From: Thiotrichales bacterium
GTDB lineage: Bacteria > Pseudomonadota > Gammaproteobacteria > HK1
Assembly (NCBI GenBank): GCA_026709935.1
Contig: JAPOSC010000018.1
Span: 1 to 64,000 of the forward strand
DNA length: 64,000 bases
Reading direction: 5' to 3'
The notes under the pieces were generated by a model. That model was given only the letters and a program-made list of their open reading frames with translations, was not told where the DNA came from and made no database searches. Shown here piece after piece: positions 1 through 64,000 of the stretch. The position numbers were made by a program, and so were the translations under genes. Within the stretch, counting starts at the first letter, position 1. Every line of letters starts with the position of its first letter.

Positions 1-71
1 TATTTGGGGTAAAACTGTCCTACCCCCTCATTGTCGGTTTTATTGTGCCAACCCATCATTCATGAAATTTA

Positions 72-88
72 CCCCCCCCCCCCCCCCC
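72..88. repeat. 17-nt poly-C homopolymer
   Basis: An uninterrupted run of 17 cytosines ends 22 bases before the first start codon of the window. Such tracts are prone to slipped-strand mispairing and also to sequencing or assembly error. It lies outside any coding frame, so if real it could only alter transcription or leader structure of the gene at 111. Confidence 0.9.
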
Positions 89-110
89 GAAATCCACGGA
101 GGGTGGGGGG

Positions 111-605
111 ATGATGCGCATACTGACACTCGCCGCCGCACTAGTGGCGACAATGGCAACCGGGCCGGTAATGGCGGCCGCGCAAGTGGGGCAGGGCGCA
201 TGTACGCCCGAAGCGGGCGATAACCGGGTTACGCGCTGGACAACACAAGACCAGAATGATTGCGTCTTTCCTAACTGCTATGTCCAGATCAATAGCATTA
301 CCGAAAACAGTGCAGATGTGACGGTGGATGTACAACATGCCTACGACTTCAACGGGAAATACGACGTGCCCCCTACTACCCCGAAAGTGGTGAATGTCGC
401 CGTGATGGGCAATGACGCGGCAGCGGGAACCGTAGTGTGGGGTAAGCGAGTTGGCGAACCGTTGACGGGCCTATTTCGCCAGCCAATTTTACGGCGTGTA
501 AAGCGGCACGGGACGCCTGCAACGCCGCACCGAACACGACTTGGGAGCAGGCTGGCAACCGCTGCATCGCGAGAGGCAGCTAACCGCGTAGATCACGCCT
601 TGTGA
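111..605 (+). CDS. Small secreted Cys-containing protein, probably frameshifted
   Basis: Unknown function. The ATG (or the adjacent ATG at 114) follows a good ribosome binding site, GGAGGG at 98-103. Residues 1-23 form a signal peptide with a hydrophobic core and an Ala-rich cleavage region, so the product should be exported. The reading frame continues to 605, but beyond about residue 117 it becomes Arg/His-rich and looks like a shadow frame. Adding one G next to position 460 would switch to the -1 frame, which continues with VDGPISPANFTACKAARDAC and two further stretches, including another Cys, and stops at 581-583. That would give a 157-residue protein with a natural-looking Cys-containing tail. 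I therefore read the gene as carrying a one-base deletion, either real or an assembly error. The annotated stop overlaps the next start as GTGA. Confidence 0.55.
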   Translation: MMRILTLAAALVATMATGPVMAAAQVGQGACTPEAGDNRVTRWTTQDQNDCVFPNCYVQINSITENSADVTVDVQHAYDFNGKYDVPPTTPKVVNVAVMGNDAAAGTVVWGKRVGEPLTGLFRQPILRRVKRHGTPATPHRTRLGSRLATAASREAANRVDHAL

Positions 606-895
606 GTGACACACTGAACATTCACGCGCTTTCGGAGCGGATCGCCGTGATGGAGGAACGCATGAAAACAATGCAGGCCGAATATCGCACTGATATCGCG
701 CGGCTCGCCGAAGACATGGCGAAGCGGGATGCAGACATGGCGAAGCGTGACGCGGCCCGTTCGGAGCGGGATGAGGCCCGTTCGGAGCGGCATGCAACCG
801 CGCGATGGTGGCAGACTGCCATACTGATCGCCGCCCTTGCGGCCTTGATCACCTTCGCGCCCGACTTGCAGCGAATCTCCGCCGGGATCGGATAG
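602..895 (+). CDS. Small coiled-coil membrane protein (XhlA/holin-accessory-like)
   Basis: 97 residues, unknown function. GTG start at 602. Residues 9-65 are highly charged and heptad-like, with tandem repeats around AEDMAKRDADMAKRDAAR and SERDEARSERHATAR, predicting a coiled coil. Residues 69-86 form a single hydrophobic segment (WWQTAILIAALAALITF), followed by a short tail. This cytoplasmic coiled coil plus C-terminal membrane helix resembles the small haemolysin XhlA/phage lysis-accessory architecture, but I see no motif that proves it. It sits between two other small genes in lower-GC DNA, consistent with a prophage or other mobile remnant. Confidence 0.55.
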   Translation: MSDTLNIHALSERIAVMEERMKTMQAEYRTDIARLAEDMAKRDADMAKRDAARSERDEARSERHATARWWQTAILIAALAALITFAPDLQRISAGIG

Positions 896-952
896 CGTCA
901 ATCCCACTGACCGCGCAGACTCTCCGCTAGCAACCACACGAGGCTAGATGAC

Positions 953-1168
953 ATGGACAACCCCAAAGGACGACCTACCCGACCCAGAGACACCAACCAG
1001 CTCGCGAAGCACGTCATAGACGTGGCGACTGGACAGGAGTCCGACGAAGTTCCTGAGCCGACGGGCCGGGCGATCGGAGGTCACGCACGGGCCGCAAGTA
1101 TGACGCCCGAGGAACGCTCCGAAGCAGGCAGGGTCGCTGCCGCTGCCCGATGGCACAACCGGGCCTAA
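953..1168 (+). CDS. Small basic protein of unknown function
   Basis: 71 residues, not recognised as a characterised family. The N-terminus is Pro/Arg/Asp-rich. The C-terminal part contains ARAASMTPEERSEAGRVAAA followed by RW, a short helix-forming motif seen in small proteins on bacterial mobile DNA. No signal peptide or membrane segment. ATG start at 953. A terminator-like hairpin begins 4 bases after the stop codon, which supports the gene being a real transcription unit end. Confidence 0.5.
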   Translation: MDNPKGRPTRPRDTNQLAKHVIDVATGQESDEVPEPTGRAIGGHARAASMTPEERSEAGRVAAAARWHNRA

Positions 1169-1171
1169 TGA

Positions 1172-1205
1172 GTAACCGGAGCGGCCCTATCCGGCTACTT
1201 TTTAG
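1172..1205 (+). terminator. Rho-independent terminator after the 953 gene
   Basis: GTA.CCGGA pairs with TCCGG.TAC around a 9-nt loop, with one internal A/C mismatch, and is followed by a run of five T. It lies 4 bases past the stop codon of the upstream gene on the plus strand. Confidence 0.6.
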
Positions 1206-1221
1206 GTAGGACGGTGGGAAT

Positions 1222-1326
1222 TGGTGCCCTAACCCGGACTCGAACCGGGACGCCCAAGGCAGGTGTGTCTGCCTAAAGGACCACGGATTGGGAATCCGCT
1301 GCGTCTACCAATTCCGCCACTAGGGC
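1222..1326 (-). tRNA. Leucine-type (class II) tRNA with anticodon CCC
   Basis: A complete 105-nt cloverleaf with encoded CCA. The acceptor stem has 7 pairs (last one G-T), with G1-C72 and discriminator A73. The D-arm is identical in key bases to bacterial tRNA-Leu (GCGGAATTGGTAGACGC). The T-arm is CCCGG-TTCGAGT-CCGGG. The variable region is long (about 32 nt) and contains an extra AGGCAG/CTGCCT hairpin. The anticodon stem GCGGA/TCCGT encloses the loop TTCCCAA, giving anticodon CCC at 1290-1292, which pairs with GGG (Gly). Body and discriminator are LeuRS identity features and LeuRS does not normally read the anticodon, so misacylation with Leu is plausible by inference. It could be a decayed tRNA, an integration-site copy or a functional recoding tRNA. 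No minus-strand promoter is obvious upstream. Confidence 0.8.
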
Positions 1327-1327
1327 A

Positions 1328-1364
1328 TGGCCCGCAGAGTCTACACGATCTGCGGGCCATTTTT
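1328..1364 (+). terminator. Strong hairpin plus T tract, plus strand
   Basis: A perfect 11-bp stem (TGGCCCGCAGA with TCTGCGGGCCA) encloses a 10-nt loop and is followed by five T at 1360-1364, a textbook rho-independent terminator for plus-strand transcription. It ends 11 bases before the -35 box of the transposase promoter and would shield it from read-through. On the minus strand the same hairpin lies one base 5' of the tRNA. Confidence 0.75.
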
Positions 1365-1375
1365 ACGATAGATGC

Positions 1376-1411
1376 TTGCAATCCTGCCTTTGCTGGCATA
1401 TAATGGCCAGC
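1376..1411 (+). promoter_or_regulatory. Sigma-70 promoter of the transposase, with -10 in a hairpin loop
   Basis: TTGCAA at 1376-1381 and a perfect TATAAT at 1399-1404 are separated by 17 bases. The -10 box lies in the loop between GCTGGC (1392-1397) and its inverted copy GCCAGC (1406-1411). Expected transcription start is around 1410-1412, at the ATG at 1412, which predicts a leaderless or nearly leaderless message. Confidence 0.6.
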
Positions 1412-2311
1412 ATGAACATTCTACCTACACACACACGCATCCTCATCCTGAAGTGCCTAGTCGAGGGCATGAGCATTCGGGCGACGGCGCGACTGGCGGA
1501 AGTCTCCAAGGCGACCGTCATGAAGCTCGTGGTGACGGCCGGGGAGGTCTGCGCCAAGCACATGGACGAAATCATGCAGGAACTCCCCTGCCGACGCATC
1601 CAGGCGGATGAAATCTGGAGCTTCGTCTACGCGAAGGAGAAGAACGTCCCGCGCGCGAAGAAGGCTCCACCCAAGGCCGGGGATGTCTGGACGTGGGTGG
1701 CTCTCTGCGCGGATACGAAGCTGATTGCATCGTGGCGCATCGGTGACCGCTCCAGCGAAACCGCCATCGACCTGATGGACGACCTACGCCGCCGACTGAA
1801 GTACCGCGTGCAGCTCACCACAGACGGCCACAAGGCATACTTGGAAGCCGTCGAGGGCGCGTTCGGCGGGGACGTAGACTACGCGCAGTTGATCAAGTTG
1901 TACGATTCACCCTCGAAGGAGGAGGAGGGGCGACGGTACAGCTCAGGCGACTGCATCGGGATTCACAAGAAGGTGATCGAGGGTCGCCCCGACAAGGAGC
2001 ACATCAGTACGTCCTACGTGGAGCGCCAGAACCTCACCATGCGGATGTCGATGCGGCGGTTCACGAGGCTCACCAACGCCTTCTCGAAGAAGGTAGAGAA
2101 TCACGCACACTCAGTCGCACTGCACGTCTGGTGGTACAACATGGGGCGGCTGCACCAGACCCTGCGGGTTACCCCGGCAATGGAGGCTGGCGTCACAGAC
2201 CGGCTGTGGGAAATGGGGGATCTGGTCAGACTGATCGACGAGGCGACCCCGCCGCCTAAACGGCCTAAGACCTACCGGAAGCGGAAACTGAACGGGGAAT
2301 TTTCAAAATGA
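1412..2311 (+). CDS. IS1-family transposase, single-ORF type
   Basis: About 299 residues from ATG 1412. The longer frame opening at TTG 1376 overlaps the promoter and is unlikely. The N-terminal helix-turn-helix region (MNILPTHTRILILKCLVEG, then SIRATARLAEVSKATVMKL) is followed by a DDE domain of the IS1 type: first Asp-Glu in IQADEIWSFVYAKEKNVP, second in TTDGHKAYLEAV, third in STSYVERQNLTMRMS, and the usual VWWYN segment near the C-terminus. It catalyses DNA strand transfer of its own element. It is one uninterrupted ORF rather than the frameshifted insA/insB pair of classical IS1. I could not find convincing terminal inverted repeats or a target duplication, so the element boundaries are undefined. 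A terminator follows immediately. Confidence 0.88.
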   Translation: MNILPTHTRILILKCLVEGMSIRATARLAEVSKATVMKLVVTAGEVCAKHMDEIMQELPCRRIQADEIWSFVYAKEKNVPRAKKAPPKAGDVWTWVALCADTKLIASWRIGDRSSETAIDLMDDLRRRLKYRVQLTTDGHKAYLEAVEGAFGGDVDYAQLIKLYDSPSKEEEGRRYSSGDCIGIHKKVIEGRPDKEHISTSYVERQNLTMRMSMRRFTRLTNAFSKKVENHAHSVALHVWWYNMGRLHQTLRVTPAMEAGVTDRLWEMGDLVRLIDEATPPPKRPKTYRKRKLNGEFSK

Positions 2312-2342
2312 CCCACCACCCGTTGGTGGGGCGGTTTTGTTG
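2312..2342 (+). terminator. Rho-independent terminator after the transposase
   Basis: CCCACCA (2312-2318) pairs with TGGTGGG (2324-2330) around a 5-nt loop and is followed by GCGGTTTTGTT. It directly abuts the transposase stop codon. Confidence 0.75.
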
Positions 2343-2498
2343 ATCGGCTGCGACCATGACCCGTACAATCGCGCGTCCGCTACCGGGAAGTGCGGCAAGC
2401 GAAGTGCACGCACGAGGTGCTTGCCGCGCGGGCTCGGCGGTGCGGCCGGTTTGTCGAGGCGCGGTGCGTACTGTGCATGTTGTCGGACGATCCGCCCG

Positions 2499-2864
2499 TT
2501 GATCAGCCGGATCTTCTGGGTCCAGTGTCTGCTGACAGCGATGGCCGCCGCCATCTCGGTGCCGTTCGGCCGTGACGCGGTGTTGTCAGCGCTCGCGGGA
2601 GGAGTCAACAGCCTCGTACCGACGGTGTACTTCGCACACAGGGTGCTGCGACGCTCTCGGGGAGCGAGAAGCGGACGGGCGCTCGGCATGTGGCTGCGCG
2701 CCGAGGTGGCGAAGATTGCGATCACCTGCGGCATGTTCGCCGCGGCATTCGTGCTTTTGCGGGGCTTGAACATGGTGGCATTGTTCGCCGGATTCATCGT
2801 GGTCCACATGGGGGGCCTGATTGCCTCGATGACTCTCGATCCGCACGGCGGCGGCAGGGATTGA
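2499..2864 (+). CDS. atpI: ATP synthase protein I (AtpI)
   Basis: Small membrane protein assisting assembly of the c-ring of F1Fo ATP synthase and possibly Mg2+ handling. It is identified by position (first gene before atpB) and by four hydrophobic segments, with the family-like pattern FGRDAVLSALAGGVNSLVPT and a basic loop after YFAHRVLRR. The N-terminus is unclear. The frame is open back to TTG 2337, inside the transposase terminator, which is implausible. There is no ATG before 2541, which would cut into the first helix. TTG 2499 precedes the first membrane segment and is my choice. The usual parB neighbour upstream is absent; lower-GC mobile DNA sits there instead, so the native start and promoter may have been disturbed. 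Confidence 0.7.
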   Translation: MISRIFWVQCLLTAMAAAISVPFGRDAVLSALAGGVNSLVPTVYFAHRVLRRSRGARSGRALGMWLRAEVAKIAITCGMFAAAFVLLRGLNMVALFAGFIVVHMGGLIASMTLDPHGGGRD

Positions 2865-3749
<885 letters not shown>

Positions 3750-3788
3750 TCGGCTTCGTAATTGACTGAAATCTCGACAGGAGATTGA

Positions 3789-4028
<240 letters not shown>

Positions 4029-4059
4029 CGACGCATCGGGCACACGCAAGGGTCCAGTC

Positions 4060-4530
4060 ATGAACATCAATCTGACGCTGATCGGTCAGTCCATCGCGTT
4101 CGCGGTGTTCGTGTGGTTCTGCCTGAAGTACATCTGGCCACCGATCCTGACTGCGCTCGAGGCACGACGCACCCGCATCGCGGACGGTCTGGCCGCAGCG
4201 GAGCGGGGCCTGCGGGCGAAGGAAGAGGCGCAGGTGCAGATCGACGAGGATCTCGAGGCGGCCAAGACGCAGGCCCGCGAGATCATCGCCAACGCGCAGC
4301 GCCGTGCCGACGAGATTGTCGAGGAGGCCAAGTCCGACGCCCGGGTCGAGGGCGACAAGCTCCTCGACGCGGCGAAGGCCGAGATCGATCAGCAGATCCA
4401 CCAGGCGCGGGAAGCGCTGCGCGGCGAGGTGGTGTCGCTTGCGCTCTCCGGCGCCGAGCAGGTGCTGATGCGCGAGGTGGACGCTACCGCGCACGACGAA
4501 GCGCTCGGCAAGCTCGCCGCGCAGCTCTAG
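4060..4530 (+). CDS. atpF: F1Fo ATP synthase subunit b
   Basis: 156 residues, the peripheral stalk subunit linking Fo to F1. One N-terminal membrane helix (about residues 4-24, starting [19 protein letters not shown]) is followed by a long charged Ala-rich coiled coil (about 30-150). This is the single-b arrangement expected in gammaproteobacteria, with no b' gene. It sits 31 bases after atpE. Confidence 0.96.
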
Positions 4531-4560
4531 TCATCCAGGCACCGGGCGGAATACGAACCG

Positions 4561-5094
4561 ATGGCGGAAAAAAGCGAGCTTGCGCGCCCCTATGCGGTTG
4601 CCGCGTTCAAGCAGGCCGACGAGGAGGGCAAGCTCGGCGAGTGGGCCGGGATGCTTGAGCTCCTCGCCGCGATCGCGCGTGACGCGACCATGAGCGGTCT
4701 CATCGCCAACCCGGGCGTGGACCGCGCCGCGCTCGTCGACCTCTTCATCGACGTGTGCGGCACCCATCTCGCCGACACCGGTCGCAACTTCGTCAAGGTG
4801 GTCGGGCACTACAACCGCTTCGCCCTGCTGCCGGACATCTCGCAACGCTTCGCCGAGGAGCACGCCGCCCGCGAAGGGCGCAACCGCGTCCACGTCACCA
4901 GCGCGTTCGATCTCTCCGAAGCGCAGCGTGCCAGCATCGTCCAGGCCATGGAGAAGCGTCTCGGCTCGAAGGTGACGCTCGACTGCGAGGTGGACGATGC
5001 GCTGATCGGCGGCGTCGTCATCCGCGCCGGCGACCTTGTGATCGACGCATCGCTCAAGGGCCGGCTCGGGCAGCTCGCCCAGACGCTGGCGTAA
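4561..5094 (+). CDS. atpH: F1 ATP synthase subunit delta
   Basis: 177 residues, the cytoplasmic OSCP-type subunit that clamps the b dimer to the top of the alpha/beta hexamer. Helical N-terminal domain starts [19 protein letters not shown]. The C-terminal signature [20 protein letters not shown] is the classic OSCP/delta pattern. Position between atpF and atpA agrees. Confidence 0.96.
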
Positions 5095-5152
5095 CGCGGG
5101 GCATCGGAGCGCGCGAGCGACCTACCGGAAACAAGAGCAAGAGGCTCCAGAC

Positions 5153-6694
<1,542 letters not shown>

Positions 6695-6744
6695 TCGAAC
6701 GAGAGTCGTCGACAACCGACGAGAGCGAACCGAGCGAGCAAACC

Positions 6745-7608
6745 ATGGCCGGCGCCAAGGAAATCCGCACCAAGATCAAGAGCGTGCAGAACACGCAGAA
6801 GATCACGCGCGCGATGGAAATGGTCGCCGCGAGCAAGATGCGCAAGGCGCAGGAGCGGATGAACCACGCCCGTCCCTACGCGGAGAGGATGCGGGGGGTG
6901 ATCGCGCACGTCGCCGCCGCGAACACGGAGTACAAGCACCCCTTCCTGGTTGCACGGGACGAGGTAAGGCGGGTGGGGTTCATCATCGTGTCGTCGGACC
7001 GGGGCTTGTGTGGAGGGCTGAACAACAACCTGTTCCGGGCCGTGGTGCAGGAGATCGACGAATGGCGTTCGAAGGGCGTCGAGACCGATTTCTGCGTCAT
7101 CGGCAACAAGGGCGGCGTGTTCTTCCGCCGCATGGCCGTGAACCTGCTTGCGAGCACCACCCATATCGGCGATCAGCCGGGCATCGACGACCTCGTCGGC
7201 ACCATCAAGGTCATGCTCGACGCCTACTCCGACGGCACTATCGACCGGGTGTTCTTCGTCTACAACCAGTTCGTCAACTCCATGACCCAGCGCCCGGTGA
7301 TCGAGCAGCTTCTGCCCCGCGCCCCGTCGGAGGAAAGCGAAGTCAAGCACCGCTGGGACTACCTCTACGAGCCGGATGCCAGGGGCGTGCTCGACCATCT
7401 CCTCACCCGCTACGTGGAGTCGCTGGTGTACCAGGGCGTGGTGGAGAACATCGCCTCGGAGCAGGCGGCGCGCATGGTGGCGATGAAGGCCGCGTCGGAC
7501 AACGCCGGCGACCTCATCGGCCAGTTGAATCTCCAGTACAACAAGGCGCGACAGGCGTCCATCACGCAGGAGCTGTCCGAGATCGTCGGCGGCGCCGCGG
7601 CCCTCTAG
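6745..7608 (+). CDS. atpG: F1 ATP synthase subunit gamma
   Basis: 287 residues, the central rotor shaft. The start is ATG 6745, giving the family N-terminus [20 protein letters not shown]; the frame is open upstream to 6625 but that part overlaps atpA. The C-terminal helix ends with [15 protein letters not shown], the conserved gamma C-terminus. Confidence 0.97.
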
Positions 7609-9051
<1,443 letters not shown>

Positions 9052-9149
9052 TTCATACCCCGGTTCATCCGCGATGGGCCGGGCCTCAAGCACCGTTTGC
9101 CGCCCTGCACCGAGCCTGACAGAGCCGCACACCTACGCGGAGACCATCC

Positions 9150-9569
9150 ATGGCATCCACGATCCGACTCGACATCGTCAGCGCCGAGCGCGAACTGTTC
9201 TCGGGCGATTGCGAGATGGTGGTCGCGCCCGGCGTGATGGGGGAGCTGGGCATCATGCCCCGCCACACGCCGCTCGTCACCCGACTCAAGCCAGGCGAGG
9301 TGCGGGCCACGATGGCGGGGGGCGAGGAGCAGTCGTTCTACGTCTCCGGCGGGATGCTGGAAATCCAGCCCCATGTGGTGACGGTGCTCTCCGACATCGG
9401 CCAGCGGGCCGAAGACCTCGACGAGGCGGCGGCGCTCGCGGCTCAGGAGCAGGCCGAGCGCATGCTCGCCGACCGGGCCGCAGACATCGACGAGGCACGC
9501 GCGCGGGCGGAACTCGCCCAGGCCGCAGCCCAGATACAGGCTATCCGCCGGTTGCGCAACCGGCGCTGA
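9150..9569 (+). CDS. atpC: F1 ATP synthase subunit epsilon
   Basis: 139 residues, the regulatory subunit of the central stalk. N-terminal beta-sandwich (IRLDIVSAERELFSGDCEMV, GELGIMPRHTPLVTRLKPGE) and a C-terminal two-helix Ala-rich domain that can inhibit ATP hydrolysis. Last gene of the operon. The next gene is not glmU, which is the common gammaproteobacterial neighbour. Confidence 0.96.
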   Translation: MASTIRLDIVSAERELFSGDCEMVVAPGVMGELGIMPRHTPLVTRLKPGEVRATMAGGEEQSFYVSGGMLEIQPHVVTVLSDIGQRAEDLDEAAALAAQEQAERMLADRAADIDEARARAELAQAAAQIQAIRRLRNRR

Positions 9570-9606
9570 GTCGATGCCGTCGATCGGTTGATTGGTCTTG
9601 TTTCGC

Positions 9607-11238
9607 ATGAGTTCCCCGACCACTCGAGAGCAGGTGTCGGTGGAGCTTGCTGGTGTCGGTGCGACGTTCCTTCGAAGCGCCGTCCTCGTGCTGGCGATGA
9701 CCGCTCCGACCTTCGCCTACCATCACCACGGTTCTCAGGTGGAGTTTCAGGACTACGCCGACGATGTGGTGGCGCGCAACCTCGAGCGGCATCGGCCGTA
9801 CTTCCTGCTCTTCTCCGCCGAGTGGTGCCACTGGTGCCACGAGTTCGCGGATCGGACCCTCGTGCGCGAGGAGGTCTACACCTACCTCAATCGACACTTC
9901 ATCAATATCTTCATCGACGCGGACATCCACACCTCGGCTTCGGTGAAATACCGGGCCAAGGGACTGCCGTTCATCGTGTTCCTCGATCCCGACGGGTCGG
10001 TGTACTTCAGGTACACGGGCACGCTCTACGGTGACCAGTTCATCGAGGTGCTCCGGGAGATCAGGAGCAACATCGAGCGCAACGTAGCGATCCCCGGCCA
10101 GGACACCGATCTCGCACTCTATGTCGCGCCGGATACGCTGGACACCGAGGACCTCACCGCTCTCGCGCAGACATTCAGGGACGGCATCCTGGAAAACTTC
10201 GACCCGGAGGAGCAGGGGGTGGGGCGGGGCGAGAAGTCGATCCTGCCCCGAACCTTCCTGTACCTGCTCGAGCATGCGGGCGACGCGGAACGCGAGGACG
10301 CCGTCGCCGGCGTCACCGGCACTCTCGCCCGGGCGATCGAGGCCATCTACGACCCAGTGGAAGGGGGGTTCTTCCGCTATGCGGAGACCCGGGACTGGCA
10401 GGTGCCCCATTACGAGAAGATGGCGGATCTGAACGCCGGGGCGGTTCTGGTGCTCTATCGGCTCGACCGCCTCACCGCCTTACCGGATCTCGTGCAAGCG
10501 GGCGAGCGGACGGCCGAGTACCTGCGCTCGACCCTGTACGAGCCGTCACAGGGCACATTCCTGAGCTTTCAGGAAGCGAGTACGCGCTACTTCCGGCTCG
10601 ACGCCGCGCGCCGCGGCACGGTCACCGCGCCCGCGGTGGCAGACAAGGTCTTCACCGACCGGCTCGCCGGCACGCTCGACCACCTGCTGGACCTGCTGCC
10701 CCTGACGGCCGACCCGGCGCTGGAGCGGGAGGTGACGCGCGCGGTGGAGTTTCTCGCCGCGATGGCTGGAGAGGACAAGGGCCTGCGACGCTACTTCCTG
10801 CGCGCCGAAGGACGGTGGGAGGGCGACAGCCCGCTCCGCGATCATGCGCTGGTAGCGCGGGTCCTGCAGAAGGCGTCGCGCCGGCTGTCGGAGCCCCGCT
10901 TCGCGCACCTCGGTCAGACAGTGGTCGAAACCGCCATCGACCGGTTCTTCGATGCCGAGAAAGGGATATTCGTCGATCCGGCATTCGCCAAAGACGACGG
11001 CACCGAGTACCTGATGGAGATGAACGGGTTGCTCGGACTTACGATGATGAGGCTGGGCGAGGACGGATACCCGCCCCGATGGGAGCTGGTGAACTCGTTG
11101 ATGACGTACTTCTCCGGCGCCGGCGCGCTGCTTGAGGACCGACTGTGGGACGCCGTCGACTGGGAAATCATGGAAGCCTACGTGCCGTATCTCCAGGCGA
11201 TCGACGCTTGGCTGGAACTGCGACCCTCCGGCGGGTGA
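9607..11238 (+). CDS. DUF255 / YyaL-type thioredoxin-fold protein
   Basis: 543 residues from ATG 9607 (an in-frame start 15 bases upstream is possible). An N-terminal hydrophobic segment ends near THR/ALA residues before YHHHGSQVEF, so a signal peptide or anchor is likely. Residues about 50-170 are a thioredoxin-like DUF255 domain with the redox motif SAEWCHWCHEF. The remainder is alpha/alpha-barrel-like, with repeats such as GGFFRYAETRDWQVPHYEKM, as in spermatogenesis-associated protein 20/YyaL homologues. The family is probably a thiol-redox or sugar-epimerase-like enzyme of unproven substrate. It follows atpC by 37 bases, so it may be co-transcribed. Confidence 0.8.
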   Translation: MSSPTTREQVSVELAGVGATFLRSAVLVLAMTAPTFAYHHHGSQVEFQDYADDVVARNLERHRPYFLLFSAEWCHWCHEFADRTLVREEVYTYLNRHFINIFIDADIHTSASVKYRAKGLPFIVFLDPDGSVYFRYTGTLYGDQFIEVLREIRSNIERNVAIPGQDTDLALYVAPDTLDTEDLTALAQTFRDGILENFDPEEQGVGRGEKSILPRTFLYLLEHAGDAEREDAVAGVTGTLARAIEAIYDPVEGGFFRYAETRDWQVPHYEKMADLNAGAVLVLYRLDRLTALPDLVQAGERTAEYLRSTLYEPSQGTFLSFQEASTRYFRLDAARRGTVTAPAVADKVFTDRLAGTLDHLLDLLPLTADPALEREVTRAVEFLAAMAGEDKGLRRYFLRAEGRWEGDSPLRDHALVARVLQKASRRLSEPRFAHLGQTVVETAIDRFFDAEKGIFVDPAFAKDDGTEYLMEMNGLLGLTMMRLGEDGYPPRWELVNSLMTYFSGAGALLEDRLWDAVDWEIMEAYVPYLQAIDAWLELRPSGG

Positions 11239-11259
11239 CGCGCCGCACCCGCGCGCCGC

Positions 11260-11286
11260 CCGGGCCGCGATCAGTCCAGGGCCCGG
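11260..11286. terminator. GC-rich hairpin between convergent genes
   Basis: CCGGGCC (11260-11266) pairs with GGCCCGG (11280-11286) around a 13-nt loop in the short gap between the convergent DUF255 gene and soxK. There is no T tract, so termination function is only a guess. Confidence 0.3.
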
Positions 11287-11314
11287 CTGCACCCAGCATC
11301 GACCAACGACTGGG

Positions 11315-11662
11315 CTACTTCAGCACCGCCGTTTCCCAGGCCGATTCCTGCTCCGCGGCCTGCATCAGCCCGAGTTCGGCCTGGCGCTGCACCTGGTTTG
11401 CGAGTTCAACAGCCTTCTCGTACTCTCCCTTCTCACCGAGCTTCTTCGACTCGCGGAGCAGCGTCCGCAGGTCGCGCCACTCGAAACCGGCCTTTCTGAC
11501 CGCCTTTCGCGCCTCCGCGGCGGCGTTGTAGGCGGCGGCGAACGCTGCCTCGTCGCTCGCTCCGGCCTGAGGCGCAAAGCCCCACGCGCCGAGCGCGAGC
11601 GCGGCGGTCGCCAGCACCTGGATCATCCGGCGTCGGCAGGGTCGGCAGGCAGGGGTCATCAT
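11315..11662 (-). CDS. soxK: SoxXA-binding protein SoxK
   Basis: Periplasmic helper that binds and activates the SoxXA cytochrome, which conjugates thiosulfate to SoxY. The mature part is a short helical hairpin with the SoxK-like pattern AGFEWRDLRTLLRESKKLGE and AVELANQVQRQAELGLMQAA. The signal peptide core is VLATAALALGAWGFAPQAGA. Start choice is uncertain: ATGs at 11662, 11659 and 11626 all give an export signal. It is the last gene of soxXYZAK, 68 bases after soxA, and convergent with the DUF255 gene. Confidence 0.82.
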   Translation of the reverse strand: MMTPACRPCRRRMIQVLATAALALGAWGFAPQAGASDEAAFAAAYNAAAEARKAVRKAGFEWRDLRTLLRESKKLGEKGEYEKAVELANQVQRQAELGLMQAAEQESAWETAVLK

Positions 11663-11730
11663 GGCCTCGGCCGACACCGCTATCCGGCGCCGATGTTGTC
11701 CGCGTGCAGGCGCCCCCGCCCGGTGCGCCA

Positions 11731-12567
11731 TCAGTGACGGCTCCCCGGGCCATTCAGCGGAATGCCGTTACTCATGTAGGTGTGGAAGAACTCCAGGTTG
11801 CGGTACTCGCGGCTCTGCGGTCCGAACGACGCCGCCCGCAACTGCCGGCTGCACGCCGCATAGCTGCGATGCAGGGTGGTGATCTCCCGCCACGTCTTGC
11901 GGAACACCGGGAAGTGGCTGACCTGGCCGAGGGCGGGGCCGACGAGCTCGGCCCGCAGGAGTCGGCCGACGGCGTCGACGTGGCAGGAAGCGCAGGAGAA
12001 GTTGAGCTGTCCGCGCCGGGAGTAGTAGTGCCGCTTACCTTCCTCGTAGGCGGCAAGGGCGCGAGGATCATCCGCTGGCACCTTCACGTCGATGACGTTG
12101 CCGCGCGACAGGTACGCCAGGTAGGCGGAGATCTGCGCGAGCGGGCCCCGATAGTACTTGAGCGGCTTCTCCCCGTGCTGCTCGCGGCACAGGTTGATCG
12201 CCAGCTCCATGGTGACGACCTCTGCGCGTCCCGGATCCCAGTGGGGATAGTTCTGCCGGACGCCCGACTCGTAGTCAGGAAAGCAGTCCGCGTAGCCCTT
12301 GCCGTTGGCGAACGGCTCGTGGAACAGCTCCTCCCCCGCATCGATGTCGAATTCGTACTGCGGGAACTCCTCCATCTGCTCCCACTCCTCGCGCCGGTTC
12401 TCGTCGATGGAGTAGAGGCCGTTGGCGAAGTCCTCGAACGGCGTATCGGGGAAGCGCTCCGTGTAGAAGTCCTGGAACGCCTTCCGGTCGTCCTCGGGCG
12501 CTCCCCGAGCCACGCCGAGACCGAGCACGAGGCCCGCGCCGAGCAATGCGATCAGTGCCGCTCGCAT
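11731..12567 (-). CDS. soxA: Sulfur-oxidation c-type cytochrome SoxA (mono-haem form)
   Basis: 278 residues from ATG 12567. Catalytic subunit of SoxXA, which oxidatively links thiosulfate to the carrier SoxYZ in the periplasm. Signal peptide at residues 1-23 (LIALLGAGLVLGLGVARGA). Only one haem motif is present, FSCASCHVDAVG. The axial, persulfide-forming cysteine is in SYAACSRQLRAASF. The region that carries the second haem in di-haem SoxA here has two isolated cysteines (YADCFPDY and AINLCREQHGEKP), as in mono-haem SoxA proteins. Transcribed between soxZ and soxK. Confidence 0.93.
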   Translation of the reverse strand: MRAALIALLGAGLVLGLGVARGAPEDDRKAFQDFYTERFPDTPFEDFANGLYSIDENRREEWEQMEEFPQYEFDIDAGEELFHEPFANGKGYADCFPDYESGVRQNYPHWDPGRAEVVTMELAINLCREQHGEKPLKYYRGPLAQISAYLAYLSRGNVIDVKVPADDPRALAAYEEGKRHYYSRRGQLNFSCASCHVDAVGRLLRAELVGPALGQVSHFPVFRKTWREITTLHRSYAACSRQLRAASFGPQSREYRNLEFFHTYMSNGIPLNGPGSRH

Positions 12568-12646
12568 CGTGTCGTATCTCCCTCGTCGTTCAGAAGATAT
12601 GGTCCAGCCGCTCGACGGGCTCGTCGTGACATGACGCTCGCGCCGA

Positions 12647-12961
12647 CTACTTGACCCTGGCGTCCGCGCTCGCCTGCTCGCCCATGTTGTCGACCCAGGC
12701 GACGGTGATGGTGTCACCCTTGCTCGCACCCATGACTTCGGCCGAAAGGTAAGGGTCCTGCGAGACCCCCGGCCCGAGGTATGCGGTCATCACATTCGTG
12801 CCGTTGAGCGCGACATTCACGTCGGTGATGAAGTGCGCGGGAATCTTCTCTCCGGTCTTCTTGTCCTTGCGCAGCCCGGTCTCCATCGGGTGCTTCATCA
12901 GGAACTTGACTGCCGCCTTGCCATCTTTCGCCTTCGCACGAATCTTGATCTTGCGTGCCAT
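12647..12961 (-). CDS. soxZ: Thiosulfate carrier subunit SoxZ
   Basis: 104 residues, the immunoglobulin-like partner of SoxY that holds the swinging arm of the carrier. The family pattern is clear: KIRAKAKDGKAAVKFLMKHP, METGLRKDKKTGEKIPAHFI, and the C-terminal GDTITVAWVDNMGE. It has no signal peptide of its own, as expected, because it travels with SoxY through Tat. It lies 39 bases after soxY. Confidence 0.96.
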   Translation of the reverse strand: MARKIKIRAKAKDGKAAVKFLMKHPMETGLRKDKKTGEKIPAHFITDVNVALNGTNVMTAYLGPGVSQDPYLSAEVMGASKGDTITVAWVDNMGEQASADARVK

Positions 12962-13000
12962 CGTTCAACCCCCCATCGAATGCGTCGTGGCGCCGCCGCT

Positions 13001-13444
13001 TCAACCGCCGCAGCCGCCAATGGTGACCTTGACCTCCTTGGTCGCGCGATAGACCGTGTCGCCGGCCTTGATCACCGCGTGTACCGGAGAGGTCTCACTC
13101 ATCTTGATTCGGGTCGAAACGAGCCCGCCCGAGTGATCGGACAGTGCGAACCCCGCGGTGAGGGGGGCGGGGTTGTTTTCCGCGATGATGCCGACGAATT
13201 CGGCGTCCGGAATATCGAACTTCACGGTGATGGGAACGATGGCGCCGTTCTCGGCGATGTCGGGCGCCTTGATCGTGATCCTGTCCGTCTCGACAGTGTC
13301 GGACGTGCCGTAGAGCTGAGTGAGGGCATCCTCCGTCGTGGTGGAGTCGAATGCCGTCCCGGGGCGCGCCGCGAATGCGCGGAGCGGCAGCAGAACGATT
13401 CCGGCCACAACCCCCAGGAATCGAATGAAGAATCTGCGAGTCAT
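13001..13444 (-). CDS. soxY: Thiosulfate carrier subunit SoxY
   Basis: 147 residues from ATG 13444. Periplasmic carrier whose C-terminal cysteine holds the sulfur substrate. The C-terminus VTIGGCGG is the invariant swinging arm. The N-terminus TRRFFIRFLGVVAGIVLLP is a twin-arginine signal, consistent with co-export with SoxZ. A longer upstream frame to 13504 overlaps soxX and lacks sense as a start. Confidence 0.96.
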   Translation of the reverse strand: MTRRFFIRFLGVVAGIVLLPLRAFAARPGTAFDSTTTEDALTQLYGTSDTVETDRITIKAPDIAENGAIVPITVKFDIPDAEFVGIIAENNPAPLTAGFALSDHSGGLVSTRIKMSETSPVHAVIKAGDTVYRATKEVKVTIGGCGG

Positions 13445-13487
13445 GATTCTACCTCCCTTGCCCTGCCGTCGCCGTTTCCCGGGCGGT

Positions 13488-13850
13488 TCAGAGCGAATGG
13501 ACAAACTCGACGACCTTGTCGATCTCGTCTTCGGTGAGAATTCCGTGCCGCCCGAACGGCGGCATGAGCGTGCGCGGATTGATCTGCGAAGAGTCCCAGA
13601 TCTGGGCTCGCAGCTTCGCCTTGTCGGGGAAGCGCGCCTTCATCGCAACCAGCGGCGGGCCTATGTTTCCGGGCAGCGTAGCCCCCGCGATGACGTGACA
13701 GGCCATGCAGTTGCCCTTGCGGCGATCGAGCGCGATTTCCCGACCTTCGTCGATCATCGATGCCGCCACCGCGCTGGTCACGCTCCCCGCGCCCGCGATG
13801 GATGCGGCGGCGATAGTCACGGCCAGCACCGTCTCCGAGAATCTACCCAT
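13488..13850 (-). CDS. soxX: Sulfur-oxidation c-type cytochrome SoxX
   Basis: 120 residues, small mono-haem partner of SoxA that accepts the electrons. Signal peptide about residues 1-30. Haem motif GNCMACHVI. The axial methionine is likely in RTLMPPFGRHGILTEDEI. First gene of the minus-strand soxXYZAK unit. No soxB or soxCD is in the window, so if the pathway is complete soxB lies elsewhere. Confidence 0.94.
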   Translation of the reverse strand: MGRFSETVLAVTIAAASIAGAGSVTSAVAASMIDEGREIALDRRKGNCMACHVIAGATLPGNIGPPLVAMKARFPDKAKLRAQIWDSSQINPRTLMPPFGRHGILTEDEIDKVVEFVHSL

Positions 13851-14175
13851 AGTCTTCGTCCCCGTGGACCATTCCTGCCGTGGCCTCCATCAAACCTGCG
13901 AAGCAAGTGCTGGCCTGATCGCCGAACCATCGAAGCGAACCGCCACCGAACGGCATCACCATCCGGGACCGGTCCCATGGCCCGACGCCGCGTCGAACCC
14001 TCGTCTTGCGCACAGGCCGTGATGATTGCAGACCGGGGAGGAGGTCACAATCTCCCATCGGATTCGGTGGTGTCTCACTTCGACTCCAGCGACTCGCGGG
14101 AAAACCCGTGCACAGGCCGAAGACACCGTGCAGGAGACGCCACGCAGAATGTCGGAGTGAGACACCATCCCGGGC
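13851..14175. other. 325-bp intergenic region upstream of soxX
   Basis: No credible coding frame. It lies between soxX (start) and the 3' end of the gene at 14176, so it should carry the sox promoter and any operator. I see no convincing -10/-35 pair. It contains the widely spaced inverted repeat described separately at 14068-14167. Confidence 0.6.
14068..14167. repeat. 17-bp near-perfect inverted repeat with 66-nt spacer
   Basis: The arm at 14068-14084 (TGGTGTCTCACTTCGAC) and the arm at 14151-14167 (GTCGGAGTGAGACACCA) are complementary at 16 of 17 positions. They flank 66 bases in the sox upstream region. It could be a pair of operator half-sites, a transcript hairpin ending the 14176 gene, or chance. 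Confidence 0.6.
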
Positions 14176-14616
14176 TCAGAATGCCGCGATGGTCTCCGCC
14201 AGACCTTCGGCCCGCGCGCGCATCGTCGCGATCGCGCGGTTCGCTCGCTCGTGCAGCGACTCCTCGGCGCCGAACTGATCATAGGGCTGCATGATCGCGA
14301 TGGACCCGTCCATTGCGAGCGCATCGCGCCAGACGACCCCGGTCTGCTTCGTAAGCTCCGCCGCGAGCGCCTTCTGGTCGAAGTACAGTCGCTGCAGGCT
14401 CCGGGCGCGTTCCGCGCCGATGTGCACCACCGCGGTAAACGGAATGCCGCTCTCGTCGGGCTCGGAGAGCGCGCCCTCCCAGATCGTGATGGCCTCCTCG
14501 ATGCGCCGCGCCGCAGCCTCCAACAACGCAACGCATGCGGCCCGGCGCTCGGGTGGCCAGCCTGATGACGCCTCGACCGTCGCGGCCTGGCAGTCGCTCA
14601 CGAGTCGGTCCGCCAC
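14176..14616 (-). CDS. Uncharacterised helical protein next to sox
   Basis: 146 residues, not recognised. Mostly helical and acidic, no signal peptide, membrane segment or cysteine cluster. The start is either GTG 14616 or GTG 14601; the latter overlaps the upstream stop as GTGA, the usual signature of translational coupling. It follows the 67-residue gene in the same operon. Located immediately upstream of soxXYZAK in the same orientation, separated by 325 bp. Confidence 0.6.
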   Translation of the reverse strand: MADRLVSDCQAATVEASSGWPPERRAACVALLEAAARRIEEAITIWEGALSEPDESGIPFTAVVHIGAERARSLQRLYFDQKALAAELTKQTGVVWRDALAMDGSIAIMQPYDQFGAEESLHERANRAIATMRARAEGLAETIAAF

Positions 14617-14801
14617 GCCTCGTATCCGTCCGGGTCACCCTTCTCGCCAGCCTCGTAGCCCGCTTCATAGGCTTGCGTGATGCGCTGCTCCTCGCGCTTG
14701 GGATTTCCCATGAACCCGCCGACCCACCCCTGAACGTACTCCGGATCGATGTTCGCCTTCTGCATGCGGGCCACGGTGTCGTAGTAGAGCTTGCGGTCCA
14801 C
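14598..14801 (-). CDS. Small uncharacterised protein, GTG start
   Basis: 67 residues, unknown. Sequence pattern DRKLYYDTVARMQKANIDPE, then GGFMGNPKREEQRITQAYEA, looks like a conserved soluble helical protein rather than a shadow frame. A strong GGAGG lies 5 bases before the GTG at 14801, which decides the start. It is translationally coupled to the 14176 gene downstream. Confidence 0.65.
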   Translation of the reverse strand: MDRKLYYDTVARMQKANIDPEYVQGWVGGFMGNPKREEQRITQAYEAGYEAGEKGDPDGYEAWRTDS

Positions 14802-15152
14802 AGGTTCCTCCGGTTGGGGGATTCGGAAACAGCCGCGTCGCGGCCGCTCCAGCAGAGCACGCGCGACGCTGCAAGTCTAGGAGCCGGCGACAACGCCCGG
14901 CAATATTCCGATTCGGATACGAGTTCCGCTCGGGCGGGAAAGCGCTTCTCCTTCGACCCCGGTGCAACATATTCGTGCTCGGTGTGGCCGCACATTGGCG
15001 GGCCGGAAGCCCACGATACCCGCCGCCGACACCGGATCCGCGCGACGTGGCAGAGGAGCGGGTCAACAACAAGAACACGGCGGACGAGCCGATTCTGCAG
15101 CGGAAATTCCTCGTACACTTCTTTCCCGTCGTTCCGCCCGGCGATCTCCTGA
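14802..15152. other. 351-bp divergent intergenic region
   Basis: Lies between the minus-strand small-gene operon and the plus-strand 2Fe-2S reductase, so it should hold both promoters. Apart from the ribosome binding site of the 14598 gene I see no gene, repeat or clear promoter. Confidence 0.5.
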
Positions 15153-16169
15153 ATGTCCTGCATCGTGGAGTTGCACCCCTCGGGACATCGGTTTCAGGCC
15201 GAGCCGGGGGAGACCGTTCTCGAAGCCGCCCTGCGAGCCGGGCGATCGCCTGCGTTCGGCTGCGCCAACGGAAGCTGCGGAGATTGCCGGGCGCGGATCA
15301 TCGAAGGGGAGGTCGAGCCGGTCCGGTTTCACGACTACTCCCTCACCGAGGCCGAGAAGCAGGCCGGAGTCGCGCTGCTCTGCTCGGTGGCGCCGCGCGG
15401 CGACTTGGTGGTGGAGTCCACGGAGGCATCGGGCGTCGAAGACATCGCGCCGCAGAGCGTGCGTGCGAAGGTCACCCGCGTCGAGCCGGCGTCGGACGAC
15501 CACACGGTGGTGCATCTCAAGGTCCAGCGGGCACGGGTGCTGCGCTACCTCTCCGGCCAGCGCGCCACGGTACGGTTCGACGGAGTCGCGCCCTGCGAGA
15601 CCTGGCTCGCAAGCTGCCCCTGCGACGCCGTGAATCTCAGGCTCCACGTGCGCCGCGACGCCGGGGATGCGTTTGCGGAATTCGTGTTCGACCGGCTCCG
15701 ACGCGGAACGCGGGCCACCGTCGAGGGACCGACCGGGCACTTCGTGCTCGACGACGACTCCCCGCGCGGACTCCTGTTCCTTGCCTTCGACACCGGATTC
15801 GCGCCGGTCGAGAGCCTGATCGAGCACGCGATCAACCTGGAGCTGGAGGTGCCGATCCGGCTGGTTCGGGTGGTCCGGGGCCAGGGGCTGCCGTATCGCC
15901 ACAACTACTGCCGCGCGTGGGCCGACGCCCTCGACGACTTCCACTATCGGGTGGTGGAGACGCCGGTTGACGGCGAGTCGTGGAATGCGCTCGCGGCTCA
16001 TGTACTTCGGGCAGTGCCCGGTCCGGGACCGGATTCCGGAACGATGGACGCCTACGCGGCCGGACCAGCCGGTTTCACCGACGCCTGCCGGCGACGGCTG
16101 CTGGAAAGCGGATTTCCCGAAGAGCGCGTGAAGTGCGATTCCCTGCCGACTACGCAGAATCGTGGATGA
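15153..16169 (+). CDS. 2Fe-2S ferredoxin-NAD(P)H reductase
   Basis: 338 residues, an electron-transfer flavoprotein. N-terminal plant-type ferredoxin domain with cluster ligands Cys37, Cys42, Cys45 and Cys77 (CANGSCGDC and LLCSVAP). The remainder resembles an FAD/NAD(P) reductase (GTRATVEGPTGHFVL, FDTGFAPVESLIEHAI). The usual FAD-binding RxYS motif is replaced by TWLASCPCDAVNL, so cofactor content is uncertain. It resembles reductases for oxygenases and CDP-glucoseen reductase, but no partner oxygenase is adjacent. It could serve sulfur or iron metabolism near sox, which is only positional inference. Confidence 0.75.
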   Translation: MSCIVELHPSGHRFQAEPGETVLEAALRAGRSPAFGCANGSCGDCRARIIEGEVEPVRFHDYSLTEAEKQAGVALLCSVAPRGDLVVESTEASGVEDIAPQSVRAKVTRVEPASDDHTVVHLKVQRARVLRYLSGQRATVRFDGVAPCETWLASCPCDAVNLRLHVRRDAGDAFAEFVFDRLRRGTRATVEGPTGHFVLDDDSPRGLLFLAFDTGFAPVESLIEHAINLELEVPIRLVRVVRGQGLPYRHNYCRAWADALDDFHYRVVETPVDGESWNALAAHVLRAVPGPGPDSGTMDAYAAGPAGFTDACRRRLLESGFPEERVKCDSLPTTQNRG

Positions 16170-16267
16170 CCATGATCGCGGCGACATCCGCCGCGACCGA
16201 TGATTCGCTCCGGGAGCCGTGAATCCGATCAGCGCCGCGGTCGGGAAACCCGAGCGTGCGGGGGCGA

Positions 16268-17350
16268 TCACCCGCCGAGCGCGGCGAGCTGCTCCGCCTG
16301 GTCCTCGCGCACCAGCGCCTCGACCACTCCCCCGAGGCCGCCGGCCATGATGTCGCCCAGTTTGTAGAGGGTGAGGTTGATGCGATGATCCGTCATCCGC
16401 CCCTGCGGGAAGTTGTAGGTGCGGATGCGCTGCGAACGATCGCCGCTTCCGACGAGGAGCCGCCGCGTCTCCGCTCGCTCGGTATCCCGCCGCTCGCGCT
16501 CCGCCGCCAGCAGCCGGGACTTCAGCAGGGACATCGCCCGCGCCCGGTTCTTGTGCTGCGAGCGCTCGTCCTGGCATTCGACCACGGTGTTGGTGGGCAG
16601 GTGCGTGATCCGGATCGCGGAGTCGGTCTTGTTCACGTGCTGCCCGCCGGCACCCGAGGCGCGGAACGTGTCGATCCTCAGATCGGAGGCGTCGATCTCG
16701 ATCTCACCGATCTCGTCGGCCTCGGGCAGCACCGCCACCGTGCACGCCGAGGTATGGATCCGCCCCTGCGACTCCGTCTCCGGCACCCTCTGCACGCGGT
16801 GGCCGCCGGACTCGAACTTGAGCCGCGCGTAGACCCCGCGTCCCGCGATCCGTGCCACGACTTCCCGATACCCGCCGTGTTCGCCCGCGCTCTCGCTCAC
16901 GATCTCCGAGCGCCAGCCACACAACTCCCCGTAGCGCAGGTACATCCGGAGCAGATCGCCGGCGAACAGTGCCGCCTCGTCGCCGCCGGTGCCGGCCCGT
17001 ATCTCCAGATACACGTTGCCCGCATCGGCGGGGTCGGTGGGAAGCAGCAAGACCTCGAGCTCGCTCTGGAGACTCGTTCGACGGTGCTGCGCCGCCTCGA
17101 TCTCCTCCTCGGCGAGCGCCCGCAGGTCCGGGTCCGCGCCGGCGAGAATCTCCCGCGCCTCCTCGATCGAATCGACCGTCGCGTTGTAGCTGACGAAGCA
17201 CTCGACGATCGGGCCGAGCTCCGCGTGCTCTCTCGCGAGCACCCGCAGCCGGGACGGATCGGAGGCCACCTCGGGCTGCGCGAGCAGGGCGCCGACCTCG
17301 ACGTACCGTTCGCGCAACCCTTCGAGCTTGTCGATGAGGGAGGGATTCAT
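16268..17350 (-). CDS. prfA: Peptide chain release factor 1
   Basis: 360 residues. RF1 recognises UAA and UAG and triggers peptidyl-tRNA hydrolysis. GGQ motif at residues 235-237 in [16 protein letters not shown]. The stop-codon recognition PxT-type tripeptide lies in [14 protein letters not shown]. Full family length. Its start overlaps the end of hemA by 4 bases (ATGA), the classic hemA-prfA pair. Confidence 0.98.
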
Positions 17351-18642
17351 CGGGCGCGGCCGGGGTTCGGCCCGGAGATCGGGGCCTCGTCCGACGCTGC
17401 GACGCCGAACAGCGCTCTCGCCGCCTCGACGACATCGCGGCGGTCGCTTTCCCCCGCTTCGCGGATGGCGGCGCTCGGCGCATGCAGCAGCTTGTTGGTA
17501 AGGGTGCGCGCGACGTACTCGACGACCTCGTCCGGCGGCTCGCCGCTCTGCAGCCGGCGGCGGGCCTTCGCGAGCACGTCATCCCTCGCGACGGCGGCGG
17601 AGTCCCGCACCTGCACGATGACTGAGGACACGCGCCGCCCGCGCATCCAGGCCATGAACTCCGCGACCTGCCGGTCGATGATGCCTTCGGCCACGCCCGC
17701 CGCCTCGATACGCCGCTGCCGGCCTTCCTCGATCACGTCCGCGAGGTCGTCCACGCCGTACAGGTACACGTCGGGGAGAGTGCCGACTTCACGGTCGATG
17801 TCATGCGGAACCGCAAGGTCCACCATGAACATCGGGCGCCGCCGGCGCTGGCGGAGCGCATCGCGCGTCTGCTGGAACGAGATGACGGTCTCGCGACTGG
17901 CGGTGGACGCGATCACGATATCCGCCTCGGCGAGATGGAGCGGGGCTTCGGCGAGGGAGATGGCGTACGCGCCCAGTGCCGTCGCAATGCGGCGGGCATG
18001 TTCGACGGTGCGGTTCGCGATCACCATGCGTCCGACGGGGCTCGAGGCGAGGTGACGCGCGCAGAGCTCGATCGTCTCGCCGGCGCCCACGAGCAGGGCG
18101 ATCCGCGCGTCGAGATCGCCGAAGATCCGGTGGGCGAGAGTCACCGCGGCATAGGCCACCGAGACCGGACTCGCGCCGATGTCGGTATCGGTGCGCACGC
18201 GCTTCGCCACCGAGAACGAGCGCTGGAAGAGTTTCTCGAGCACGACTCCGAGCGAACCCGCGCGCTGGGCAGTGCCGTATGCATGCTTGAGCTGGCCCAG
18301 GATCTGGGGCTCGCCGAGCACCATGGAATCGAGCCCACTGGCGACCCGCATGAGGTGGCGCACCGCCGCATCCTCGCGGTGCACGTAGAGATGCCCGGCG
18401 AGATCGCGGCCGTCGATGCCGAGGAACTCGCCGAACCAGTGGGTCGGCACCTCCTCGCCGGTACCGATGCCGCAATACAGATCGGTACGGTTGCAGGTCG
18501 ACAGAATCGCCGCCTCGCTGACCCCGGGAGTGCTCGACAGGGATCTGAGCGCCGACGGCATGCCGGTATCGTCGATCACCGCCCGCTCACGAAGCGCGAC
18601 CGGGGCCGTGGTGTGGTTCAGTCCGAGGGCGACGATCGACAT
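17347..18642 (-). CDS. hemA: Glutamyl-tRNA reductase
   Basis: 431 residues from ATG 18642. Reduces glutamyl-tRNA(Glu) to glutamate-1-semialdehyde, the first step of C5 tetrapyrrole synthesis. Catalytic Cys50 in [15 protein letters not shown]. Conserved [16 protein letters not shown] and the NADPH-binding [15 protein letters not shown] follow. The long in-frame extension upstream is not used: [15 protein letters not shown] is the family N-terminus. Haem demand in this genome is raised by the Sox cytochromes. Confidence 0.98.
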
Positions 18643-18794
18643 GATGGTCCGCAGGATGGATCGGGCAATACGCCAGACTTGGCCGGGCTCGGCGGGCGCT
18701 GCACCGATTGCTTGATTCCCGTCATGAAGTATAGTGACAAACGGATTGTACAGACGATGATTGACGGCTCGCTGAAACTGCACCCAGAGCCTAT

Positions 18795-20711
18795 ATGACG
18801 CCCTTGCTTCCCTTCTCCGATCGATTGACGGCCGTGAACGCCGATCGATCGCCTCCGGCCGTGCAGCGGCGCACCGCTCGCGGCGCTGCCTCTTCGTGTG
18901 CCCTGCCGGCGGCCGAATCCGACGCGGGAAAATCCTTGAACACCGTGCGCGATTCGCGCATTTGCGCTCGTTGGCCACTTGGCGGACTGGCGCTGACGAT
19001 CCTGGTCACCGCGATTGTCCTCCCCGGCTGCGCCGTCACCGAACCCGCAGAGCACGAGGTGGACGCCGCGTCCGTGCCCCGCGCGGACGAAGCGCCGCCT
19101 TCCGATGACACATTGACTCCCGATGACGCGTCGAACGGGGGCGCACTCTACAAACTTCTGGTCGGGGAGCTGGCCAGTCATCGTGGCGACATGCTCCTCG
19201 CGCTTGAGAACTACCTGGAGGTCGCCAAGGAGACGCGGGACGCGGGCGTCGCGGAGCGGGCGACGAAGCTCGCGATGTTCGCGCACGCCGAGGAACGTGC
19301 TCTCGAGGCAGCGCGCCTGTGGACCGACGCCGATCCGGCGAGCACCGAGGGCCGGCAGGTGCTCGCGTCCCTGCTCATCCAGACCGGGGAAATCGACGAA
19401 GCGGTCGAACACCTCGCCGGGATCGTGGAAATGATGTCCGAGCCGACGGGCGCCGGGTATCACCGCGTCGTCGAGATTCTGGGCGCCGAGCAGGACACGG
19501 AGGCCGCGGTCACGGTGATGCAGCGGCTTCTCCGCGGACACGAGGACAATGCGGAAGCCCAGCTCGCGCTCGCCCGGCTCCTGAGCCGGAGAGAGAAACC
19601 CGACGAAGCGGGAGCGGCAGTCGATCGCGCACTCGAACTCGAACCCGGCAATGCACGGGCCGCGATTCTCAAGGCTCGCCTGCGTCAGCGCGCGGACGAC
19701 ATCGAGGGGGCGCTCCAGGTGCTGAAGGACTTCATCGAACGCATCCCGACCTCGGAAGCGGTCCGCATGGTCCATGCCCGCACGCTAGTGGACGCGCAGC
19801 GCTACGAGGAGGCCCGCGCGGAGTTCGAGCACTTGGTGGCGGAGCAACCCGAGGACGACGGCGCCCGCTACGCGCTCGCGCTGCTGCTGATGCAGACGGA
19901 CCGGTTCGACGAGGCAAAGGGGCAGTTCGAGAGACTCGCGAAGCACGAGTCGCGACGCGACGCGGCGTACTACTACCTCGGCCGGATTGCGGAATCGCAA
20001 GAGCGGTACGCCGACGCCATGGCCTCCTATCGGCGGGTCCGGCGCGGAGAGAACCGACTGAATGCGCAAATCAGGATCGGCGTGCTGCTGGCGGACGGCG
20101 GCGACGTGGAAGCGGCCCGGCGTCATCTTCACGGGGTGCGCAGCGAGAGCACCCAGGATGCAGTGCGCATCTACATTGCCGAGGCGAGCCTGCTCACACG
20201 CGCCGCGCGCTACGAGGAGGCGATGGACATCTACGATGCGTCGCTGGAGGAGTTTCCCGGAAACTCGGACCTCCTCTACTCGCGCGGGATGCTCGCCGTC
20301 AGGATGGATCGGCTGGACATCCTGGAACGGGACATGCGCGCCATCATCGAGCGCGAACCGGACCACGCCGAAGCCCTCAACGCACTGGGATATACCCTCG
20401 CCGACCGCACCGACCGATTCGAAGAAGCCTACGCGCTCATCAAGCGGGCCATCGAGCTCAAGCCCGACGACCACTACATCATCGACTCTCTGGGATGGGT
20501 GCTCCATCGCATGGGCCGACACCAGGAAGCGCTGGTGCAGCTCCGACGGGCGATGTCCATCAACCCCGACCCCGAGATCGCGGCGCATCTCGGCGAAGTG
20601 CTCTGGGTGCTGGGCAACAAGGTCGAGGCGCGGGCGGTATGGAGCACCGCACTCGAAACCGCGCCGGACGACGAGTCCCTGCTCGACGTCATCGAGCGAT
20701 TCGGACTTTGA
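18795..20711 (+). CDS. TPR-repeat lipoprotein
   Basis: 638 residues or slightly fewer. Outer-membrane-type lipoprotein with a lipobox LPGC after the hydrophobic stretch LALTILVTAIV, followed by many tetratricopeptide repeats through the rest (for example HAEALNALGYTLADRT and DHYIIDSLGWVLHRMGRH). The conserved gammaproteobacterial neighbour of lolB, divergent from hemA. Its role is probably a periplasmic scaffold; no catalytic motif. The annotated ATG 18795 gives about 60 residues before the signal. TTG 18936 or GTG 18945 would give a normal-length lipoprotein signal with GGGAA upstream, so the start is uncertain. Confidence 0.85.
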   Translation: MTPLLPFSDRLTAVNADRSPPAVQRRTARGAASSCALPAAESDAGKSLNTVRDSRICARWPLGGLALTILVTAIVLPGCAVTEPAEHEVDAASVPRADEAPPSDDTLTPDDASNGGALYKLLVGELASHRGDMLLALENYLEVAKETRDAGVAERATKLAMFAHAEERALEAARLWTDADPASTEGRQVLASLLIQTGEIDEAVEHLAGIVEMMSEPTGAGYHRVVEILGAEQDTEAAVTVMQRLLRGHEDNAEAQLALARLLSRREKPDEAGAAVDRALELEPGNARAAILKARLRQRADDIEGALQVLKDFIERIPTSEAVRMVHARTLVDAQRYEEARAEFEHLVAEQPEDDGARYALALLLMQTDRFDEAKGQFERLAKHESRRDAAYYYLGRIAESQERYADAMASYRRVRRGENRLNAQIRIGVLLADGGDVEAARRHLHGVRSESTQDAVRIYIAEASLLTRAARYEEAMDIYDASLEEFPGNSDLLYSRGMLAVRMDRLDILERDMRAIIEREPDHAEALNALGYTLADRTDRFEEAYALIKRAIELKPDDHYIIDSLGWVLHRMGRHQEALVQLRRAMSINPDPEIAAHLGEVLWVLGNKVEARAVWSTALETAPDDESLLDVIERFGL

Positions 20712-20788
20712 AGTCCGGCATCACGGCCGCCGGTGCTGCGCGGGACACCGGCACCCTCGGGCTCCACTCCACCCACAGTGCGCAAACG

Positions 20789-21424
20789 ATGAAGCGCGCC
20801 GCCGGAGGCGCAGTGCTGGCGATCTGCGTGGCGTTGCTCGCCGGATGCGAAACGCTACAGGAACTGCTCCCGAAGAAGCAGGATGCCGCCGACCCGGGCA
20901 CGACCCTGCAGACCCACGCCGAGGAGCTGTCCCGAATTCGGGGCTGGACACTGCACGGCACTCTGGCTGCGCGCCCCACCGGCGGCGACGCATCCCGGGT
21001 CACCCTGCGGTGGAGCCAGTCGCCCGACTCCTATCTCATGCGGTTCATGGGGCCGCTCGGCGTCGGATTGTTCGAAGTCGAAGGATCGGCGAACACGGTG
21101 GAAGCAAAGTTCCCCGATGGTCGCCGAACGAGCGCCACATCGCCCGAAGCGCTTCTGGAGCGGGAGATCGGCTGGTCCGTGCCACTGCAGGGGCTTCGCT
21201 ACTGGATCATCGGGCTTCCCGCGCCCGACGGCACCCCGTCGCAGGTGGAGTTTGACGACCGCGGGCGTCTCGCCCGTCTGGAACAGGCGGGATGGACGGT
21301 GGTCTACGAGCAATATGGCGCCCTCGACGGACTTCCGCTGCCCGAGCGCATCCGGTTCTCGAACGCCTCGGTCGACGCGACCGTCATCGTCCGGCGGTGG
21401 AAGGTGGAGGGTACCGGAGCGTGA
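20789..21424 (+). CDS. lolB: Outer-membrane lipoprotein receptor LolB
   Basis: 211 residues from ATG 20789. Inserts lipoproteins delivered by LolA into the outer membrane. Signal and lipobox AVLAICVALLAGCETLQ. The beta-barrel-like body carries the LolB pattern IRGWTLHGTLAARP and SYLMRFMGPLGVGLFEVEGS, and the family's LQGLRYWIIGLPAP region. Sits between the TPR lipoprotein and ispE, the usual arrangement. Confidence 0.93.
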   Translation: MKRAAGGAVLAICVALLAGCETLQELLPKKQDAADPGTTLQTHAEELSRIRGWTLHGTLAARPTGGDASRVTLRWSQSPDSYLMRFMGPLGVGLFEVEGSANTVEAKFPDGRRTSATSPEALLEREIGWSVPLQGLRYWIIGLPAPDGTPSQVEFDDRGRLARLEQAGWTVVYEQYGALDGLPLPERIRFSNASVDATVIVRRWKVEGTGA

Positions 21425-21449
21425 TCCAGGGTGCAGAGCCGCCTCGCCG

Positions 21450-22358
21450 GTGATTGAATCCGGGGTGATCGAGCTTCCCGCGCCGGCGAAGCTCAACCTG
21501 TTCCTGCACGTCGTCGGGCGGCGTGCGGACGGTTACCATGAGCTTCAGACCGTCTTCCAGTTCATCGATCTCGCCGATCGCGTGCGCATCGCGCGCCGCA
21601 ACGACTCGCTCCTGCGTCGCACCACGGCGATTCCCGGCGTGGAGGAAGCGGAAGACCTGACCGTGCGGGCCGCACAGCTCCTGCGCGACACCTCGGAGAT
21701 CGAAGCGGGCGCGAACATCACGCTCGAGAAGCGGATCCCGGCCGGCGGGGGTCTGGGCGGCGGGAGCAGCGATGCGGCGTCGGTGCTGGTCGGTCTCGAT
21801 CGGCTCTGGGGCCTCGCGATGGGTACGGACCGGCTGGCGGTGCTCGGCGCAAGACTGGGAGCGGACGTGCCGGTATTCGTGCGCGGACTGGCGTCCTGGG
21901 GAGAAGGCGTGGGCGAGCGTCTGGTTCCGATCACTCTGGAGGAGCCCTGGTACGTGCTCGTCATGCTCCCCTGCGCGGTTTCTACGGCGGACGTGTTCCA
22001 GGCGTCGTCGTTGACACGAAATACCCCCAGAATCAGAATGAACCACCTGCTTCGAGGCGAATCCGGAACCTCGGAGGGACGGGTACGAATCGAGCGTCTG
22101 CTTCTTTCCGCCGGCAACGACTGCGAACCGGTGGTGAGGCAGATGCACCCGGAAGTGGGCGAAGCGCTCGACTGGCTCTCACGGCACGCCCGGGCGCGGA
22201 TGACCGGTACAGGGGCGACGGTGTTCGCTCCGTTCGAGTCCCGCGAGCAGGCCGCCGAGGTGGCGGAGAAGACGCCCGCGCCCTGGCGCGGGCTGGTGGC
22301 CCGGGGGCTGAACCAATCACCCCTGCTCGACGCCACACACCGGGCGGCTGCGCAGTGA
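21450..22358 (+). CDS. ispE: 4-diphosphocytidyl-2-C-methyl-D-erythritol kinase
   Basis: 302 residues from GTG 21450 (GTG 21465 is an alternative). Phosphorylates CDP-ME in the non-mevalonate isoprenoid pathway. GHMP-kinase features: PAPAKLNLFLHVVGRRADGY at the N-terminus, the glycine-rich ATP loop PAGGGLGGGSSDAASVLVGL, and C-terminal ARMTGTGATVFAPFES. Followed 22 bases later by tRNA-Gln, as in many gammaproteobacteria. Confidence 0.96.
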   Translation: MIESGVIELPAPAKLNLFLHVVGRRADGYHELQTVFQFIDLADRVRIARRNDSLLRRTTAIPGVEEAEDLTVRAAQLLRDTSEIEAGANITLEKRIPAGGGLGGGSSDAASVLVGLDRLWGLAMGTDRLAVLGARLGADVPVFVRGLASWGEGVGERLVPITLEEPWYVLVMLPCAVSTADVFQASSLTRNTPRIRMNHLLRGESGTSEGRVRIERLLLSAGNDCEPVVRQMHPEVGEALDWLSRHARARMTGTGATVFAPFESREQAAEVAEKTPAPWRGLVARGLNQSPLLDATHRAAAQ

Positions 22359-22380
22359 GCGCGGGCCCCTTCAACTGCCT

Positions 22381-22455
22381 TGGGGTGTAGCCAAGCGGTA
22401 AGGCACGGGACTTTGACTCCCGCATTCCCAGGTTCGAATCCTGGCACCCCAGCCA
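22381..22455 (+). tRNA. tRNA-Gln (anticodon TTG)
   Basis: 75 nt with encoded CCA. Acceptor TGGGGTG/CACCCCA, D-arm, anticodon stem CGGGA/TCCCG around CTTTGAC (anticodon TTG, reads CAA), and T-arm CCAGG-TTCGAAT-CCTGG. The position after ispE is conserved. The expected next gene, prs, is absent, so synteny breaks here. Confidence 0.96.
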
Positions 22456-22637
22456 ATCAGGCTGGCCGCTTCTTCAGTCGCCTGTTCCGAGCGACCGGAT
22501 GCGGTGATGAAGGTCCAGCGGAACCCGAAACACGAAGGTCTTTCTTCCGATCCGTCGCCGTTCGAGAAGGTTCAGCTCCGCCAGTCGGAACAGGTCTGCT
22601 CGTGCGGTCGCGTAGACAACCCGAGGTTCGAAACCCC

Positions 22638-23687
22638 ATGAGTACGTCCTTCAACCGCAGGATCACCCTGGCCGCGCGCCCGCAGGGCGCTCCGAAACCG
22701 AGCGACTTCGCGGCCGTCGACGACGCGGTACCGACGCCGGGCGACGGGGAGATGCGCCTTCGCACCGTCTACCTCTCGCTCGACCCGTACATGCGCGGGC
22801 GCATGAACGACGTGAGGTCCTACGTGCCGCCGGTCCGGCTCGGGGACACGATGGAGGGCGGCGCGGTGAGCGTGGTCGAAGAGTCGCGGCACCCGAAGTT
22901 CTCCGCCGGCGACATCGTGTTCGGCTATACCGGCTGGCAGCAGTATGCGCTCTCGAACGGCGCGGGAATGCGAACCGTCGATCCATCGATCGCGCCGATC
23001 TCGACCGCTCTCGGTGTCCTCGGGATGCCGGGCCTCACCGGCTACGTCGGGCTCCTCGACCTCGGGCAGCCGAAGGAGGGAGAGACGGTGGTGGTCTCCG
23101 CCGCCACCGGAGCGGTCGGGTCGCTGGTCGGACAGATCGCGAAGCTCAAGGGGTGCCGGGTGGTCGGGGTGGCGGGAGCGGAGGCCAAGTGCCGCTACGC
23201 GGTGGACACACTGGGTCTCGACGTCTGCGTGAGCCACCACGACGCCGACCTCGCCGAGGCGCTGAAGGACGCCTGCCCGGACGGCATCGACATCTACTAC
23301 GAGAATGTCGGCGGCAAAGTCTTCGACGCCGCCATCGGATTGATGAACGTGCACGGGCGCATCCCCGTGTGTGGCGGCATCGCCCACTACAACGACACCG
23401 GATCGCCGCCGGGACCGGACCGCCTCGCCGGAGCGATGCGCATCATCCTCACCCGCCGCCTGACCGTACGCGGGTTCATCATCTTCGACCACCATCACCG
23501 GATCCCCGACTTCGCGCGGGACGTGTCCGAATGGCTGCGCGATGGCAGGATCGGGTACCGGGAAGATGTTGTCGAAGGAATCGACAATGCGGTCGAGGCA
23601 TTTCTCGGGCTGCTTCGCGGTGAAAACTTCGGCAAGTTGGTGGTGAAGGTGTCCGAGAACCCGACCGGCGGCGGCTCCGGGCGATGA
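22638..23687 (+). CDS. NADP-dependent medium-chain oxidoreductase (CurA/YncB type)
   Basis: 349 residues from ATG 22638. Zinc-independent MDR superfamily, like prostaglandin/2-alkenal reductases that reduce activated double bonds using NADPH. Features: YLSLDPYMRGRMND in the N-terminal domain, the cofactor loop VVSAATGAVGSLVGQIAKLKG, YYENVGGKVFDAAI, and FIIFDHHHRIPDF. No catalytic zinc ligands seen. Substrate unknown. Stands alone after tRNA-Gln. Confidence 0.88.
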   Translation: MSTSFNRRITLAARPQGAPKPSDFAAVDDAVPTPGDGEMRLRTVYLSLDPYMRGRMNDVRSYVPPVRLGDTMEGGAVSVVEESRHPKFSAGDIVFGYTGWQQYALSNGAGMRTVDPSIAPISTALGVLGMPGLTGYVGLLDLGQPKEGETVVVSAATGAVGSLVGQIAKLKGCRVVGVAGAEAKCRYAVDTLGLDVCVSHHDADLAEALKDACPDGIDIYYENVGGKVFDAAIGLMNVHGRIPVCGGIAHYNDTGSPPGPDRLAGAMRIILTRRLTVRGFIIFDHHHRIPDFARDVSEWLRDGRIGYREDVVEGIDNAVEAFLGLLRGENFGKLVVKVSENPTGGGSGR

Positions 23688-23787
23688 TGGATTCGGGCGG
23701 GTGACCCGGATCCGCAGATCGCAGCATTGGTAATCGACCGAGACGGCAGTCGAATAGAACCAACGAGCCAGGGAAAGATACAGCGCC

Positions 23788-24750
23788 ATGCCCGACAAGC
23801 ACCGGATCCTCTGCACCCGCCGCATGCCGCCCAACGTCGAGGCACGGCTCGGGCGCGACTACGACGCTAACCTCAACCCCGACGACCGCATCCATTCCGC
23901 GGACAGTCTCCTCGCGGCGAGCGAGGGCCGCGATGGGATCCTCTGCGCCGGCGGCGACCCGCTCTCCGCCGAGGTCATCGAGCGCCTCCCCGACCGCATC
24001 CGCATTCTCGCCACCTACTCGGTCGGCTACGAGCACATCGCGGTGGAAGCGGCGAAGGCGCGCGGCATCGTCGTGACCAATACGCCGGACGTCCTGAACG
24101 ACGCCACCGCCGACATCGCGATGCTCTGCCTGCTCGGGGCCGCCCGGCGCGGCGCCGAGGGGGACCGAATGGTGCGAGCCGGGGAATGGGTGGGCTGGCA
24201 CTCCACCATGATGCTCGGCGTGCACGTGACCGGGAAGCGCCTCGGCATCTTCGGGATGGGACGGATCGGGCGCGCAGTGGCGCGGCGCGCCCGCGGCTTC
24301 GACATGGAAATCCACTACCACAACCGCAGCCGCCTCGCCCCGGCCCTGGAGGACGACGCGATCTGGCACGACACTCCCGAATCGCTGCTCGCGGTGAGTG
24401 ACTTCCTTTCGATCAACGCCCCCTCGACCCCGACGACACGCAGGTTCCTCAACGCCGATCGCATCGCGCACTTGCCCGACGGCGCAGTAGTGGTCAACAC
24501 CGCCCGCGGGGATCTTGTCGACGACGATGCACTCATCACCGCCCTGCGTTCGGGCAAGGTGGCGGCGGCCGGGCTCGACGTCTTCGCGGGCGAGCCGAAT
24601 CTCGACCTTCGCTACCGGGCGCTCGAAAACACGTTCCTGCTCCCCCACATCGGCAGCGCGAGCCTGGAGACGCGCGACGCGATGGGGTACTGCTGCCTGG
24701 ACAACCTCGACGCATTCTTCGCGGGCGGCCCGTGCCCGAACGCACTGTGA
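23788..24750 (+). CDS. D-isomer-specific 2-hydroxyacid dehydrogenase
   Basis: 320 residues, resembling glyoxylate/hydroxypyruvate reductase. NAD(P)-binding GMGRIGRAVARRARGF. Catalytic Arg in NTARGDLVDDDALI, Glu in the DVFAGEPNLD region, His in LLPHIGSASLETRD. Reversibly reduces a 2-keto acid such as glyoxylate or hydroxypyruvate in the cytoplasm; exact substrate not determinable. Starts a likely operon with the next two genes, with small gaps on the same strand. Confidence 0.9.
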   Translation: MPDKHRILCTRRMPPNVEARLGRDYDANLNPDDRIHSADSLLAASEGRDGILCAGGDPLSAEVIERLPDRIRILATYSVGYEHIAVEAAKARGIVVTNTPDVLNDATADIAMLCLLGAARRGAEGDRMVRAGEWVGWHSTMMLGVHVTGKRLGIFGMGRIGRAVARRARGFDMEIHYHNRSRLAPALEDDAIWHDTPESLLAVSDFLSINAPSTPTTRRFLNADRIAHLPDGAVVVNTARGDLVDDDALITALRSGKVAAAGLDVFAGEPNLDLRYRALENTFLLPHIGSASLETRDAMGYCCLDNLDAFFAGGPCPNAL

Positions 24751-24767
24751 AAGGCGGCGACACCGAC

Positions 24768-25355
24768 ATGAACGCATGGATTCGCATGATCCCTCCCGAG
24801 GAGGCGACCGGTCGCCTCGCGGAACTGTACGAGCGGGTGAAGACACCGCACGGGACCGTGGACAACGTGATGCGGGCGCACTCGCTGCGGCCCGAGTCGC
24901 TCGAAGGCCATGTCGTGCTCTACCGGAGCGTGCTGCACAACAAGGCGAACACGCTGCCGTTCTGGTTCCTGGAAACGGTCGCAACCTGGGTGAGCCTCAC
25001 CAACCGCTGCCATTACTCCACCACCCATCACTCCGCCAACATGCGCCGGCTGATCGAGGACGAGCTGCGGGCGGAGACGATGTACGCGGCGCTCGCATGC
25101 GGACACCCGGAGGTGGCGTTCGAGGGCAAGGAGCTTGCGTTGCTGGAGTACGCGCGCAAGCTCACCGCCGATGTCGGGGCGATGTGCGAGGCGGACATCG
25201 AGCGACTGCGCGAAGCCGGCGCCGACGACGGGGAGATCCTGGAGGTCAATCAGGTATGCGCCTACTTCAACTACTCGAACCGCGTCCTGAACGGACTGGG
25301 CGTGACCACGAAGGGCGACGTGGTCGGGTACTACAAACACGGGGACGACGGCTGA
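24768..25355 (+). CDS. AhpD/carboxymuconolactone-decarboxylase-like protein
   Basis: 195 residues from ATG 24768 (an in-frame ATG at 24732 overlaps the previous gene). All-helical fold of the peroxidase-related/CMD family. The usual redox site CxxC followed by His is here RCHYSTTHHSANM, with only one cysteine (CxxS), so a dithiol mechanism is unlikely unless another thiol takes part. Cysteines elsewhere (ALACGHPE, GAMCEADI, NQVCAYFNYSNR) are candidates. Role unknown; grouped with the dehydrogenase and NUDIX genes. Confidence 0.75.
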   Translation: MNAWIRMIPPEEATGRLAELYERVKTPHGTVDNVMRAHSLRPESLEGHVVLYRSVLHNKANTLPFWFLETVATWVSLTNRCHYSTTHHSANMRRLIEDELRAETMYAALACGHPEVAFEGKELALLEYARKLTADVGAMCEADIERLREAGADDGEILEVNQVCAYFNYSNRVLNGLGVTTKGDVVGYYKHGDDG

Positions 25356-25377
25356 AGTCGCGGGAGCGGATCGCACG

Positions 25378-25971
25378 ATGGATGACCGTCGCGGGCTGAA
25401 AGCGCTCCTCGCCGCATACCGCGAACGATGGCCGCGGGAGTCGGCGACGGTCGCCCGCTTCGATGCCTTCGTCGACTCGCATCCCGACTGCTTCCACCGC
25501 GCCTGCCAGGTCGGCCATATCACGGGCTCGGCGTGGATCGTGGACAGAACCGGTGACCACGTGCTCCTCACTCACCATCGCAAGCTCGGGCGATGGCTGC
25601 AGCCCGGCGGTCACAGCGACGGGGATCCCGATACGCTTGCGGTCGCCCGGCGGGAAGCGCGCGAGGAAACCGGGATCGACGTGCGGGTGCTCGACGACGC
25701 CATCTTCGACATCGACGTGCACCGGATTCCGGCCCGTGGCCGCGAGCCCGCCCACCTCCACTTCGATGTGCGCTTCCTCGTACAGGCCACGCACGATCGA
25801 TTCAGGGTCAGCGAAGAATCCCATGCCCTCGCGTGGGTCCCGGCGGCGGACCTCGGCGCCCTGACCGGCGAGGAATCGGTCCTGCGCATGGCGCGCAAGT
25901 GGATCGCACGCCGAACCGGCGGTGAAGCTCAGCCCGTCGACGGCCGATCCAGGCCCGTGAGCGACGCGTAG
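25378..25971 (+). CDS. NUDIX hydrolase
   Basis: 197 residues. Hydrolyses a nucleoside-diphosphate-linked compound; substrate unknown. NUDIX box GGHSDGDPDTLAVARREARE then ETGID, with the catalytic REAREETG core. The first conserved Glu of the textbook box is replaced by Pro, as in the GGHxDGD subfamily. The 3' end overlaps the convergent cupin gene by 43 bases. Confidence 0.88.
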   Translation: MDDRRGLKALLAAYRERWPRESATVARFDAFVDSHPDCFHRACQVGHITGSAWIVDRTGDHVLLTHHRKLGRWLQPGGHSDGDPDTLAVARREAREETGIDVRVLDDAIFDIDVHRIPARGREPAHLHFDVRFLVQATHDRFRVSEESHALAWVPAADLGALTGEESVLRMARKWIARRTGGEAQPVDGRSRPVSDA

Positions 25972-26633
25972 TCGCCGACCAGGAGCCGGTAGGGCGGCTC
26001 GTCTTCCTCGATGTCGGGAAAGCGTCCCACCGGCGGGTGGAAGCGGTTGTCCTTCACGTCATCGTTGACCGCGGACACCTCGCCCAGCAGCACCCGCCCG
26101 CGCGGGGCGGTGAGCTTGTGGTAGCACCCGGGCTCGAGGGTGATGCTCTCGCCGGGCCGAAGCTCCAGCGTCGTCCCCGCCGGCACCTTGCGCCGAACGC
26201 CGTCGAGGCTGAGGGCGACATCGGTGTCGGCGAACGCGCCGTCCTCCGCCGCATTGTGCACCTCCACCCCCATGGTGCCGCCCGCGCGGACGATGATGTC
26301 CTCGACCTTGATCCAGTGGTGATGGGCCGGACAGTGCTGGCCGGGGTCGAGGACGAGCGCCTTCTCGCAGTAGGTCTTGCCGACACCGGATTTCAGGTTC
26401 GCGAGCCGGCCGTTTCGCATCGTGAACAGGAGCAGACCGCAGGCGTGGTATTCGCCGAGGCCGAAGTCGGTGATATCCCACCCGAGACCACATTCGACAA
26501 TGTCCGAGATGTCACCAGCGGGGTTCGCCCAGTCCTCCGGCGTCCATGCCGCAAACGGGGGCAGCCGGAAGCGCTCCGCCTCGAAGTAGGCCTCCGCATC
26601 GCGGATCAGCGCATTGATCTCCGAACGCTGCAT
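25929..26633 (-). CDS. D-lyxose ketol-isomerase-like cupin
   Basis: 234 residues. A cupin-fold sugar isomerase family interconverting D-lyxose/D-xylulose and D-mannose/D-fructose. Metal ligands are visible in CPAHHHWIKVEDIIVRA (two His and a Glu) and PGCYHKLTAPRGRV (His). The N-terminal RLPPFAAWTPEDWAN pattern is typical. It is the last gene behind a peptide/opine-type ABC transporter, 102 bases after it, which suggests a transported sugar or sugar-amino acid conjugate, although the binding protein is of the peptide class. Confidence 0.85.
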   Translation of the reverse strand: MQRSEINALIRDAEAYFEAERFRLPPFAAWTPEDWANPAGDISDIVECGLGWDITDFGLGEYHACGLLLFTMRNGRLANLKSGVGKTYCEKALVLDPGQHCPAHHHWIKVEDIIVRAGGTMGVEVHNAAEDGAFADTDVALSLDGVRRKVPAGTTLELRPGESITLEPGCYHKLTAPRGRVLLGEVSAVNDDVKDNRFHPPVGRFPDIEEDEPPYRLLVGDYASLTGLDRPSTG

Positions 26634-26735
26634 GTGCTCTCTCCTTCCGCGCGGACCCGCCGGTCGCGTGCGACGCGCCGTCGCATTCGCTGGAATCGCG
26701 GGCGTCGACCCGCGAGGAACAGCGAAGAGCGGCGG

Positions 26736-28391
26736 CTACCGCCCGACTTCTCCGAACTCGAAATCGCGCCCCGGGGCCGCTTCGAACAGCGCACGAGTAT
26801 ATTCGTGCCGGGGATTGCGAAAGATCTCGGCGGCCGAACCGTACTCGACCACGCGACCCTTCGACATCACCGCGACGACATCGCACACCTGTGCGGCCAC
26901 CCGGAGATCGTGGGTGATGAACAGGATCGCGAGTTCGAGCCGCTCGCGGATCTCTTCCAGCAGGCCCAGAACCTGCGCCTGCACCGAGACGTCGAGCGCG
27001 GACACCGCCTCGTCCGCGATCAGCAGCTCGGGATCCATCGCCAGCGCCCGCGCGATGCAGATCCGCTGGCGCTGCCCGCCGGAGAACTGGTGCGGATAGC
27101 GGTCGAGGCCATCGGGGTCGAGCTGCACCAGCGCCATCAGCTCGCGCGCACGATCCAGAGCACGGGCCCGCGGCATCCCGTAGTTCATCGGTCCCTCGAT
27201 GATGGACAGTCCCACGGTGCGCCTGGGGTTGAGCGAGCGGTACGGGTCCTGGAATACGATCTGGACCTTGCGCCGCAGCCGGCGGAGCTGTCGGGCCGGC
27301 ATCCGGGCGATATCCTCCCCCGACAGCAGAATGCGCCCGTCGGTGGTCTCGATCAGGCGGGTGACACAGCGCGCGACGGTCGACTTGCCGGAGCCGGACT
27401 CGCCGACGATGCCGAGGGTTTCGCCCTTGCGCACCTCGATCGACACCGCCGCGGCCGCGTCGACCGACCGCTTCTGTCCGAATACCCCGAGGCTTGTGTA
27501 ACGCTTGTCGAGGCGTTCCGTGCGCAGCACCACCGGGGCGTTCGCGGGAAGGGCCCGGCGATCCGGCGGCTCGTGGCTCGGCACCGAACCGATCAGCATC
27601 TGCGTGTACGGGTGCTCGGGCGCCGACAGCACCCGGCGGGCCGGGCCGAGTTCCACCATCTCGCCCTGCTTCAGCACCGCGACCCGATCCGCGATCTCCG
27701 CCACCACCCCGAAGTCGTGGGTGATGAACAGCACCCCGGTGCGGCGCTCGCCTTCGAGCTCCTGGATGAGCTTGAGGATCTGCGCCTGAGTGGTCACGTC
27801 GAGCGCCGTCGTCGGCTCGTCGGCGATGAGCAGCGGTGGTTCCAGGATGAGCGCCATCGCGATCATGATGCGCTGGCGCTGACCGCCGGAGAGCTGGTGC
27901 GGATAGGAGTGGTACATCCGTTCCGGATCCGGGAGGTGCACCGCCTCGATCATCTCCAGCACCTTGCGCCGGCGCTCGGACGAGCTGAGCGCGGTGTGCT
28001 CCTCCAACACCTCCTCGATCTGCGCCCCGCAACGCATCACCGGGTTCAGCGCGGTCATGGGTTCCTGGAAGATCATCCCCATCCCGGTGCAGCGCAGGTC
28101 GCGCAACCGGTGCTCCCCGGCGCCGACAAGCTCCTCGCCGTTCAGCCGCACCGAGCCGCTGGACACCGTGAGCGCCTTTGCCAGCAGCCCCATGATCGAG
28201 AATGCGATCACCGACTTGCCGGAGCCGGATTCCCCGACCAGACACACGATCTCGCCGGACTTCACGTCGAACGAGACCTCGCGTACTGCATGCGCGCGGT
28301 CGCCGTCCCTGGGCAGGTCGATCGTGAGGTCCGCCACCGAGAGGACGGTATGCGCATCGCTACGCGCGGGATCCGTCGGCGCCGCCGGCAC
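26736..28391 (-). CDS. ABC transporter, fused DppD-DppF ATPase
   Basis: 551 residues with two complete ATPase modules that energise oligopeptide/opine/glutathione-type uptake. Walker A GESGSGKS at residues 53-60 and at 330-337. Signature motifs LSGGQRQRI and FSGGQRQRI, Walker B LLIADEPTTALD and LLIADEAVSALD. Each half ends with the peptide-ABC C-terminal extension. GsiA-like fused architecture. The start lies 1 base from the end of the permease gene, so the two are translationally linked. Confidence 0.95.
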   Translation of the reverse strand: MPAAPTDPARSDAHTVLSVADLTIDLPRDGDRAHAVREVSFDVKSGEIVCLVGESGSGKSVIAFSIMGLLAKALTVSSGSVRLNGEELVGAGEHRLRDLRCTGMGMIFQEPMTALNPVMRCGAQIEEVLEEHTALSSSERRRKVLEMIEAVHLPDPERMYHSYPHQLSGGQRQRIMIAMALILEPPLLIADEPTTALDVTTQAQILKLIQELEGERRTGVLFITHDFGVVAEIADRVAVLKQGEMVELGPARRVLSAPEHPYTQMLIGSVPSHEPPDRRALPANAPVVLRTERLDKRYTSLGVFGQKRSVDAAAAVSIEVRKGETLGIVGESGSGKSTVARCVTRLIETTDGRILLSGEDIARMPARQLRRLRRKVQIVFQDPYRSLNPRRTVGLSIIEGPMNYGMPRARALDRARELMALVQLDPDGLDRYPHQFSGGQRQRICIARALAMDPELLIADEAVSALDVSVQAQVLGLLEEIRERLELAILFITHDLRVAAQVCDVVAVMSKGRVVEYGSAAEIFRNPRHEYTRALFEAAPGRDFEFGEVGR

Positions 28392-28392
28392 G

Positions 28393-29319
28393 TCAGATTT
28401 CCTTCGACATGCGCGGATCGATCGTGTCGCGCAGGCCGTCGCCGAGCATGTTGACCGCGAGCACGGTCAGGGTGAGGAAGACGCCCGGGTAGAAGATGCT
28501 GTGCGGGTAGATCTGAAAGAGGTCCCGCCCCTCGGCCATGATGTTCCCCCAGGTCGGGGTCTCGGGCGGGATCCCGACGCCGAGGAAGCTCAGGATGGCT
28601 TCGAGCAGGATGGCCGATCCGCAGATGAACGTGCCCTGCACGATGAGCGGCGCGACGGTGTTGGGCAGCACGTGGCGCCACAGGATCTTCGGCGTCGGGG
28701 TACCGACCGAGATCGCGGCCTCGACGTAGGGCTCCTCGCGGATGGTCAGCACGATCGACCGGACAAGGCGCACCACCCGGGGGATCTCCGGAATCACGAT
28801 CGCGAGGATCACGGTCAGCAGGCTCGCGCCGGACAGGGAGACGAGCGCGATCGCGAGCAGAATCGCGGGAATGGCCATCAGCCCGTCCATCACCCGCATG
28901 ATGATCGCGTCCAGAAGCCGGAAGTACCCGGCCAGAAGTCCGATCACGAGACCGATGGCGACGCTCGCAATGGCCACGCTGACGCCGACGACGAGCGAGA
29001 CCCGCGCCCCGTAGACGACCCGGGTATAGACGTCGCGCCCGAGCTTGTCCGTGCCCATCATCGCCTCGACCTTGTACTTCTCGCCCGCGTCGTCGCGCAG
29101 TGTCATCTCGAAGCCGGGCGGCTTGTTCCGGTTGCGGGGGCTGATCTCGGTCGGGTCGAGGGGAGTCAGTACGCTCGCAAGCGGCACCAGCGACGCGATC
29201 AGCACCACCATCACCGTGCCGATGACGACACTGGGGTGTCGCGCCAGCCGGCGCCACACCGAAGGCCGCGCGACAACCGCCCGGGATTCGACCGACTCGG
29301 ACGAGATCAGGGTCGCCAT
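28393..29319 (-). CDS. ABC transporter permease, DppC type
   Basis: 308 residues from ATG 29319. Inner-membrane permease with an N-terminal helix (VVIGTVMVVLIASLVPLASV), the periplasmic segment MMGTDKLGRDVYTRVVYGAR characteristic of DppC/OppC, and the EAA loop YVEAAISVGTPTPKILWRHV that couples to the ATPase. Follows the DppB-type gene by 2 bases. Confidence 0.95.
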   Translation of the reverse strand: MATLISSESVESRAVVARPSVWRRLARHPSVVIGTVMVVLIASLVPLASVLTPLDPTEISPRNRNKPPGFEMTLRDDAGEKYKVEAMMGTDKLGRDVYTRVVYGARVSLVVGVSVAIASVAIGLVIGLLAGYFRLLDAIIMRVMDGLMAIPAILLAIALVSLSGASLLTVILAIVIPEIPRVVRLVRSIVLTIREEPYVEAAISVGTPTPKILWRHVLPNTVAPLIVQGTFICGSAILLEAILSFLGVGIPPETPTWGNIMAEGRDLFQIYPHSIFYPGVFLTLTVLAVNMLGDGLRDTIDPRMSKEI

Positions 29320-29321
29320 TA

Positions 29322-30263
29322 TCAATAACGAATCCGGGGGTCGAGCAGGGTATAGATGACGTCGATCAGCAAGTTGATCACGACGTAGACCACCGAGAAC
29401 AGGATGATGAGCGCCTGCACCGTGGGGTAGTCCCGCCCCTGGATCGCATCCAGGGTGAGCGACCCGAGCCCCGGGATGACGAACACGCTCTCGGTGACCA
29501 CCACGCCGCTCACCAGGATCGCGATGGCGATGCCGATGATAGTCACGATCGGTACCGCGGCGTTGCGCAGCGCATGCCGCGTCAGCACCTTGAACTGCGG
29601 CAGACCCTTCGCGCGCGCGGTGCGGACGTAGTCCTCGTTCAGCACCTCCAGGACGCTGGTGCGAGTGATCCGCGCGATCAGCGCAATGAAGATCACCGAC
29701 AGCGCGCTCGAAGGCAGAATCAGCCGATACGCCCATCCCCCGATGCCGTCCGCGATCGCCTGATAGCCCTGCACCGGGAACCATTCGAGCTTGACCGAAA
29801 GCACGTAGATGAGCACGTAGCCGATCACGAACACCGGAACCGAGAAACCGATCACCGAAAAACCCATGACCACGCGGTCGAGCCACGAGCCCTGCCGGTA
29901 AGCGGCGAGAGTGCCGAGCGGCACCGCGACCGCGCAGGCGATGACGATGGTAAACAGCGCGAGCGATACCGTCGGCTCGACGCCGTCGGCGATCATGCGC
30001 GTCACCGGGCGCTTGTAGTAGAACGATTCGCCGAAATCACCGAGAAACAGGTTCTTCAGGTAGATCCCGAACTGCACCGGCAGCGGCCGGGTCAGGCCGA
30101 GCTCCTCGCGCAGTTGCTCGATATCTTCGGAAGTCGCCGCGTCCCCGGCGATGTTGGCGGCCGGGTCGCCGGGCGTGAGGCGCAGCATCAGGAACACGAT
30201 CACGGTCACCACCAGCAGGACCGGAATGACCGCGAACACTCTGCGCAGCAGATAGGTCCACAT
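29322..30263 (-). CDS. ABC transporter permease, DppB type
   Basis: 313 residues. Inner-membrane permease with the family N-terminus LLRRVFAVIPVLLVVTVIVF, the conserved LGLTRPLPVQFGIYLKNLFL segment, and the EAA loop YVRTARAKGLPQFKVLTRHA. Partner of the DppC-type permease in the same operon. Confidence 0.95.
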   Translation of the reverse strand: MWTYLLRRVFAVIPVLLVVTVIVFLMLRLTPGDPAANIAGDAATSEDIEQLREELGLTRPLPVQFGIYLKNLFLGDFGESFYYKRPVTRMIADGVEPTVSLALFTIVIACAVAVPLGTLAAYRQGSWLDRVVMGFSVIGFSVPVFVIGYVLIYVLSVKLEWFPVQGYQAIADGIGGWAYRLILPSSALSVIFIALIARITRTSVLEVLNEDYVRTARAKGLPQFKVLTRHALRNAAVPIVTIIGIAIAILVSGVVVTESVFVIPGLGSLTLDAIQGRDYPTVQALIILFSVVYVVINLLIDVIYTLLDPRIRY

Positions 30264-30376
30264 GATCGTGGCGGGTCGTGATCGTTTCGGGTCGGGTCTG
30301 GATCGGGCGTCGGCCGCGATACGACGCGGGCGGCGCCGTCCCGCGAGCGCGGAACGGCGCCACCGCTACCTTTTCC

Positions 30377-31972
30377 CTACCGCGGCTCCTTCCGGTAGCC
30401 CCAGAACGCCGCGACCGGGGAGACCGGCGCGCCCGAGATGTTCGTACCCATCGCGGTCGGCTGGTACCACTGGCCGAGGTGGATGTGCGTCGGCGACTGG
30501 GCCACGCGCTGCTGCAGCCTCTTCGCGATGTCGAGCTGCTTCGCCGGGTCCGGCTCGCTCGCGAACTCGTCGCGCAGAGCCTGAATCTGCTCGTCGCAGG
30601 GCCAGCCGAACAGCGCCTTGTCGCAGGCGGCGTTCAGAAACGGGGTGGTCAGCGGGCTCGCGTTGTCGACCGAGTTCCACGACGTGATGAACGCGTGCCA
30701 CCCGCCGTCTTCGGGCTTGTCCCGCTTGTTCCGGCGCCCGACCAGGGTCTGCCAGTCCATCGCCTGCATGTCGACATTGAGCCCGACCTTCTCCATCGCG
30801 TCCTTCGCGATCGGTGGCAGCGGCGCCAGCACCGCGAGGTCGGTCGGGTGCATCAGGATGACGGGGCTGCCGTCGTAGCCGGACGCCTCGACGAGTTCGC
30901 GCGCCCGCTTCAGGTTGCCTTCGAGCTTGTCCTCCATGCCCGCGTCGGTAGCGAGCGGCGTGCCGCAGATGAACATCGCCTTGCAGAGCTTGAAGTACTT
31001 CTCGTCGCCGATCGCGCCGAACAGGAAGTCTTCCTGGCTGAACGCGTACATCAGCGCCTGGCGCATCTCCGGGTTGTCGAACGGCGGATGGAGCGAGTTG
31101 TACCGGAAGGTGTACTGGTTCCCGAACGGATTGAGATCGATGAGCTGGATGTTCGGGTCCGCCTCCATCAGCGGCAGCAGGTCATGGGCCGGCGACTCGA
31201 TCACGTCGATCTCGCCCTTCGACAGCGCATTCATCTTCGTCTGCTGATCGCGGATGACCTTCCAGACCACCTTGTCGACGTGCACCATCTTGCCGCCGGC
31301 GAGCCCGTCACCCGGCTCGTCGCGCGGCTTGTACTGCTCGAACTTCGCGAACTCGGCCTTGTCCCCGGGCTTCCACTCCTCCTCGATGAACACGTACGGA
31401 CCGCTGCCGACATACTCGGTGATCTGCTCGCCCGGCGGCGTCGCCGCCACCCGGGCCGGCATGATGAACGGCACGTTGGAAGAGGGCTTGCCGAGCGCCT
31501 GGATGATGAGGCCGGTCGGCTCGTTCAGGGTGAACCGGAAGGTGTTGGGGCCGGTCTCGGTCATCTCCTCGACGAAGGACATCATCTTCTGTCCCATCGC
31601 ATCCTTCGCGCCCCAGCGCCCGATCGACGCGAGGACATCCGCACTCGTGACCGGCTGGCCATCGTGGAACATCAGTCCTTCGCGCAGCGTGAAGTCGTAG
31701 GTCTTGCCGTCATCGGAGACCGTCCAGTCCTCGACCATCTGCGGCTTGATCTCGCCCTTCGTGTTCATCGCGAACAGGGTGTCGTAGACCATGTAGCCGT
31801 AGTTGCGGGACATGTAGGCCGTGGTCCAGATCGGATCCACGATCTTCAGATCCGAGTGCATGTTCACGTTCAGCACGGTCTCGGCCTGCGCGCCATGACC
31901 GGCGGCAAGCATTCCGGCCACCGCGGCGGCCGCGCCCGTGCGTTTGAGAATTCTCGATGTGTTCAAGTCCAT
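30377..31972 (-). CDS. ABC transporter substrate-binding protein, family 5
   Basis: 531 residues from ATG 31972, preceded by GGAGG in the leader. Periplasmic receptor of the peptide/nickel/opine class. Signal peptide GAAAAVAGMLAAGHGAQA. Conserved YGYMVYDTLFAMNTKGEIKP, LREGLMFHDGQPVTSADV and YNSLHPPFDNPEMRQALMYA. The ligand cannot be read from sequence; homologues bind peptides, opines or sugar derivatives. First gene of the transporter operon, which ends with the D-lyxose-isomerase-like gene. Confidence 0.93.
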   Translation of the reverse strand: MDLNTSRILKRTGAAAAVAGMLAAGHGAQAETVLNVNMHSDLKIVDPIWTTAYMSRNYGYMVYDTLFAMNTKGEIKPQMVEDWTVSDDGKTYDFTLREGLMFHDGQPVTSADVLASIGRWGAKDAMGQKMMSFVEEMTETGPNTFRFTLNEPTGLIIQALGKPSSNVPFIMPARVAATPPGEQITEYVGSGPYVFIEEEWKPGDKAEFAKFEQYKPRDEPGDGLAGGKMVHVDKVVWKVIRDQQTKMNALSKGEIDVIESPAHDLLPLMEADPNIQLIDLNPFGNQYTFRYNSLHPPFDNPEMRQALMYAFSQEDFLFGAIGDEKYFKLCKAMFICGTPLATDAGMEDKLEGNLKRARELVEASGYDGSPVILMHPTDLAVLAPLPPIAKDAMEKVGLNVDMQAMDWQTLVGRRNKRDKPEDGGWHAFITSWNSVDNASPLTTPFLNAACDKALFGWPCDEQIQALRDEFASEPDPAKQLDIAKRLQQRVAQSPTHIHLGQWYQPTAMGTNISGAPVSPVAAFWGYRKEPR

Positions 31973-32193
31973 TCCTCCCTTGAGTCGGCGGTGCGACAAG
32001 TGCGAAACGGGTTTCCGATGCCAGTCATTCGGAGTGATGTCTTCAACGAATCTTCCCATGAAGAACCCGCCTGCCCGAACCGGGTCCCCGCGCAACATGG
32101 TATCGGAAGATTCGCGGCGAAGGACAACGCTGCCCGCCGGTTTCGATGTCGCCGCGCTCGGTGGCGTCGAAGGGGGCCTCGGGCCGGGCGGCC

Positions 32194-32886
32194 TCACGCC
32201 GCCGCGCATGTGGCGGCGGCCCGTAGCCCGTACAACCCCGAGCGCGACATCTTCGGAAGCATCGCGCCGCTCGGGAACACCTCGACCGGAGACACCTCCG
32301 CGCCGAGCATCCTGAATACCCCCTCCTGCTCCTCGAGACCCCAGGGCGCCATCGTCTTGCCGATGCGGTACGTGTACCCCGGCCCCATCCGCCGGGTGAG
32401 CCGCAGGCCCGCCGGCGCACAGTCCGCCTTGAGCCTCTCGGAGAACTGGCGCGTGATCGATTCGATGGCGAGCCACCCGGCGGTATCGAGGAGCAGAGCC
32501 ACGACCGGATCGTCGGCCGCCATCAGCGCGTCGATCCGCTGGTCGATGGCCTCTCCCGCGGTCATCGCGAACACCACCACCGACTCGCAGTCCCCGAGAA
32601 AGCGTTCGAACGCGACGCACGCGAATCGTTCGCCACCCTCCAGCTCCAGGATCGACCCCTCGCATGCCACAATCCCGACCCGCCGAAACCCCACCTCGCC
32701 TTGCGTGATGTCGCGCGCAATCGCCGCCGCCGTGTCCGCGGCCCGACGGATCGGCCGGCGGACCCGCTCCATGTCCCGGTAGCCCTGGATGCGCAGGATG
32801 CGTTCGGTCCGTACATCGACCGGCCCGGACCGAAACCGCCTCGCTTCGGACAGCGCGGGCAGGATTGACTCGGTGGCGGTCGTCAT
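32194..32886 (-). CDS. MetH activation-domain-like protein
   Basis: 230 residues resembling the stand-alone version of the SAM-binding activation domain of cobalamin-dependent methionine synthase. Supporting patterns are the helical SVVVFAMTAGEAIDQRIDAL, RRMGPGYTYRIGKTMAPWGL followed by EEQEGVFRML, and SGAMLPKMSRSGLYGL, which match the PGY...F..L and M.P..S.SG.Y signature of the domain. Such free-standing domains usually accompany corrinoid methyltransferases and help re-reduce or methylate the cofactor. No methyltransferase or corrinoid protein is in the window. Neighbours are a PF13769 protein and a MetF-like reductase. Confidence 0.72.
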   Translation of the reverse strand: MTTATESILPALSEARRFRSGPVDVRTERILRIQGYRDMERVRRPIRRAADTAAAIARDITQGEVGFRRVGIVACEGSILELEGGERFACVAFERFLGDCESVVVFAMTAGEAIDQRIDALMAADDPVVALLLDTAGWLAIESITRQFSERLKADCAPAGLRLTRRMGPGYTYRIGKTMAPWGLEEQEGVFRMLGAEVSPVEVFPSGAMLPKMSRSGLYGLRAAATCAAA

Positions 32887-32945
32887 TCGGGGGAATGCGG
32901 CAAAAGACCGGGGTGCTGACGGCGGCGCCGCGCACCACCGTCAGC

Positions 32946-33236
32946 TCAGGCCCCGCATTGCGCGAGCGCTTCGGCCCTGATGGCGTCATAGCGCGCCTCG
33001 ATATCCGCGGCGATGGTGGTGGCCACGGTTTCAGAGTCGCCCTCGCGCACTTCCGGCGCCCCCTTGTTCCAATGGGTCAGATAGGCGTCGGTGCCGGCCA
33101 GTTTCTTCTTCATGGCGACGAGATCGATCAGTTCCTGGAACCGCTGGCTCAGCTCGATCTTGTGTCGGCCGCCCCGGCCCCGGGCCTCGACCACGGACGG
33201 GATGTCCTGCCAGTAGAGAATCGTGACCCTTGCCAT
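32946..33236 (-). CDS. PF13769-type 'virulence factor' small protein
   Basis: 96 residues, soluble, no signal peptide. Pattern VTILYWQDIPSVVEARGRGG followed by KIELSQRFQELIDLVAMKK fits the family carried in databases as 'virulence factor', a name without functional meaning here. Homologues often sit beside MetF-like and corrinoid methyltransfer genes. Here it is in the same operon as the MetH activation-domain protein and divergent from the MetF-like gene. Confidence 0.72.
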   Translation of the reverse strand: MARVTILYWQDIPSVVEARGRGGRHKIELSQRFQELIDLVAMKKKLAGTDAYLTHWNKGAPEVREGDSETVATTIAADIEARYDAIRAEALAQCGA

Positions 33237-33495
33237 CGGGCACTCCTGATGGACGGGCTCCAGCCCGGATTTCGCACAGGTTGCGGGCCCACGTCATGCG
33301 CATGCGATGACGGATGGTTTGCGAATATACGTGCAGTGTCCCAGCGAGTGAAGAATCGACGGCGCGTTGCCGATATCCCCGGCGAGCATGACGCCAATTC
33401 CGCCAAGCGCGTCGCTTCCGGGATAGCCGCGACGCTCGCGAAAGCGAGAATCCGCCATCATCGCGGCTCAGTCGCGGATCAATGGAGAACGCAGC

Positions 33496-34446
33496 GTGAC
33501 GATGCAATCTGCCGGGCGCATCGTAGACATCGGGTCGAGGCTGTCCCCACGGCAGTCGATCATCGATCTGCTGTCCGGCTTTACCACCGAAACGACTCCC
33601 GGCGCGGCCGCGAAGATCGAGGACTATCGCGCCCACCTGCGGCCCGGGGCGACCGTGTTTATCACCTTCCTGCCGGGGTCGAGTTTCGACGACACCATCG
33701 CGGTCGCGGTCCGGCTGCGCCGCGAAGGGTTCAACCCCGTCCCGCACTTTGCGGCGCGCAGCGTCCCGAACCGCACGTTCCTCGACGAGAACCTCGCCCG
33801 CCTCAGGGGCGAAGCCGACATTGATCAAGCCCTTCTCGTCGGCGGCGCGCTCAACCAGCCGCTCGGCGAGTTCTCCGACACCATGCAGCTCCTCGAGACC
33901 GGACTGTTCGACAGGTACGGAATCGGGCGAATCGGCATCGCCGGACACCCCGAGGGCAGCCCGGATATTTCGGACGCGCAGGTCCGCGCGGCGCTTGCGT
34001 GGAAGAATGGGTTCGCGCAGCGCACCGGCGCCTCTCTGTACATCGTCACCCAGTTCTGCTTCGAGGCCGCGCCCGTGATCGCGTGGGACAGGCGCATCCA
34101 GTCCGAGGGCAACCGACTCCCGGTCCATATCGGCATTCCCGGCCTCGCATCGCTCAAGGCGCTCATCGGCCACGCGAAGGCCTGCGGCGTCGGCCCTTCG
34201 ATGCGCTTCCTCACCCGCCAGGCGCGCAACGTCACGAAGTTGCTCAAGATCAGCGCCCCCGATCGCCTGGTCGCCGGGCTCGCCGCCTACCGCGCCGACG
34301 ACCCGCGGTGCGGGATCCGCGGCGTCCACGTCTACCCGCTCGGCGGATTGAAGAAGTCGGCGCAGTGGGCGCAGGCGGTGGCCGACGGCCGGTTCGAGAT
34401 GCGTGAAGGCAGCCAGGGTTTCGAGGTGGACGCATCGCCGGACTGA
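33496..34446 (+). CDS. Methylenetetrahydrofolate reductase-like protein
   Basis: 316 residues from GTG 33496, supported by GGAGAA 6 bases upstream. Resembles MetF: TIM barrel with ETTPGAAAKIEDYRAHLRPG at the first strand, VFITFLPGSSFDDTIAVAV, PHFAARSVPN, GRIGIAGHPEGSPDI and IVTQFCFEAAP. MetF reduces 5,10-methylene-THF to 5-methyl-THF or runs in reverse during C1 catabolism. The neighbours argue for a dissimilatory or corrinoid-linked C1 role rather than methionine synthesis alone, which is inference. Confidence 0.88.
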   Translation: MTMQSAGRIVDIGSRLSPRQSIIDLLSGFTTETTPGAAAKIEDYRAHLRPGATVFITFLPGSSFDDTIAVAVRLRREGFNPVPHFAARSVPNRTFLDENLARLRGEADIDQALLVGGALNQPLGEFSDTMQLLETGLFDRYGIGRIGIAGHPEGSPDISDAQVRAALAWKNGFAQRTGASLYIVTQFCFEAAPVIAWDRRIQSEGNRLPVHIGIPGLASLKALIGHAKACGVGPSMRFLTRQARNVTKLLKISAPDRLVAGLAAYRADDPRCGIRGVHVYPLGGLKKSAQWAQAVADGRFEMREGSQGFEVDASPD

Positions 34447-34641
34447 GAGCCGAGGCATTCCGGAACGGCCTGTCTGTGGATATCATGGACAAGCCGTTTC
34501 ACCACGACTTGCTCACATCTCGACCGGCGCCACCGCAGCCACGAAAAGCTCCGCTCAGTGGGGCCGGCGGTTTGGGGAGCAGCCTGAACACTCCTTCGCT
34601 CAGCCGCTGGGCAGTCCGGACCGGCAGAACCATCTCACAGA

Positions 34642-35625
34642 ATGACTGAAATACTCTCTCTCGCGGCGGGCAACCTGATTTCGCCGATCATTCTGTGTTT
34701 CGTACTGGGCATGTCGGCAGCGCTGGCGCGTTCCGATCTGACCATCCCGGAGGCGGTTGCCAAGGGGATGTCGATCTACCTTCTGTTTGCCATCGGCTTC
34801 AAGGGCGGCGCCGGGGTCGCGGAACACGGCATCGACGCCCGACTGGCCGCGGCGCTGACGTCGGGGGCACTTCTGTCCCTGAGCCTGCCGTTCATCGCTT
34901 ACACACTTCTCGGTGCTCTCACCCGTCTCGACACGGTCGACAAGGCAGCCGTCGCCGCGCACTACGGTTCGATATCGATCGTCACGTTTGTCGCCGCATC
35001 ATCGGTTCTCGAAAGCCAGGGCATATCCTCCGAGGGTTACATGGTGGCCGTCGCGGCGGTGATGGAAGCCCCCGCCATCTTGTCCGCGCTCTGGATTGTT
35101 GCGCGCTCCGGGGGTCAAGGCATCGCGGACACGAGGCTTTACCGCGAGATACTGCTGAACGGTTCGATCGTCCTGCTTGTGGGTGCGTTCCTGATTGGCG
35201 CGATCACGGGGGAGAAAGGGCTGGAGACCATCTCCCCATTCATGGTTTTGCCCTTCCAGGGCGTACTTTGTCTGTTTCTGATGGACATGGGGCTTGTCGC
35301 CGGCCGGGGACTGCGGGACCACCGGGCCGCCCTGCGAGGCGGCGCAATACTCTTCGGGCTTGCCATGCCGCTCGTCGGAAGCGCATTCGGACTTCTGGCC
35401 GGGTATCTGGTTGGCCTGTCATCGGGCGGGACGGCATTGCTGATGACGCTTGCGGCATCGGCGTCCTATATCGCCGTGCCCGCCGCCATGCGCGTCGCAT
35501 TACCCGAGGCGCGACCCGCTGTGTATTTGACGCTATCGCTGGGCGTCACCTTTCCGTTCAACCTGGCGGTCGGAATTCCGGTCTACACCGCCGTGGCGAG
35601 CATGATTGCCGGAGGCCCTTCATGA
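34642..35625 (+). CDS. sbtA: Sodium-dependent bicarbonate transporter SbtA family
   Basis: 327 residues, about ten membrane helices. The SbtA/DUF897 pattern is clear: ISPIILCFVLGMSAALARSD, YLLFAIGFKGGAGVAEHG, AHYGSISIVTFVAASSVLES, VAAVMEAPAILSALWIV, and FPFNLAVGIPVYTAVA. Imports HCO3- with Na+ across the inner membrane as part of a CO2-concentrating capacity. Base composition appears lower in GC than its neighbours, hinting at transfer. The stop overlaps the sbtB start by 4 bases (ATGA). Confidence 0.92.
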   Translation: MTEILSLAAGNLISPIILCFVLGMSAALARSDLTIPEAVAKGMSIYLLFAIGFKGGAGVAEHGIDARLAAALTSGALLSLSLPFIAYTLLGALTRLDTVDKAAVAAHYGSISIVTFVAASSVLESQGISSEGYMVAVAAVMEAPAILSALWIVARSGGQGIADTRLYREILLNGSIVLLVGAFLIGAITGEKGLETISPFMVLPFQGVLCLFLMDMGLVAGRGLRDHRAALRGGAILFGLAMPLVGSAFGLLAGYLVGLSSGGTALLMTLAASASYIAVPAAMRVALPEARPAVYLTLSLGVTFPFNLAVGIPVYTAVASMIAGGPS

Positions 35626-35933
35626 AAACGCATCGGGCAAAGCGCGTTGAAATCATCATCGAGAAGCCGCTTGAGCCCCGTCTGACGGACGCGCTGACCG
35701 AAGCAGGGGTGACCGGCTACACCGTTCTCCCGGTCCAGGGTGGTTCGGGACGGTCGGGGCGATGGAGCAGCTCCGGCGAAGTTTCGCCGGGAAGCGGCAT
35801 GGTCGCGATCGTTTGTCTGACGCGGCCCGACCGGGTGGAGAACTTGATCGAGGTCGCATTCTCGGTGGTCGAACGTCATATCGGCGTGGTTTCGATAAGC
35901 GACGCCGAGGTGCTCAGGGTGGCCCGCTTCTGA
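35622..35933 (+). CDS. sbtB: PII-like regulator SbtB
   Basis: 103 residues from ATG 35622. Trimeric PII-like protein that gates SbtA in response to adenylate nucleotides (family knowledge from cyanobacteria). Ferredoxin-like fold with VEIIIEKPLEPRLTDALTEA, a flexible T-loop rich in Gly/Ser (QGGSGRSGRWSSSGE), and MVAIVCLTRPDRVENLIEVA. It lacks the C-terminal CxxxxC redox loop of many cyanobacterial SbtB proteins, so redox control is unlikely. Translationally coupled to sbtA. Confidence 0.85.
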   Translation: MKTHRAKRVEIIIEKPLEPRLTDALTEAGVTGYTVLPVQGGSGRSGRWSSSGEVSPGSGMVAIVCLTRPDRVENLIEVAFSVVERHIGVVSISDAEVLRVARF

Positions 35934-35942
35934 AGCGAGCCA

Positions 35943-37247
35943 TCAGCAATCCAGCGTCGTCGTTCGCTCCCACTGCGTGAGGTGCCTGGAGTACTCGTCC
36001 CACTCCTGCATCTTGAGCTTGACGTAGGAGGCGGAGAAGGCATCGCCGAGCGCGGCCTTGAGCGCCTTGTCCCGGTCGAAGGCGCGGATGGCGTCGAGGA
36101 GGTACAGCGGCAGCCGGCGGGCGCGCACCTTGTGGCCTTCCGCATACATGTCGATGTGGCTCGGCTTGCCGGGGCTGCGGTCGTTGTCGATGCCGTCGAG
36201 CCCGGCCGCGATGATGCCCGCGTGCAGCAGGTAGGGGTTCGCCGCGCCGTCGGCGAGCCGCAGCTCGAACCGGCCCGAGTCCGGGATGCGCACCATGTGG
36301 GTGCGGTTGTTGCCGGCCCACGTAACCGTGTTCGGCGCCCATGTCGCCCCGGACGAGGTGACCGGCGCGTTGATGCGCTTGTAGCTGTTCACGCACGGGT
36401 TGGTCAGCGCGCAGAGCGCCTCCGCGTGGTGCAGGACCCCACCGAGGAACTGGCGCGCGAGCGTCGAGAGCCCGAGGTCGTCGCTCCCGTCGAGGAAGAG
36501 GTTCCGGTTCGTCTCCATGTCCCACGCCGAGACATGGGCGTGGCAGCCGTTGCCGGTGAGGTGCGCAAAGGGTTTCGGCATGAATGTCGCGCGCAGTCCG
36601 TGCTTCTCCGCGATCGACTTCACCATGAACTTGAAGAACGCATGGCGGTCCGCGGTGACCATGCAGTCGTCGTAGTCCCAGTTCATCTCGAACTGACCGT
36701 TGGCGTCCTCGTGGTCGTTCTGGTAGGGGCCCCACCCGAGTGCGATCATCGCGTCGCAGATCTCGGAGATGACATCGTAGCGGCGCATCAGCGCCGACTG
36801 GTCGTAGCAAGGCTTGGCGTCGGTGTCGCGGGGGTCAGAGATCGTATCCCCCGAAGGGTCGATGAGGTGGTATTCCGCCTCCACCCCGGCCCGCACCACG
36901 AAACCCCTCCCTGCCGCCGCATCGATCATCCGCGCCAGCACCCGGCGCGGCGCCTGGTCCACGGGCGCACCGTCCATCACGAGATCGCCCGCCACCCACG
37001 CCACCTCCGGCTTCCAGGGAAGCTGGACGAGGCTTGAGGGATCGGGCACGGAGAACATGTCGGAATGGGCCGGCGTCATGTCGAGCCAGGTCGCGAAGCC
37101 CGCGAAGCCCGCCCCGTCTTCCTCCATCGCCCCCGCCGCCGAGGCCGGAACCAGTTTCGAGCGCTGCGCGCCCCGGAAATCGGTGAAATTGAAAAGGAAG
37201 TACTTCACGCCATGCTGCTTGGCGAATGCGTCGAGCTTGCCGGCCAT
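35943..37247 (-). CDS. GlnT-type glutamine synthetase / gamma-glutamylmethylamide synthetase
   Basis: 434 residues. ATP-dependent ligase joining glutamate to ammonia or an amine. Metal/ATP motifs: GVEAEYHLID, WGPYQNDHEDANGQFEMNWD, and LTGNGCHAHVSAWDMETNRN, and the substrate loop INAPVTSSGATWAPN with RIPDSGRFELRLADGAANPY. Length and motifs fit the GlnT/GMAS branch rather than GlnA (no adenylylation-site Tyr motif seen). GMAS would use methylamine, glutamine synthetase ammonia; the sequence alone does not decide. The nearby glutamate-synthase-like operon is the usual partner of GlnT/GMAS (glxBCD or mgsABC). Confidence 0.85.
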   Translation of the reverse strand: MAGKLDAFAKQHGVKYFLFNFTDFRGAQRSKLVPASAAGAMEEDGAGFAGFATWLDMTPAHSDMFSVPDPSSLVQLPWKPEVAWVAGDLVMDGAPVDQAPRRVLARMIDAAAGRGFVVRAGVEAEYHLIDPSGDTISDPRDTDAKPCYDQSALMRRYDVISEICDAMIALGWGPYQNDHEDANGQFEMNWDYDDCMVTADRHAFFKFMVKSIAEKHGLRATFMPKPFAHLTGNGCHAHVSAWDMETNRNLFLDGSDDLGLSTLARQFLGGVLHHAEALCALTNPCVNSYKRINAPVTSSGATWAPNTVTWAGNNRTHMVRIPDSGRFELRLADGAANPYLLHAGIIAAGLDGIDNDRSPGKPSHIDMYAEGHKVRARRLPLYLLDAIRAFDRDKALKAALGDAFSASYVKLKMQEWDEYSRHLTQWERTTTLDC

Positions 37248-37417
37248 TGGTCTTCTCCCTCGGTTCGTCAGATACGGTCAGATACGTCGTTTGGTGGTGG
37301 AGCGGATTCGAGGTCGGAGCACCTCCGCCTCGGAATCCGGCTTGTTTTCGCAAGGTGGTGAGAGTCTACTGGCACGATGGATGCTTGTGATACAGGTTGT
37401 GCGAGAGGAACCCCGCC

Positions 37418-38362
37418 ATGTCCCGCCGTCTCGTAGCCGCTGCCGCCCAACTCGGTCCCATCCATCGCACGGATTCGCGCGAGAGCGTCGTCCGGCGCCT
37501 CGTCGACCTGATGCGCCAGGCCGCGGACCGCGGATGCAGGCTCGTCGTCTATCCCGAGCTTGCGCTCACCACATTCTTCCCGCGCTGGCTCTACCAATCG
37601 CAGGCCGAGATCGATGCCTGGTTCGAACACGAGATGCCGAACGCCGCGACCCGACCGCTCTTCGACGAAGCCAGGCGACTCGGGATCGGGTTCCACCTCG
37701 GCTACGCGGAGCTCTGCCAAGAAGACGGACTGACGCGACGTTTCAACACCGCGATCCTGGTCGGCCCCGACGGCGCGATCATGGGCAAGTACCGCAAGAT
37801 CCACCTGCCCGGCACCGCCGATCCGGTCCCGGGCGCGCCATTCCAGCACCTGGAGAAGCGCTACTTCGAGGTCGGCAACCTCGGCTTCCCGGTATGGCGT
37901 GCGCACGGCGCCATGGTCGGCATGTGCATCTGCAACGATCGCCGCTGGCCGGAGACATTCCGGGTCATGGGGCTCAAGGGCGCGGAGATGGTGGTGCTCG
38001 GGTACAACACCCCGGACTTCAACATCCACACCGACGAGCCGAAGCACCTGCGCATGTTCCACAACCACGTCACCATGCAGGCGAATGCATACCAGAACGG
38101 TTGCTGGGTGATCGCGTCGGCCAAGGCCGGCCGCGAGGACGGGTTCGGGCTCATCGGAGGGTCGTGCATCATCGCACCGACCGGGGAGATCGCGGCGGTA
38201 GCAATGACCGAGGACGATGAGCTGATCACCTGCGACATCGACTTCTCGCTCGGCGAATACATCCGGCGCACCGTGTTCAACTTCGCCATGCACCGCCGCA
38301 TCGAGCACTACGGAATCATCACCGAGCAGACCGGCGTAGTCGCGAGCCCGGAGAACGGATAG
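37418..38362 (+). CDS. N-carbamoyl-D-amino-acid hydrolase
   Basis: 314 residues from ATG 37418, with GAGAGGAA upstream deciding the start over ATG 37397. Nitrilase-superfamily amidase that hydrolyses N-carbamoyl-D-amino acids to the D-amino acid, CO2 and ammonia. The catalytic triad sits exactly at the known D-carbamoylase positions: Glu47 (VVYPELALTTFF), Lys127 (KYRKIHLPG) and Cys172 (GMCICNDRRWPE). NDRRWPE is diagnostic of the subfamily. No hydantoinase is next to it, so the substrate source is unclear. Overlaps the convergent small gene by 55 bases. Confidence 0.93.
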   Translation: MSRRLVAAAAQLGPIHRTDSRESVVRRLVDLMRQAADRGCRLVVYPELALTTFFPRWLYQSQAEIDAWFEHEMPNAATRPLFDEARRLGIGFHLGYAELCQEDGLTRRFNTAILVGPDGAIMGKYRKIHLPGTADPVPGAPFQHLEKRYFEVGNLGFPVWRAHGAMVGMCICNDRRWPETFRVMGLKGAEMVVLGYNTPDFNIHTDEPKHLRMFHNHVTMQANAYQNGCWVIASAKAGREDGFGLIGGSCIIAPTGEIAAVAMTEDDELITCDIDFSLGEYIRRTVFNFAMHRRIEHYGIITEQTGVVASPENG

Positions 38363-38547
38363 CCGACCGGCCGGCGCCGGGTCGATGGTCGGGCGGCCAT
38401 GATCCGACGCACCGTTTCGAGATTGAACTCGACCCGCTCGTCGAGGGTGGCCTTGCTCATGAAGTCACGCCCGTAGATGGCCGATTCGGGGTACCGGTGG
38501 GTCGGATAGCGGTAGCCGACAGCTACGATCGTGATGTTGAGCTGCAT
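38308..38547 (-). CDS. Small uncharacterised protein
   Basis: 79 residues from ATG 38547. The first about 55 residues (MQLNITIVAVGYRYPTHRYP, AIYGRDFMSKATLDERVEFN) look like a genuine protein, whereas the tail overlapping the convergent D-carbamoylase is less convincing. It begins 25 bases downstream of the TIM-barrel gene on the same strand. It could be an intact small gene or the remnant of a longer one. No function can be assigned. Confidence 0.4.
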   Translation of the reverse strand: MQLNITIVAVGYRYPTHRYPESAIYGRDFMSKATLDERVEFNLETVRRIMAARPSTRRRPVGYPFSGLATTPVCSVMIP

Positions 38548-38571
38548 GGCGTTCGACTCGACAGGAGGCAT

Positions 38572-39402
38572 TCAGCACACGGTACGGAAGCGGTCGATCA
38601 TGGTGTCGAGCACTTCGTCCGGGTCGCGCCTCCACCAGTTCCCGGCGGAGAATATCTCGACCTCGCAGGTGCCGGAGTAACCGGCGCCTTTCACCGCCGC
38701 CCGTATCGCGCGCAGGTCCGCCACCCCATCTCCCATCATGCCGCGGTCGAGCAGCATGTCCCGGGTGTCCGCCAGCCAGTCGCAGAGATGGAAGCCGAGG
38801 ATCCGGCCGCGGGCCGCGGCGCAGCTCTCGGCCAGCGTCGTGTCCCACCAGACGTGGTAGACGTCCACCGCGATCCCGACATTGGGTGCATCGACCATAT
38901 CGCAGACGCGTAGCGCGTCGCGCACCGTCATCAGGCAGGTCCGGTTGCCGCCGTAGAGCGGGTTGAGCGGCTCCAGTGCGAGGTTGACCTCGTGCCGGGC
39001 AGCGTAGTCGGCACCCTCCGCCACGCGCTCGGCCAGGCGTTTCTGGCTCTCATGCGGCCCCTTCGTGCCGGGCTCGATACCGCCGGTGACGAGGGTGAGC
39101 ACGGGCGCCCCGAGCGCCGCCGCCATGTCGACGGCGGCCCGGAAGTCGTCCATGCGCGCTTCGCGGGTCGGTGGCACCAGCGGACCGACGAGGAACGGCG
39201 TGCGGCACAGCCCCACCACCTCCATGCCGGCGGCACGCACTCGATTGCCGATCGCGAATGCCCGACTGCCAATCTCGCGCCGCCAGAACACGATGCCGGC
39301 CAGACCGCGCTCGGCACAGGCGTCGATCACCCGCTCCGGCGACCAGCCCGCGCCGTACCCGTCCAGATTGTGCCCCAGCGTCGCGGTATTGAGAGCGAGC
39401 AC
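38572..39402 (-). CDS. Sugar-phosphate isomerase/epimerase-like TIM-barrel protein
   Basis: 276 residues of the AP-endonuclease-2/xylose-isomerase-like TIM barrel. Metal-site patterns: NLALEPLNPLYGGNRTC (Glu), NVGIAVDVYHVWWD (Asp, His), GRILGFHLCDWL (His), and GTCEVEIFSAGNWWRRDPDE (Glu). Relatives include IolE, hydroxypyruvate isomerase and tagatose epimerases; the substrate is unknown. Located between the D-carbamoylase and the glutamate-synthase-like operon. Confidence 0.82.
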   Translation of the reverse strand: MLALNTATLGHNLDGYGAGWSPERVIDACAERGLAGIVFWRREIGSRAFAIGNRVRAAGMEVVGLCRTPFLVGPLVPPTREARMDDFRAAVDMAAALGAPVLTLVTGGIEPGTKGPHESQKRLAERVAEGADYAARHEVNLALEPLNPLYGGNRTCLMTVRDALRVCDMVDAPNVGIAVDVYHVWWDTTLAESCAAARGRILGFHLCDWLADTRDMLLDRGMMGDGVADLRAIRAAVKGAGYSGTCEVEIFSAGNWWRRDPDEVLDTMIDRFRTVC

Positions 39403-39489
39403 CGATCGACGTCACTCAAGAGATCCAGGGGGGCGGATTGGTCCGACGCAGGATCGGCGCCAGGGCACGAAGCGTCTACACTTCGCCGC

Positions 39490-42036
39490 CTACGCCACCC
39501 GTGTCCCCGCGAGCGGGATGCCGGTGGCGGTGGCTGTGGCCCGGGTGATCGAGCGCAGATCTTCAGGCTCGATGTTGTGCAGGCGGGTCTTGCCGGCGCA
39601 GCGCGCCATCATCGAGGCTTCGCCCGCGTTGGCCTTGAGGAGGTTCATCACCGCGCCGACGCGTTCCTCCTCGGTGCGGTCCGGCGCAAAAAGCATGCCG
39701 GTCGGGGTCATCTCGCCGCCGAGGGCGAGCGCCGCCGCCACTCCGTAGCCGATGGTGTTCACCCCGAGACCCACGAGCTTGGCCGCGTCGGTGCCCGAAC
39801 GTGCGCCGCCGAACCAGGCGATATCAATCATCTCCTCTTGCTTCAGGCGTCGCAGGGTCGCGATGGTGTCGCGCACAAGCGCAAGGTCGGGGGCGGTTCG
39901 CAGTTCCGGCCACTCGCCATTGCGAGTCCCCCTGTCGCCGAGTGCGCCCGTGCCGTCGAGCACCAGCAAGTCGAAGCCGTGCTCCAGGGCGTAGACGATG
40001 GCGTCCTCGAGACCCCGGCGTGAGGTGAGGAGCAGGCCGAGAATCTGCCCCTCATGTGCGCGCATCGTCGGCATCGGATGCCAGCGCTCGCCCACCCGGT
40101 ACACCACCCCGACCGCGTTGTCACTCGGAGCGTCCCGCCCCGGCTCGCAGAGCTGCAACCACGGAGCGTTCGGACCCGGGCGGGTCGTTCCGAGACAGGC
40201 GGCGCCCGCGGCGGCGGCCCCTCGGTCGACGGCCACCTGCAGCGCCTCGTTCGCCGCATCGAAGCCCGCGACGAAGAAGGGCACATCAAGTGCGAGCCGC
40301 TCGCCCAGTCGCCAGTCAATCCTGCACGCCTCGCGGTAGGGGTCGATGACAAGCCGCGACAGGTTCGCGGGCAGGAACACCAGGTCGTCGAGGCACGCCG
40401 AACGCTCCTCCGGAAACGGGTTCTCGCGCAACCGCAGCCGCCGGTCGAGCATCGCCTTGAGCTTCGACGCATCGCGCGGGTCGGTGCGCGCCATCGAGAA
40501 GATGTCCTCGCGGTGCTGCACCGAGTAGTCCGCCGAGCCGGTCTCCGCATCGCAGCGATAGCAGCGTGCCGCCTCCGCGCGTGCGGTGTCGGTGTCGTAG
40601 GTGAGTTCGATTTCCGGGAACTCCGCCGGGCGCTCCCCTAGTCCGACAAACACCGGCTCCTGGATGGGAAACCTCTCCCACATCAGGTCCTGCGCCACCG
40701 GCACCCGCCGCGTGCGGTAAGGCGTGCGATACGGCAGCGGGTCCCCGTCGCCTTCGAGAAAGTGCCGCAGGTAGTACGCCGCTCGCTGCCCGTGGTGCAT
40801 CGCCATCACGATGGTGGAGCCGCCGAACGCGCCGTCGCCCGCCGCGAACACCTGCGGGTCCGAGGTCCGCATCGAATCCCACTCCGCGCGCACCCGGTCC
40901 GGCCCCATCATGCCGACCCGGTCGAGCGTCTCGCACAGACCGCGCTGCCCGACCGCCGCAATCACCGCCCCGCACAGGATTTCGTGCTCGCTCCCCTCGA
41001 TCACCACCGGACGCCGACGCCCGTCCTCATCAGGCGCGCCGAGGGTGGTGTTCACACACCGGAGTGCAAGCTGGTTGCCGCGCGGCACCACCGCCACCTG
41101 CTGGGTGTGGTAGAGAAACTCCACATCCTCCTTGAGCGCATGGTGAAGTTCGATCTTGCGCGCCGGAATCTCGTCCGGGCCGCGGCGGTAGATGACCTTG
41201 ACGTGCTTGCAGCCCGGCAGGCGCTTCGCGACCCGGCACGCATCCATCGCCACATCCCCGCCACCGACCACCACCACCGTCTCCGGCATTTCGGGACGCT
41301 CGCCCGCATTCACCCGGCGCAGGAACCCCACCCCGTCCACCACCCGTTCGTCGGCCTCGCCCGGAACCCCCATCGGTTTGCCCCACCACGCGCCGATGGT
41401 GAGCAGCACCGCGTCGTGGCGCGCCTTCAGCGTCTCCAGGCTCACGTCACGCCCGAGCGCGGTTTCGAGGTGCACCGTGAGCCCCGGGCAGCGCTGCTTC
41501 AGCCGCTCGACATCCTCCTCGATGATGCCGGGCGGGAGTCGGAACGCCGGAATCCCCCAAATCATCATGCCCCCGAGACGGTCCGTCATCTCGTAGACGT
41601 GCACTGCGTAGCCAGCGACGCACAGGTCGTGCGCGGCCACGAGCCCGGCCGGACCCGCCCCCACGATGCCGATGCTCTGCTTCCTTGTGATCGGCACCGC
41701 GGGCGGGCGGTACGTCGCCCCGAGCTTGTCCATCACGAAGCGCTTCAGGTTCCGGATCTGCACCGCCCCGTCGCTGTCCACGCGCCGGCAGGCGGGCTCG
41801 CAGGGGGCATCGCATACCCGCCCGCAGATGGAGCTGAAGGGATTGGTGGCAGTAATCGCCTCGAACGCCGCCTCGTAGTTCTTGTCCCAGATATGGGCGA
41901 TGTACGACGGCGCATCGGTGCCCACCGGACACGCCACCTGGCACGGCGCCGGTACGTAGTGCACGTCGCGAGTATGGTCCTCGTACTCCGGCGGCGCCTC
42001 CGGCACCAGAATGCGGTTGATGTCGTAGACCGCCAT
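39490..42036 (-). CDS. GltD-like FeS flavoprotein fused to a degenerate glutamate-synthase barrel
   Basis: 848 residues from ATG 42036, overlapping the upstream stop by one base. Residues 1-115 are a Fer4_20-type domain with Cys32, 36, 71, 75, 79 and 83 (two 4Fe-4S clusters as in GltD and dihydropyrimidine dehydrogenase). FAD-binding GAGPAG starts near residue 126 and a second Rossmann NAD(P) motif VVVVGGGDVAMDACR near 255. Residues about 600-848 resemble the C-terminal half of an FMN glutamate-synthase barrel (LVGLGVNTIGYGVAAALALG, and EASMMARCAGKTRLHNIEPE), but the Cys cluster motif is absent. Probable role: delivering NAD(P)H electrons to the partner synthase. The fusion is unusual. Confidence 0.8.
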   Translation of the reverse strand: MAVYDINRILVPEAPPEYEDHTRDVHYVPAPCQVACPVGTDAPSYIAHIWDKNYEAAFEAITATNPFSSICGRVCDAPCEPACRRVDSDGAVQIRNLKRFVMDKLGATYRPPAVPITRKQSIGIVGAGPAGLVAAHDLCVAGYAVHVYEMTDRLGGMMIWGIPAFRLPPGIIEEDVERLKQRCPGLTVHLETALGRDVSLETLKARHDAVLLTIGAWWGKPMGVPGEADERVVDGVGFLRRVNAGERPEMPETVVVVGGGDVAMDACRVAKRLPGCKHVKVIYRRGPDEIPARKIELHHALKEDVEFLYHTQQVAVVPRGNQLALRCVNTTLGAPDEDGRRRPVVIEGSEHEILCGAVIAAVGQRGLCETLDRVGMMGPDRVRAEWDSMRTSDPQVFAAGDGAFGGSTIVMAMHHGQRAAYYLRHFLEGDGDPLPYRTPYRTRRVPVAQDLMWERFPIQEPVFVGLGERPAEFPEIELTYDTDTARAEAARCYRCDAETGSADYSVQHREDIFSMARTDPRDASKLKAMLDRRLRLRENPFPEERSACLDDLVFLPANLSRLVIDPYREACRIDWRLGERLALDVPFFVAGFDAANEALQVAVDRGAAAAGAACLGTTRPGPNAPWLQLCEPGRDAPSDNAVGVVYRVGERWHPMPTMRAHEGQILGLLLTSRRGLEDAIVYALEHGFDLLVLDGTGALGDRGTRNGEWPELRTAPDLALVRDTIATLRRLKQEEMIDIAWFGGARSGTDAAKLVGLGVNTIGYGVAAALALGGEMTPTGMLFAPDRTEEERVGAVMNLLKANAGEASMMARCAGKTRLHNIEPEDLRSITRATATATGIPLAGTRVA

Positions 42037-43994
42037 CAGGCCAGACTCACCCGCAGCTCCGGCGTCTTCGCCCTCACTCCCGGCTCGTGGGGCAGGCCGG
42101 TGATCTCGGCCGCTTCCGGAGTGAGCGCGACCAGGTCGTCGCGGTTCAGTGCACGGAAGTCGCTGTACCCAAGCGCGTGGGTAAGCGCCGCAATCTGCCA
42201 TCGCACCCCCTCGAGGAATCGGTGGATGTTGTGCGACTCGGCTTCCGGGTCGTAGCGGCTCTCGTGCGCGGGGTCCTGCGTCGCAATACCCGTCACGCAC
42301 TGCCCGACATGGCACTGCATGCACGCAATGCACCCGCCCGCAATGATGGTCGACGTGCCGAACGCCACCGCGTCCGCCCCGAGACACAGCGCCTTGACCG
42401 CGTCCACTCCGTCCCGAATCCCGCCCATCAGCACGAGCTCGATGTCCTGGCGCCGCCCGATCTCCTCCAGCGCGCCGACCGCCTCGATGACGGCGGGCAG
42501 CGTCGGCACCCCCACGTAGTCGATGACCTCCGCACTGCCCGCGCCGGTCGAGCCCTGCATCCCGTCGAGCTCGATGAAGTCGAAGCCATCCTTGACCGCA
42601 ATCTTCACGTCGTCGCTCACCCGCCCCGCCCCGAGCTTGACGCTCACCGGCAGGCGGTACCCGGTCGCCTCGCGCATCTCCTCCACCTTGATGAGGAGGT
42701 CGTCGCCGCCGAGGATGTCGGGATGGCGCGACGGGGAGCGCAAGTCGATGCCGTGGGGAATGCCGCGGATGCGGGCAAGCTCGGGGGTGACCTTCTTCGC
42801 CATGAGCTGGCCGCCCAGGCCCGGCTTCGCGCCCTGGGAGATGTAGATCTCCAGCCCGTCCGCGCGGTTCATGTCGTGGATGTTCCAGCCGAGCCGCCCC
42901 CCGAGCATCTGGAAGATAAGCTGGCTTGCCGCCCCGCGCTGCGCGTCGCTCATCCCGCCCTCGCCGGTGTTCTCGGCAATGCCGGAAAGCGTCGAGGCGA
43001 GACCGATCGCGCGCTTGGTCGAGGCACTCAGCGCTCCGTAGCTCATCGGTGCGATCATCACCGGCATCGAGAGCTTGAGCGGGTTGGCGCCGTTCAGGCC
43101 GCCGATCTCGGTCTTGAGAGCGACCTTCGAGACCACGTCCGCGTCCTCACCGGCCCGCGAGACATCCCGCCGGAACCCGAGATCGGCGAGGTGCGGGAGG
43201 GCGCGCGCGCCACCGTAGCCGCGAATCCGGTAGCGCCCGATCTGCGACTTGATGTAGATGTCTTCCTGGATCTTCGGGTTCCAGTACTCCGAGGCGCCCG
43301 AGAAGGTGAAGAAGGGGATGCTGCGTATCTGGCGCTCGCTCGTCGCGTATCGCAGCTTCCGGCCCGCATTGGCGATCTTCTTGAACGTCCCCGTGAAGCG
43401 CAGCTCGTAGCGGTCGAGGAAGGCGCGGAGGTCATCGTCCTCGCCGTCTTCGAGGTCCACCTGCTCGGCGTCGGAGCCCAGATCCTGCACCCTGCCGCCG
43501 ACGAAGATGTGCCCGCCGGTCATGTCCTCTCCGACCTTCTCGCCGGAGTCGCCCAGGATGATGATGCGCCCGCCGTACATCATGTACCCGGCCATGAAGT
43601 TGGCGTTACCCGCGCAGGCCAGGGTGCCCGCCTTCATCACCTGCCCGGCCCGCGACCCCATGTTGCCGTGGATGACGATTTCCGCCCCGCGGATCGCGAC
43701 CCCGGGAATGGCGCCCGCGTTGCCGCGCACCACCACCCGGCCGCTGTACATGTTGTCGCCGACGCCCCAACCCACGTTGTTGTCGACCTCGAAGCGCGCG
43801 GCATCCGTGAGCCCGGCGCAGAAGTAGCCGGCCGAGCCGCGGATGCGCACGTGGATGGGGTGTACCAACCCCACGCCGAGGTGGTGACGGGCGTCCGGGT
43901 TGACGAGCTCGACGTCGGTGCCGTCGGCACCGTACCGGCGGATGCGCTCGTTCGCCTCGCGAACCGGGGTCTGTGCTAAATCGATCGTGACCAT
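42036..43994 (-). CDS. Fused GXGXG / FMN glutamate-synthase-like protein (MgsB-MgsC or GlxC-GlxD fusion)
   Basis: 652 residues. Residues 1 to about 215 are a right-handed GXGXG helix domain (GWGVGDNMYSGRVVVRGNAG, MGSRAGQVMKAGTLACAGN). Residues about 240-630 are the FMN-binding TIM barrel of glutamate synthase (MPVMIAPMSYGALSASTKRA, FDFIELDGMQGSTGAG, VLMGGIRDGVDAVKALCLGA), with the FeS cysteines 555, 558, 561 and 566 (GCIACMQCHVGQC). In N-methylglutamate synthase (mgsABC) and rhizobial glxBCD these two parts are separate proteins. The product would be glutamate or N-methylglutamate from 2-oxoglutarate and an amide donor. Its start overlaps the amidotransferase gene by 19 bases. Confidence 0.85.
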   Translation of the reverse strand: MVTIDLAQTPVREANERIRRYGADGTDVELVNPDARHHLGVGLVHPIHVRIRGSAGYFCAGLTDAARFEVDNNVGWGVGDNMYSGRVVVRGNAGAIPGVAIRGAEIVIHGNMGSRAGQVMKAGTLACAGNANFMAGYMMYGGRIIILGDSGEKVGEDMTGGHIFVGGRVQDLGSDAEQVDLEDGEDDDLRAFLDRYELRFTGTFKKIANAGRKLRYATSERQIRSIPFFTFSGASEYWNPKIQEDIYIKSQIGRYRIRGYGGARALPHLADLGFRRDVSRAGEDADVVSKVALKTEIGGLNGANPLKLSMPVMIAPMSYGALSASTKRAIGLASTLSGIAENTGEGGMSDAQRGAASQLIFQMLGGRLGWNIHDMNRADGLEIYISQGAKPGLGGQLMAKKVTPELARIRGIPHGIDLRSPSRHPDILGGDDLLIKVEEMREATGYRLPVSVKLGAGRVSDDVKIAVKDGFDFIELDGMQGSTGAGSAEVIDYVGVPTLPAVIEAVGALEEIGRRQDIELVLMGGIRDGVDAVKALCLGADAVAFGTSTIIAGGCIACMQCHVGQCVTGIATQDPAHESRYDPEAESHNIHRFLEGVRWQIAALTHALGYSDFRALNRDDLVALTPEAAEITGLPHEPGVRAKTPELRVSLA

Positions 43995-44887
43995 GTGGCG
44001 CAGGTTCCAGGCGGCGGCTCCCGGGTGTTCAGGGCCTGCCCCGGGAAGAGCCGGTTGAGCGACACCTCCTCCGAGGCGACCGCCACCAGGTCGTCGGTCT
44101 CGTACATGATCATCGGCTTCACCGCGAGCCGGTCCTTGGCGTAGCCGATTTCGTCCCGGGTTGAGACGAGGAAGGAGAAGGTGCCGTCGAGGTCGTCGAT
44201 CGAGGCGGCCAGCGCATCCTTCAACGCGATGCCCTGCGACAGCTTGTCGGCGAGGTAGACCGCGATCAGCTCGCTGTCGTTGTCGGTAGTGAACGCGTAG
44301 TCGCGCTGCTCCAGGCGCCGACGCATCTTCCAGTAGTTCGTGATCTGCCCGTTGTGCACGATCGCGACATCGGCGAAGCCGGTGGCCCAGAACGGATGCG
44401 CCGCCTCCGGCTTCACCGCAGACTCGGTCGCGAGGCGCACGTGCCCGAGCCCGTGAGTGCCGTGGAAACCGCTCACGCCGTAGTGGTCGTCGACCTCGTG
44501 GGCGCCGCCCACGTCCTTGACGATCTCCAGACTCGAGCCGATCGAGATCACCTTCGCGGCGTGCTCGACGTCATAGGCGAGCTTGCGGATGTCGCCGTCG
44601 AAGCTCGCCCGGACCCGGTAGTTGCTGCCCACCCGCTCGTCCTCGACGATACGCGCGCCGTGCTTGGCAAGCGCACTCCCGATGCGGGCGACAGCGGCGT
44701 CCGCCTCCTCCCCCTCGCCGACGAAGAAGCGCAGGCGCAACCCGTCCTCCAGAACATCTCCGTAGAGGGCGAAGCCGGTCGAATCGGGTCCGCGATGCTG
44801 GCAGCCGTCCAGCATGTCGATAAGCGCACGCCCGGCCGGCTCGGTGCCGCCGCCGTTCTTGAACATGATTCCCGCGATTCCGCACAT
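43976..44887 (-). CDS. Class II glutamine amidotransferase (MgsA/GlxB-like)
   Basis: 303 residues. The N-terminus MCGIAGIMFKNGG exposes the catalytic Cys2 after Met removal; other class II features are GCQHRGPDSTGFALYGD, HVRLATES and VHNGQITNYWKMRRRL with DNDSELIAVYLADKL. It releases ammonia (or methylamine from gamma-glutamylmethylamide) for the synthase subunit. The stand-alone domain, first in an operon with the GXGXG/FMN synthase, is as in mgsA or glxB. Its 3' end overlaps the next gene. Confidence 0.87.
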   Translation of the reverse strand: MCGIAGIMFKNGGGTEPAGRALIDMLDGCQHRGPDSTGFALYGDVLEDGLRLRFFVGEGEEADAAVARIGSALAKHGARIVEDERVGSNYRVRASFDGDIRKLAYDVEHAAKVISIGSSLEIVKDVGGAHEVDDHYGVSGFHGTHGLGHVRLATESAVKPEAAHPFWATGFADVAIVHNGQITNYWKMRRRLEQRDYAFTTDNDSELIAVYLADKLSQGIALKDALAASIDDLDGTFSFLVSTRDEIGYAKDRLAVKPMIMYETDDLVAVASEEVSLNRLFPGQALNTREPPPGTCATWSRSI

Positions 44888-44933
44888 GGATGGTCACCTC
44901 GCGCTTGCGTTCAGCGACGCGCATGATAAAGGC

Positions 44934-45764
44934 TCATGCATTTCCGAGCACCTCGACCGGACATTCGAGCCGGTTCCCCCACTCCTGCCAGGACGCGACG
45001 TAGTTGCGCACATCCGAATGCCCGAGCAGACGCAGTGCCAGGTACGCATGGGCCGAACGATAGCCGGTGTTGCAGTAGGCGATCACCGGGGTCTGCGTGG
45101 TGATCCCCACGGAGGCGTAAAGCTCGCGCAGCGCCGCCTCGTCGAGCATGCAGCCCTTGTTGTCCAGGTTGCGGACCCATTCGAGATGCACCGCACCCGG
45201 GACGGCGCCCCCGCGGGCCGCTCCGCGCGCATCCTCGCCGTACCACTCCTGGTCGGACCGGGTGTCGAGAATCACCGTCGCCGGATCGTCGATGGCGGCG
45301 ACGACGTCCGACCAGGTCGCGCAGACCGATTTCACTGCCTCGTAGGGGTAAGGACCCGGACTCGGCGGCTCCGCTTCGTGGACGAGCGGCTGCCCCGCCG
45401 CTGCCCATGCGCGCACCCCTCCGTCGAGCACCGCCACCTGCTCGTGTCCGAGGTATTCGAGAAACCAGAAGGCGCGGGCCGCCGCTTCGTCGGTGAATTC
45501 GCCGTACACGACGATGATGTCGTCGCGACATATGCCGGCAAGCGCGAGCTGGAACGCCCACATCTTGGTGAAGGACGCGAGCGGTGCGGGATCGGTGTCA
45601 TAGGTATTGACGCCGTACACGCTGAAGTTGAGGGCGCCGGGAATGTGTCCGTTCGCGTATCTCTCCCCGCGCCGCACATCGAGCACCAGCACGTCACTGT
45701 CGTCGAGACGGGCGGCAAGCGTGGCCGGGTCCCAGAGCAGCGGCGAAGCGGAAACAGCGTTCAT
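44934..45764 (-). CDS. Tandem-domain rhodanese sulfurtransferase
   Basis: 276 residues, two rhodanese domains. The active-site loop of the C-terminal domain is VIAYCNTGYRSAHAY, with the persulfide-forming Cys. The N-terminal domain has VVYGEFTDEAAARA instead and is inactive, as usual. Transfers sulfane sulfur from thiosulfate or mercaptopyruvate to an acceptor. No signal peptide seen. Its ATG overlaps the aminotransferase stop (ATGA), and it precedes the amidotransferase operon on the same strand. Confidence 0.9.
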   Translation of the reverse strand: MNAVSASPLLWDPATLAARLDDSDVLVLDVRRGERYANGHIPGALNFSVYGVNTYDTDPAPLASFTKMWAFQLALAGICRDDIIVVYGEFTDEAAARAFWFLEYLGHEQVAVLDGGVRAWAAAGQPLVHEAEPPSPGPYPYEAVKSVCATWSDVVAAIDDPATVILDTRSDQEWYGEDARGAARGGAVPGAVHLEWVRNLDNKGCMLDEAALRELYASVGITTQTPVIAYCNTGYRSAHAYLALRLLGHSDVRNYVASWQEWGNRLECPVEVLGNA

Positions 45765-47152
45765 TGCATCATCAAGCCTTCGGCCCGTACGTGCTCCAGG
45801 GTGTCGTCGAGCGCGAGCTCCCAGCGGTCGAAGAGCATGTCGACCTCGTGTTCCTCGATGATGAGCGGCGGGCAGAACGCGATACGAATGCCGCCCCCGG
45901 TGCAGGCGCGGAGCAGCACCCCGCGCCGGGTGCAGGCGTCAGTCACCCAGGGCGCGAAGGACAGGTCGAAGCTCTCCTTCGTCTCCTTGTCCCTGACGAT
46001 CTCGACCGAGCCCATGAGGCCCACGCCGGAGGCATCACCGACGATCGGGTGGTCGCCGAGCGCCGCGAGCCGCTCCTGCGCATGGGCGCCGACCCGGCGC
46101 ACATGGGCGCCGATGTCCATCTCGTCGTAGATCTTCAGCGTCTCCAGCGCGACCGCCGCCGGCACCGGGTGGCCGGAGTAGGTGAAGCCGGTACCGAGGA
46201 TGCCATTCTGGCCGGCAAGCTCGCGGATGGGTCCGTACACCTTCTCGTTGAGGATGACGGCGGAGATCGGCAGGTACGCCGACGAGAGCTGCTTGGCAAT
46301 GCACATGATGTCCGGCCGGATACCGAAGGTCTCGCATGCGAAGCGGTTGCCGGTACGAAAGAAGCCGGTGATGACCTCGTCGGCGACCATCAGCACGTCG
46401 TACTTCTTGAGCACCGCCTGGATCTTCTCGAAGTAGGTCCGCGGCGGGATGACCGCACCACCCGCGCCCAGTACCGGCTCCGCGACGAAGGCGGCCACCG
46501 TCTCCGGACCCTCGGCGAGGATGAGCTGTTCCAGCTCCTCGGCGCGCCGGCTCGCGAACGCCTCCTCGCTCTCGCCCGGATGGGCGTCGCGGTAGTAGTG
46601 GTGGCTGCCGGTGTGGAGGATGTTCGGGATCGGGAGATCGAAGCCCTTGTGCATCGCGGGGAGCCCGGTGAGCGACCCCGAGGACACCGCAATGCCGTGG
46701 TAGCCGTGCTCGCGGGCGATGATCTTCTTCTTCTCCGGCTTGCCGCGGGCGTTGTTGTAGTACCAGACGAACTTGCACATGTGGTCGTTCGCCTCGGAGC
46801 CCGAGTTCGCGAACCACACCCGCGCCATCGGCACCGGAGCGGAGTCGAGCAGCCGCTCGGCGAGATCGATGGTGGGCATGGTCGAGCGCTGGAAGAACGT
46901 GTGGTAGGTCGGGAGCTTGCGCATCTGCGCGACCGCGGCCTGGATCAGACGCTCGTTGCTGAACCCGAGCGATGCGCACCACAGACCCGCCATACCCTCA
47001 AGATACTCGTTGCCCTCCAGGTCCCGGACGTACACCCCGTGCCCCTCTTCGAGGATGAGCGGTCCCTCCCTCTCCAGGCGAAGGGGATTGGTCATTCCAT
47101 GCAGAAGCGATGCGATGTCACGGGCATGGGGGGAGTTGAGCGCGGCGGACAT
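45761..47152 (-). CDS. Class III PLP-dependent aminotransferase
   Basis: 463 residues, aspartate-aminotransferase-fold class III family, as omega-amino acid:pyruvate or taurine/putrescine transaminases. PLP-site features are VWFANSGSEANDHMCKFVWY, the Asp in MVADEVITGFFRTG, and the Schiff-base lysine in IMCIAKQLSSAYLPISA. The C-terminus GGGIRIAFCPPLIIEEHEVD is typical. Substrate not assignable. Coupled to the rhodanese gene, an association that might indicate a sulfur-containing amine such as taurine or hypotaurine, which is speculative. Confidence 0.92.
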   Translation of the reverse strand: MSAALNSPHARDIASLLHGMTNPLRLEREGPLILEEGHGVYVRDLEGNEYLEGMAGLWCASLGFSNERLIQAAVAQMRKLPTYHTFFQRSTMPTIDLAERLLDSAPVPMARVWFANSGSEANDHMCKFVWYYNNARGKPEKKKIIAREHGYHGIAVSSGSLTGLPAMHKGFDLPIPNILHTGSHHYYRDAHPGESEEAFASRRAEELEQLILAEGPETVAAFVAEPVLGAGGAVIPPRTYFEKIQAVLKKYDVLMVADEVITGFFRTGNRFACETFGIRPDIMCIAKQLSSAYLPISAVILNEKVYGPIRELAGQNGILGTGFTYSGHPVPAAVALETLKIYDEMDIGAHVRRVGAHAQERLAALGDHPIVGDASGVGLMGSVEIVRDKETKESFDLSFAPWVTDACTRRGVLLRACTGGGIRIAFCPPLIIEEHEVDMLFDRWELALDDTLEHVRAEGLMMQ

Positions 47153-47428
47153 GGGGGCGACCTCCTTCGGGATTCCTGGTGGAGCGCAGGGCGGCTGCGA
47201 CGAACCGGTGGGCGGGTGAGCCGGGTATCGGACCCGGCACCGGACCGGACGGCGAAGTCTATAGCCGCGCCCGATGTTGCACCAGCCGCCGACACCGAAT
47301 CGGCAGGATCATCTCACGCCGTAGCGCAAGGCTGTGAAGCGAGTACGCGACTACCCGAAACGCATGGATTCCCGCTCTCCTGCGATCACGGATCCCGGCA
47401 CCGGCGGGGGTCCGATCCGGCGTGCGGG

Positions 47429-48226
47429 TCAGGCGAGATTCGGCAGCCCGAAGAACCGTCTCGCGGTGTCGGTGGTGGACTGCGCCAGGGCGTCCGGTTC
47501 GCATCCGATCGCGCCGGCCACCGCCCGCAGGACGTGGGGCAGATACATCGGCTCGTTGCGGCGGGTCTTCGGCTTCGGAGCCAGATCGCGCGGGAGGAGG
47601 TACGGCGCATCGGTCTCGACCATGAGGCGGTCGAGCGGCACCCGGCCGACGATCTCCCGCAGGTGCAGCCCGCGGCGCTCGTCGCAGATCCAGCCCGTCA
47701 CGCCGACATGGAGATCGAGGTCGAGGTAGGCGTCGAGCGCGGCTCCGTCTCCGGTGAAGCAGTGGATGACCGCGCGTGAAAGCTGCGCGCGCCACCGCAC
47801 GACGATGGCGAGAAACCGCGCGTGGGCATCGCGCTCGTGGAGAAACACGGGCATTCCGAGCCCCGCAGCGAGCTCCAGGTGGGCTTCCAGTACCCGTTCC
47901 TGGTCCGGGCGCGGCGAGAAGTCACGGTTGAAGTCGAGCCCGGTCTCCCCGATGGCGACAACCTCGGGCTCCGCGGCCAGACGCTCCAGCGTGGCCGCAC
48001 TCTCCCCGCCCCACTCCTTTGCATAGTGAGGATGGACGCCCGCCGTGGAGTACAGCACCCCCGGCGCGGTGCGGGCGACGGCGAGCGCCGTCACGCTCTC
48101 CGCCTCGCTCGCACCGGTGACCACCATTTGCACCACACCAGCCTCACGGGCGCGTGTGAGCACTTGCTCACGATCGTGCTCGAACGATTCGTGGCCGAGG
48201 TTCGCACCGATGTCGATGAGTTCCAC
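47429..48226 (-). CDS. tatD: TatD-family 3'-5' DNase
   Basis: 265 residues from GTG 48226, chosen because GGAG lies 7 bases upstream and ELIDIGANLGHESF is the family N-terminus; the frame continues to 48307 without a better start. Metal-dependent TIM-barrel nuclease. Metal ligands: GVHPHYAKEW, AIGETGLDFNRDFS, PVFLHERDAHARF, VIHCFTGD, and LMVETDAPYLLPR. Isolated from any tat genes. Confidence 0.9.
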   Translation of the reverse strand: MELIDIGANLGHESFEHDREQVLTRAREAGVVQMVVTGASEAESVTALAVARTAPGVLYSTAGVHPHYAKEWGGESAATLERLAAEPEVVAIGETGLDFNRDFSPRPDQERVLEAHLELAAGLGMPVFLHERDAHARFLAIVVRWRAQLSRAVIHCFTGDGAALDAYLDLDLHVGVTGWICDERRGLHLREIVGRVPLDRLMVETDAPYLLPRDLAPKPKTRRNEPMYLPHVLRAVAGAIGCEPDALAQSTTDTARRFFGLPNLA

Positions 48227-48408
48227 GTCAACACTCCGGGGCGCGGGTTGATCGAATTCCGGCTCGGCGCTGTTGAGGGAAGATACCAGACCCGTGGTCG
48301 GCACCATGCACCGCCGTCATCCCGCCGCCGTCATCCCGATTGATGCATTGGTTCCATGATCCTTCGGCGCCCACCTGTCGGTGGTCAGCCCCGGCGTCAC
48401 CCGATCGT

Positions 48409-49260
48409 CTATTTCGGCATCGGACCCACCAGCAGCGACGGATCGAGTCGCCGACCGAAGAGATTGATCCGCCAGTCGAGATGCGAGCCGGTGGAGCGGC
48501 CGGTGGATCCGACCTCGGCGATGGCCTGCCCCTGCACCACTCGCTCGCCCTTGTCGACCAGGATCCGCGAAAGGTGCAGAAAGGCCGACGACAGCCCGTG
48601 GCCGTGGTCGACGATCATCGTGCCGCCGGAGAAGTACATGTCCGGGTGCACGAGGGTGACTACGCCGTCGGCCGGCGCAACCACCTGCGTGCCCTTCGGC
48701 GCTGCGATGTCGATGCCGAAGTGCGGCCGTCGCGGCTCGCCGTTGAGGATGCGCTGCGAGCCGTAGACCCCGCTGATGATCCCCTTGACGGGCCACTGGA
48801 AGCCGCTGAGGAAGTCGGTGCGTAAGTCGTCGATCTTGCGGGCCTGCTTGACGATCCGCACTTCCTTGCGGATGCGTGCGAGGTCCTCCTCGCTCGGGGT
48901 CACCTTGCTCGGAGGCAGACCGTCGATGCGCTGGATGTCGTATTCGCGTCGTTCGACTTCGAGCACCTGCCGCTCGCTCTGCCCGTTCGGGTAGATCACC
49001 ACAAGCGCCGCTTCGGGCGGGGCGTCGCGCCCGAAACCGACCAGAAACCAGCCGTCCGCCGACACCCGCACGGCCTCACCCTCGTATTCCACCGTCGAGC
49101 CCGGCGGCACGCGACCGCGCAACAGCCCACCCTGTACGCGGGGACCGTCGAGACGCACGCCGGTCTCGGCCGCGACGGGCACCGAGGCAAACGGAAGGAG
49201 AAGGAGGAGCATGACGGCGCACCGGGCAGCGCCCCGCGCCGAACCGGCCTGCCGGCGCAT
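48409..49260 (-). CDS. M23/LytM-type murein peptidase
   Basis: 283 residues from ATG 49260. Exported by a signal peptide (CAVMLLLLLPFASVPVAA). An N-terminal beta domain is followed by a short linker and a C-terminal peptidase_M23 domain (about residues 180-283) with the Zn site in RRPHFGIDIAAPKGTQV, LSSAFLHLSRILVD and SHLDWRINLFG, so the His/Asp ligands are intact. Probably cuts peptidoglycan cross-links in the periplasm. Confidence 0.88.
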   Translation of the reverse strand: MRRQAGSARGAARCAVMLLLLLPFASVPVAAETGVRLDGPRVQGGLLRGRVPPGSTVEYEGEAVRVSADGWFLVGFGRDAPPEAALVVIYPNGQSERQVLEVERREYDIQRIDGLPPSKVTPSEEDLARIRKEVRIVKQARKIDDLRTDFLSGFQWPVKGIISGVYGSQRILNGEPRRPHFGIDIAAPKGTQVVAPADGVVTLVHPDMYFSGGTMIVDHGHGLSSAFLHLSRILVDKGERVVQGQAIAEVGSTGRSTGSHLDWRINLFGRRLDPSLLVGPMPK

Positions 49261-49606
49261 CCCGCTGGCCCGGCTACGGGACGAAGCGGGTCCCGGACAT
49301 ATCCACCGGCGTGGTGGCCGCAGGCGGTGCGGGCCGGTCATGTTGCTGCGGTCGGGACTGCCGGAGCCGCGGGTCGGCGGTGCGACTCCGGGAGTGAAAT
49401 CACAGCGGCGTTGGATCTGTGACGGATCGCGGCCGGGGCGCACCCCGGCCCGGTCACGAGTCGTCCGTCCATGGCGTACCGGCATCAGCGAATCTCCCAT
49501 CGGTTCGGCTCTCCCATCGGGCCCCGGGGCAAGTCTACCGGGCGCCCGAGCATTCACGGGCGCTCAACCGCGGCATGAACGACGATCCCGGCGGCAGCCC
49601 GGTCGG
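49261..49606. other. 346-bp intergenic region, no gene seen
   Basis: Lies between the MFS permease stop and the M23 peptidase start, all on the minus strand, and should carry the peptidase promoter. Weak frames run through it, but none has a believable start or composition. No hairpin, repeat or promoter stands out. Confidence 0.5.
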
Positions 49607-50866
49607 TCATGGGCGTCGCGGTGCACGCGTGATCAGGGCCAGACCCGCCGCAATCAGCGAAAGCACCGCGAACGCGGTGAGACCGCTCGCATAGCTGCCG
49701 GTGAGATCATGGAGCACGCCGGCCGCCAGCGGGCCCACTGCCTGGCCTCCCACCTGCGCGGGCAGGGTAATGCCGCGGATCGCGCCGAAGTGCGCGCGGC
49801 CGAAGTAGTTCGCCCACGCCACCGGGATCATCGTGAGGATGCCGCCGATCCCCGCCCCGAAGAGTCCCGCCGAGACGTAGCCGAGAAGCGGCCCCTCGAC
49901 CCCGCGCATGGTGGCCGCGCCGAGCGCAAGCAGCGCCGCACTTGCCGCAAGACACATGCGAACCGACACCATCCGTTCTCCGATGTGGCCGAAGAGAAGG
50001 CTCGCCAACACCGCGGCGAGGGAGAACGTGCTCACGATGGTCGCGGCGATCGTCGCAGAGATCCCGCGCTCGATGAGGTGCGGCGCCTGATGCAGGCTCA
50101 CCCCGGCCTGCACCGGGAAGACGAGCAGGGTGTAGACCATGAGTAGCCAGAGGGTGGAGGTGCGCAGGGCCCGGGCCCGGGTGAAGCTCACCTCGTTGGC
50201 AGCGGGGAGGCGAGCCGCCGACACCGGCGACTCCGGGCCGGCGCCGACGCCGTCGGGGCGAAGCCCGATGTCCTCGGGCCGGCGCACGAGCAGGAGCCAT
50301 TGCGGGATCACCCCGAGCACGATGGCGATGACCGCGAGCGTCACCCACCCGGCCCGCCATCCGACAACGGCGACCGCGGCCGCAACGACGAGCGGCAGGA
50401 CGGTCAGCCCCACCCCGGTCGACATCACGAGAAGCGACATCGCCCGGGCTCGGCCACGCACGAACCACTTCGTGACCGCCGAAGTGGTGCCGATCTCGAA
50501 CGGCGCCGAGAACATCATGCGCGAGATGCTGAAAGCGACATAGAACCATAGAAGCCCTTGAGTGCCGGCAAGCGCGATGCAGCATCCGCTCACTGTCACC
50601 GCGCTCGCGATCAGCAGCGCCCGCGAGCCGTGGCGGTCGAACAGCGGCCCGATGAACGGCGCGACGAACGCCCCGAGCACCCCACCGAGCGACACCGCAC
50701 CGGAGATGCCCGTGCGCGACCAGCCGAATTCGTCCGTCATCGGCACGAGGAAGATGGAAAGCGTCGCGACCGCGGCCACCTGACGCACGACGCCGGAGCA
50801 CATCGTGCAGCCGACCACGACCCAGCCGTAGAAAAACGGCAGGCGTCGCGCAAGGGAGTGGATCAT
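49607..50866 (-). CDS. MFS permease (monocarboxylate/oxalate-formate-like)
   Basis: 419 residues, twelve membrane helices. N-terminal FFYGWVVVGCTMCSGVV and the loop GPLFDRHGSRALLI are typical of the MCT/OFA-like MFS branch that moves small organic anions. It starts only 8 bases after the selenoprotein stop and is the last gene of that operon, so it may export or import the compound the selenoprotein acts on. Confidence 0.88.
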   Translation of the reverse strand: MIHSLARRLPFFYGWVVVGCTMCSGVVRQVAAVATLSIFLVPMTDEFGWSRTGISGAVSLGGVLGAFVAPFIGPLFDRHGSRALLIASAVTVSGCCIALAGTQGLLWFYVAFSISRMMFSAPFEIGTTSAVTKWFVRGRARAMSLLVMSTGVGLTVLPLVVAAAVAVVGWRAGWVTLAVIAIVLGVIPQWLLLVRRPEDIGLRPDGVGAGPESPVSAARLPAANEVSFTRARALRTSTLWLLMVYTLLVFPVQAGVSLHQAPHLIERGISATIAATIVSTFSLAAVLASLLFGHIGERMVSVRMCLAASAALLALGAATMRGVEGPLLGYVSAGLFGAGIGGILTMIPVAWANYFGRAHFGAIRGITLPAQVGGQAVGPLAAGVLHDLTGSYASGLTAFAVLSLIAAGLALITRAPRRP

Positions 50867-50874
50867 CCGCCACG

Positions 50875-51393
50875 CTACTCGCGCACGATGAAGCGCAGCC
50901 CCTGCTCCAGCGCGGCTTCGGCGCGTTGCTCCAGCTCACGTCTCGAGGCGCTGCTGATCGGGTGCTCGATGACCGCGAACGGGTAGTCGGGCATCCCGAG
51001 CGCGCGCCGCATCCCGTCCGCGGCGGACACGAACCGGTCGGTCATGATGCCGAGGGCCGGAACTCCCAGCCGTTCGGCTGCAATCGCGTCATGCAGACTG
51101 CACGACGAGCAGCTTCCTCAGTCGCCGACCCCTGTGATCGCGGCATCCCAGCCTGCCGCCTCATCCATGATGGCCCGTTCGGCCGGGGCGCTGAGGTTGC
51201 CCTTGAGCCGCTGCACGACGCCGGCGACGCCGAAGCCCTCGCGCAGAACCTGTTCCAGGTGCGCGAAGAGGTGGGCAGTTCCTTCCTTGCCGTTCGAGAT
51301 GATGCCGATTGTTGTTCCTTGCAGGCTCTCCAGTCGGGGCGGCGGAACGAATCCGACCGCGGTCTCCTCGAACGTGGGATCGAGTACTCGCAT
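50875..51393 (-). CDS. UGSC-family selenoprotein with in-frame UGA (Sec92)
   Basis: 172 residues if the TGA at 51118-51120 is read as selenocysteine. The start ATG 51393 has GGAG 6 bases upstream. Upstream of the TGA the protein reads GTTIGIISNGKEGTAHLFAH then ITGVGD. After it, GSCSSCSLHDAIAAERLGVP and an 80-residue sensible continuation end at a TAG. The motif is therefore UGSCSSC, the hallmark of the UGSC-like family first noted in marine metagenome selenoprotein surveys. A bacterial SECIS-like hairpin lies immediately downstream of the UGA. Function of the family is unproven; a redox or Se-dependent reductive role is likely. Operon: unknown partner (51448), this gene, then an MFS permease. 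Confidence 0.88.
51077..51120 (-). promoter_or_regulatory. bSECIS-like element for Sec insertion
   Basis: Twelve bases after the UGA the message forms a 7-bp apical stem, TCGTGCA with TGCATGA (51105-51099 and 51095-51089, one G-U pair), around the loop GUC. An outer GCTGC/GCAGC stem (51113-51109, 51081-51077) extends it. Spacing and the UGCAGUCUGCA-like tip closely resemble the E. coli fdhF element that binds SelB. Confidence 0.75.
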
Positions 51394-51447
51394 GAGCTTC
51401 TCCAGTTCAGGCCGTGTCGGGATGGTGGACCAACACCGTCGCATCCT

Positions 51448-52506
51448 TCATTCCGCGCCCAGCGGCCCGCAGTCCACGCACGCCCCGACGGGGAGCGTCA
51501 CCGCGCGGCTCTTGCCTCCGAACCAGGGCGGGATGACGGCGCCGAAGCCCCCGGCCGGCCCTCCGGCCGCCACCAGGAGCAGGTGCTCGGGGTCGGGCAG
51601 GGCGCGATACTCGTCGTCGCCGCGATCCCGCACCACCCGACCCTTGCCCACCTCGGCCCATTCGTGGCGATGGATGCGGGACCGTTCGTGAAGCCGACGG
51701 CAAACATCCGCGCGCGTCCATCCCGCGACGGCGAGGGGCTCGCGAAGCTGCCGGGGCACGATGACCGCGTAGTGACCGGGCCAGATCGAGTACTGGCGCA
51801 TGTTGGCCCGGATCTCCGCCGCGAACGTCTCCAGGATCTCCTCCGGGTCGGTGGTCCACTCGTTCATGATCTGGCGCGGCGCTCCGGCCGCCATGACGGT
51901 GACGGACGATGCGCCTTCCGGGATACCGCGGGCAGTGGCGAGCGACTCCCACGGCGAGCCCTCTTCGTCCTCGGCCAAGCAGAAGCTGAACTTGCCGGGG
52001 TGGCCGAGGGTCGAGCGGTCGATGCCGCCCGGACGCACGTCGAGCAGGTTGACGAGGCAGAGCCGGATCGCCCGCCCGATGACCGCGGTCGCCCGATCGC
52101 TGTTGCCGAGCGCGTTGAACGTGCCGTCCATGCCGAGCTCGCGCCGCGCGTCGCCGTTGACGATGATGAACACGGCGCACCCCCCGGTGCTTGCGGTCGC
52201 ACCGTGAAGCGTGAACTCTTCGCGCAGAATCGCGGTGAGCGCGGTCACCACCAGCGGGAAGTGCGCCGGCAGGCAGCCGGCCATCACCGCATTGACCGCA
52301 GCCTTTTCCGCGGTGACGGTCCGGGCGCGCACCGGCTCCACGCCGATGAGGTGCTCGGGCACCAGAGCCGCCTCGTCGAGACACGCCCGCACCGCGTCCT
52401 CGGTCGGCGGCACGACGGGGAGCCCGTCCGTCCAGCCGCTGCGATGGAAGAGCTCCTGGGCGGCGAAGACGTCCTCCGCTTCGTGGATGGTGGATCGAAG
52501 GTCCAT
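51448..52506 (-). CDS. Uncharacterised partner of the UGSC selenoprotein
   Basis: 352 residues from ATG 52506 (GTG 52536 is possible). Not a characterised enzyme. Marked segments: GWTDGLPVVPPTEDAVRACL, VTAEKAAVNAVMAGCLPAHF, TLHGATASTGGCAVFIIVNG, MNEWTTDPEEILETFAAEIR, and PPWFGGKSRAVTLPVGACVD with CGPLGAE. Several conserved-looking cysteines (CLPAHF, GGCAVF, CVDCG) could form a metal or redox site. No signal peptide. It is the first gene of the selenoprotein operon, ending 54 bases before the selenoprotein start, so it is probably the functional partner. Confidence 0.75.
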   Translation of the reverse strand: MDLRSTIHEAEDVFAAQELFHRSGWTDGLPVVPPTEDAVRACLDEAALVPEHLIGVEPVRARTVTAEKAAVNAVMAGCLPAHFPLVVTALTAILREEFTLHGATASTGGCAVFIIVNGDARRELGMDGTFNALGNSDRATAVIGRAIRLCLVNLLDVRPGGIDRSTLGHPGKFSFCLAEDEEGSPWESLATARGIPEGASSVTVMAAGAPRQIMNEWTTDPEEILETFAAEIRANMRQYSIWPGHYAVIVPRQLREPLAVAGWTRADVCRRLHERSRIHRHEWAEVGKGRVVRDRGDDEYRALPDPEHLLLVAAGGPAGGFGAVIPPWFGGKSRAVTLPVGACVDCGPLGAE

Positions 52507-52545
52507 GGACTGATAGGCAGGCTCGTCGTGCTCCACTGCGGACGA

Positions 52546-52986
52546 TCATACGCCCAAGGCATGCATGATTTCCTGACAGTTACCGATTTTCGGGCGTGGG
52601 TAGTTCGCCTTCAGATCGAGCAGGTCCGTGTCCTCCGACACGAGCCAATCCGCGTCCCCGTCCAGTGCGCAGATCAGGAAAACTTCGTCGTCCGGGTCGA
52701 CCGGTGGCACCGGGGCGAATTCGGAAACGAGCGCGACGCGAGTGAACGACCCAATGATGTACGTAATCAGCTTGCGCGCTCGTTCAGGTGGATGGCGTCG
52801 TTCGAGCAGTTTTTCCAGATACTCGTCGATGATTTCGTCGCAGTAGAGCCCACTATGCTCCCGGGCAACGCATACGAGCAATCGTCGATGATCGTTGGCG
52901 TTGGCAACGCTCTCATCAAGCCAGCGGGAGCCCGCCCCGACAATCTGGTTGGAGTCGAGGACGATACGTACAACATCTGCCGTCAT
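52546..52986 (-). CDS. PIN-domain ribonuclease
   Basis: 146 residues. PIN fold with the acidic Mg2+ site: Asp in VRIVLDSNQIVGAGSRW, Glu/Asp in LYCDEIIDEYLEKLLE, Asp in DDEVFLICALDGDADWLVSE and DTDLLDL. Such proteins are toxins of VapBC-type systems or RNases of defence loci. There is no antitoxin gene next to it. Instead its ATG overlaps the stop of the restriction subunit (ATGA), making it the fourth gene of the restriction-modification operon. Confidence 0.85.
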   Translation of the reverse strand: MTADVVRIVLDSNQIVGAGSRWLDESVANANDHRRLLVCVAREHSGLYCDEIIDEYLEKLLERRHPPERARKLITYIIGSFTRVALVSEFAPVPPVDPDDEVFLICALDGDADWLVSEDTDLLDLKANYPRPKIGNCQEIMHALGV

Positions 52987-55900
52987 CTCGGCGATTGCCC
53001 ATCCGAATCGAACAGGTCTTGAAGCGCCCGCGCAAAGTCGTCTCGCTCCCAGCCTTCCGAACGGAGTCGGCGCACGTCATCCTCGGCCTCGGCGCGTATC
53101 CTGGCCGCGAGGTCTCGGATGTGAGTCTGCGGCGCCTCAACCAGGGCCGCGAACTCCTTGTCCAGCGATTGCGGATTCCGGCAGACGAGGAACTCCCATT
53201 CGCCGAGCTGACCCCAGTGGTTCACCGCGGATACCCAGCGCTTCGCCGCCTGGTGCTTGGCGTCAGCCTCGGCGTCCGGCCGTCCCTTGATCTCGACTAC
53301 GACGTGGACGCCATTCGCGAGCTGCACGATGAAATCAGGCTCGTAGACACGTGGATTGCCGTAGAGGGTGTAGGGAATGTTGAACTCCAGCCGATCGTTC
53401 CGGACGTAGCAACATACCAGACCATCCTTCGCCAGCTTCTCGATCTGGAACATCGCGGCCTGCTCCCAGCTACCGGTGTCGCAGGCCACGTAGTTCAGGT
53501 GGCTTGCAACGGTTGCCTGAACCGGCTTGACGGTCTTGAAATGCACGCTCCCGGTGCTTCCGATGCGCCGGTAGCGATTCAGGCGCGGCAGCAGCGGTGG
53601 CTCGCCCGATGATTCGTCCGGCACGATGGCGGCAGTCAGCAAGCCGACGATGCGCATGGCATAGATCTGCAATCCCACGTCGCAAGCATGCATGCCGTTC
53701 AGGTCCACGCGGTCCCGGATGTAGTCCCGCACGATGCGGAGCACCTGGGGAAACAGCGTCTGACGACTCTCGCATCCGGAACGCCCATTGGTGGACGCTT
53801 CGGTCAGCTCGCGTGTGATCTCGCTGGCGATGGCGAACTCGATCGTCTGCGGATGCGTCGAGTCGTAGTACTGCTGTCGATCCGCCGGTTCGAAACCGAA
53901 TCCCGAGAATGCTCCGGGATGGCCGATCTGGTAACCAACCTGCGGCCGCAGGAACACGGCGGTGGGTGTGCTCCAGGGGTCAAGAGAAGTCCTTTCCACG
54001 CTGTCGAGATCGCAAGTGATGCGATGCTTGCGGAGCGACGCGACATAACCTTCAACCACCGGAAACCTGATTTCGAGTGTCTTGCGCTCCGGCAGTGCCA
54101 CGACCTCATGCTTCGGTCGATCTTCGGGTGGCGCCTTGCCACCCGGCTCGCGGCCCTTGAAGGGGATCAGCGAGAACGGCACGCCGAACACGTCGACGTA
54201 CTCTTCGGTCAGGAGCCCCGTCTCCGGATCGGGGACGTAATCCATCCTCCTCAAGCCCCGCCCGACCACCTGTTCGCACAACAACTGGCTGTGGAACGCG
54301 CGAAGGCCGAGGATGTGGGTCACGTTGTTGGCGTCCCAGCCCTCGCTCAGCATGTTGACGCTGACCACGCAGCGAATGTGCGCTCCCGGCTGTCCGGGGG
54401 CCCCAACCGTCGAGACGATCCTCCGCAACTCCTCTGCTGCATCCTTGCGCGAGGTTCTCGGGTCTTCGCTCTCCGCCGCCGCAAGGAGCTTCGAGTCGAT
54501 GCGCAGGGTGACCTCCATTCCGCTCTCGTTCCACAGCTCGCGGAACTCCGACAGACCCTTGCCGTAGTGTTTCCCCGGCTTCGGCTTCCTTCGTCCTCCG
54601 GCCGACCGGTCTCCGTCATCTTCGTCTTCGTTTTCGTCCGTTGTTTCGATCAGCGTCTCGCCCGAGATCATTCGGTGGAGGTGCATGGCGACATCCGTGT
54701 TGTCGCAGACGACAATCATCACCGGCGGTGTCCGTTCCTGACCCGGCGCTGCGGCCCTCAACTGCTCGAAGCGTTCCTTCCACTCACCGGCCAGCGTGAG
54801 CAACGCGTCCTCCGCTTCGCGGTAAATCGCCTCCGGCTTCGGCTTGCCGCCCGGCAATCGGTCACCCGGCCCAAGGCTGTTTCCGACGTGTTCCCACAAC
54901 CGGAAGTACTTCGGATCAGGACGTCCCGTATTGTCGATCGCCGGCAGGCGCGGAATCTTGGTGATCCCGGACTCGATAGCGTCCACCAGGCTGAAGTCGC
55001 TGACAATCCAGGGGAACGGGGATCCCTCGGGGTATCCGCTGCCCTGAATGTAGAACGGCGTCGCCGAGAGATCGACACAGAGGCCGATGCCGCACGCCGC
55101 GTTGATCCTGTCCAGTCCGCTCACCCAGACGGTGGCTTCCTCGCGATCCGCTTTCTCCTCCGCGGAGAGCTTCGTCGCTTCATCGACCGGCGCGGGCCGA
55201 TAAGCGTGGTGCCCCTCGTCGTTCAGCACCATCAGCGGCGCGTCGTCCCAAAGGTCACCGAGACGAGCGCGCGCGAATGCCTCCGGGGTCTCCTCGCCGA
55301 GCCTCCCGACCTGCACCCCGCCTACCGTGATCGCTTCTGCCTCCGGGTTGAAGCGGTGCCAGTTGGTCACCAGCACCTTGCCCTTGGCGAGCTCCGGGCG
55401 CATCGAGGACGGCACGATATCGAACCTTTCGTAGTAACTGCCGGGGGTGCCGGGGCGCAGCACGCTCAGGCGCTCCCGGATGGTCAGATTCGGACAGACC
55501 ACCAGCACCCGGCGGGGATAGCGGGGATCGCCCGGCTTGGTTCCGCGGTTGCAGAACGCCCACGCGATGAGCATGGCCATGACCACGGTCTTCCCGGCTC
55601 CGGTCGCCATCTTGCAGGCGTAGCGCGGAATGGGGTCCAGACCCGGCTCGTTGGGGAAGTCCGCGAGCTTCGGGTGCTGCGCCACCGTCGTCACCCACTC
55701 CCCGGGCCGCGGGTTGCGCCCCGCGCGCAGCGACTCGAACTCGTGCAGAGCGAGTACGGGCCGTCGCTTCGTCTGCTTGCCGGGGGCCAGAATCTCCTGA
55801 AGGTAGAGGACCGTCTCGACTGCCTCCAGTTGGCAGAAGAACAGGCGGCGCGTGCGATCGGTGCGCCACCAGTGGCGGAGCAGCTTCCGGGTCGTCTCCG

Positions 55901-56177
55901 AGGCATTGCGCCAACCCGAAGCCCGCCAGTGTCGAACATCCTCGCGCAGAGCGTTGACGAGCGGCAGATCGTCGCGCTCCTCCTCCGCGAGGAACAACGT
56001 TCTCTGTGCGGTCCCGGTCCGCTCCGTCTTGAACCAGTAGCTTGCCGCGCGCCGCGTCGGAACCTTCGAGGGCTGGCCGGTCTGCGTGTCGTAGAGCCAA
56101 TGCTGGTCCGGCTCGTCGTAGGGAGAGCAGAGGATCGGATTCCGAACCGGCTGGATGGGGATGGATGCATCCGGCAT
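52983..56177 (-). CDS. Type III-like restriction subunit (helicase-nuclease)
   Basis: 1064 residues. SF2 helicase with Walker A KMATGAGKT (189-197), DEGHHAY box from 319, motif SEGWD (611-615) and motif VI QVVGRGLRR (636-644). The C-terminus carries a PD-(D/E)xK-like nuclease site, YEPDFIVQLANGVHVVVEIK then GRPDAEAD. It translocates or loops DNA and cuts unmodified DNA together with the methyltransferase. The start is supported by GGGAG encoded in the end of the small upstream gene. The family is larger and more divergent than EcoP1 Res. Confidence 0.92.
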   Translation of the reverse strand: MPDASIPIQPVRNPILCSPYDEPDQHWLYDTQTGQPSKVPTRRAASYWFKTERTGTAQRTLFLAEEERDDLPLVNALREDVRHWRASGWRNASETTRKLLRHWWRTDRTRRLFFCQLEAVETVLYLQEILAPGKQTKRRPVLALHEFESLRAGRNPRPGEWVTTVAQHPKLADFPNEPGLDPIPRYACKMATGAGKTVVMAMLIAWAFCNRGTKPGDPRYPRRVLVVCPNLTIRERLSVLRPGTPGSYYERFDIVPSSMRPELAKGKVLVTNWHRFNPEAEAITVGGVQVGRLGEETPEAFARARLGDLWDDAPLMVLNDEGHHAYRPAPVDEATKLSAEEKADREEATVWVSGLDRINAACGIGLCVDLSATPFYIQGSGYPEGSPFPWIVSDFSLVDAIESGITKIPRLPAIDNTGRPDPKYFRLWEHVGNSLGPGDRLPGGKPKPEAIYREAEDALLTLAGEWKERFEQLRAAAPGQERTPPVMIVVCDNTDVAMHLHRMISGETLIETTDENEDEDDGDRSAGGRRKPKPGKHYGKGLSEFRELWNESGMEVTLRIDSKLLAAAESEDPRTSRKDAAEELRRIVSTVGAPGQPGAHIRCVVSVNMLSEGWDANNVTHILGLRAFHSQLLCEQVVGRGLRRMDYVPDPETGLLTEEYVDVFGVPFSLIPFKGREPGGKAPPEDRPKHEVVALPERKTLEIRFPVVEGYVASLRKHRITCDLDSVERTSLDPWSTPTAVFLRPQVGYQIGHPGAFSGFGFEPADRQQYYDSTHPQTIEFAIASEITRELTEASTNGRSGCESRQTLFPQVLRIVRDYIRDRVDLNGMHACDVGLQIYAMRIVGLLTAAIVPDESSGEPPLLPRLNRYRRIGSTGSVHFKTVKPVQATVASHLNYVACDTGSWEQAAMFQIEKLAKDGLVCCYVRNDRLEFNIPYTLYGNPRVYEPDFIVQLANGVHVVVEIKGRPDAEADAKHQAAKRWVSAVNHWGQLGEWEFLVCRNPQSLDKEFAALVEAPQTHIRDLAARIRAEAEDDVRRLRSEGWERDDFARALQDLFDSDGQSPR

Positions 56178-56180
56178 GAC

Positions 56181-56369
56181 TCAGTCTCCCTGAAGGCAGC
56201 GTGCGATTCGATCACACAAGCACCGGAATTCGGGACACAGTTCATGCAACAGGAGCAGGTTTCTCAGTGACCCCGTAACTGTCTGGTCATCAAGTCCCTG
56301 CCTGCTCCCGGTCGTCCGGAGTCGCCATATCTCACGAGAAGAGGACCGGATGTTTCCTCCTTCGATCAT
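56181..56369 (-). CDS. Small protein between mod and res
   Basis: 62 residues from ATG 56369, which has GAGGAG 6 bases upstream and starts 2 bases after the mod stop codon. It ends 3 bases before the res start region and its 3' end supplies the res ribosome binding site. Sequence features: basic N-terminus (GGNIRSSSREIWRLRTTGSR) and a Cys-containing helical C-terminus (LLLLHELCPEFRCLCDRIAR). No known family. The tight coupling on both sides argues that it is a real component of the system, perhaps a third subunit or regulator. Confidence 0.6.
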   Translation of the reverse strand: MIEGGNIRSSSREIWRLRTTGSRQGLDDQTVTGSLRNLLLLHELCPEFRCLCDRIARCLQGD

Positions 56370-56371
56370 GT

Positions 56372-59300
56372 TCAACTCCTCACGGTCAGGACGCGCAATC
56401 CCTCATTACCACGCGGATCGATGACCTTGACCGCGACCCGCCAGGGTGCGCCGTCCGACAACCGGGACGGCGGCGGGAAGGGGAGGCTCTCGAAGCCGCT
56501 CAGGCGTTCGAACGCATCCTTCTCTACCACGCCCTTGTCGCCCAGCGCCCGTGCCAGCCGGTCCCACTTGCTCCGATCGGGAAAGAATGCCTGGCAGATG
56601 CAGAACGTCCGGCCGTCGTAGTCGGTGTCGAGGAACCATGCGGCGATACGCTGGCGATCGGTGGGATACAGCGTGCCACGCACCGGGTCGTACACATCCA
56701 TGCCTTCGACCTCGACGACGTAGTCCCCACTCTCCTGCCGAGTCGGACCGTGCACGCGTGGCGCAGCGAAGACGGTGAAGAGCTGGCTGCCAAGCTGAGT
56801 CTTCAGCAAATCGTCCATGGCCACATCCGGTCGAATGAGCGCCATGTGCAGGCGCAGCTTCGGATGGCTGCCGCTCTCGATGGCCTCCTGGGCGGCCGCA
56901 TCGAACCCGAACCCGGCGAAGACCACATCGTCGTAGCCGGCTCGATTGGCACTGCGGATCACATCCTCCACCTGCATCGAGGTGACGTTGCCGACCTCCG
57001 GACCGATGCTGACCGCGACCCTCCGCTCCTCGTCCGCACCGTTCATCCACCCGCCTTCCGCGTGAACCAGCGCCGCCCCGGTCATCGGTTCCAGTCGACT
57101 GAATTTCACGTTTCTGTTGTCGTGGAAATCCACCCCGGACGCCTTGAGGAGACGTATGATCTTGTCGAGATGCGCCTCCGCGTTCGCTACCGCGATCTCT
57201 CCCGCATCGTCCGCATCGAAGACTTCAAGCGCCTCCGGCGCTCCACCGATGGGAGAATCCGGGCCGTCTTCCACCGCGATCACACCTTCGATGGTGAACG
57301 GCCCGGCCACGCGAACCGCATCCTTGACGACCTCCGGCTTGTCCACCAGCTCCTCGGTCGCGGCGTTAGCGGCAATGCACGCATTCACTTCGTCCATCTT
57401 GGCCCGCCACGCCACCCGATAGGCGGTCAGCGCTTGTCGCAAGGACTCCGGCCAGTCGGGGTCGGTATCGAAGGGCACTTCCCATTCCCTCCACTCTCCC
57501 CTTGGAATTTTTCCCCGATACCGCTCCACCTGCCGGGCCGTGATGCCCTTGAGAGGCTTGCGGGCAGGAACACTCTTGATCCGGCCGGGGGGCGTATCCG
57601 GCAGCAGCCAGCGACGAATGTCAGCGTCGGTGACGGCGCTTACTCCTTCTTCTTGGTGCTTTCTGATGAGCTTGTCGGCGAGTGCGGCCTTCAGGTTATC
57701 GCCGACATCTGCGAGTACGCGATTCAGAGCAGCAAGCTTCTCGGCGAGGATCGCTTCATGCTTGGCGAAGATGGGATCGAGCGAGACGTTGCGGGCGATG
57801 CTGCGCAATGTGATGTGGGGTACCATCTCGCACTGGAAGGTCATTGGCTTGCCCGTCGACCGCCCGCCCGCATCCACTTCCGCGATCCAGGTTCCATCGG
57901 GATTGCGTGCTACATCTTCGGCATTCAGCTTACGAAGTTGGTAATACTCAAAGCTAGCGGTCATAAGGCGATGTTTTGCCAGTGAAAGCGCTACCCGGCT
58001 CGTGTCGATGGTGATCCAGCGCCGGCCCCACTGCTCGGCGGCATAGGCGGTTGTGCCGCTACCACAGGTTGGGTCAAGAACGAGATCACCGGGATCTGTT
58101 GTCATCAGCAAGCAGCGTTCGATGACTTGGGAGGAAGTTTGAACTACGTATTGCTTTGGATCAGATCTTGACTGCACCCCCCATGTATCATCCCAAAATG
58201 CCGAGATAGGAAATACGGGGAAGTCATCCAGGTATCGAACATACGCGACTGATCTTCCTTCACCAACCATACGATTGCTGTTGATCAAACGGTCGATTCC
58301 TCGCTGGTTTGTCTTCCAGAAACCAGATCTTGGATACCGAACAGATCCTTGAAATTGAACAGAGAAATTACTATTTTCGCCACCACTTTGGGATACCATT
58401 GGGCTTGGTCGATATATTTTTGCTCCCTCTGGCATATAATTCCCGAAACTTCCAGAGGGACCACGTTCACCAGAAGGCAGTTCAATATTTTTGTATTTAG
58501 TACCACCTTCTTTATCGACTTTCTTCACCTTGTACAAATCTCGAAATTTGAGAAATTTTCGTTCTTTGGCGTACCACAAAAGAAAATCGAAAGTTGTCGC
58601 AAGTAACTCACTCGTCTGGCCGCTCGTCGTGACAAAGGGAATAGTCGCACAGGCATTTTCTTGTCCGAATACCTCGTCCAGTAAACATCTGACGCGATGC
58701 AAATTCGCGTCACTGATTTGTACGAAAATGCTGCCGGTATCGGTCAACAACTCTCGTGTCATCACCAGCCGGTCCCGCAGATAGGCGAGGTACGAATGGA
58801 TACCGAGTGTCCAAGTATCCCGATACGCCTTGACCATCTCCGGTTCGCGTGTGAGGTCCTGCTCACGATCCTTGACACCGAGCTGCCCAAGTTGCGGCTG
58901 AAAATTCGACTTGAAGCTGATTCCGTAGGGCGGGTCGATGTAGATCATCTGCACCTTGCCTGCCAGATCTTCGCGCCGAGCAAGGCTCGCCATGACCTGG
59001 AGCGAATCACCGAGAATCATCCGATTGGTCCAGTCCACGTCGTGCCGGTAGAACTGCACCGCGCTCGCGTAGTCCAGTTGCGGGTCGGCGAAGAGATCCC
59101 GATGCACGTCCTGGCGGGCCAGCACTCGAAGAATGGCCTGCGTGGAAACACGCTCGTGCATGTGCAGCGCCACGGGGTCGGCCTCGAACGAGGGCCGCTC
59201 CCGCTTTCCGCTCCATTCGAGCCACGGCTCGTGGCGCCTCAGCGCGTCCTCGAGCAGCGTAGCCTCTTCCTCCGAAAGAGGCCGCTGCCGGGCTGTCGCC

Positions 59301-59527
59301 ACCAACTCCGGCAACCGGTCGGTGGCGGCCGCATCCGGAGAGGACCGCAACACCGGCGGCAAATGAGGATTGTGGTGGTACTCAACCGGTGGCTCCTCCC
59401 GAACCATGCCGTGGGATTCGAGCCCCGCCGGGGGAATGTTCTTCCGCGTCGCCGAATACCTGATCGAGGTGACTGCCTCACCGGCCGGTGCCGTGGTGCT
59501 CGGGGTGGTTTTCCTTCTGCGCGCCAT
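56372..59527 (-). CDS. Type III-like DNA methyltransferase (Mod)
   Basis: 1051 residues from ATG 59527, much longer than EcoP-type Mod. Beta-class adenine methyltransferase order: DPPY (198-201, MIYIDPPYGISFKSN) before the SAM-binding DPTCGSGTTAYAAEQWGRRW starting at 485. The segment between, about residues 300-450 (DNA about 58177-58627), should contain the target-recognition domain and is strikingly AT-richer than the rest. About 400 residues follow the catalytic core, including GYDDVVFAGFGFDAAAQEAI and VRGTLYPTDRQRIAAWFLDT, an extension shared by the large Mod proteins paired with this helicase type. It methylates the recognition site and guides Res. Confidence 0.92.
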   Translation of the reverse strand: MARRRKTTPSTTAPAGEAVTSIRYSATRKNIPPAGLESHGMVREEPPVEYHHNPHLPPVLRSSPDAAATDRLPELVATARQRPLSEEEATLLEDALRRHEPWLEWSGKRERPSFEADPVALHMHERVSTQAILRVLARQDVHRDLFADPQLDYASAVQFYRHDVDWTNRMILGDSLQVMASLARREDLAGKVQMIYIDPPYGISFKSNFQPQLGQLGVKDREQDLTREPEMVKAYRDTWTLGIHSYLAYLRDRLVMTRELLTDTGSIFVQISDANLHRVRCLLDEVFGQENACATIPFVTTSGQTSELLATTFDFLLWYAKERKFLKFRDLYKVKKVDKEGGTKYKNIELPSGERGPSGSFGNYMPEGAKIYRPSPMVSQSGGENSNFSVQFQGSVRYPRSGFWKTNQRGIDRLINSNRMVGEGRSVAYVRYLDDFPVFPISAFWDDTWGVQSRSDPKQYVVQTSSQVIERCLLMTTDPGDLVLDPTCGSGTTAYAAEQWGRRWITIDTSRVALSLAKHRLMTASFEYYQLRKLNAEDVARNPDGTWIAEVDAGGRSTGKPMTFQCEMVPHITLRSIARNVSLDPIFAKHEAILAEKLAALNRVLADVGDNLKAALADKLIRKHQEEGVSAVTDADIRRWLLPDTPPGRIKSVPARKPLKGITARQVERYRGKIPRGEWREWEVPFDTDPDWPESLRQALTAYRVAWRAKMDEVNACIAANAATEELVDKPEVVKDAVRVAGPFTIEGVIAVEDGPDSPIGGAPEALEVFDADDAGEIAVANAEAHLDKIIRLLKASGVDFHDNRNVKFSRLEPMTGAALVHAEGGWMNGADEERRVAVSIGPEVGNVTSMQVEDVIRSANRAGYDDVVFAGFGFDAAAQEAIESGSHPKLRLHMALIRPDVAMDDLLKTQLGSQLFTVFAAPRVHGPTRQESGDYVVEVEGMDVYDPVRGTLYPTDRQRIAAWFLDTDYDGRTFCICQAFFPDRSKWDRLARALGDKGVVEKDAFERLSGFESLPFPPPSRLSDGAPWRVAVKVIDPRGNEGLRVLTVRS

Positions 59528-59650
59528 GGCTCGTTCCTGTATCGGGATGCCTCGGCCGAGGCCGGTGGCATGGTAACCCGGAGAATCGGCGTGATCATGC
59601 GGCATCCGACCACTACCATCCCCGAATCCGGAACAAGGGGAGACCAAACG

Positions 59651-60511
59651 GTGAACGCTGATCTTCAAGCCAATCTTCACGCGGACCTCGGACTGGAAGG
59701 CAAGGTCGCCATCGTCGCGGGCGGCGGCGCGGCGGGAAACGGCATCGGCAACGGCCGCGCGGCGGCCATCCTGCTCGCCCGGGCGGGCGCGCGGGTGTTC
59801 GTCGTGGATCGATCGCTCGACCTCGCCGAGGGCACGGTGCGGATGATCGCGGCGGAGGGCGGGGAGGCGGCCGCCCACGCGGCGGACCTCACCAACGAGG
59901 ACCAGTGCCGGGCGATGGCGGAGGCCGCGCTCGCGCGGTTCGGGCGCATCGACGTGCTCGACAACAACATCGGCATCATGAGCGTCGGCACGGTGGTCGC
60001 CGAGACGCAGACCCGGTGGGAGCGGGTGATGCGGGTGAACGTCGAGGCGATGTTCCTCACCTCGAAGCACGTCATCCCCGCCATGATCGAGAACGGCGAC
60101 GGCGGCGCGATCGTGAATATCTCCTCCATCGCGACGTTGAGGCCGCGCGGCATGACCGCCTACTCGACCTCGAAGGCCGCGGTCATCGGCCTCACCCGCG
60201 CGATGGCGGTCGATCACGCCCGCGACGGAATCCGCGTCAACTGCATTGCCCCGGGCGCGGTCTACACACCGATGGTGTACTCGGACGGCATGTCGGACGA
60301 GGCGCGGGAACAGCGCCGCAAATACTCGCTGCTCGGCATCGAGGGCACCGGCTGGGATATCGGCCGCGCGGTGCTCTTTCTCGCTTCCGGGTGGGCGCGC
60401 TACATCACCGGCCACACGCTGGTGGTCGACGGGGGAGGCACCCTCGCCGGCCCGCCGCGCTCGGCCGGCACGGAGGCGGCGCAGGTGCGCGGCCACGACG
60501 GTTCCTCGTGA
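59651..60511 (+). CDS. Short-chain dehydrogenase/reductase
   Basis: 286 residues from GTG 59651, chosen because AGGGGAG lies 8 bases upstream. Classical SDR: cofactor loop GGGAAGNGIGNGRAAAILLA, NNIGIMSVGT, catalytic Ser in NISSIATLR, and YxxxK in AYSTSKAAVIGLT, ending GHTLVVDGGGTLAGPP. Substrate unknown. Divergent from mod, so it marks the right border of the restriction operon. No functional link to the bufferin genes downstream is evident. Confidence 0.9.
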   Translation: MNADLQANLHADLGLEGKVAIVAGGGAAGNGIGNGRAAAILLARAGARVFVVDRSLDLAEGTVRMIAAEGGEAAAHAADLTNEDQCRAMAEAALARFGRIDVLDNNIGIMSVGTVVAETQTRWERVMRVNVEAMFLTSKHVIPAMIENGDGGAIVNISSIATLRPRGMTAYSTSKAAVIGLTRAMAVDHARDGIRVNCIAPGAVYTPMVYSDGMSDEAREQRRKYSLLGIEGTGWDIGRAVLFLASGWARYITGHTLVVDGGGTLAGPPRSAGTEAAQVRGHDGSS

Positions 60512-60637
60512 CCTTGCCGTGATAGCCGCGTGATACTTGCCCCTCTACAATGACCTCAGTCGGCTCGCGAAACCGCGACCTCGACTCCAACAGCAGCTCA
60601 ATGAGATCGTCCCATATTGTTTCCAAAGGAGATCCCC

Positions 60638-60889
60638 ATGAACGTCAAGACCACTTCAAGCCTGACCCTCGCCGCGGCCGCCGCCGCGATGTTCGCCCTC
60701 GCGCCGGTCGCGGTCAGCGCGGCCGACGCAGTCAAGTGTGTCGGCGGCAACGCCTGCAAGGGCAACAGCGCCTGCAAGACCGCGACCAGCGAGTGCAAGG
60801 GTCTGAACGCCTGCAAGGGCCAGGGATTCGTCATGGCGGCCGACGAGGCCGCGTGCATGGAGGCCGGCGGCACGGTCGAGGCCAGCTAG
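60638..60889 (+). CDS. bufA2: Bufferin precursor, Cys-rich type (BufA2-like)
   Basis: 83 residues from ATG 60638, with AAAGGAGA upstream deciding the start over ATG 60617. Signal peptide LAAAAAAMFALAPVAVSAAD. The mature part carries six cysteines in a repeated CKG pattern: VKCVGGNACKGNSACKTATS, ECKGLNACKGQGF, and EAACMEAGG. Precursors of this kind, with a DUF692 and a DUF2063 gene, are the bufferins: exported RiPPs in which the cysteines are modified to thiooxazoles by BufB/BufC and which bind copper (recent family literature). A hairpin separates it from bufB. Confidence 0.82.
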   Translation: MNVKTTSSLTLAAAAAAMFALAPVAVSAADAVKCVGGNACKGNSACKTATSECKGLNACKGQGFVMAADEAACMEAGGTVEAS

Positions 60890-60916
60890 GCCGCGCCCTT
60901 CGTCCTGCATGACGAC

Positions 60917-60944
60917 ACGGAGCGGGGTGCACGCCCCGCTCCGT
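60917..60944 (+). terminator. Hairpin between bufA2 and bufB, possible attenuator
   Basis: A perfect 11-bp stem ACGGAGCGGGG/CCCCGCTCCGT with a 6-nt loop lies 27 bases after the bufA2 stop. It is followed by CTCTCTCG rather than a T run, so partial termination or 3'-end stabilisation is more likely than full termination. Either would favour excess precursor over enzymes. Confidence 0.5.
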
Positions 60945-61177
60945 CTCTCTCGCCCACCCGGCGGCTCGGCAGTGCTCCGGCTCCCGGCAACAGCCCTCGC
61001 ATCCTCGGTAGCGGGTGATCCGGAAGTCGGTAGTTCGGCCCTGATGCCCACGGGTGCCTCCCTACAACACACAGGTTGCCGCACCGCAACGTTCACATTC
61101 CGTCGCCAGGCCGCCCGCGCGGGCGGAATTTCCTGGCTGGCCTGTATCCCAAGACAACGCGAGGCAGCCTTTCCGCC

Positions 61178-62083
61178 ATGAGCCTTGCCGCCATGAACGC
61201 CGCACGACTTTCCCCGGAAAGCACGGGAATCGGCGCCCCGGCGGGCAGGCCCTTCCTCGGCTTCGGGTTGGGGCTCCGGCCCGACCACTATCTGGAAGTG
61301 CTCGAAAGCCGGCCGCCCGTCGACTGGTTCGAGATCATCAGCGAGAACTACCTCGTCGATGGCGGGAAACCGCTGCACTACCTCGACCGCATTCGCGAGC
61401 ACTACCCCATGGTGATGCACGGGGTCTCGCTCTCCATCGGCAGCACCGACCCGCTCGATGTCGAATACCTCGCCGGCCTGAAGCGCCTTGCGGCCCGCGT
61501 CGAGCCGGCCTGGGTCTCCGATCACCTGTGCTGGACCGGCATCGACGGGCGCAACCTGCACGACCTGCTGCCGCTGCCCTACACCGAGGAGGCGGTCGCG
61601 CATGTGGCCGATCGGGTCGGCCGGGTACAGGACTTCCTCGGGCGGCAGATTCTTCTGGAGAACGTTTCCAGCTACCTGATCTATACGGATTCGCACGTGC
61701 CGGAGTGGGAGTTCCTGGCCGCAATCGCGGAGCGCGCGGACTGCCTGATCCTGCTCGATGTGAACAACATCTATGTGAGCGCTCACAATCACGGGTTCGA
61801 CCCGCTCGCCTACCTCGACGGCGTGCCGAGCGAACGGGTTCGACAGATCCATCTTGCCGGCCACAGTCATAACGGGCCGCTCATCATCGACACCCACGAC
61901 CATCCGGTGCCGGATCCGGTGTGGGACCTGTACGGAGAGGCAATCGCGCGCCTCGGGCCGGTCTCCACCATGATCGAGCGCGACGACGACATCCCGCCTC
62001 TGGACGTGCTGCTCGACGAGCTTGCGCAGGCGCGGGCGGCCTTGGCGGATGGAGCACCACGGCTGAGCGCGGCCGGGCCATGA
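61178..62083 (+). CDS. bufB: DUF692 multinuclear iron enzyme BufB
   Basis: 301 residues from ATG 61178 (ATG 61193 possible). TIM-barrel oxidase of the MbnB/TglH family that modifies precursor cysteines using a di- or tri-iron centre. Likely ligands: [13 protein letters not shown] (His), [12 protein letters not shown] (Asp, His), [10 protein letters not shown] (Glu, Asn), [20 protein letters not shown] (Asp, Asn, His), [20 protein letters not shown] (His, Asp) and [12 protein letters not shown] (Glu). Its stop overlaps the bufC start (ATGA). Confidence 0.92.
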
Positions 62084-62880
62084 CTGCGCTCCGGGAACTG
62101 CAACGCGGCTTTCAGTCCTGGGTGCTCGGGGATGCGAGCGCCCCCCCGGTCACCGTGGCCGACACCGACGCGGTATCGGCCCGAGAGCGCCTGAAGGTCT
62201 ATGCGGATGCGATCCGGCTCCGGTTTCTGGAGGTGCTCGGCCAGGACTATCCGGGGCTGCACACCCTGGCCGGGGACGAAGAGTTCCGGCGCCTGGGGCT
62301 TGCGTACATCGAAGCGCATCCGTCGCATCATCCCTCGATTCGCTGGTTCGGCGCCCATCTGTCCGCGTTCCTGCGCTCCACCGCGCCGTGGCGGGAGCAA
62401 CCGGTGTTCGCCGAGATGGCCGTGTTCGAGTGGGCCAAGGGCGAGCTGCTTGATGCGCCCGACAGCCCGGTGGTCGGCGTGGAGGACATCGCCGCCATCC
62501 CGCCCGATCGATGGGCCGGCATCCAACCGCGTCTGAAGCCCGCGGTGCGGCGGGTCACGCTCGAATGGAACGTCCCCGTCGTGTGGAAGGCCATCGACGG
62601 TGACGAGACGGTCCCCGCGCCGTCGCGCACGAACTGTGCCGGCTCTGCCAGCCGTACCGAATGTGCGGTGGAGTGGCTGCTGTGGCGCCAGGATCTGCTC
62701 GTGCGCTGGCGCTCGATCGATCCCGACGAGGCGTGGGCGCTCCGGCGCTGCGACACCAGCGAGGATTTCGGTGCGATCTGCGCCGGACTGTGCGAGCGGG
62801 TCGGAGAGGAGGCGGCGGCGCTCCGTGCCGCCACCTTTCTGAAGCAGTGGGCAGCCGACGGCGTGCTGGAGGCGGTATGA
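62080..62880 (+). CDS. bufC: DUF2063 partner protein BufC
   Basis: 266 residues from ATG 62080. N-terminal DUF2063 domain ([71 protein letters not shown]), C-terminal substrate-binding-like part. By family analogy it recruits the precursor peptide to BufB, like MbnC or TglI. Translationally coupled to bufB. No DoxX-type bufD follows; the next 267 bases hold no gene. Confidence 0.9.
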
Positions 62881-63147
62881 GTCGACGGTCGGTCCACGGA
62901 CGCACCGCGGTGGCGGGGGGCGCGGGCTCTTCCGGTGTGCACGCCCCCGCCCGCGCGCACCGCATGCGCGCCCCGGAACGGTGATGCCGGACTACACTGC
63001 GACCTGTCCCGCAGACCACCGGTCCTTGATGACCGACCTCGGGTCGCAACCTGAAACGATGATGTACCGGAAACCATCGGCGGACCACCGGGGTCCGATT
63101 TCCCGATAGCATCCCTTTTCCCAACCCGAAGACAGGAGGAACGTGCA

Positions 63148-63531
63148 ATGACGACCAAATCAGCGACTCCCCGGGCCGCAATCGCCAGGGCATTGATGAC
63201 CGGCGCCGCCGTCGCGGCGATGAGCGCCGGAGCGGCGGCGAAGCCCAACGATCAGTTGACGATCGCGGACGGCGCGCCGGAGGCGGTGAAGACCGCGTTC
63301 GCACAGTGGATGGCGGGCAATGCGCCGAGCGGGCGCAAGGACAAGTGCTACGGCATCGCGCTTTCGGGCGAGAACGACTGCGCCGCCGGCGCGGGCACGA
63401 GTTGCGAAGGCACCTCGACCGTGGACTTCCAGGGCAATGCGTGGACCCACTCTCCGAAGGGGAGCTGCGAGTTCATCATGACTCCTGAAGGGCCGGGCTC
63501 CCTGAAAGCCCTCGACCGCAACAACCCCTGA
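63148..63531 (+). CDS. bufA1: Bufferin precursor, DUF2282 type (BufA1-like)
   Basis: 127 residues with a near-perfect AGGAGGA 7 bases before the ATG. Signal peptide about residues 1-30 ([20 protein letters not shown]). The DUF2282 signature is clear: [20 protein letters not shown] followed by [15 protein letters not shown] and GSCEFI, with four cysteines. An Ala/Pro-rich linker after the signal ([20 protein letters not shown]) is longer than in compact family members. Begins a second bufferin operon in tandem with the first. The 62881-63147 gap upstream holds its promoter, not recognisable to me. Confidence 0.88.
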
Positions 63532-63534
63532 GGG

Positions 63535-63599
63535 CAGTGTCGTCGATGCCGGGCCGACGGACCGCAACCTGCGGCCCGGGCGACCCGGCATCGGCACTG
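63535..63599 (+). terminator. Large nested hairpin between bufA1 and the second bufB
   Basis: Nested inverted repeats: CAGTG (63535-63539) with CACTG (63595-63599), ATGCCGGG (63546-63553) with CCCGGCAT (63584-63591), and an inner CCGCA/TGCGG (63562-63574). It starts 3 bases after the bufA1 stop. No T tract; probably an attenuator or mRNA-stabilising structure, in the same place as the hairpin in the first operon. Confidence 0.5.
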
Positions 63600-63726
63600 T
63601 CCTCGTTCCGGTCCCGGTCCCGCGCCATGAGCCCGGGCGGCAGCAACGCGGCGGCAGACGCCACCCGCCGCCCAATCCGGGCTGCGAACGTATACGCCCG
63701 TTCCACACCCGCCGGCAATTTCCGCA

Positions 63727-64000
63727 ATGACTGACTGCACGTGCACTCGGCGACCGGCTTCGGACCCGCCGGCTTCGATGCAAGGCACCGGGCACCTCGG
63801 AGCCGGAGTCGGCCTCAAGCAACCCCACGTCGAACCCGCACTGGGGTGCACCGAGTCCGCCCTGTGGTTCGAAGTTCACACCGAGAACTACATGGTGGCG
63901 GGCGGTCCGCGCCTCGAGCAGTTGCGACGGGTGCGGGAAGCGTTCCCGGTGAGCTTCCACGGCGTCGGCGCTTCGCTCGGCGGGCCGGCGCCGCCGGATG
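63727..64000 (+). CDS. bufB: Second DUF692 BufB, truncated by the window end
   Basis: First 91 residues of a DUF692 enzyme starting at ATG 63727 or ATG 63778. Recognisable start of the barrel: LGAGVGLKQPHVEPALG, LWFEVHTENYMVAGGPRLEQ, and FPVSFHGVGASLGGPAPPD with the first metal-binding His. It belongs to the DUF2282 bufferin operon and presumably modifies that precursor. The gene runs past the window, so integrity is unknown. Confidence 0.85.
   Translation, partial: MTDCTCTRRPASDPPASMQGTGHLGAGVGLKQPHVEPALGCTESALWFEVHTENYMVAGGPRLEQLRRVREAFPVSFHGVGASLGGPAPPD

Follow-up and report, generated by a model that had tools for sequence, protein, structure and literature searches.

To our knowledge, natural tRNAs that miscode are known from few lineages. 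The nematode nev-tRNA-Gly(CCC) is a tRNA with a variable (V) arm that is leucylated in vitro, and the account of it reports that no misincorporation was detected in C. elegans (PMC4300185). In bacteria, the allo-tRNAs (Mukai et al., 2017, as summarized in the review PMC7609411) are class II tRNAs with diverse noncognate anticodons and acceptor/T stems of the 8/4 or 9/3 type; the section that this review devotes to them mentions neither a transposon family nor any ends or target duplications. A third kind, tRNA-ProX of Streptomyces and Kitasatospora, is described as a dual-identity tRNA for mistranslation, with a Pro body, A33/A34 and a partner, ProRSx, alongside (PMC11415595, PMC10365949).

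The CCC-anticodon tRNA and its surroundings

The minus strand of the window (the whole stretch of DNA analysed here, 64,000 nucleotides from the start of a contig) carries at 1222..1326 a class II tRNA with a Leu-type body, an encoded CCA (1222-1224) and the anticodon CCC (1290-1292), as confirmed by Rfam, alignment and the nearest body. The Rfam tRNA model scores 50.0 bits over 1225-1326(-) (E 9.8e-8), and a class II model of our own, trained on 11 sequences with the window's tRNA among them, gives 73 bits across 1222-1326. The acceptor stem GCCCUAG/UUAGGGC forms 7 pairs with one G-U, the anticodon stem has 5 bp, also with one G-U, and closes the loop UUCCCAA, the T-stem has 5 bp, and the variable arm of 33 nt contains a perfect 6-bp helix. 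In the alignment the D-arm has the same sequence as those of Leu(TAG) and Leu(CAG) of the same genome; A15, U48 and A73 are present, and among 76 reference tRNAs the body is closest to Leu (40 vs. 29 for the next isotype). The class II body, tRNA-Leu D-arm, A73, encoded CCA and long variable arm that a sequence-only reading had noticed are thus confirmed, and its expectation of a best match to Leu was borne out by nearest neighbour and alignment rather than by tRNAscan-SE. Its wording that the anticodon reads GGG is correct for the codon that is read, the anticodon itself being CCC, and its suggestion of a decayed copy finds no support here, as the stems pair and U33, A37, A73 and the CCA are kept. 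ARAGORN gives no call for this tRNA, presumably on account of its long variable arm. When the RNA is folded by itself, the minimum-energy structure differs from the cloverleaf, with a z-score of only –1.8 and 13 of 200 shuffles folding as well or better, and a promoter scan found no promoter-like site on the strand of the tRNA.

Directly 5' of the tRNA lies a hairpin with perfect 12-nt arms (1327..1360), followed on the plus strand by a T tract, for which a terminator scan makes no call. An IS1-like DDE transposase (1412..2311, plus strand; PF03400, 32.8 bits vs. a cut-off of 24.1) adjoins on the strand opposite to the tRNA, preceded by a sigma-70-like promoter (1376..1404, plus strand; TTGCAA-17-TATAAT) whose –10 element ends 7 nt ahead of the ATG, a leaderless arrangement. 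The right terminal inverted repeat (TIR), GGTGGTGGGTCATTTTGAAAATTCC, is present at 2296..2320 on the minus strand (score 24.3 of 30.4). Upstream of the transposase the order is a gene preceded by a C17 tract, a 71-aa ORF called RAARW (953..1168, plus strand) and the tRNA, and the GC content is 60.3% in 1-2000 vs. mostly 64-69% further on, in agreement with the lower-GC DNA beside a transposase described earlier. No left TIR was found on the contig, whose start intervenes; with this end missing, the window copy is assigned to a transposon family by its transposase, right TIR and RAARW ORF and by position. The ORF at 111..605 (plus strand), directly after the C17 tract (72-88), resembles by eye a secreted protein and is possibly also transposon cargo, because the left end of the element falls off the contig. 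At L057, L058, L059, L060 and L061 as well, genes that resemble those of secreted proteins have a C/G homopolymer tract close to their start; several of these genes sit near contig ends, and together they look like a phase-variable family.

The host genome (3.78 Mb, 88 contigs, 45 tRNA matches) encodes a normal tRNA-Gly(CCC) (L010) with loop letters identical to those of the window tRNA. Host Leu tRNAs were found for GAG, TAG, CAG and CAA, and a Leu(UAA)-like gene (G000:C18, about 15464, L079) apparently has its anticodon loop split by about 0.2 kb of inserted DNA. Leu(UAA)-like genes with such an insert occur in six genomes of the window's family (L078, L079, L080-L083); the remaining anticodon arm follows 225-248 nt downstream in 6/6, the T-arm being recognised by pattern in one. 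The insert is perhaps a group I intron, and Rfam at gathering level names no intron there. A second odd tRNA of the host (G000:C48:1186-1279, L063) combines a Ser-type body (47 vs. 29.5 for the next isotype) with the Pro anticodon CGG and also has a hairpin directly 5'. Within the 9 kb examined around it there is neither a strong TIR nor a transposase match, so that the transposon does not account for everything; the Ser-type pattern with a non-Ser anticodon matched one of 17 family genomes, the host itself. A Leu D-arm with a base other than A at position 35 was found at 7 places in 17 family genomes, namely the window and the six insert-bearing genes; in the window's class 8 of 369 genomes matched, seven of them, besides the host, being known by the pattern match (loci L099-L106).

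The Leu/CCC combination is rare. An exact pattern for a Leu D-arm followed by CCC matched 11 stretches in 84,980 genomes, and at the pattern site the Rfam tRNA model recognises only one of them, L068 of a deltaproteobacterial MAG; two viral pattern matches score 40.5 and 37.3 bits with this model, above the gathering score of 29. No plasmid or phage copies of the window tRNA were found by blastn. L068 is a Leu/CCC tRNA within a 2906-bp element that has both TIRs and an exact 8-bp duplication; it is closely followed by an IS1-like transposase of the window type, and a small ORF similar to RAARW lies nearby. As a side observation, CPR-type MAGs (L065, L067, L069, L072, L075) show the 5' half of a tRNA-Leu some tens of nt ahead of a complete tRNA, with a CCCGCCCGCCTTGACTTC-like word after most of these halves.

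A transposon family that repeatedly carries tRNAs

Copies of the family share the inverted repeat GGTAGTGnnTCAGTTTGAA and a layout in which cargo and then the transposase lie between two such repeats. Among 65 strict TIR pairs (at least L068/L150 and L211/L152 being counted twice), 48 are flanked at their exact ends by an 8-bp direct repeat, one by a repeat of 9 bp, one by 5 bp and 15 by none, and the median element length is 2655 bp. The 48 complete elements longer than 0.9 kb contain a transposase match in 42 cases and, by a loose word search, a RAARW-type ORF in 24. These inverted repeats and 8-bp target duplications show that the transposon family exists, and they fit better than an integron cassette, which had been considered as the source of the contig-end repeats and was rejected. 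Transposase matches, many of them partial, were obtained in 45 of 148 genomes of the class of G382, 49 of 395 of its phylum and 13 of 369 of the window's class, as well as in 25 plasmid records. The TIR is common in IMG/VR viral contigs (viral_contigs, L274-L487), with at least 120 and at least 94 stretches for two exact versions and none for one pattern variant, and some pairs are 200-900 bp apart, MITE-like; back-translated transposase peptides gave no matches in the viral contigs, where the TIR patterns did match. A promoter match of at least 9/12 is present at 67 of the 105 loci whose transposase begins with ATGAAY, with the –10 element ending 6-8 nt ahead of the ATG in 57 of these 67, and 15 loci have a Shine-Dalgarno-like word; judging by this spacing, the transposase mRNAs look leaderless.

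Members of the family repeatedly carry tRNAs between the left end and the transposase, and the body/anticodon pairs that can be read mismatch. In a model-free scan for a T-arm with a 7-bp acceptor stem, hits were obtained at 16 of 126 transposase loci (read on both strands, up to 400 bp ahead of the gene; the loci include some near-copies as well as viral contigs) and in none of 940 control windows, read on one strand (Fisher 6e-16). As controls served twenty 20-kb regions (400 kb), hand-picked from 12 of the genomes, where matches to the R1 model, built in part from the window, L068 and C48 tRNAs, never exceed 18.4 bits; ten plasmid regions around transposase matches gave zero R1 matches. Chance was rejected on the strength of the independent L068 together with these controls.

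By R1 and ARAGORN, 27 tRNA-like sequences were placed inside elements, 11 because a TIR pair encloses them and the other 16 on positional grounds, a transposase following them with no TIR in between. For this table TIRs scoring below 15 were unused, L371 (Leu/UGG, one TIR) was counted as outside, and neither weak R1 matches (L145 and the lesser ones of L212, L218 and L186) nor loci retrieved twice were entered. The anticodon mismatches the nearest body in 27/27, a few calls being unsure (L186, L168, L238, L247 and L457). By nearest body, four are Leu, six Ser, two Ala and six Arg, the remaining nine being of other types, and several of these assignments are weak or tied; the anticodons as called are ACU and UUA (4 each), CCC, UGC and GCU (3 each), UGG and UAU (2 each) and, once each, GCA, CCA, AUC, AGU, GUC and CAA. 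At a body score of at least 38, all 10 inside tRNAs (L186 included) are discordant and 15 of 16 outside are concordant (Fisher 2.1e-6); with no threshold the 55 outside tRNAs comprise 25 concordant and 30 discordant, and for Leu/Ser bodies scoring at least 30 discordance is seen in 9/9 inside and 4/11 outside, which means that the body calls are noisy. U33 was read in 23 and a purine at 37 in 24 of the 27, counts that are biased upward because the anticodon-finding routine favours both. Among 12 tRNA-bearing elements examined, exact duplications are present in nine, of 8 bp in L068, L260, L268, L293, L330, L337, L401 and L405 and of 9 bp in L426, and are lacking in L415, L451 and L259. The element L405 is 200 bp long and holds a tRNA (Ala body, GUC), being too short for a transposase.

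ArgRS accepts C35-U36, and the group with ACU or GCU anticodons, which has C35-U36, looks Arg-like, the nearest body being Arg in L260 (tied with Gly), L415, L430 and L451, tied in L268 and L367 and Asp in L254. In these seven members 98% of stem pairs are kept, and 16 of 21 pairs show changes of both partners, part of which may come from different parents. A reduced tRNA-like type of 71-74 nt, in which acceptor and T-arm are kept and the remainder is shrunk, occurs upstream of the transposase in L261, L264, L265, L267, L269 and L465. It has G3-U70 and A73 in 6/6 and the loop word UUUAC or CUUAC (UUUAG in L465). G3-U70 and A73 are determinants for alanine charging, and the reduced sequences are possible ochre-reading alanine tRNAs. 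The UUA anticodon is also found in Leu- or Ser-type element tRNAs, at 10304-10389 of L293 and 9080-9192 of L337, and would read the stop codon UAA. Some element tRNAs are apparently unfit for decoding, such as L238 (anticodon arm), L318 (C33) and the reduced L261/L265 type, and L247 and L238 are decayed copies. Carriage is patchy on the transposase tree, with 15 changes for 19 labelled carriers (the later-found L264, L267 and L269 are left out of the labels) and 13 of 500 shuffles as low; a single tRNA-bearing clade is unsupported.

Proposed function and alternative explanations

Given the family data, the window tRNA very probably travels with a transposon family in which tRNAs of this sort recur as cargo; the earlier suggestion of a mobile-element copy is thus right, more literally than proposed. 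The best explanation, held with somewhat better than even confidence, is that a missense-type tRNA travels as cargo of an IS1-like transposon, for which we infer expression and miscoding. In those bacteria that have been studied, LeuRS takes no account of the anticodon, and the Leu, Ser and Ala synthetases of E. coli do not use it; many of the bodies inside elements are Leu, Ser or Ala. From its body and anticodon, the window tRNA is probably leucylated and able to read GGG. It would be transcribed and trimmed, LeuRS would load leucine onto it via A73 and the class II core, and the charged tRNA would compete with the normal tRNA-Gly(CCC) at GGG, giving a low level of Gly-to-Leu substitution. 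Strong miscoding would harm the window transposase, since GGG stands at two of its near-invariant Gly positions (134/135 and 141/141).

As to the benefit for the element, our guess is an addiction- or stress-type cargo, because the corresponding position in sister elements is taken up by proteins of toxin-antitoxin- or defence-like type. In a scan of 20 selected larger cargo proteins, 10 match HTH_3, 9 of those also Peptidase_M78, with L464 below both cut-offs; two match P63C, one SocA/Panacea (in the tRNA-bearing L330) and 7 nothing. Two XRE-M78 proteins were run through PADLOC, each with a match to PD-Lambda-2_B; the window RAARW ORF and transposase match nothing there. The cargo slot thus often holds toxin-antitoxin- or defence-like genes, and the tRNA may, by analogy, help to maintain the element.

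For the tRNAs inside elements, the evidence leans towards working tRNAs, given the bodies of anticodon-independent synthetases, the stem pairing of the ACU/GCU group and the U33 and purine 37. The forms that are reduced or damaged, as well as the strand bias, suit a regulatory role, in which the tRNA-like sequence would be a regulatory or processing element whose folding, together with cleavage by RNase P/RNase Z, insulates or tunes the expression of the transposase while the anticodon drifts. Just upstream of the transposase, 15 of 16 scanned sequences share its strand (binomial p 0.0005), and the reduced type keeps the acceptor and T-arm as the rest shrinks. However, the window tRNA is the exception and lies antisense to the transposase, promoter matches mostly stand just ahead of the transposase start codon (57/67, among the 105 loci), that of L068 lies between tRNA and transposase gene, and L405 has a tRNA with no room for a transposase. 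Moreover, the reduced type keeps G3-U70 and A73 throughout, and the recurrence of ACU, UUA, CCC, UGC and GCU is unexplained by drift, unless by common descent. A regulatory element is regarded as rather unlikely.

The capture of a tRNA gene by chance, now a drifting pseudogene, would suit the patchy carriage, the decayed copies L247 and L238 and the MAG origin of the data, yet stems and loop are intact in the window copy, the cases are repeated, and the high-scoring inside bodies are all discordant where recent capture would give cognate anticodons. The both-sided stem changes of the ACU/GCU family, part of them possibly inherited from different parents, also argue against drift, and a pseudogene appears distinctly improbable. 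A sequencing or assembly error in an ordinary tRNA-Leu would fit a draft genome of 88 contigs, a contig end and a long homopolymer nearby, but CCC is at least two positions away from every standard Leu anticodon and the same Leu/CCC combination stands in the independent genome of L068; an error is very improbable.

The codons of the transposases speak to a last alternative. At the 7 alignable GGG codons of the window transposase, Leu occurs in no homologue (0 of 133-146 residues per column); these codons fit glycine, which makes a changed code unlikely, and the L068 transposase contains no GGG. Element-specific recoding of the transposases was likewise rejected, since at conserved columns codons fit the standard residue. 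This test listed 19 elements, 16 with a long-enough transposase, 4 of these without a readable codon of the relevant kind, with L168 and L186 treated as having no assigned body; departures from the fit lie in variable columns that also contain the residue of the body (L166 codon 21, Ser 37/131; L232 codon 166, Ser 25/144; L451 codon 63, Arg 22/138). A changed genetic code with GGG as Leu in element or genome, which body and anticodon by themselves would permit, is largely refuted by these codons and by the normal host tRNA-Gly(CCC), and its probability is close to negligible.

Returning to the missense-type cargo, a wider proposal can be made only tentatively, and may well prove wrong: that small transposons of one widespread family disseminate functional tRNAs, both missense types and nonsense suppressors, as a selfish or defensive load. 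These tRNAs would occupy the position that toxin-antitoxin or anti-phage modules have in sister elements, their bodies being of types that synthetases charge regardless of the anticodon (Leu, Ser, Ala) or of Arg type with a C35-U36 anticodon, and some elements would have shrunk to a tRNA flanked by the two inverted repeats. A tRNA-carrying transposon would be a route by which miscoding tRNAs spread and a means to find them by its ends, and it makes testable whether mobile missense and ochre-reading tRNAs repeatedly invade bacteria, and with what effects.

Comparison with known systems

The classical IS1 has two ORFs joined by frameshifting. The present family resembles IS1 in the DDE_Tnp_IS1 (PF03400) match of the window transposase above the cut-off and in target duplications of 8-9 bp (48 + one of the 65 TIR pairs); it differs in its single ORF of about 300 aa, its own TIR and its cargo, and its transposase falls below the NCBIfam IS1 equivalog cut-off (72.8 of 100 bits). 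Among titles and abstract openings, no literature report of this transposon family with a tRNA cargo was found.

For the tRNA itself, the analogy to nev-tRNAs drawn in the sequence-only reading is a good one, since nev-tRNA-Gly(CCC) has the same combination of body and anticodon and is leucylated in vitro (PMC4300185). Like the nev-tRNAs, whose noncognate anticodons are Gly CCC or Ile UAU, the window tRNA has a V-arm and a noncognate anticodon, CCC, and it could likewise read GGG as Leu; nev-tRNAs are nematode nuclear genes, whereas the window tRNA is bacterial and transposon-borne. By analogy, it would work like a nev-tRNA without being a member of that nematode-specific family, its genome being prokaryotic.

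With the allo-tRNAs, as the review presents them, it shares a noncognate anticodon but not the 8/4 or 9/3 stems, its own being 7/5, nor the SerRS identity, its body being Leu-type with A73; L259 and, less surely, L457, which are Ser-type with UAU, come closer. Like tRNA-ProX, the window tRNA would be a bacterial dual-identity tRNA that causes mistranslation, but it has a Leu body and keeps U33, and a Pfam scan of the four ORFs next to it gave no synthetase-like match, the element's left part lying off the contig. On the evidence of these sources nev-tRNAs, tRNA-ProX and allo-tRNAs are kinds already known; the transposon vehicle, of which no report was met among titles and abstract openings, also offers a carrier for the remark in the allo-tRNA section of the review on transposon-linked allo-tRNAs (PMC7609411).

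Follow-up and report, generated by a model that had tools for sequence, protein, structure and literature searches.

The question raised by this locus is whether a TGA on the minus strand of a Thiotrichales bacterium contig ends a gene or encodes selenocysteine (Sec), and, if it is read through, what the resulting protein might do. The stretch of DNA analysed, referred to as the window, is 64,000 nucleotides long. The first-pass annotation had placed the interrupting TGA at 51118-51120, which is its exact position, and had described 80 sensible residues past it; these 80 residues are conserved in the homologues. Beyond the TGA, the frame reads GSCSSCSLHDAIAAE... until a TAG stop at 50877-50875, with the motif UGSCSSC at residues 92-98. 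A ribosome binding site had been reported before ATG 51393, and GGAG is indeed present at 51403-51400, with a spacing of 6 bases. An alternative in-frame ATG lies upstream at 51444, but since the homologues begin at the equivalent of 51393, the start was put there. The span originally given for the gene (50866-51393) is right at its high end, whereas its low end runs 9 bases beyond the stop, into the start of the MFS transporter gene. The features are listed in Table 1.

Table 1. Features of the UGSC locus, in coordinates of the window
Feature	Position	Strand	Details	Evidence
Predicted UGSC-family selenoprotein gene	50875..51393	-	172 residues, Sec at 92, motif UGSCSSC, TAG stop	PF24696 E 2e-47; alignment of 32 homologues
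In-frame UGA, predicted selenocysteine 92 codon	51118..51120	-		UGA in 33/33 aligned Sec loci; Cys codon in Cys homologues
Ribosome binding site ahead of ATG 51393	51397..51403	-	GGAGAAG	Sequence
Putative bacterial SECIS hairpin	51087..51107	-	9-bp stem, loop GUC, begins 10 bases past UGA	Fold; stem and AGU-tip conservation
PART, UGSC partner gene	51448..52536	-	362 aa from GTG 52536; 352 aa from ATG 52506	Next to UGSC or fused with it at almost all loci
MFS transporter	49607..50866	-	ATG 8 bases past UGSC stop codon	PF07690 E 8.7e-31

A comparison of the 172-residue sequence with the UGSC families, which had been suggested as a check, gave a match to PF24696 (the UGSC family) that covers residues 3-167 and scores 162 bits, where the gathering score is 25. 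The score to NCBIfam NF041046 is 124.1 bits (C written for U), 0.9 bits short of a cut-off of 125 bits that is a naming threshold and no property of the UGSC family; automatic naming could therefore miss even a full-length UGSC prediction. Relative to both families, the match is full length, the UGSC motif is present and Sec or Cys stands at the same place, with no essential difference. U92, G93, S94 and C95 are invariant in the alignment of 32 sequences. The gene at 50875..51393 adds a new member to a family that has been known since about 2008. According to the 2008 GOS survey (PMC2398784), UGSC is among the most abundant selenoprotein families of aquatic metagenomes, with 255 in GOS, and is commonest in nonmarine samples.

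A scan of GTDB genomes yielded 28 related loci. The aligned codon is TGA in all loci of the first set except two from Dactylosporangium (TGC), and the Cys homologues carry TGC or TGT at the Sec position. Beyond residue 91, where an unrelated sequence in homologues would have spoken against read-through, the downstream sequence is conserved, whether the Sec position holds UGA or a Cys codon. UGSC is also found in haloarchaea, there in the Cys form, and on plasmids, among them those of Paracoccus and Acidovorax; no relatives were found in IMG/VR or phage records. The same genome holds a second UGA-containing UGSC gene (L010/L113, C25:7423-7899), which is 32% identical. An Arthrobacter UGSC protein (L099, 6018-6833) is extended C-terminally by a CSDC-containing segment, NifU-like by eye. 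In fusions of UGSC to its partner PART (see below) from Vibrio europaeus (L102, 5323-7008) and Sporomusa termitida (L103, 5311-7035), MGTS replaces UGSC, which implies that some family members work without Sec or Cys. Aconitase X and DUF126 adjoin both of these fusions.

The genome (3.78 Mb, 95.9% complete) was searched for selA, selB, selC and selD, as the first-pass annotation had proposed, and all four are present. The tRNA-Sec, confirmed by ARAGORN, is encoded at C68:24207-24298 and is adjoined by selA and selB in one cluster, with selD on C51; tRNA-Sec, selB, selA and selD all score above curated cut-offs. In one genome alone, an in-frame TGA could be an error. However, the UGA stands at the same codon in 33 loci, including the second UGA copy in the same genome, the sequence past it is conserved and the sel machinery is complete, and it is highly improbable that the TGA is a genuine stop, a sequencing error or the mark of a pseudogene. 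The original reading of a UGSC-family selenoprotein decoded via an in-frame UGA is upheld by PF24696, the sel genes and the homologues, and judging from the sequence the gene almost certainly encodes a true selenoprotein. SelB and Sec-tRNA would read UGA 51118-51120 as Sec, presumably aided by the hairpin just downstream.

As a single sequence, this hairpin has a z-score of -1.9 versus shuffles. Its stem is paired in 92% of the cells compared to 6-45% when slid, and three stem pairs are altered on both sides in some sequences. When the same peptide is recoded synonymously, the stem arises in 2.1% of cases, and together with the AGU tip in 0.3%. Since the hairpin for the most part doubles as coding sequence for conserved residues, the hairpin alone is weak proof; what makes this evidence strong is its conservation across the UGA copies. 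The Ser99 codon is AGT in 33/33 UGA copies versus 0/12 Cys copies, the latter lacking the hairpin's AGU tip, and AGT accounts for 4.8% of the Ser codons in the genes of the window. A tip and spacing like those of E. coli fdhF had been pointed out earlier, and both can be seen: bases 23-29 from the UGA are GUCUGCA in the window and in fdhF (fdhF sequence verified), G23 and U24 are equidistant from the UGA and the four closing pairs are the same. In PMC8659212, G23 and U24 are named as critical sites. In contrast to fdhF, the bulged U17 is missing, leaving nine continuous pairs, and the loop of three bases is one base shorter. No Rfam family matched at the hairpin.

It had been predicted that automatic annotation truncates such genes, and this is what is seen in Acidovorax sp. 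T1 and Paracoccus. On the IncP plasmid of Acidovorax sp. T1 (L074, 5983-7515), UGSC is annotated up to the UGA only, as a 96-aa 'hypothetical protein', and PART is absent from the PLSDB gene table. On plasmid pFER4 of Paracoccus ferrooxidans (L079, 6935-13682), a UGA-type UGSC is annotated as two hypothetical proteins, with PART present and selB 3-4 kb further along; the use of Sec and the factor that decodes it may move together. The locus shows that selenoprotein genes are still being lost in annotation, and that public plasmid records hold truncated UGSC genes.

The upstream neighbour of UGSC in the window, here called PART, is annotated as 'hypothetical protein', and neither PART nor its 32 relatives match any Pfam or NCBIfam family, chance-level matches aside. 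One homologue (L022) starts at the equivalent of ATG 52506. All loci of the first set have PART adjacent to UGSC. Among 398 genomes of the phylum, UGSC occurs in five, each from a different family, and PART, searched independently, occurs in the same five and is always adjacent; the chance of such an overlap is about 1e-11 by our own arithmetic, which ignores genome relatedness. The two are fused, with UGSC first, in Dactylosporangium, Variovorax boronicumulans, V. europaeus and S. termitida. Halorientalis and Halalkalicoccus have UGSC flanked by PART on each side, and Haladaptatus has PART without an annotated UGSC alongside. Within PART, D37, G38, P44, N163, D173, C186 and E189 are kept in all 41 sequences compared. 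Co-occurrence, adjacency and fusion argue, with high confidence, for UGSC and PART being an obligate two-protein module. The first-pass annotation, whose selenoprotein reading stands, had missed both this inseparable partner and the likeness of UGSC to PrdB/GrdB described below.

The GOS survey (PMC2398784) mentions a conserved domain, 'Unknown_1', fused to UGSC in metagenomes; that this is PART is a guess. Several identities considered for PART found no backing. A comparison with PrdA, the pyruvoyl subunit, showed no similarity (score 13.8, with few PrdA sequences, one of them in the wrong frame), the two TGAs in homologues L030 and L041 are normal stops that close the gene rather than signs of a second selenoprotein, and class I fumarase is a structural first match only, without profile similarity. 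PDB sequence searches with the UGSC and PART profiles returned nothing significant.

Electron supply is suggested by the gene neighbourhood. Of about 50 loci, 12 have a gene resembling thioredoxin reductase or a PART with a fused thioredoxin-like domain. The gene order is trxB-trxA-PART-UGSC in Arthrobacter sp. ERGS1:01 and PART-UGSC-trxB in Roseovarius sp. THAF8, trxB lies three genes ahead of PART in Variovorax sp. SRS16, and in genome G143 it lies about 2.3 kb from a thioredoxin-PART fusion; these four reductases all score above the NCBIfam thioredoxin-reductase cut-off. TrxB-like genes are also found near UGSC in L030, L046, L105, L106, L107 and G139, of which three were scored and fall below that cut-off. 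Altogether, TrxB-like genes lie within the flanks of 10 of about 50 loci versus about 0.5 expected (2-4 per 3-5 Mb genome). In the second copy of the same genome (C25), a thioredoxin-like CPTC domain is N-terminal on PART, and related domains are fused to PART in G143 and G311. The window's own UGSC-PART pair has no thioredoxin gene alongside, nor do most Sec-type loci.

The MFS gene following UGSC is probably in the same operon; its nearest named NCBIfam model is the L-lactate MFS transporter, below cut-off. No promoter consensus was found near the genes of the window. Near UGSC loci in general, transporters of the MFS, TctC, ABC and TRAP types are found, together with acid-catabolism enzymes such as CoA transferase III, PEP-mutase family, CoA ester lyase, HMG-CoA lyase, RraA, proline racemase and aconitase X. 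Because these catabolic neighbours vary between lineages, no single substrate is indicated for UGSC-PART, and the substrate probably differs between lineages.

An AlphaFold2 model of UGSC (32 sequences; pLDDT 90, pTM 0.85) has alternating strands and helices, with a helix at residues 93-108 directly after Sec 92. The predicted fold is Rossmann-like alpha/beta, in which UGSCSSC starts a helix behind strand 3, and its neighbours by structure are generic folds of the Rossmann, flavodoxin and receiver types. Chain H of the methyl-coenzyme M reductase activation complex, the first row in VIA (Z 10.9), was set aside as it scores barely above response regulators and flavodoxins.

At the profile level, UGSC resembles PrdB and GrdB. 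Using hhalign, the UGSC alignment A1 matches an 11-sequence PrdB/GrdB alignment with a probability of 83%, an E-value of 8.8e-6 and a score of 43.9, although the match spans about 62 columns only and the alignments are shallow (Neff 3-4). The broader alignment A6 scores 40.0, compared to 15.8 with the second profile reversed and no more than 22.4 when columns were shuffled 200 times, so that the best score is about twice the best of the shuffles; other profile pairs compared score 11-23. With the four columns of the UGSC motif masked to XXXX, the score is still 36.9, and as sequences were added the E-value went from 1.3e-3 to 5.6e-4, 4.6e-5 and 8.8e-6. Sec falls on Sec/Cys unprompted, the E--GI/VP elements in the helix and strand that follow coincide, and HP-I falls on FP-LG. 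The two groups (PF07355 and TIGR04483 for PrdB/GrdB) share a UxxC(xxC) behind a hydrophobic strand, then E..GI/VP and a further HP/FP-type element; PMC13188914 gives UxxCxxC for GrdB, with the spacing of UGSCSSC. In both, the gene stands beside a larger partner, with transporters and amino-acid-type enzymes close by, and glycine reductase shares the thioredoxin supply. The differences are that UGSC has 172 residues only, that its partner showed no likeness to the few PrdA sequences compared and that it extends to the haloarchaea (Cys form) and the plasmids of Paracoccus, Acidovorax and others mentioned above. Moreover, hmmscan gave no PF07355 (GrdB/PrdB) match for the UGSC proteins (32 sequences, E up to 5), and UGSC is for this reason said to work like, and not to be, a GrdB/PrdB.

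The mechanism of UGSC is most likely similar to that of PrdB and GrdB, which serve D-proline and glycine reductase as Sec subunits. As described in PMC10298544, glycine reductase uses a thioredoxin dithiol, and selenium-carbon bonds are broken by glycine and D-proline reductase. By analogy, the Sec92 selenolate would attack a substrate bound at the UGSC-PART interface, and a carbon-heteroatom bond would be cleaved reductively, or an equivalent two-electron reduction would take place. A selenenylsulfide could then form with C95 of UGSC or the invariant C186 of PART, to be reset by thioredoxin and NADPH-thioredoxin reductase. The substrate would probably be a small carboxylic or amino acid imported by the neighbouring MFS transporter. 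UGSC-PART is best read as a reductase that uses Sec, depends on thioredoxin and acts on an imported carboxylic compound. That the module is a thioredoxin-fed reductase is fairly probable; that this reductase is also PrdB/GrdB-like is slightly favoured, and selenium-carbon chemistry of the PrdB/GrdB type as such is put forward tentatively, as a proposal open to real doubt.

Two other functions have to be weighed against such a reductase. The 2008 GOS survey (PMC2398784) assigns UGSC a thioredoxin-like fold, and UGSC might be a general thiol-disulfide oxidoreductase for redox defence with PART as an accessory, for which the UxxC motif and the thioredoxin system neighbours speak as well. This fold is not supported by the predicted model, though not disproved by it either: the model (pLDDT 90) has a Rossmann/flavodoxin-like strand-helix order and its best structural neighbours are of the same kind, while the lack of thioredoxins in the neighbour list is no proof that a thioredoxin fold is absent. 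That UGSC is so constantly linked with PART and with genes of uptake and catabolism better fits a substrate-specific enzyme, which makes an oxidoreductase of this general kind quite unlikely. Somewhat less so, yet still unlikely, is a role as hydro-lyase or lyase acting on hydroxy or dicarboxylic acids, with Sec/Cys as metal ligand or nucleophile instead of redox centre. UGSC forms without Sec/Cys would fit this, as would aconitase X, PEP-mutase family, CoA ester lyase and HMG-CoA lyase as neighbours, and Foldseek, queried with the predicted structure of PART, places class I fumarase first (E about 1e-4, probability up to 0.95). However, the TM-score to fumarase is only 0.25, VIA gives a Z of at most 6.7 with the model partly covered, the PART and fumarase profiles show no similarity (score 23, probability 0.8%), and a lyase leaves the thioredoxin link unexplained.

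In the open-access articles searched, no assigned function was found for UGSC proteins and, apart from the 'Unknown_1' fusion of 2008, no link to PrdB/GrdB, thioredoxin reductase or a named partner. Given its constant partner, its resemblance to a known Sec enzyme and its link to an electron supply, the orphan UGSC family now poses a concrete biochemical question, and the suggested role, reductive breakdown of imported small acids, is testable.

Further genes were observed in passing. Elsewhere in the genome, a PF07355 GrdB/PrdB-family protein (L067, C13:72155-72544) has an in-frame TGA in LVPA-U-PVCHQS and is a probable further selenoprotein. Directly upstream of PART, the window encodes a PIN-domain protein (PF13470; 52549-52986, minus strand), beyond which two long ORFs (52983-60496, minus strand) resemble a type III restriction-modification pair.
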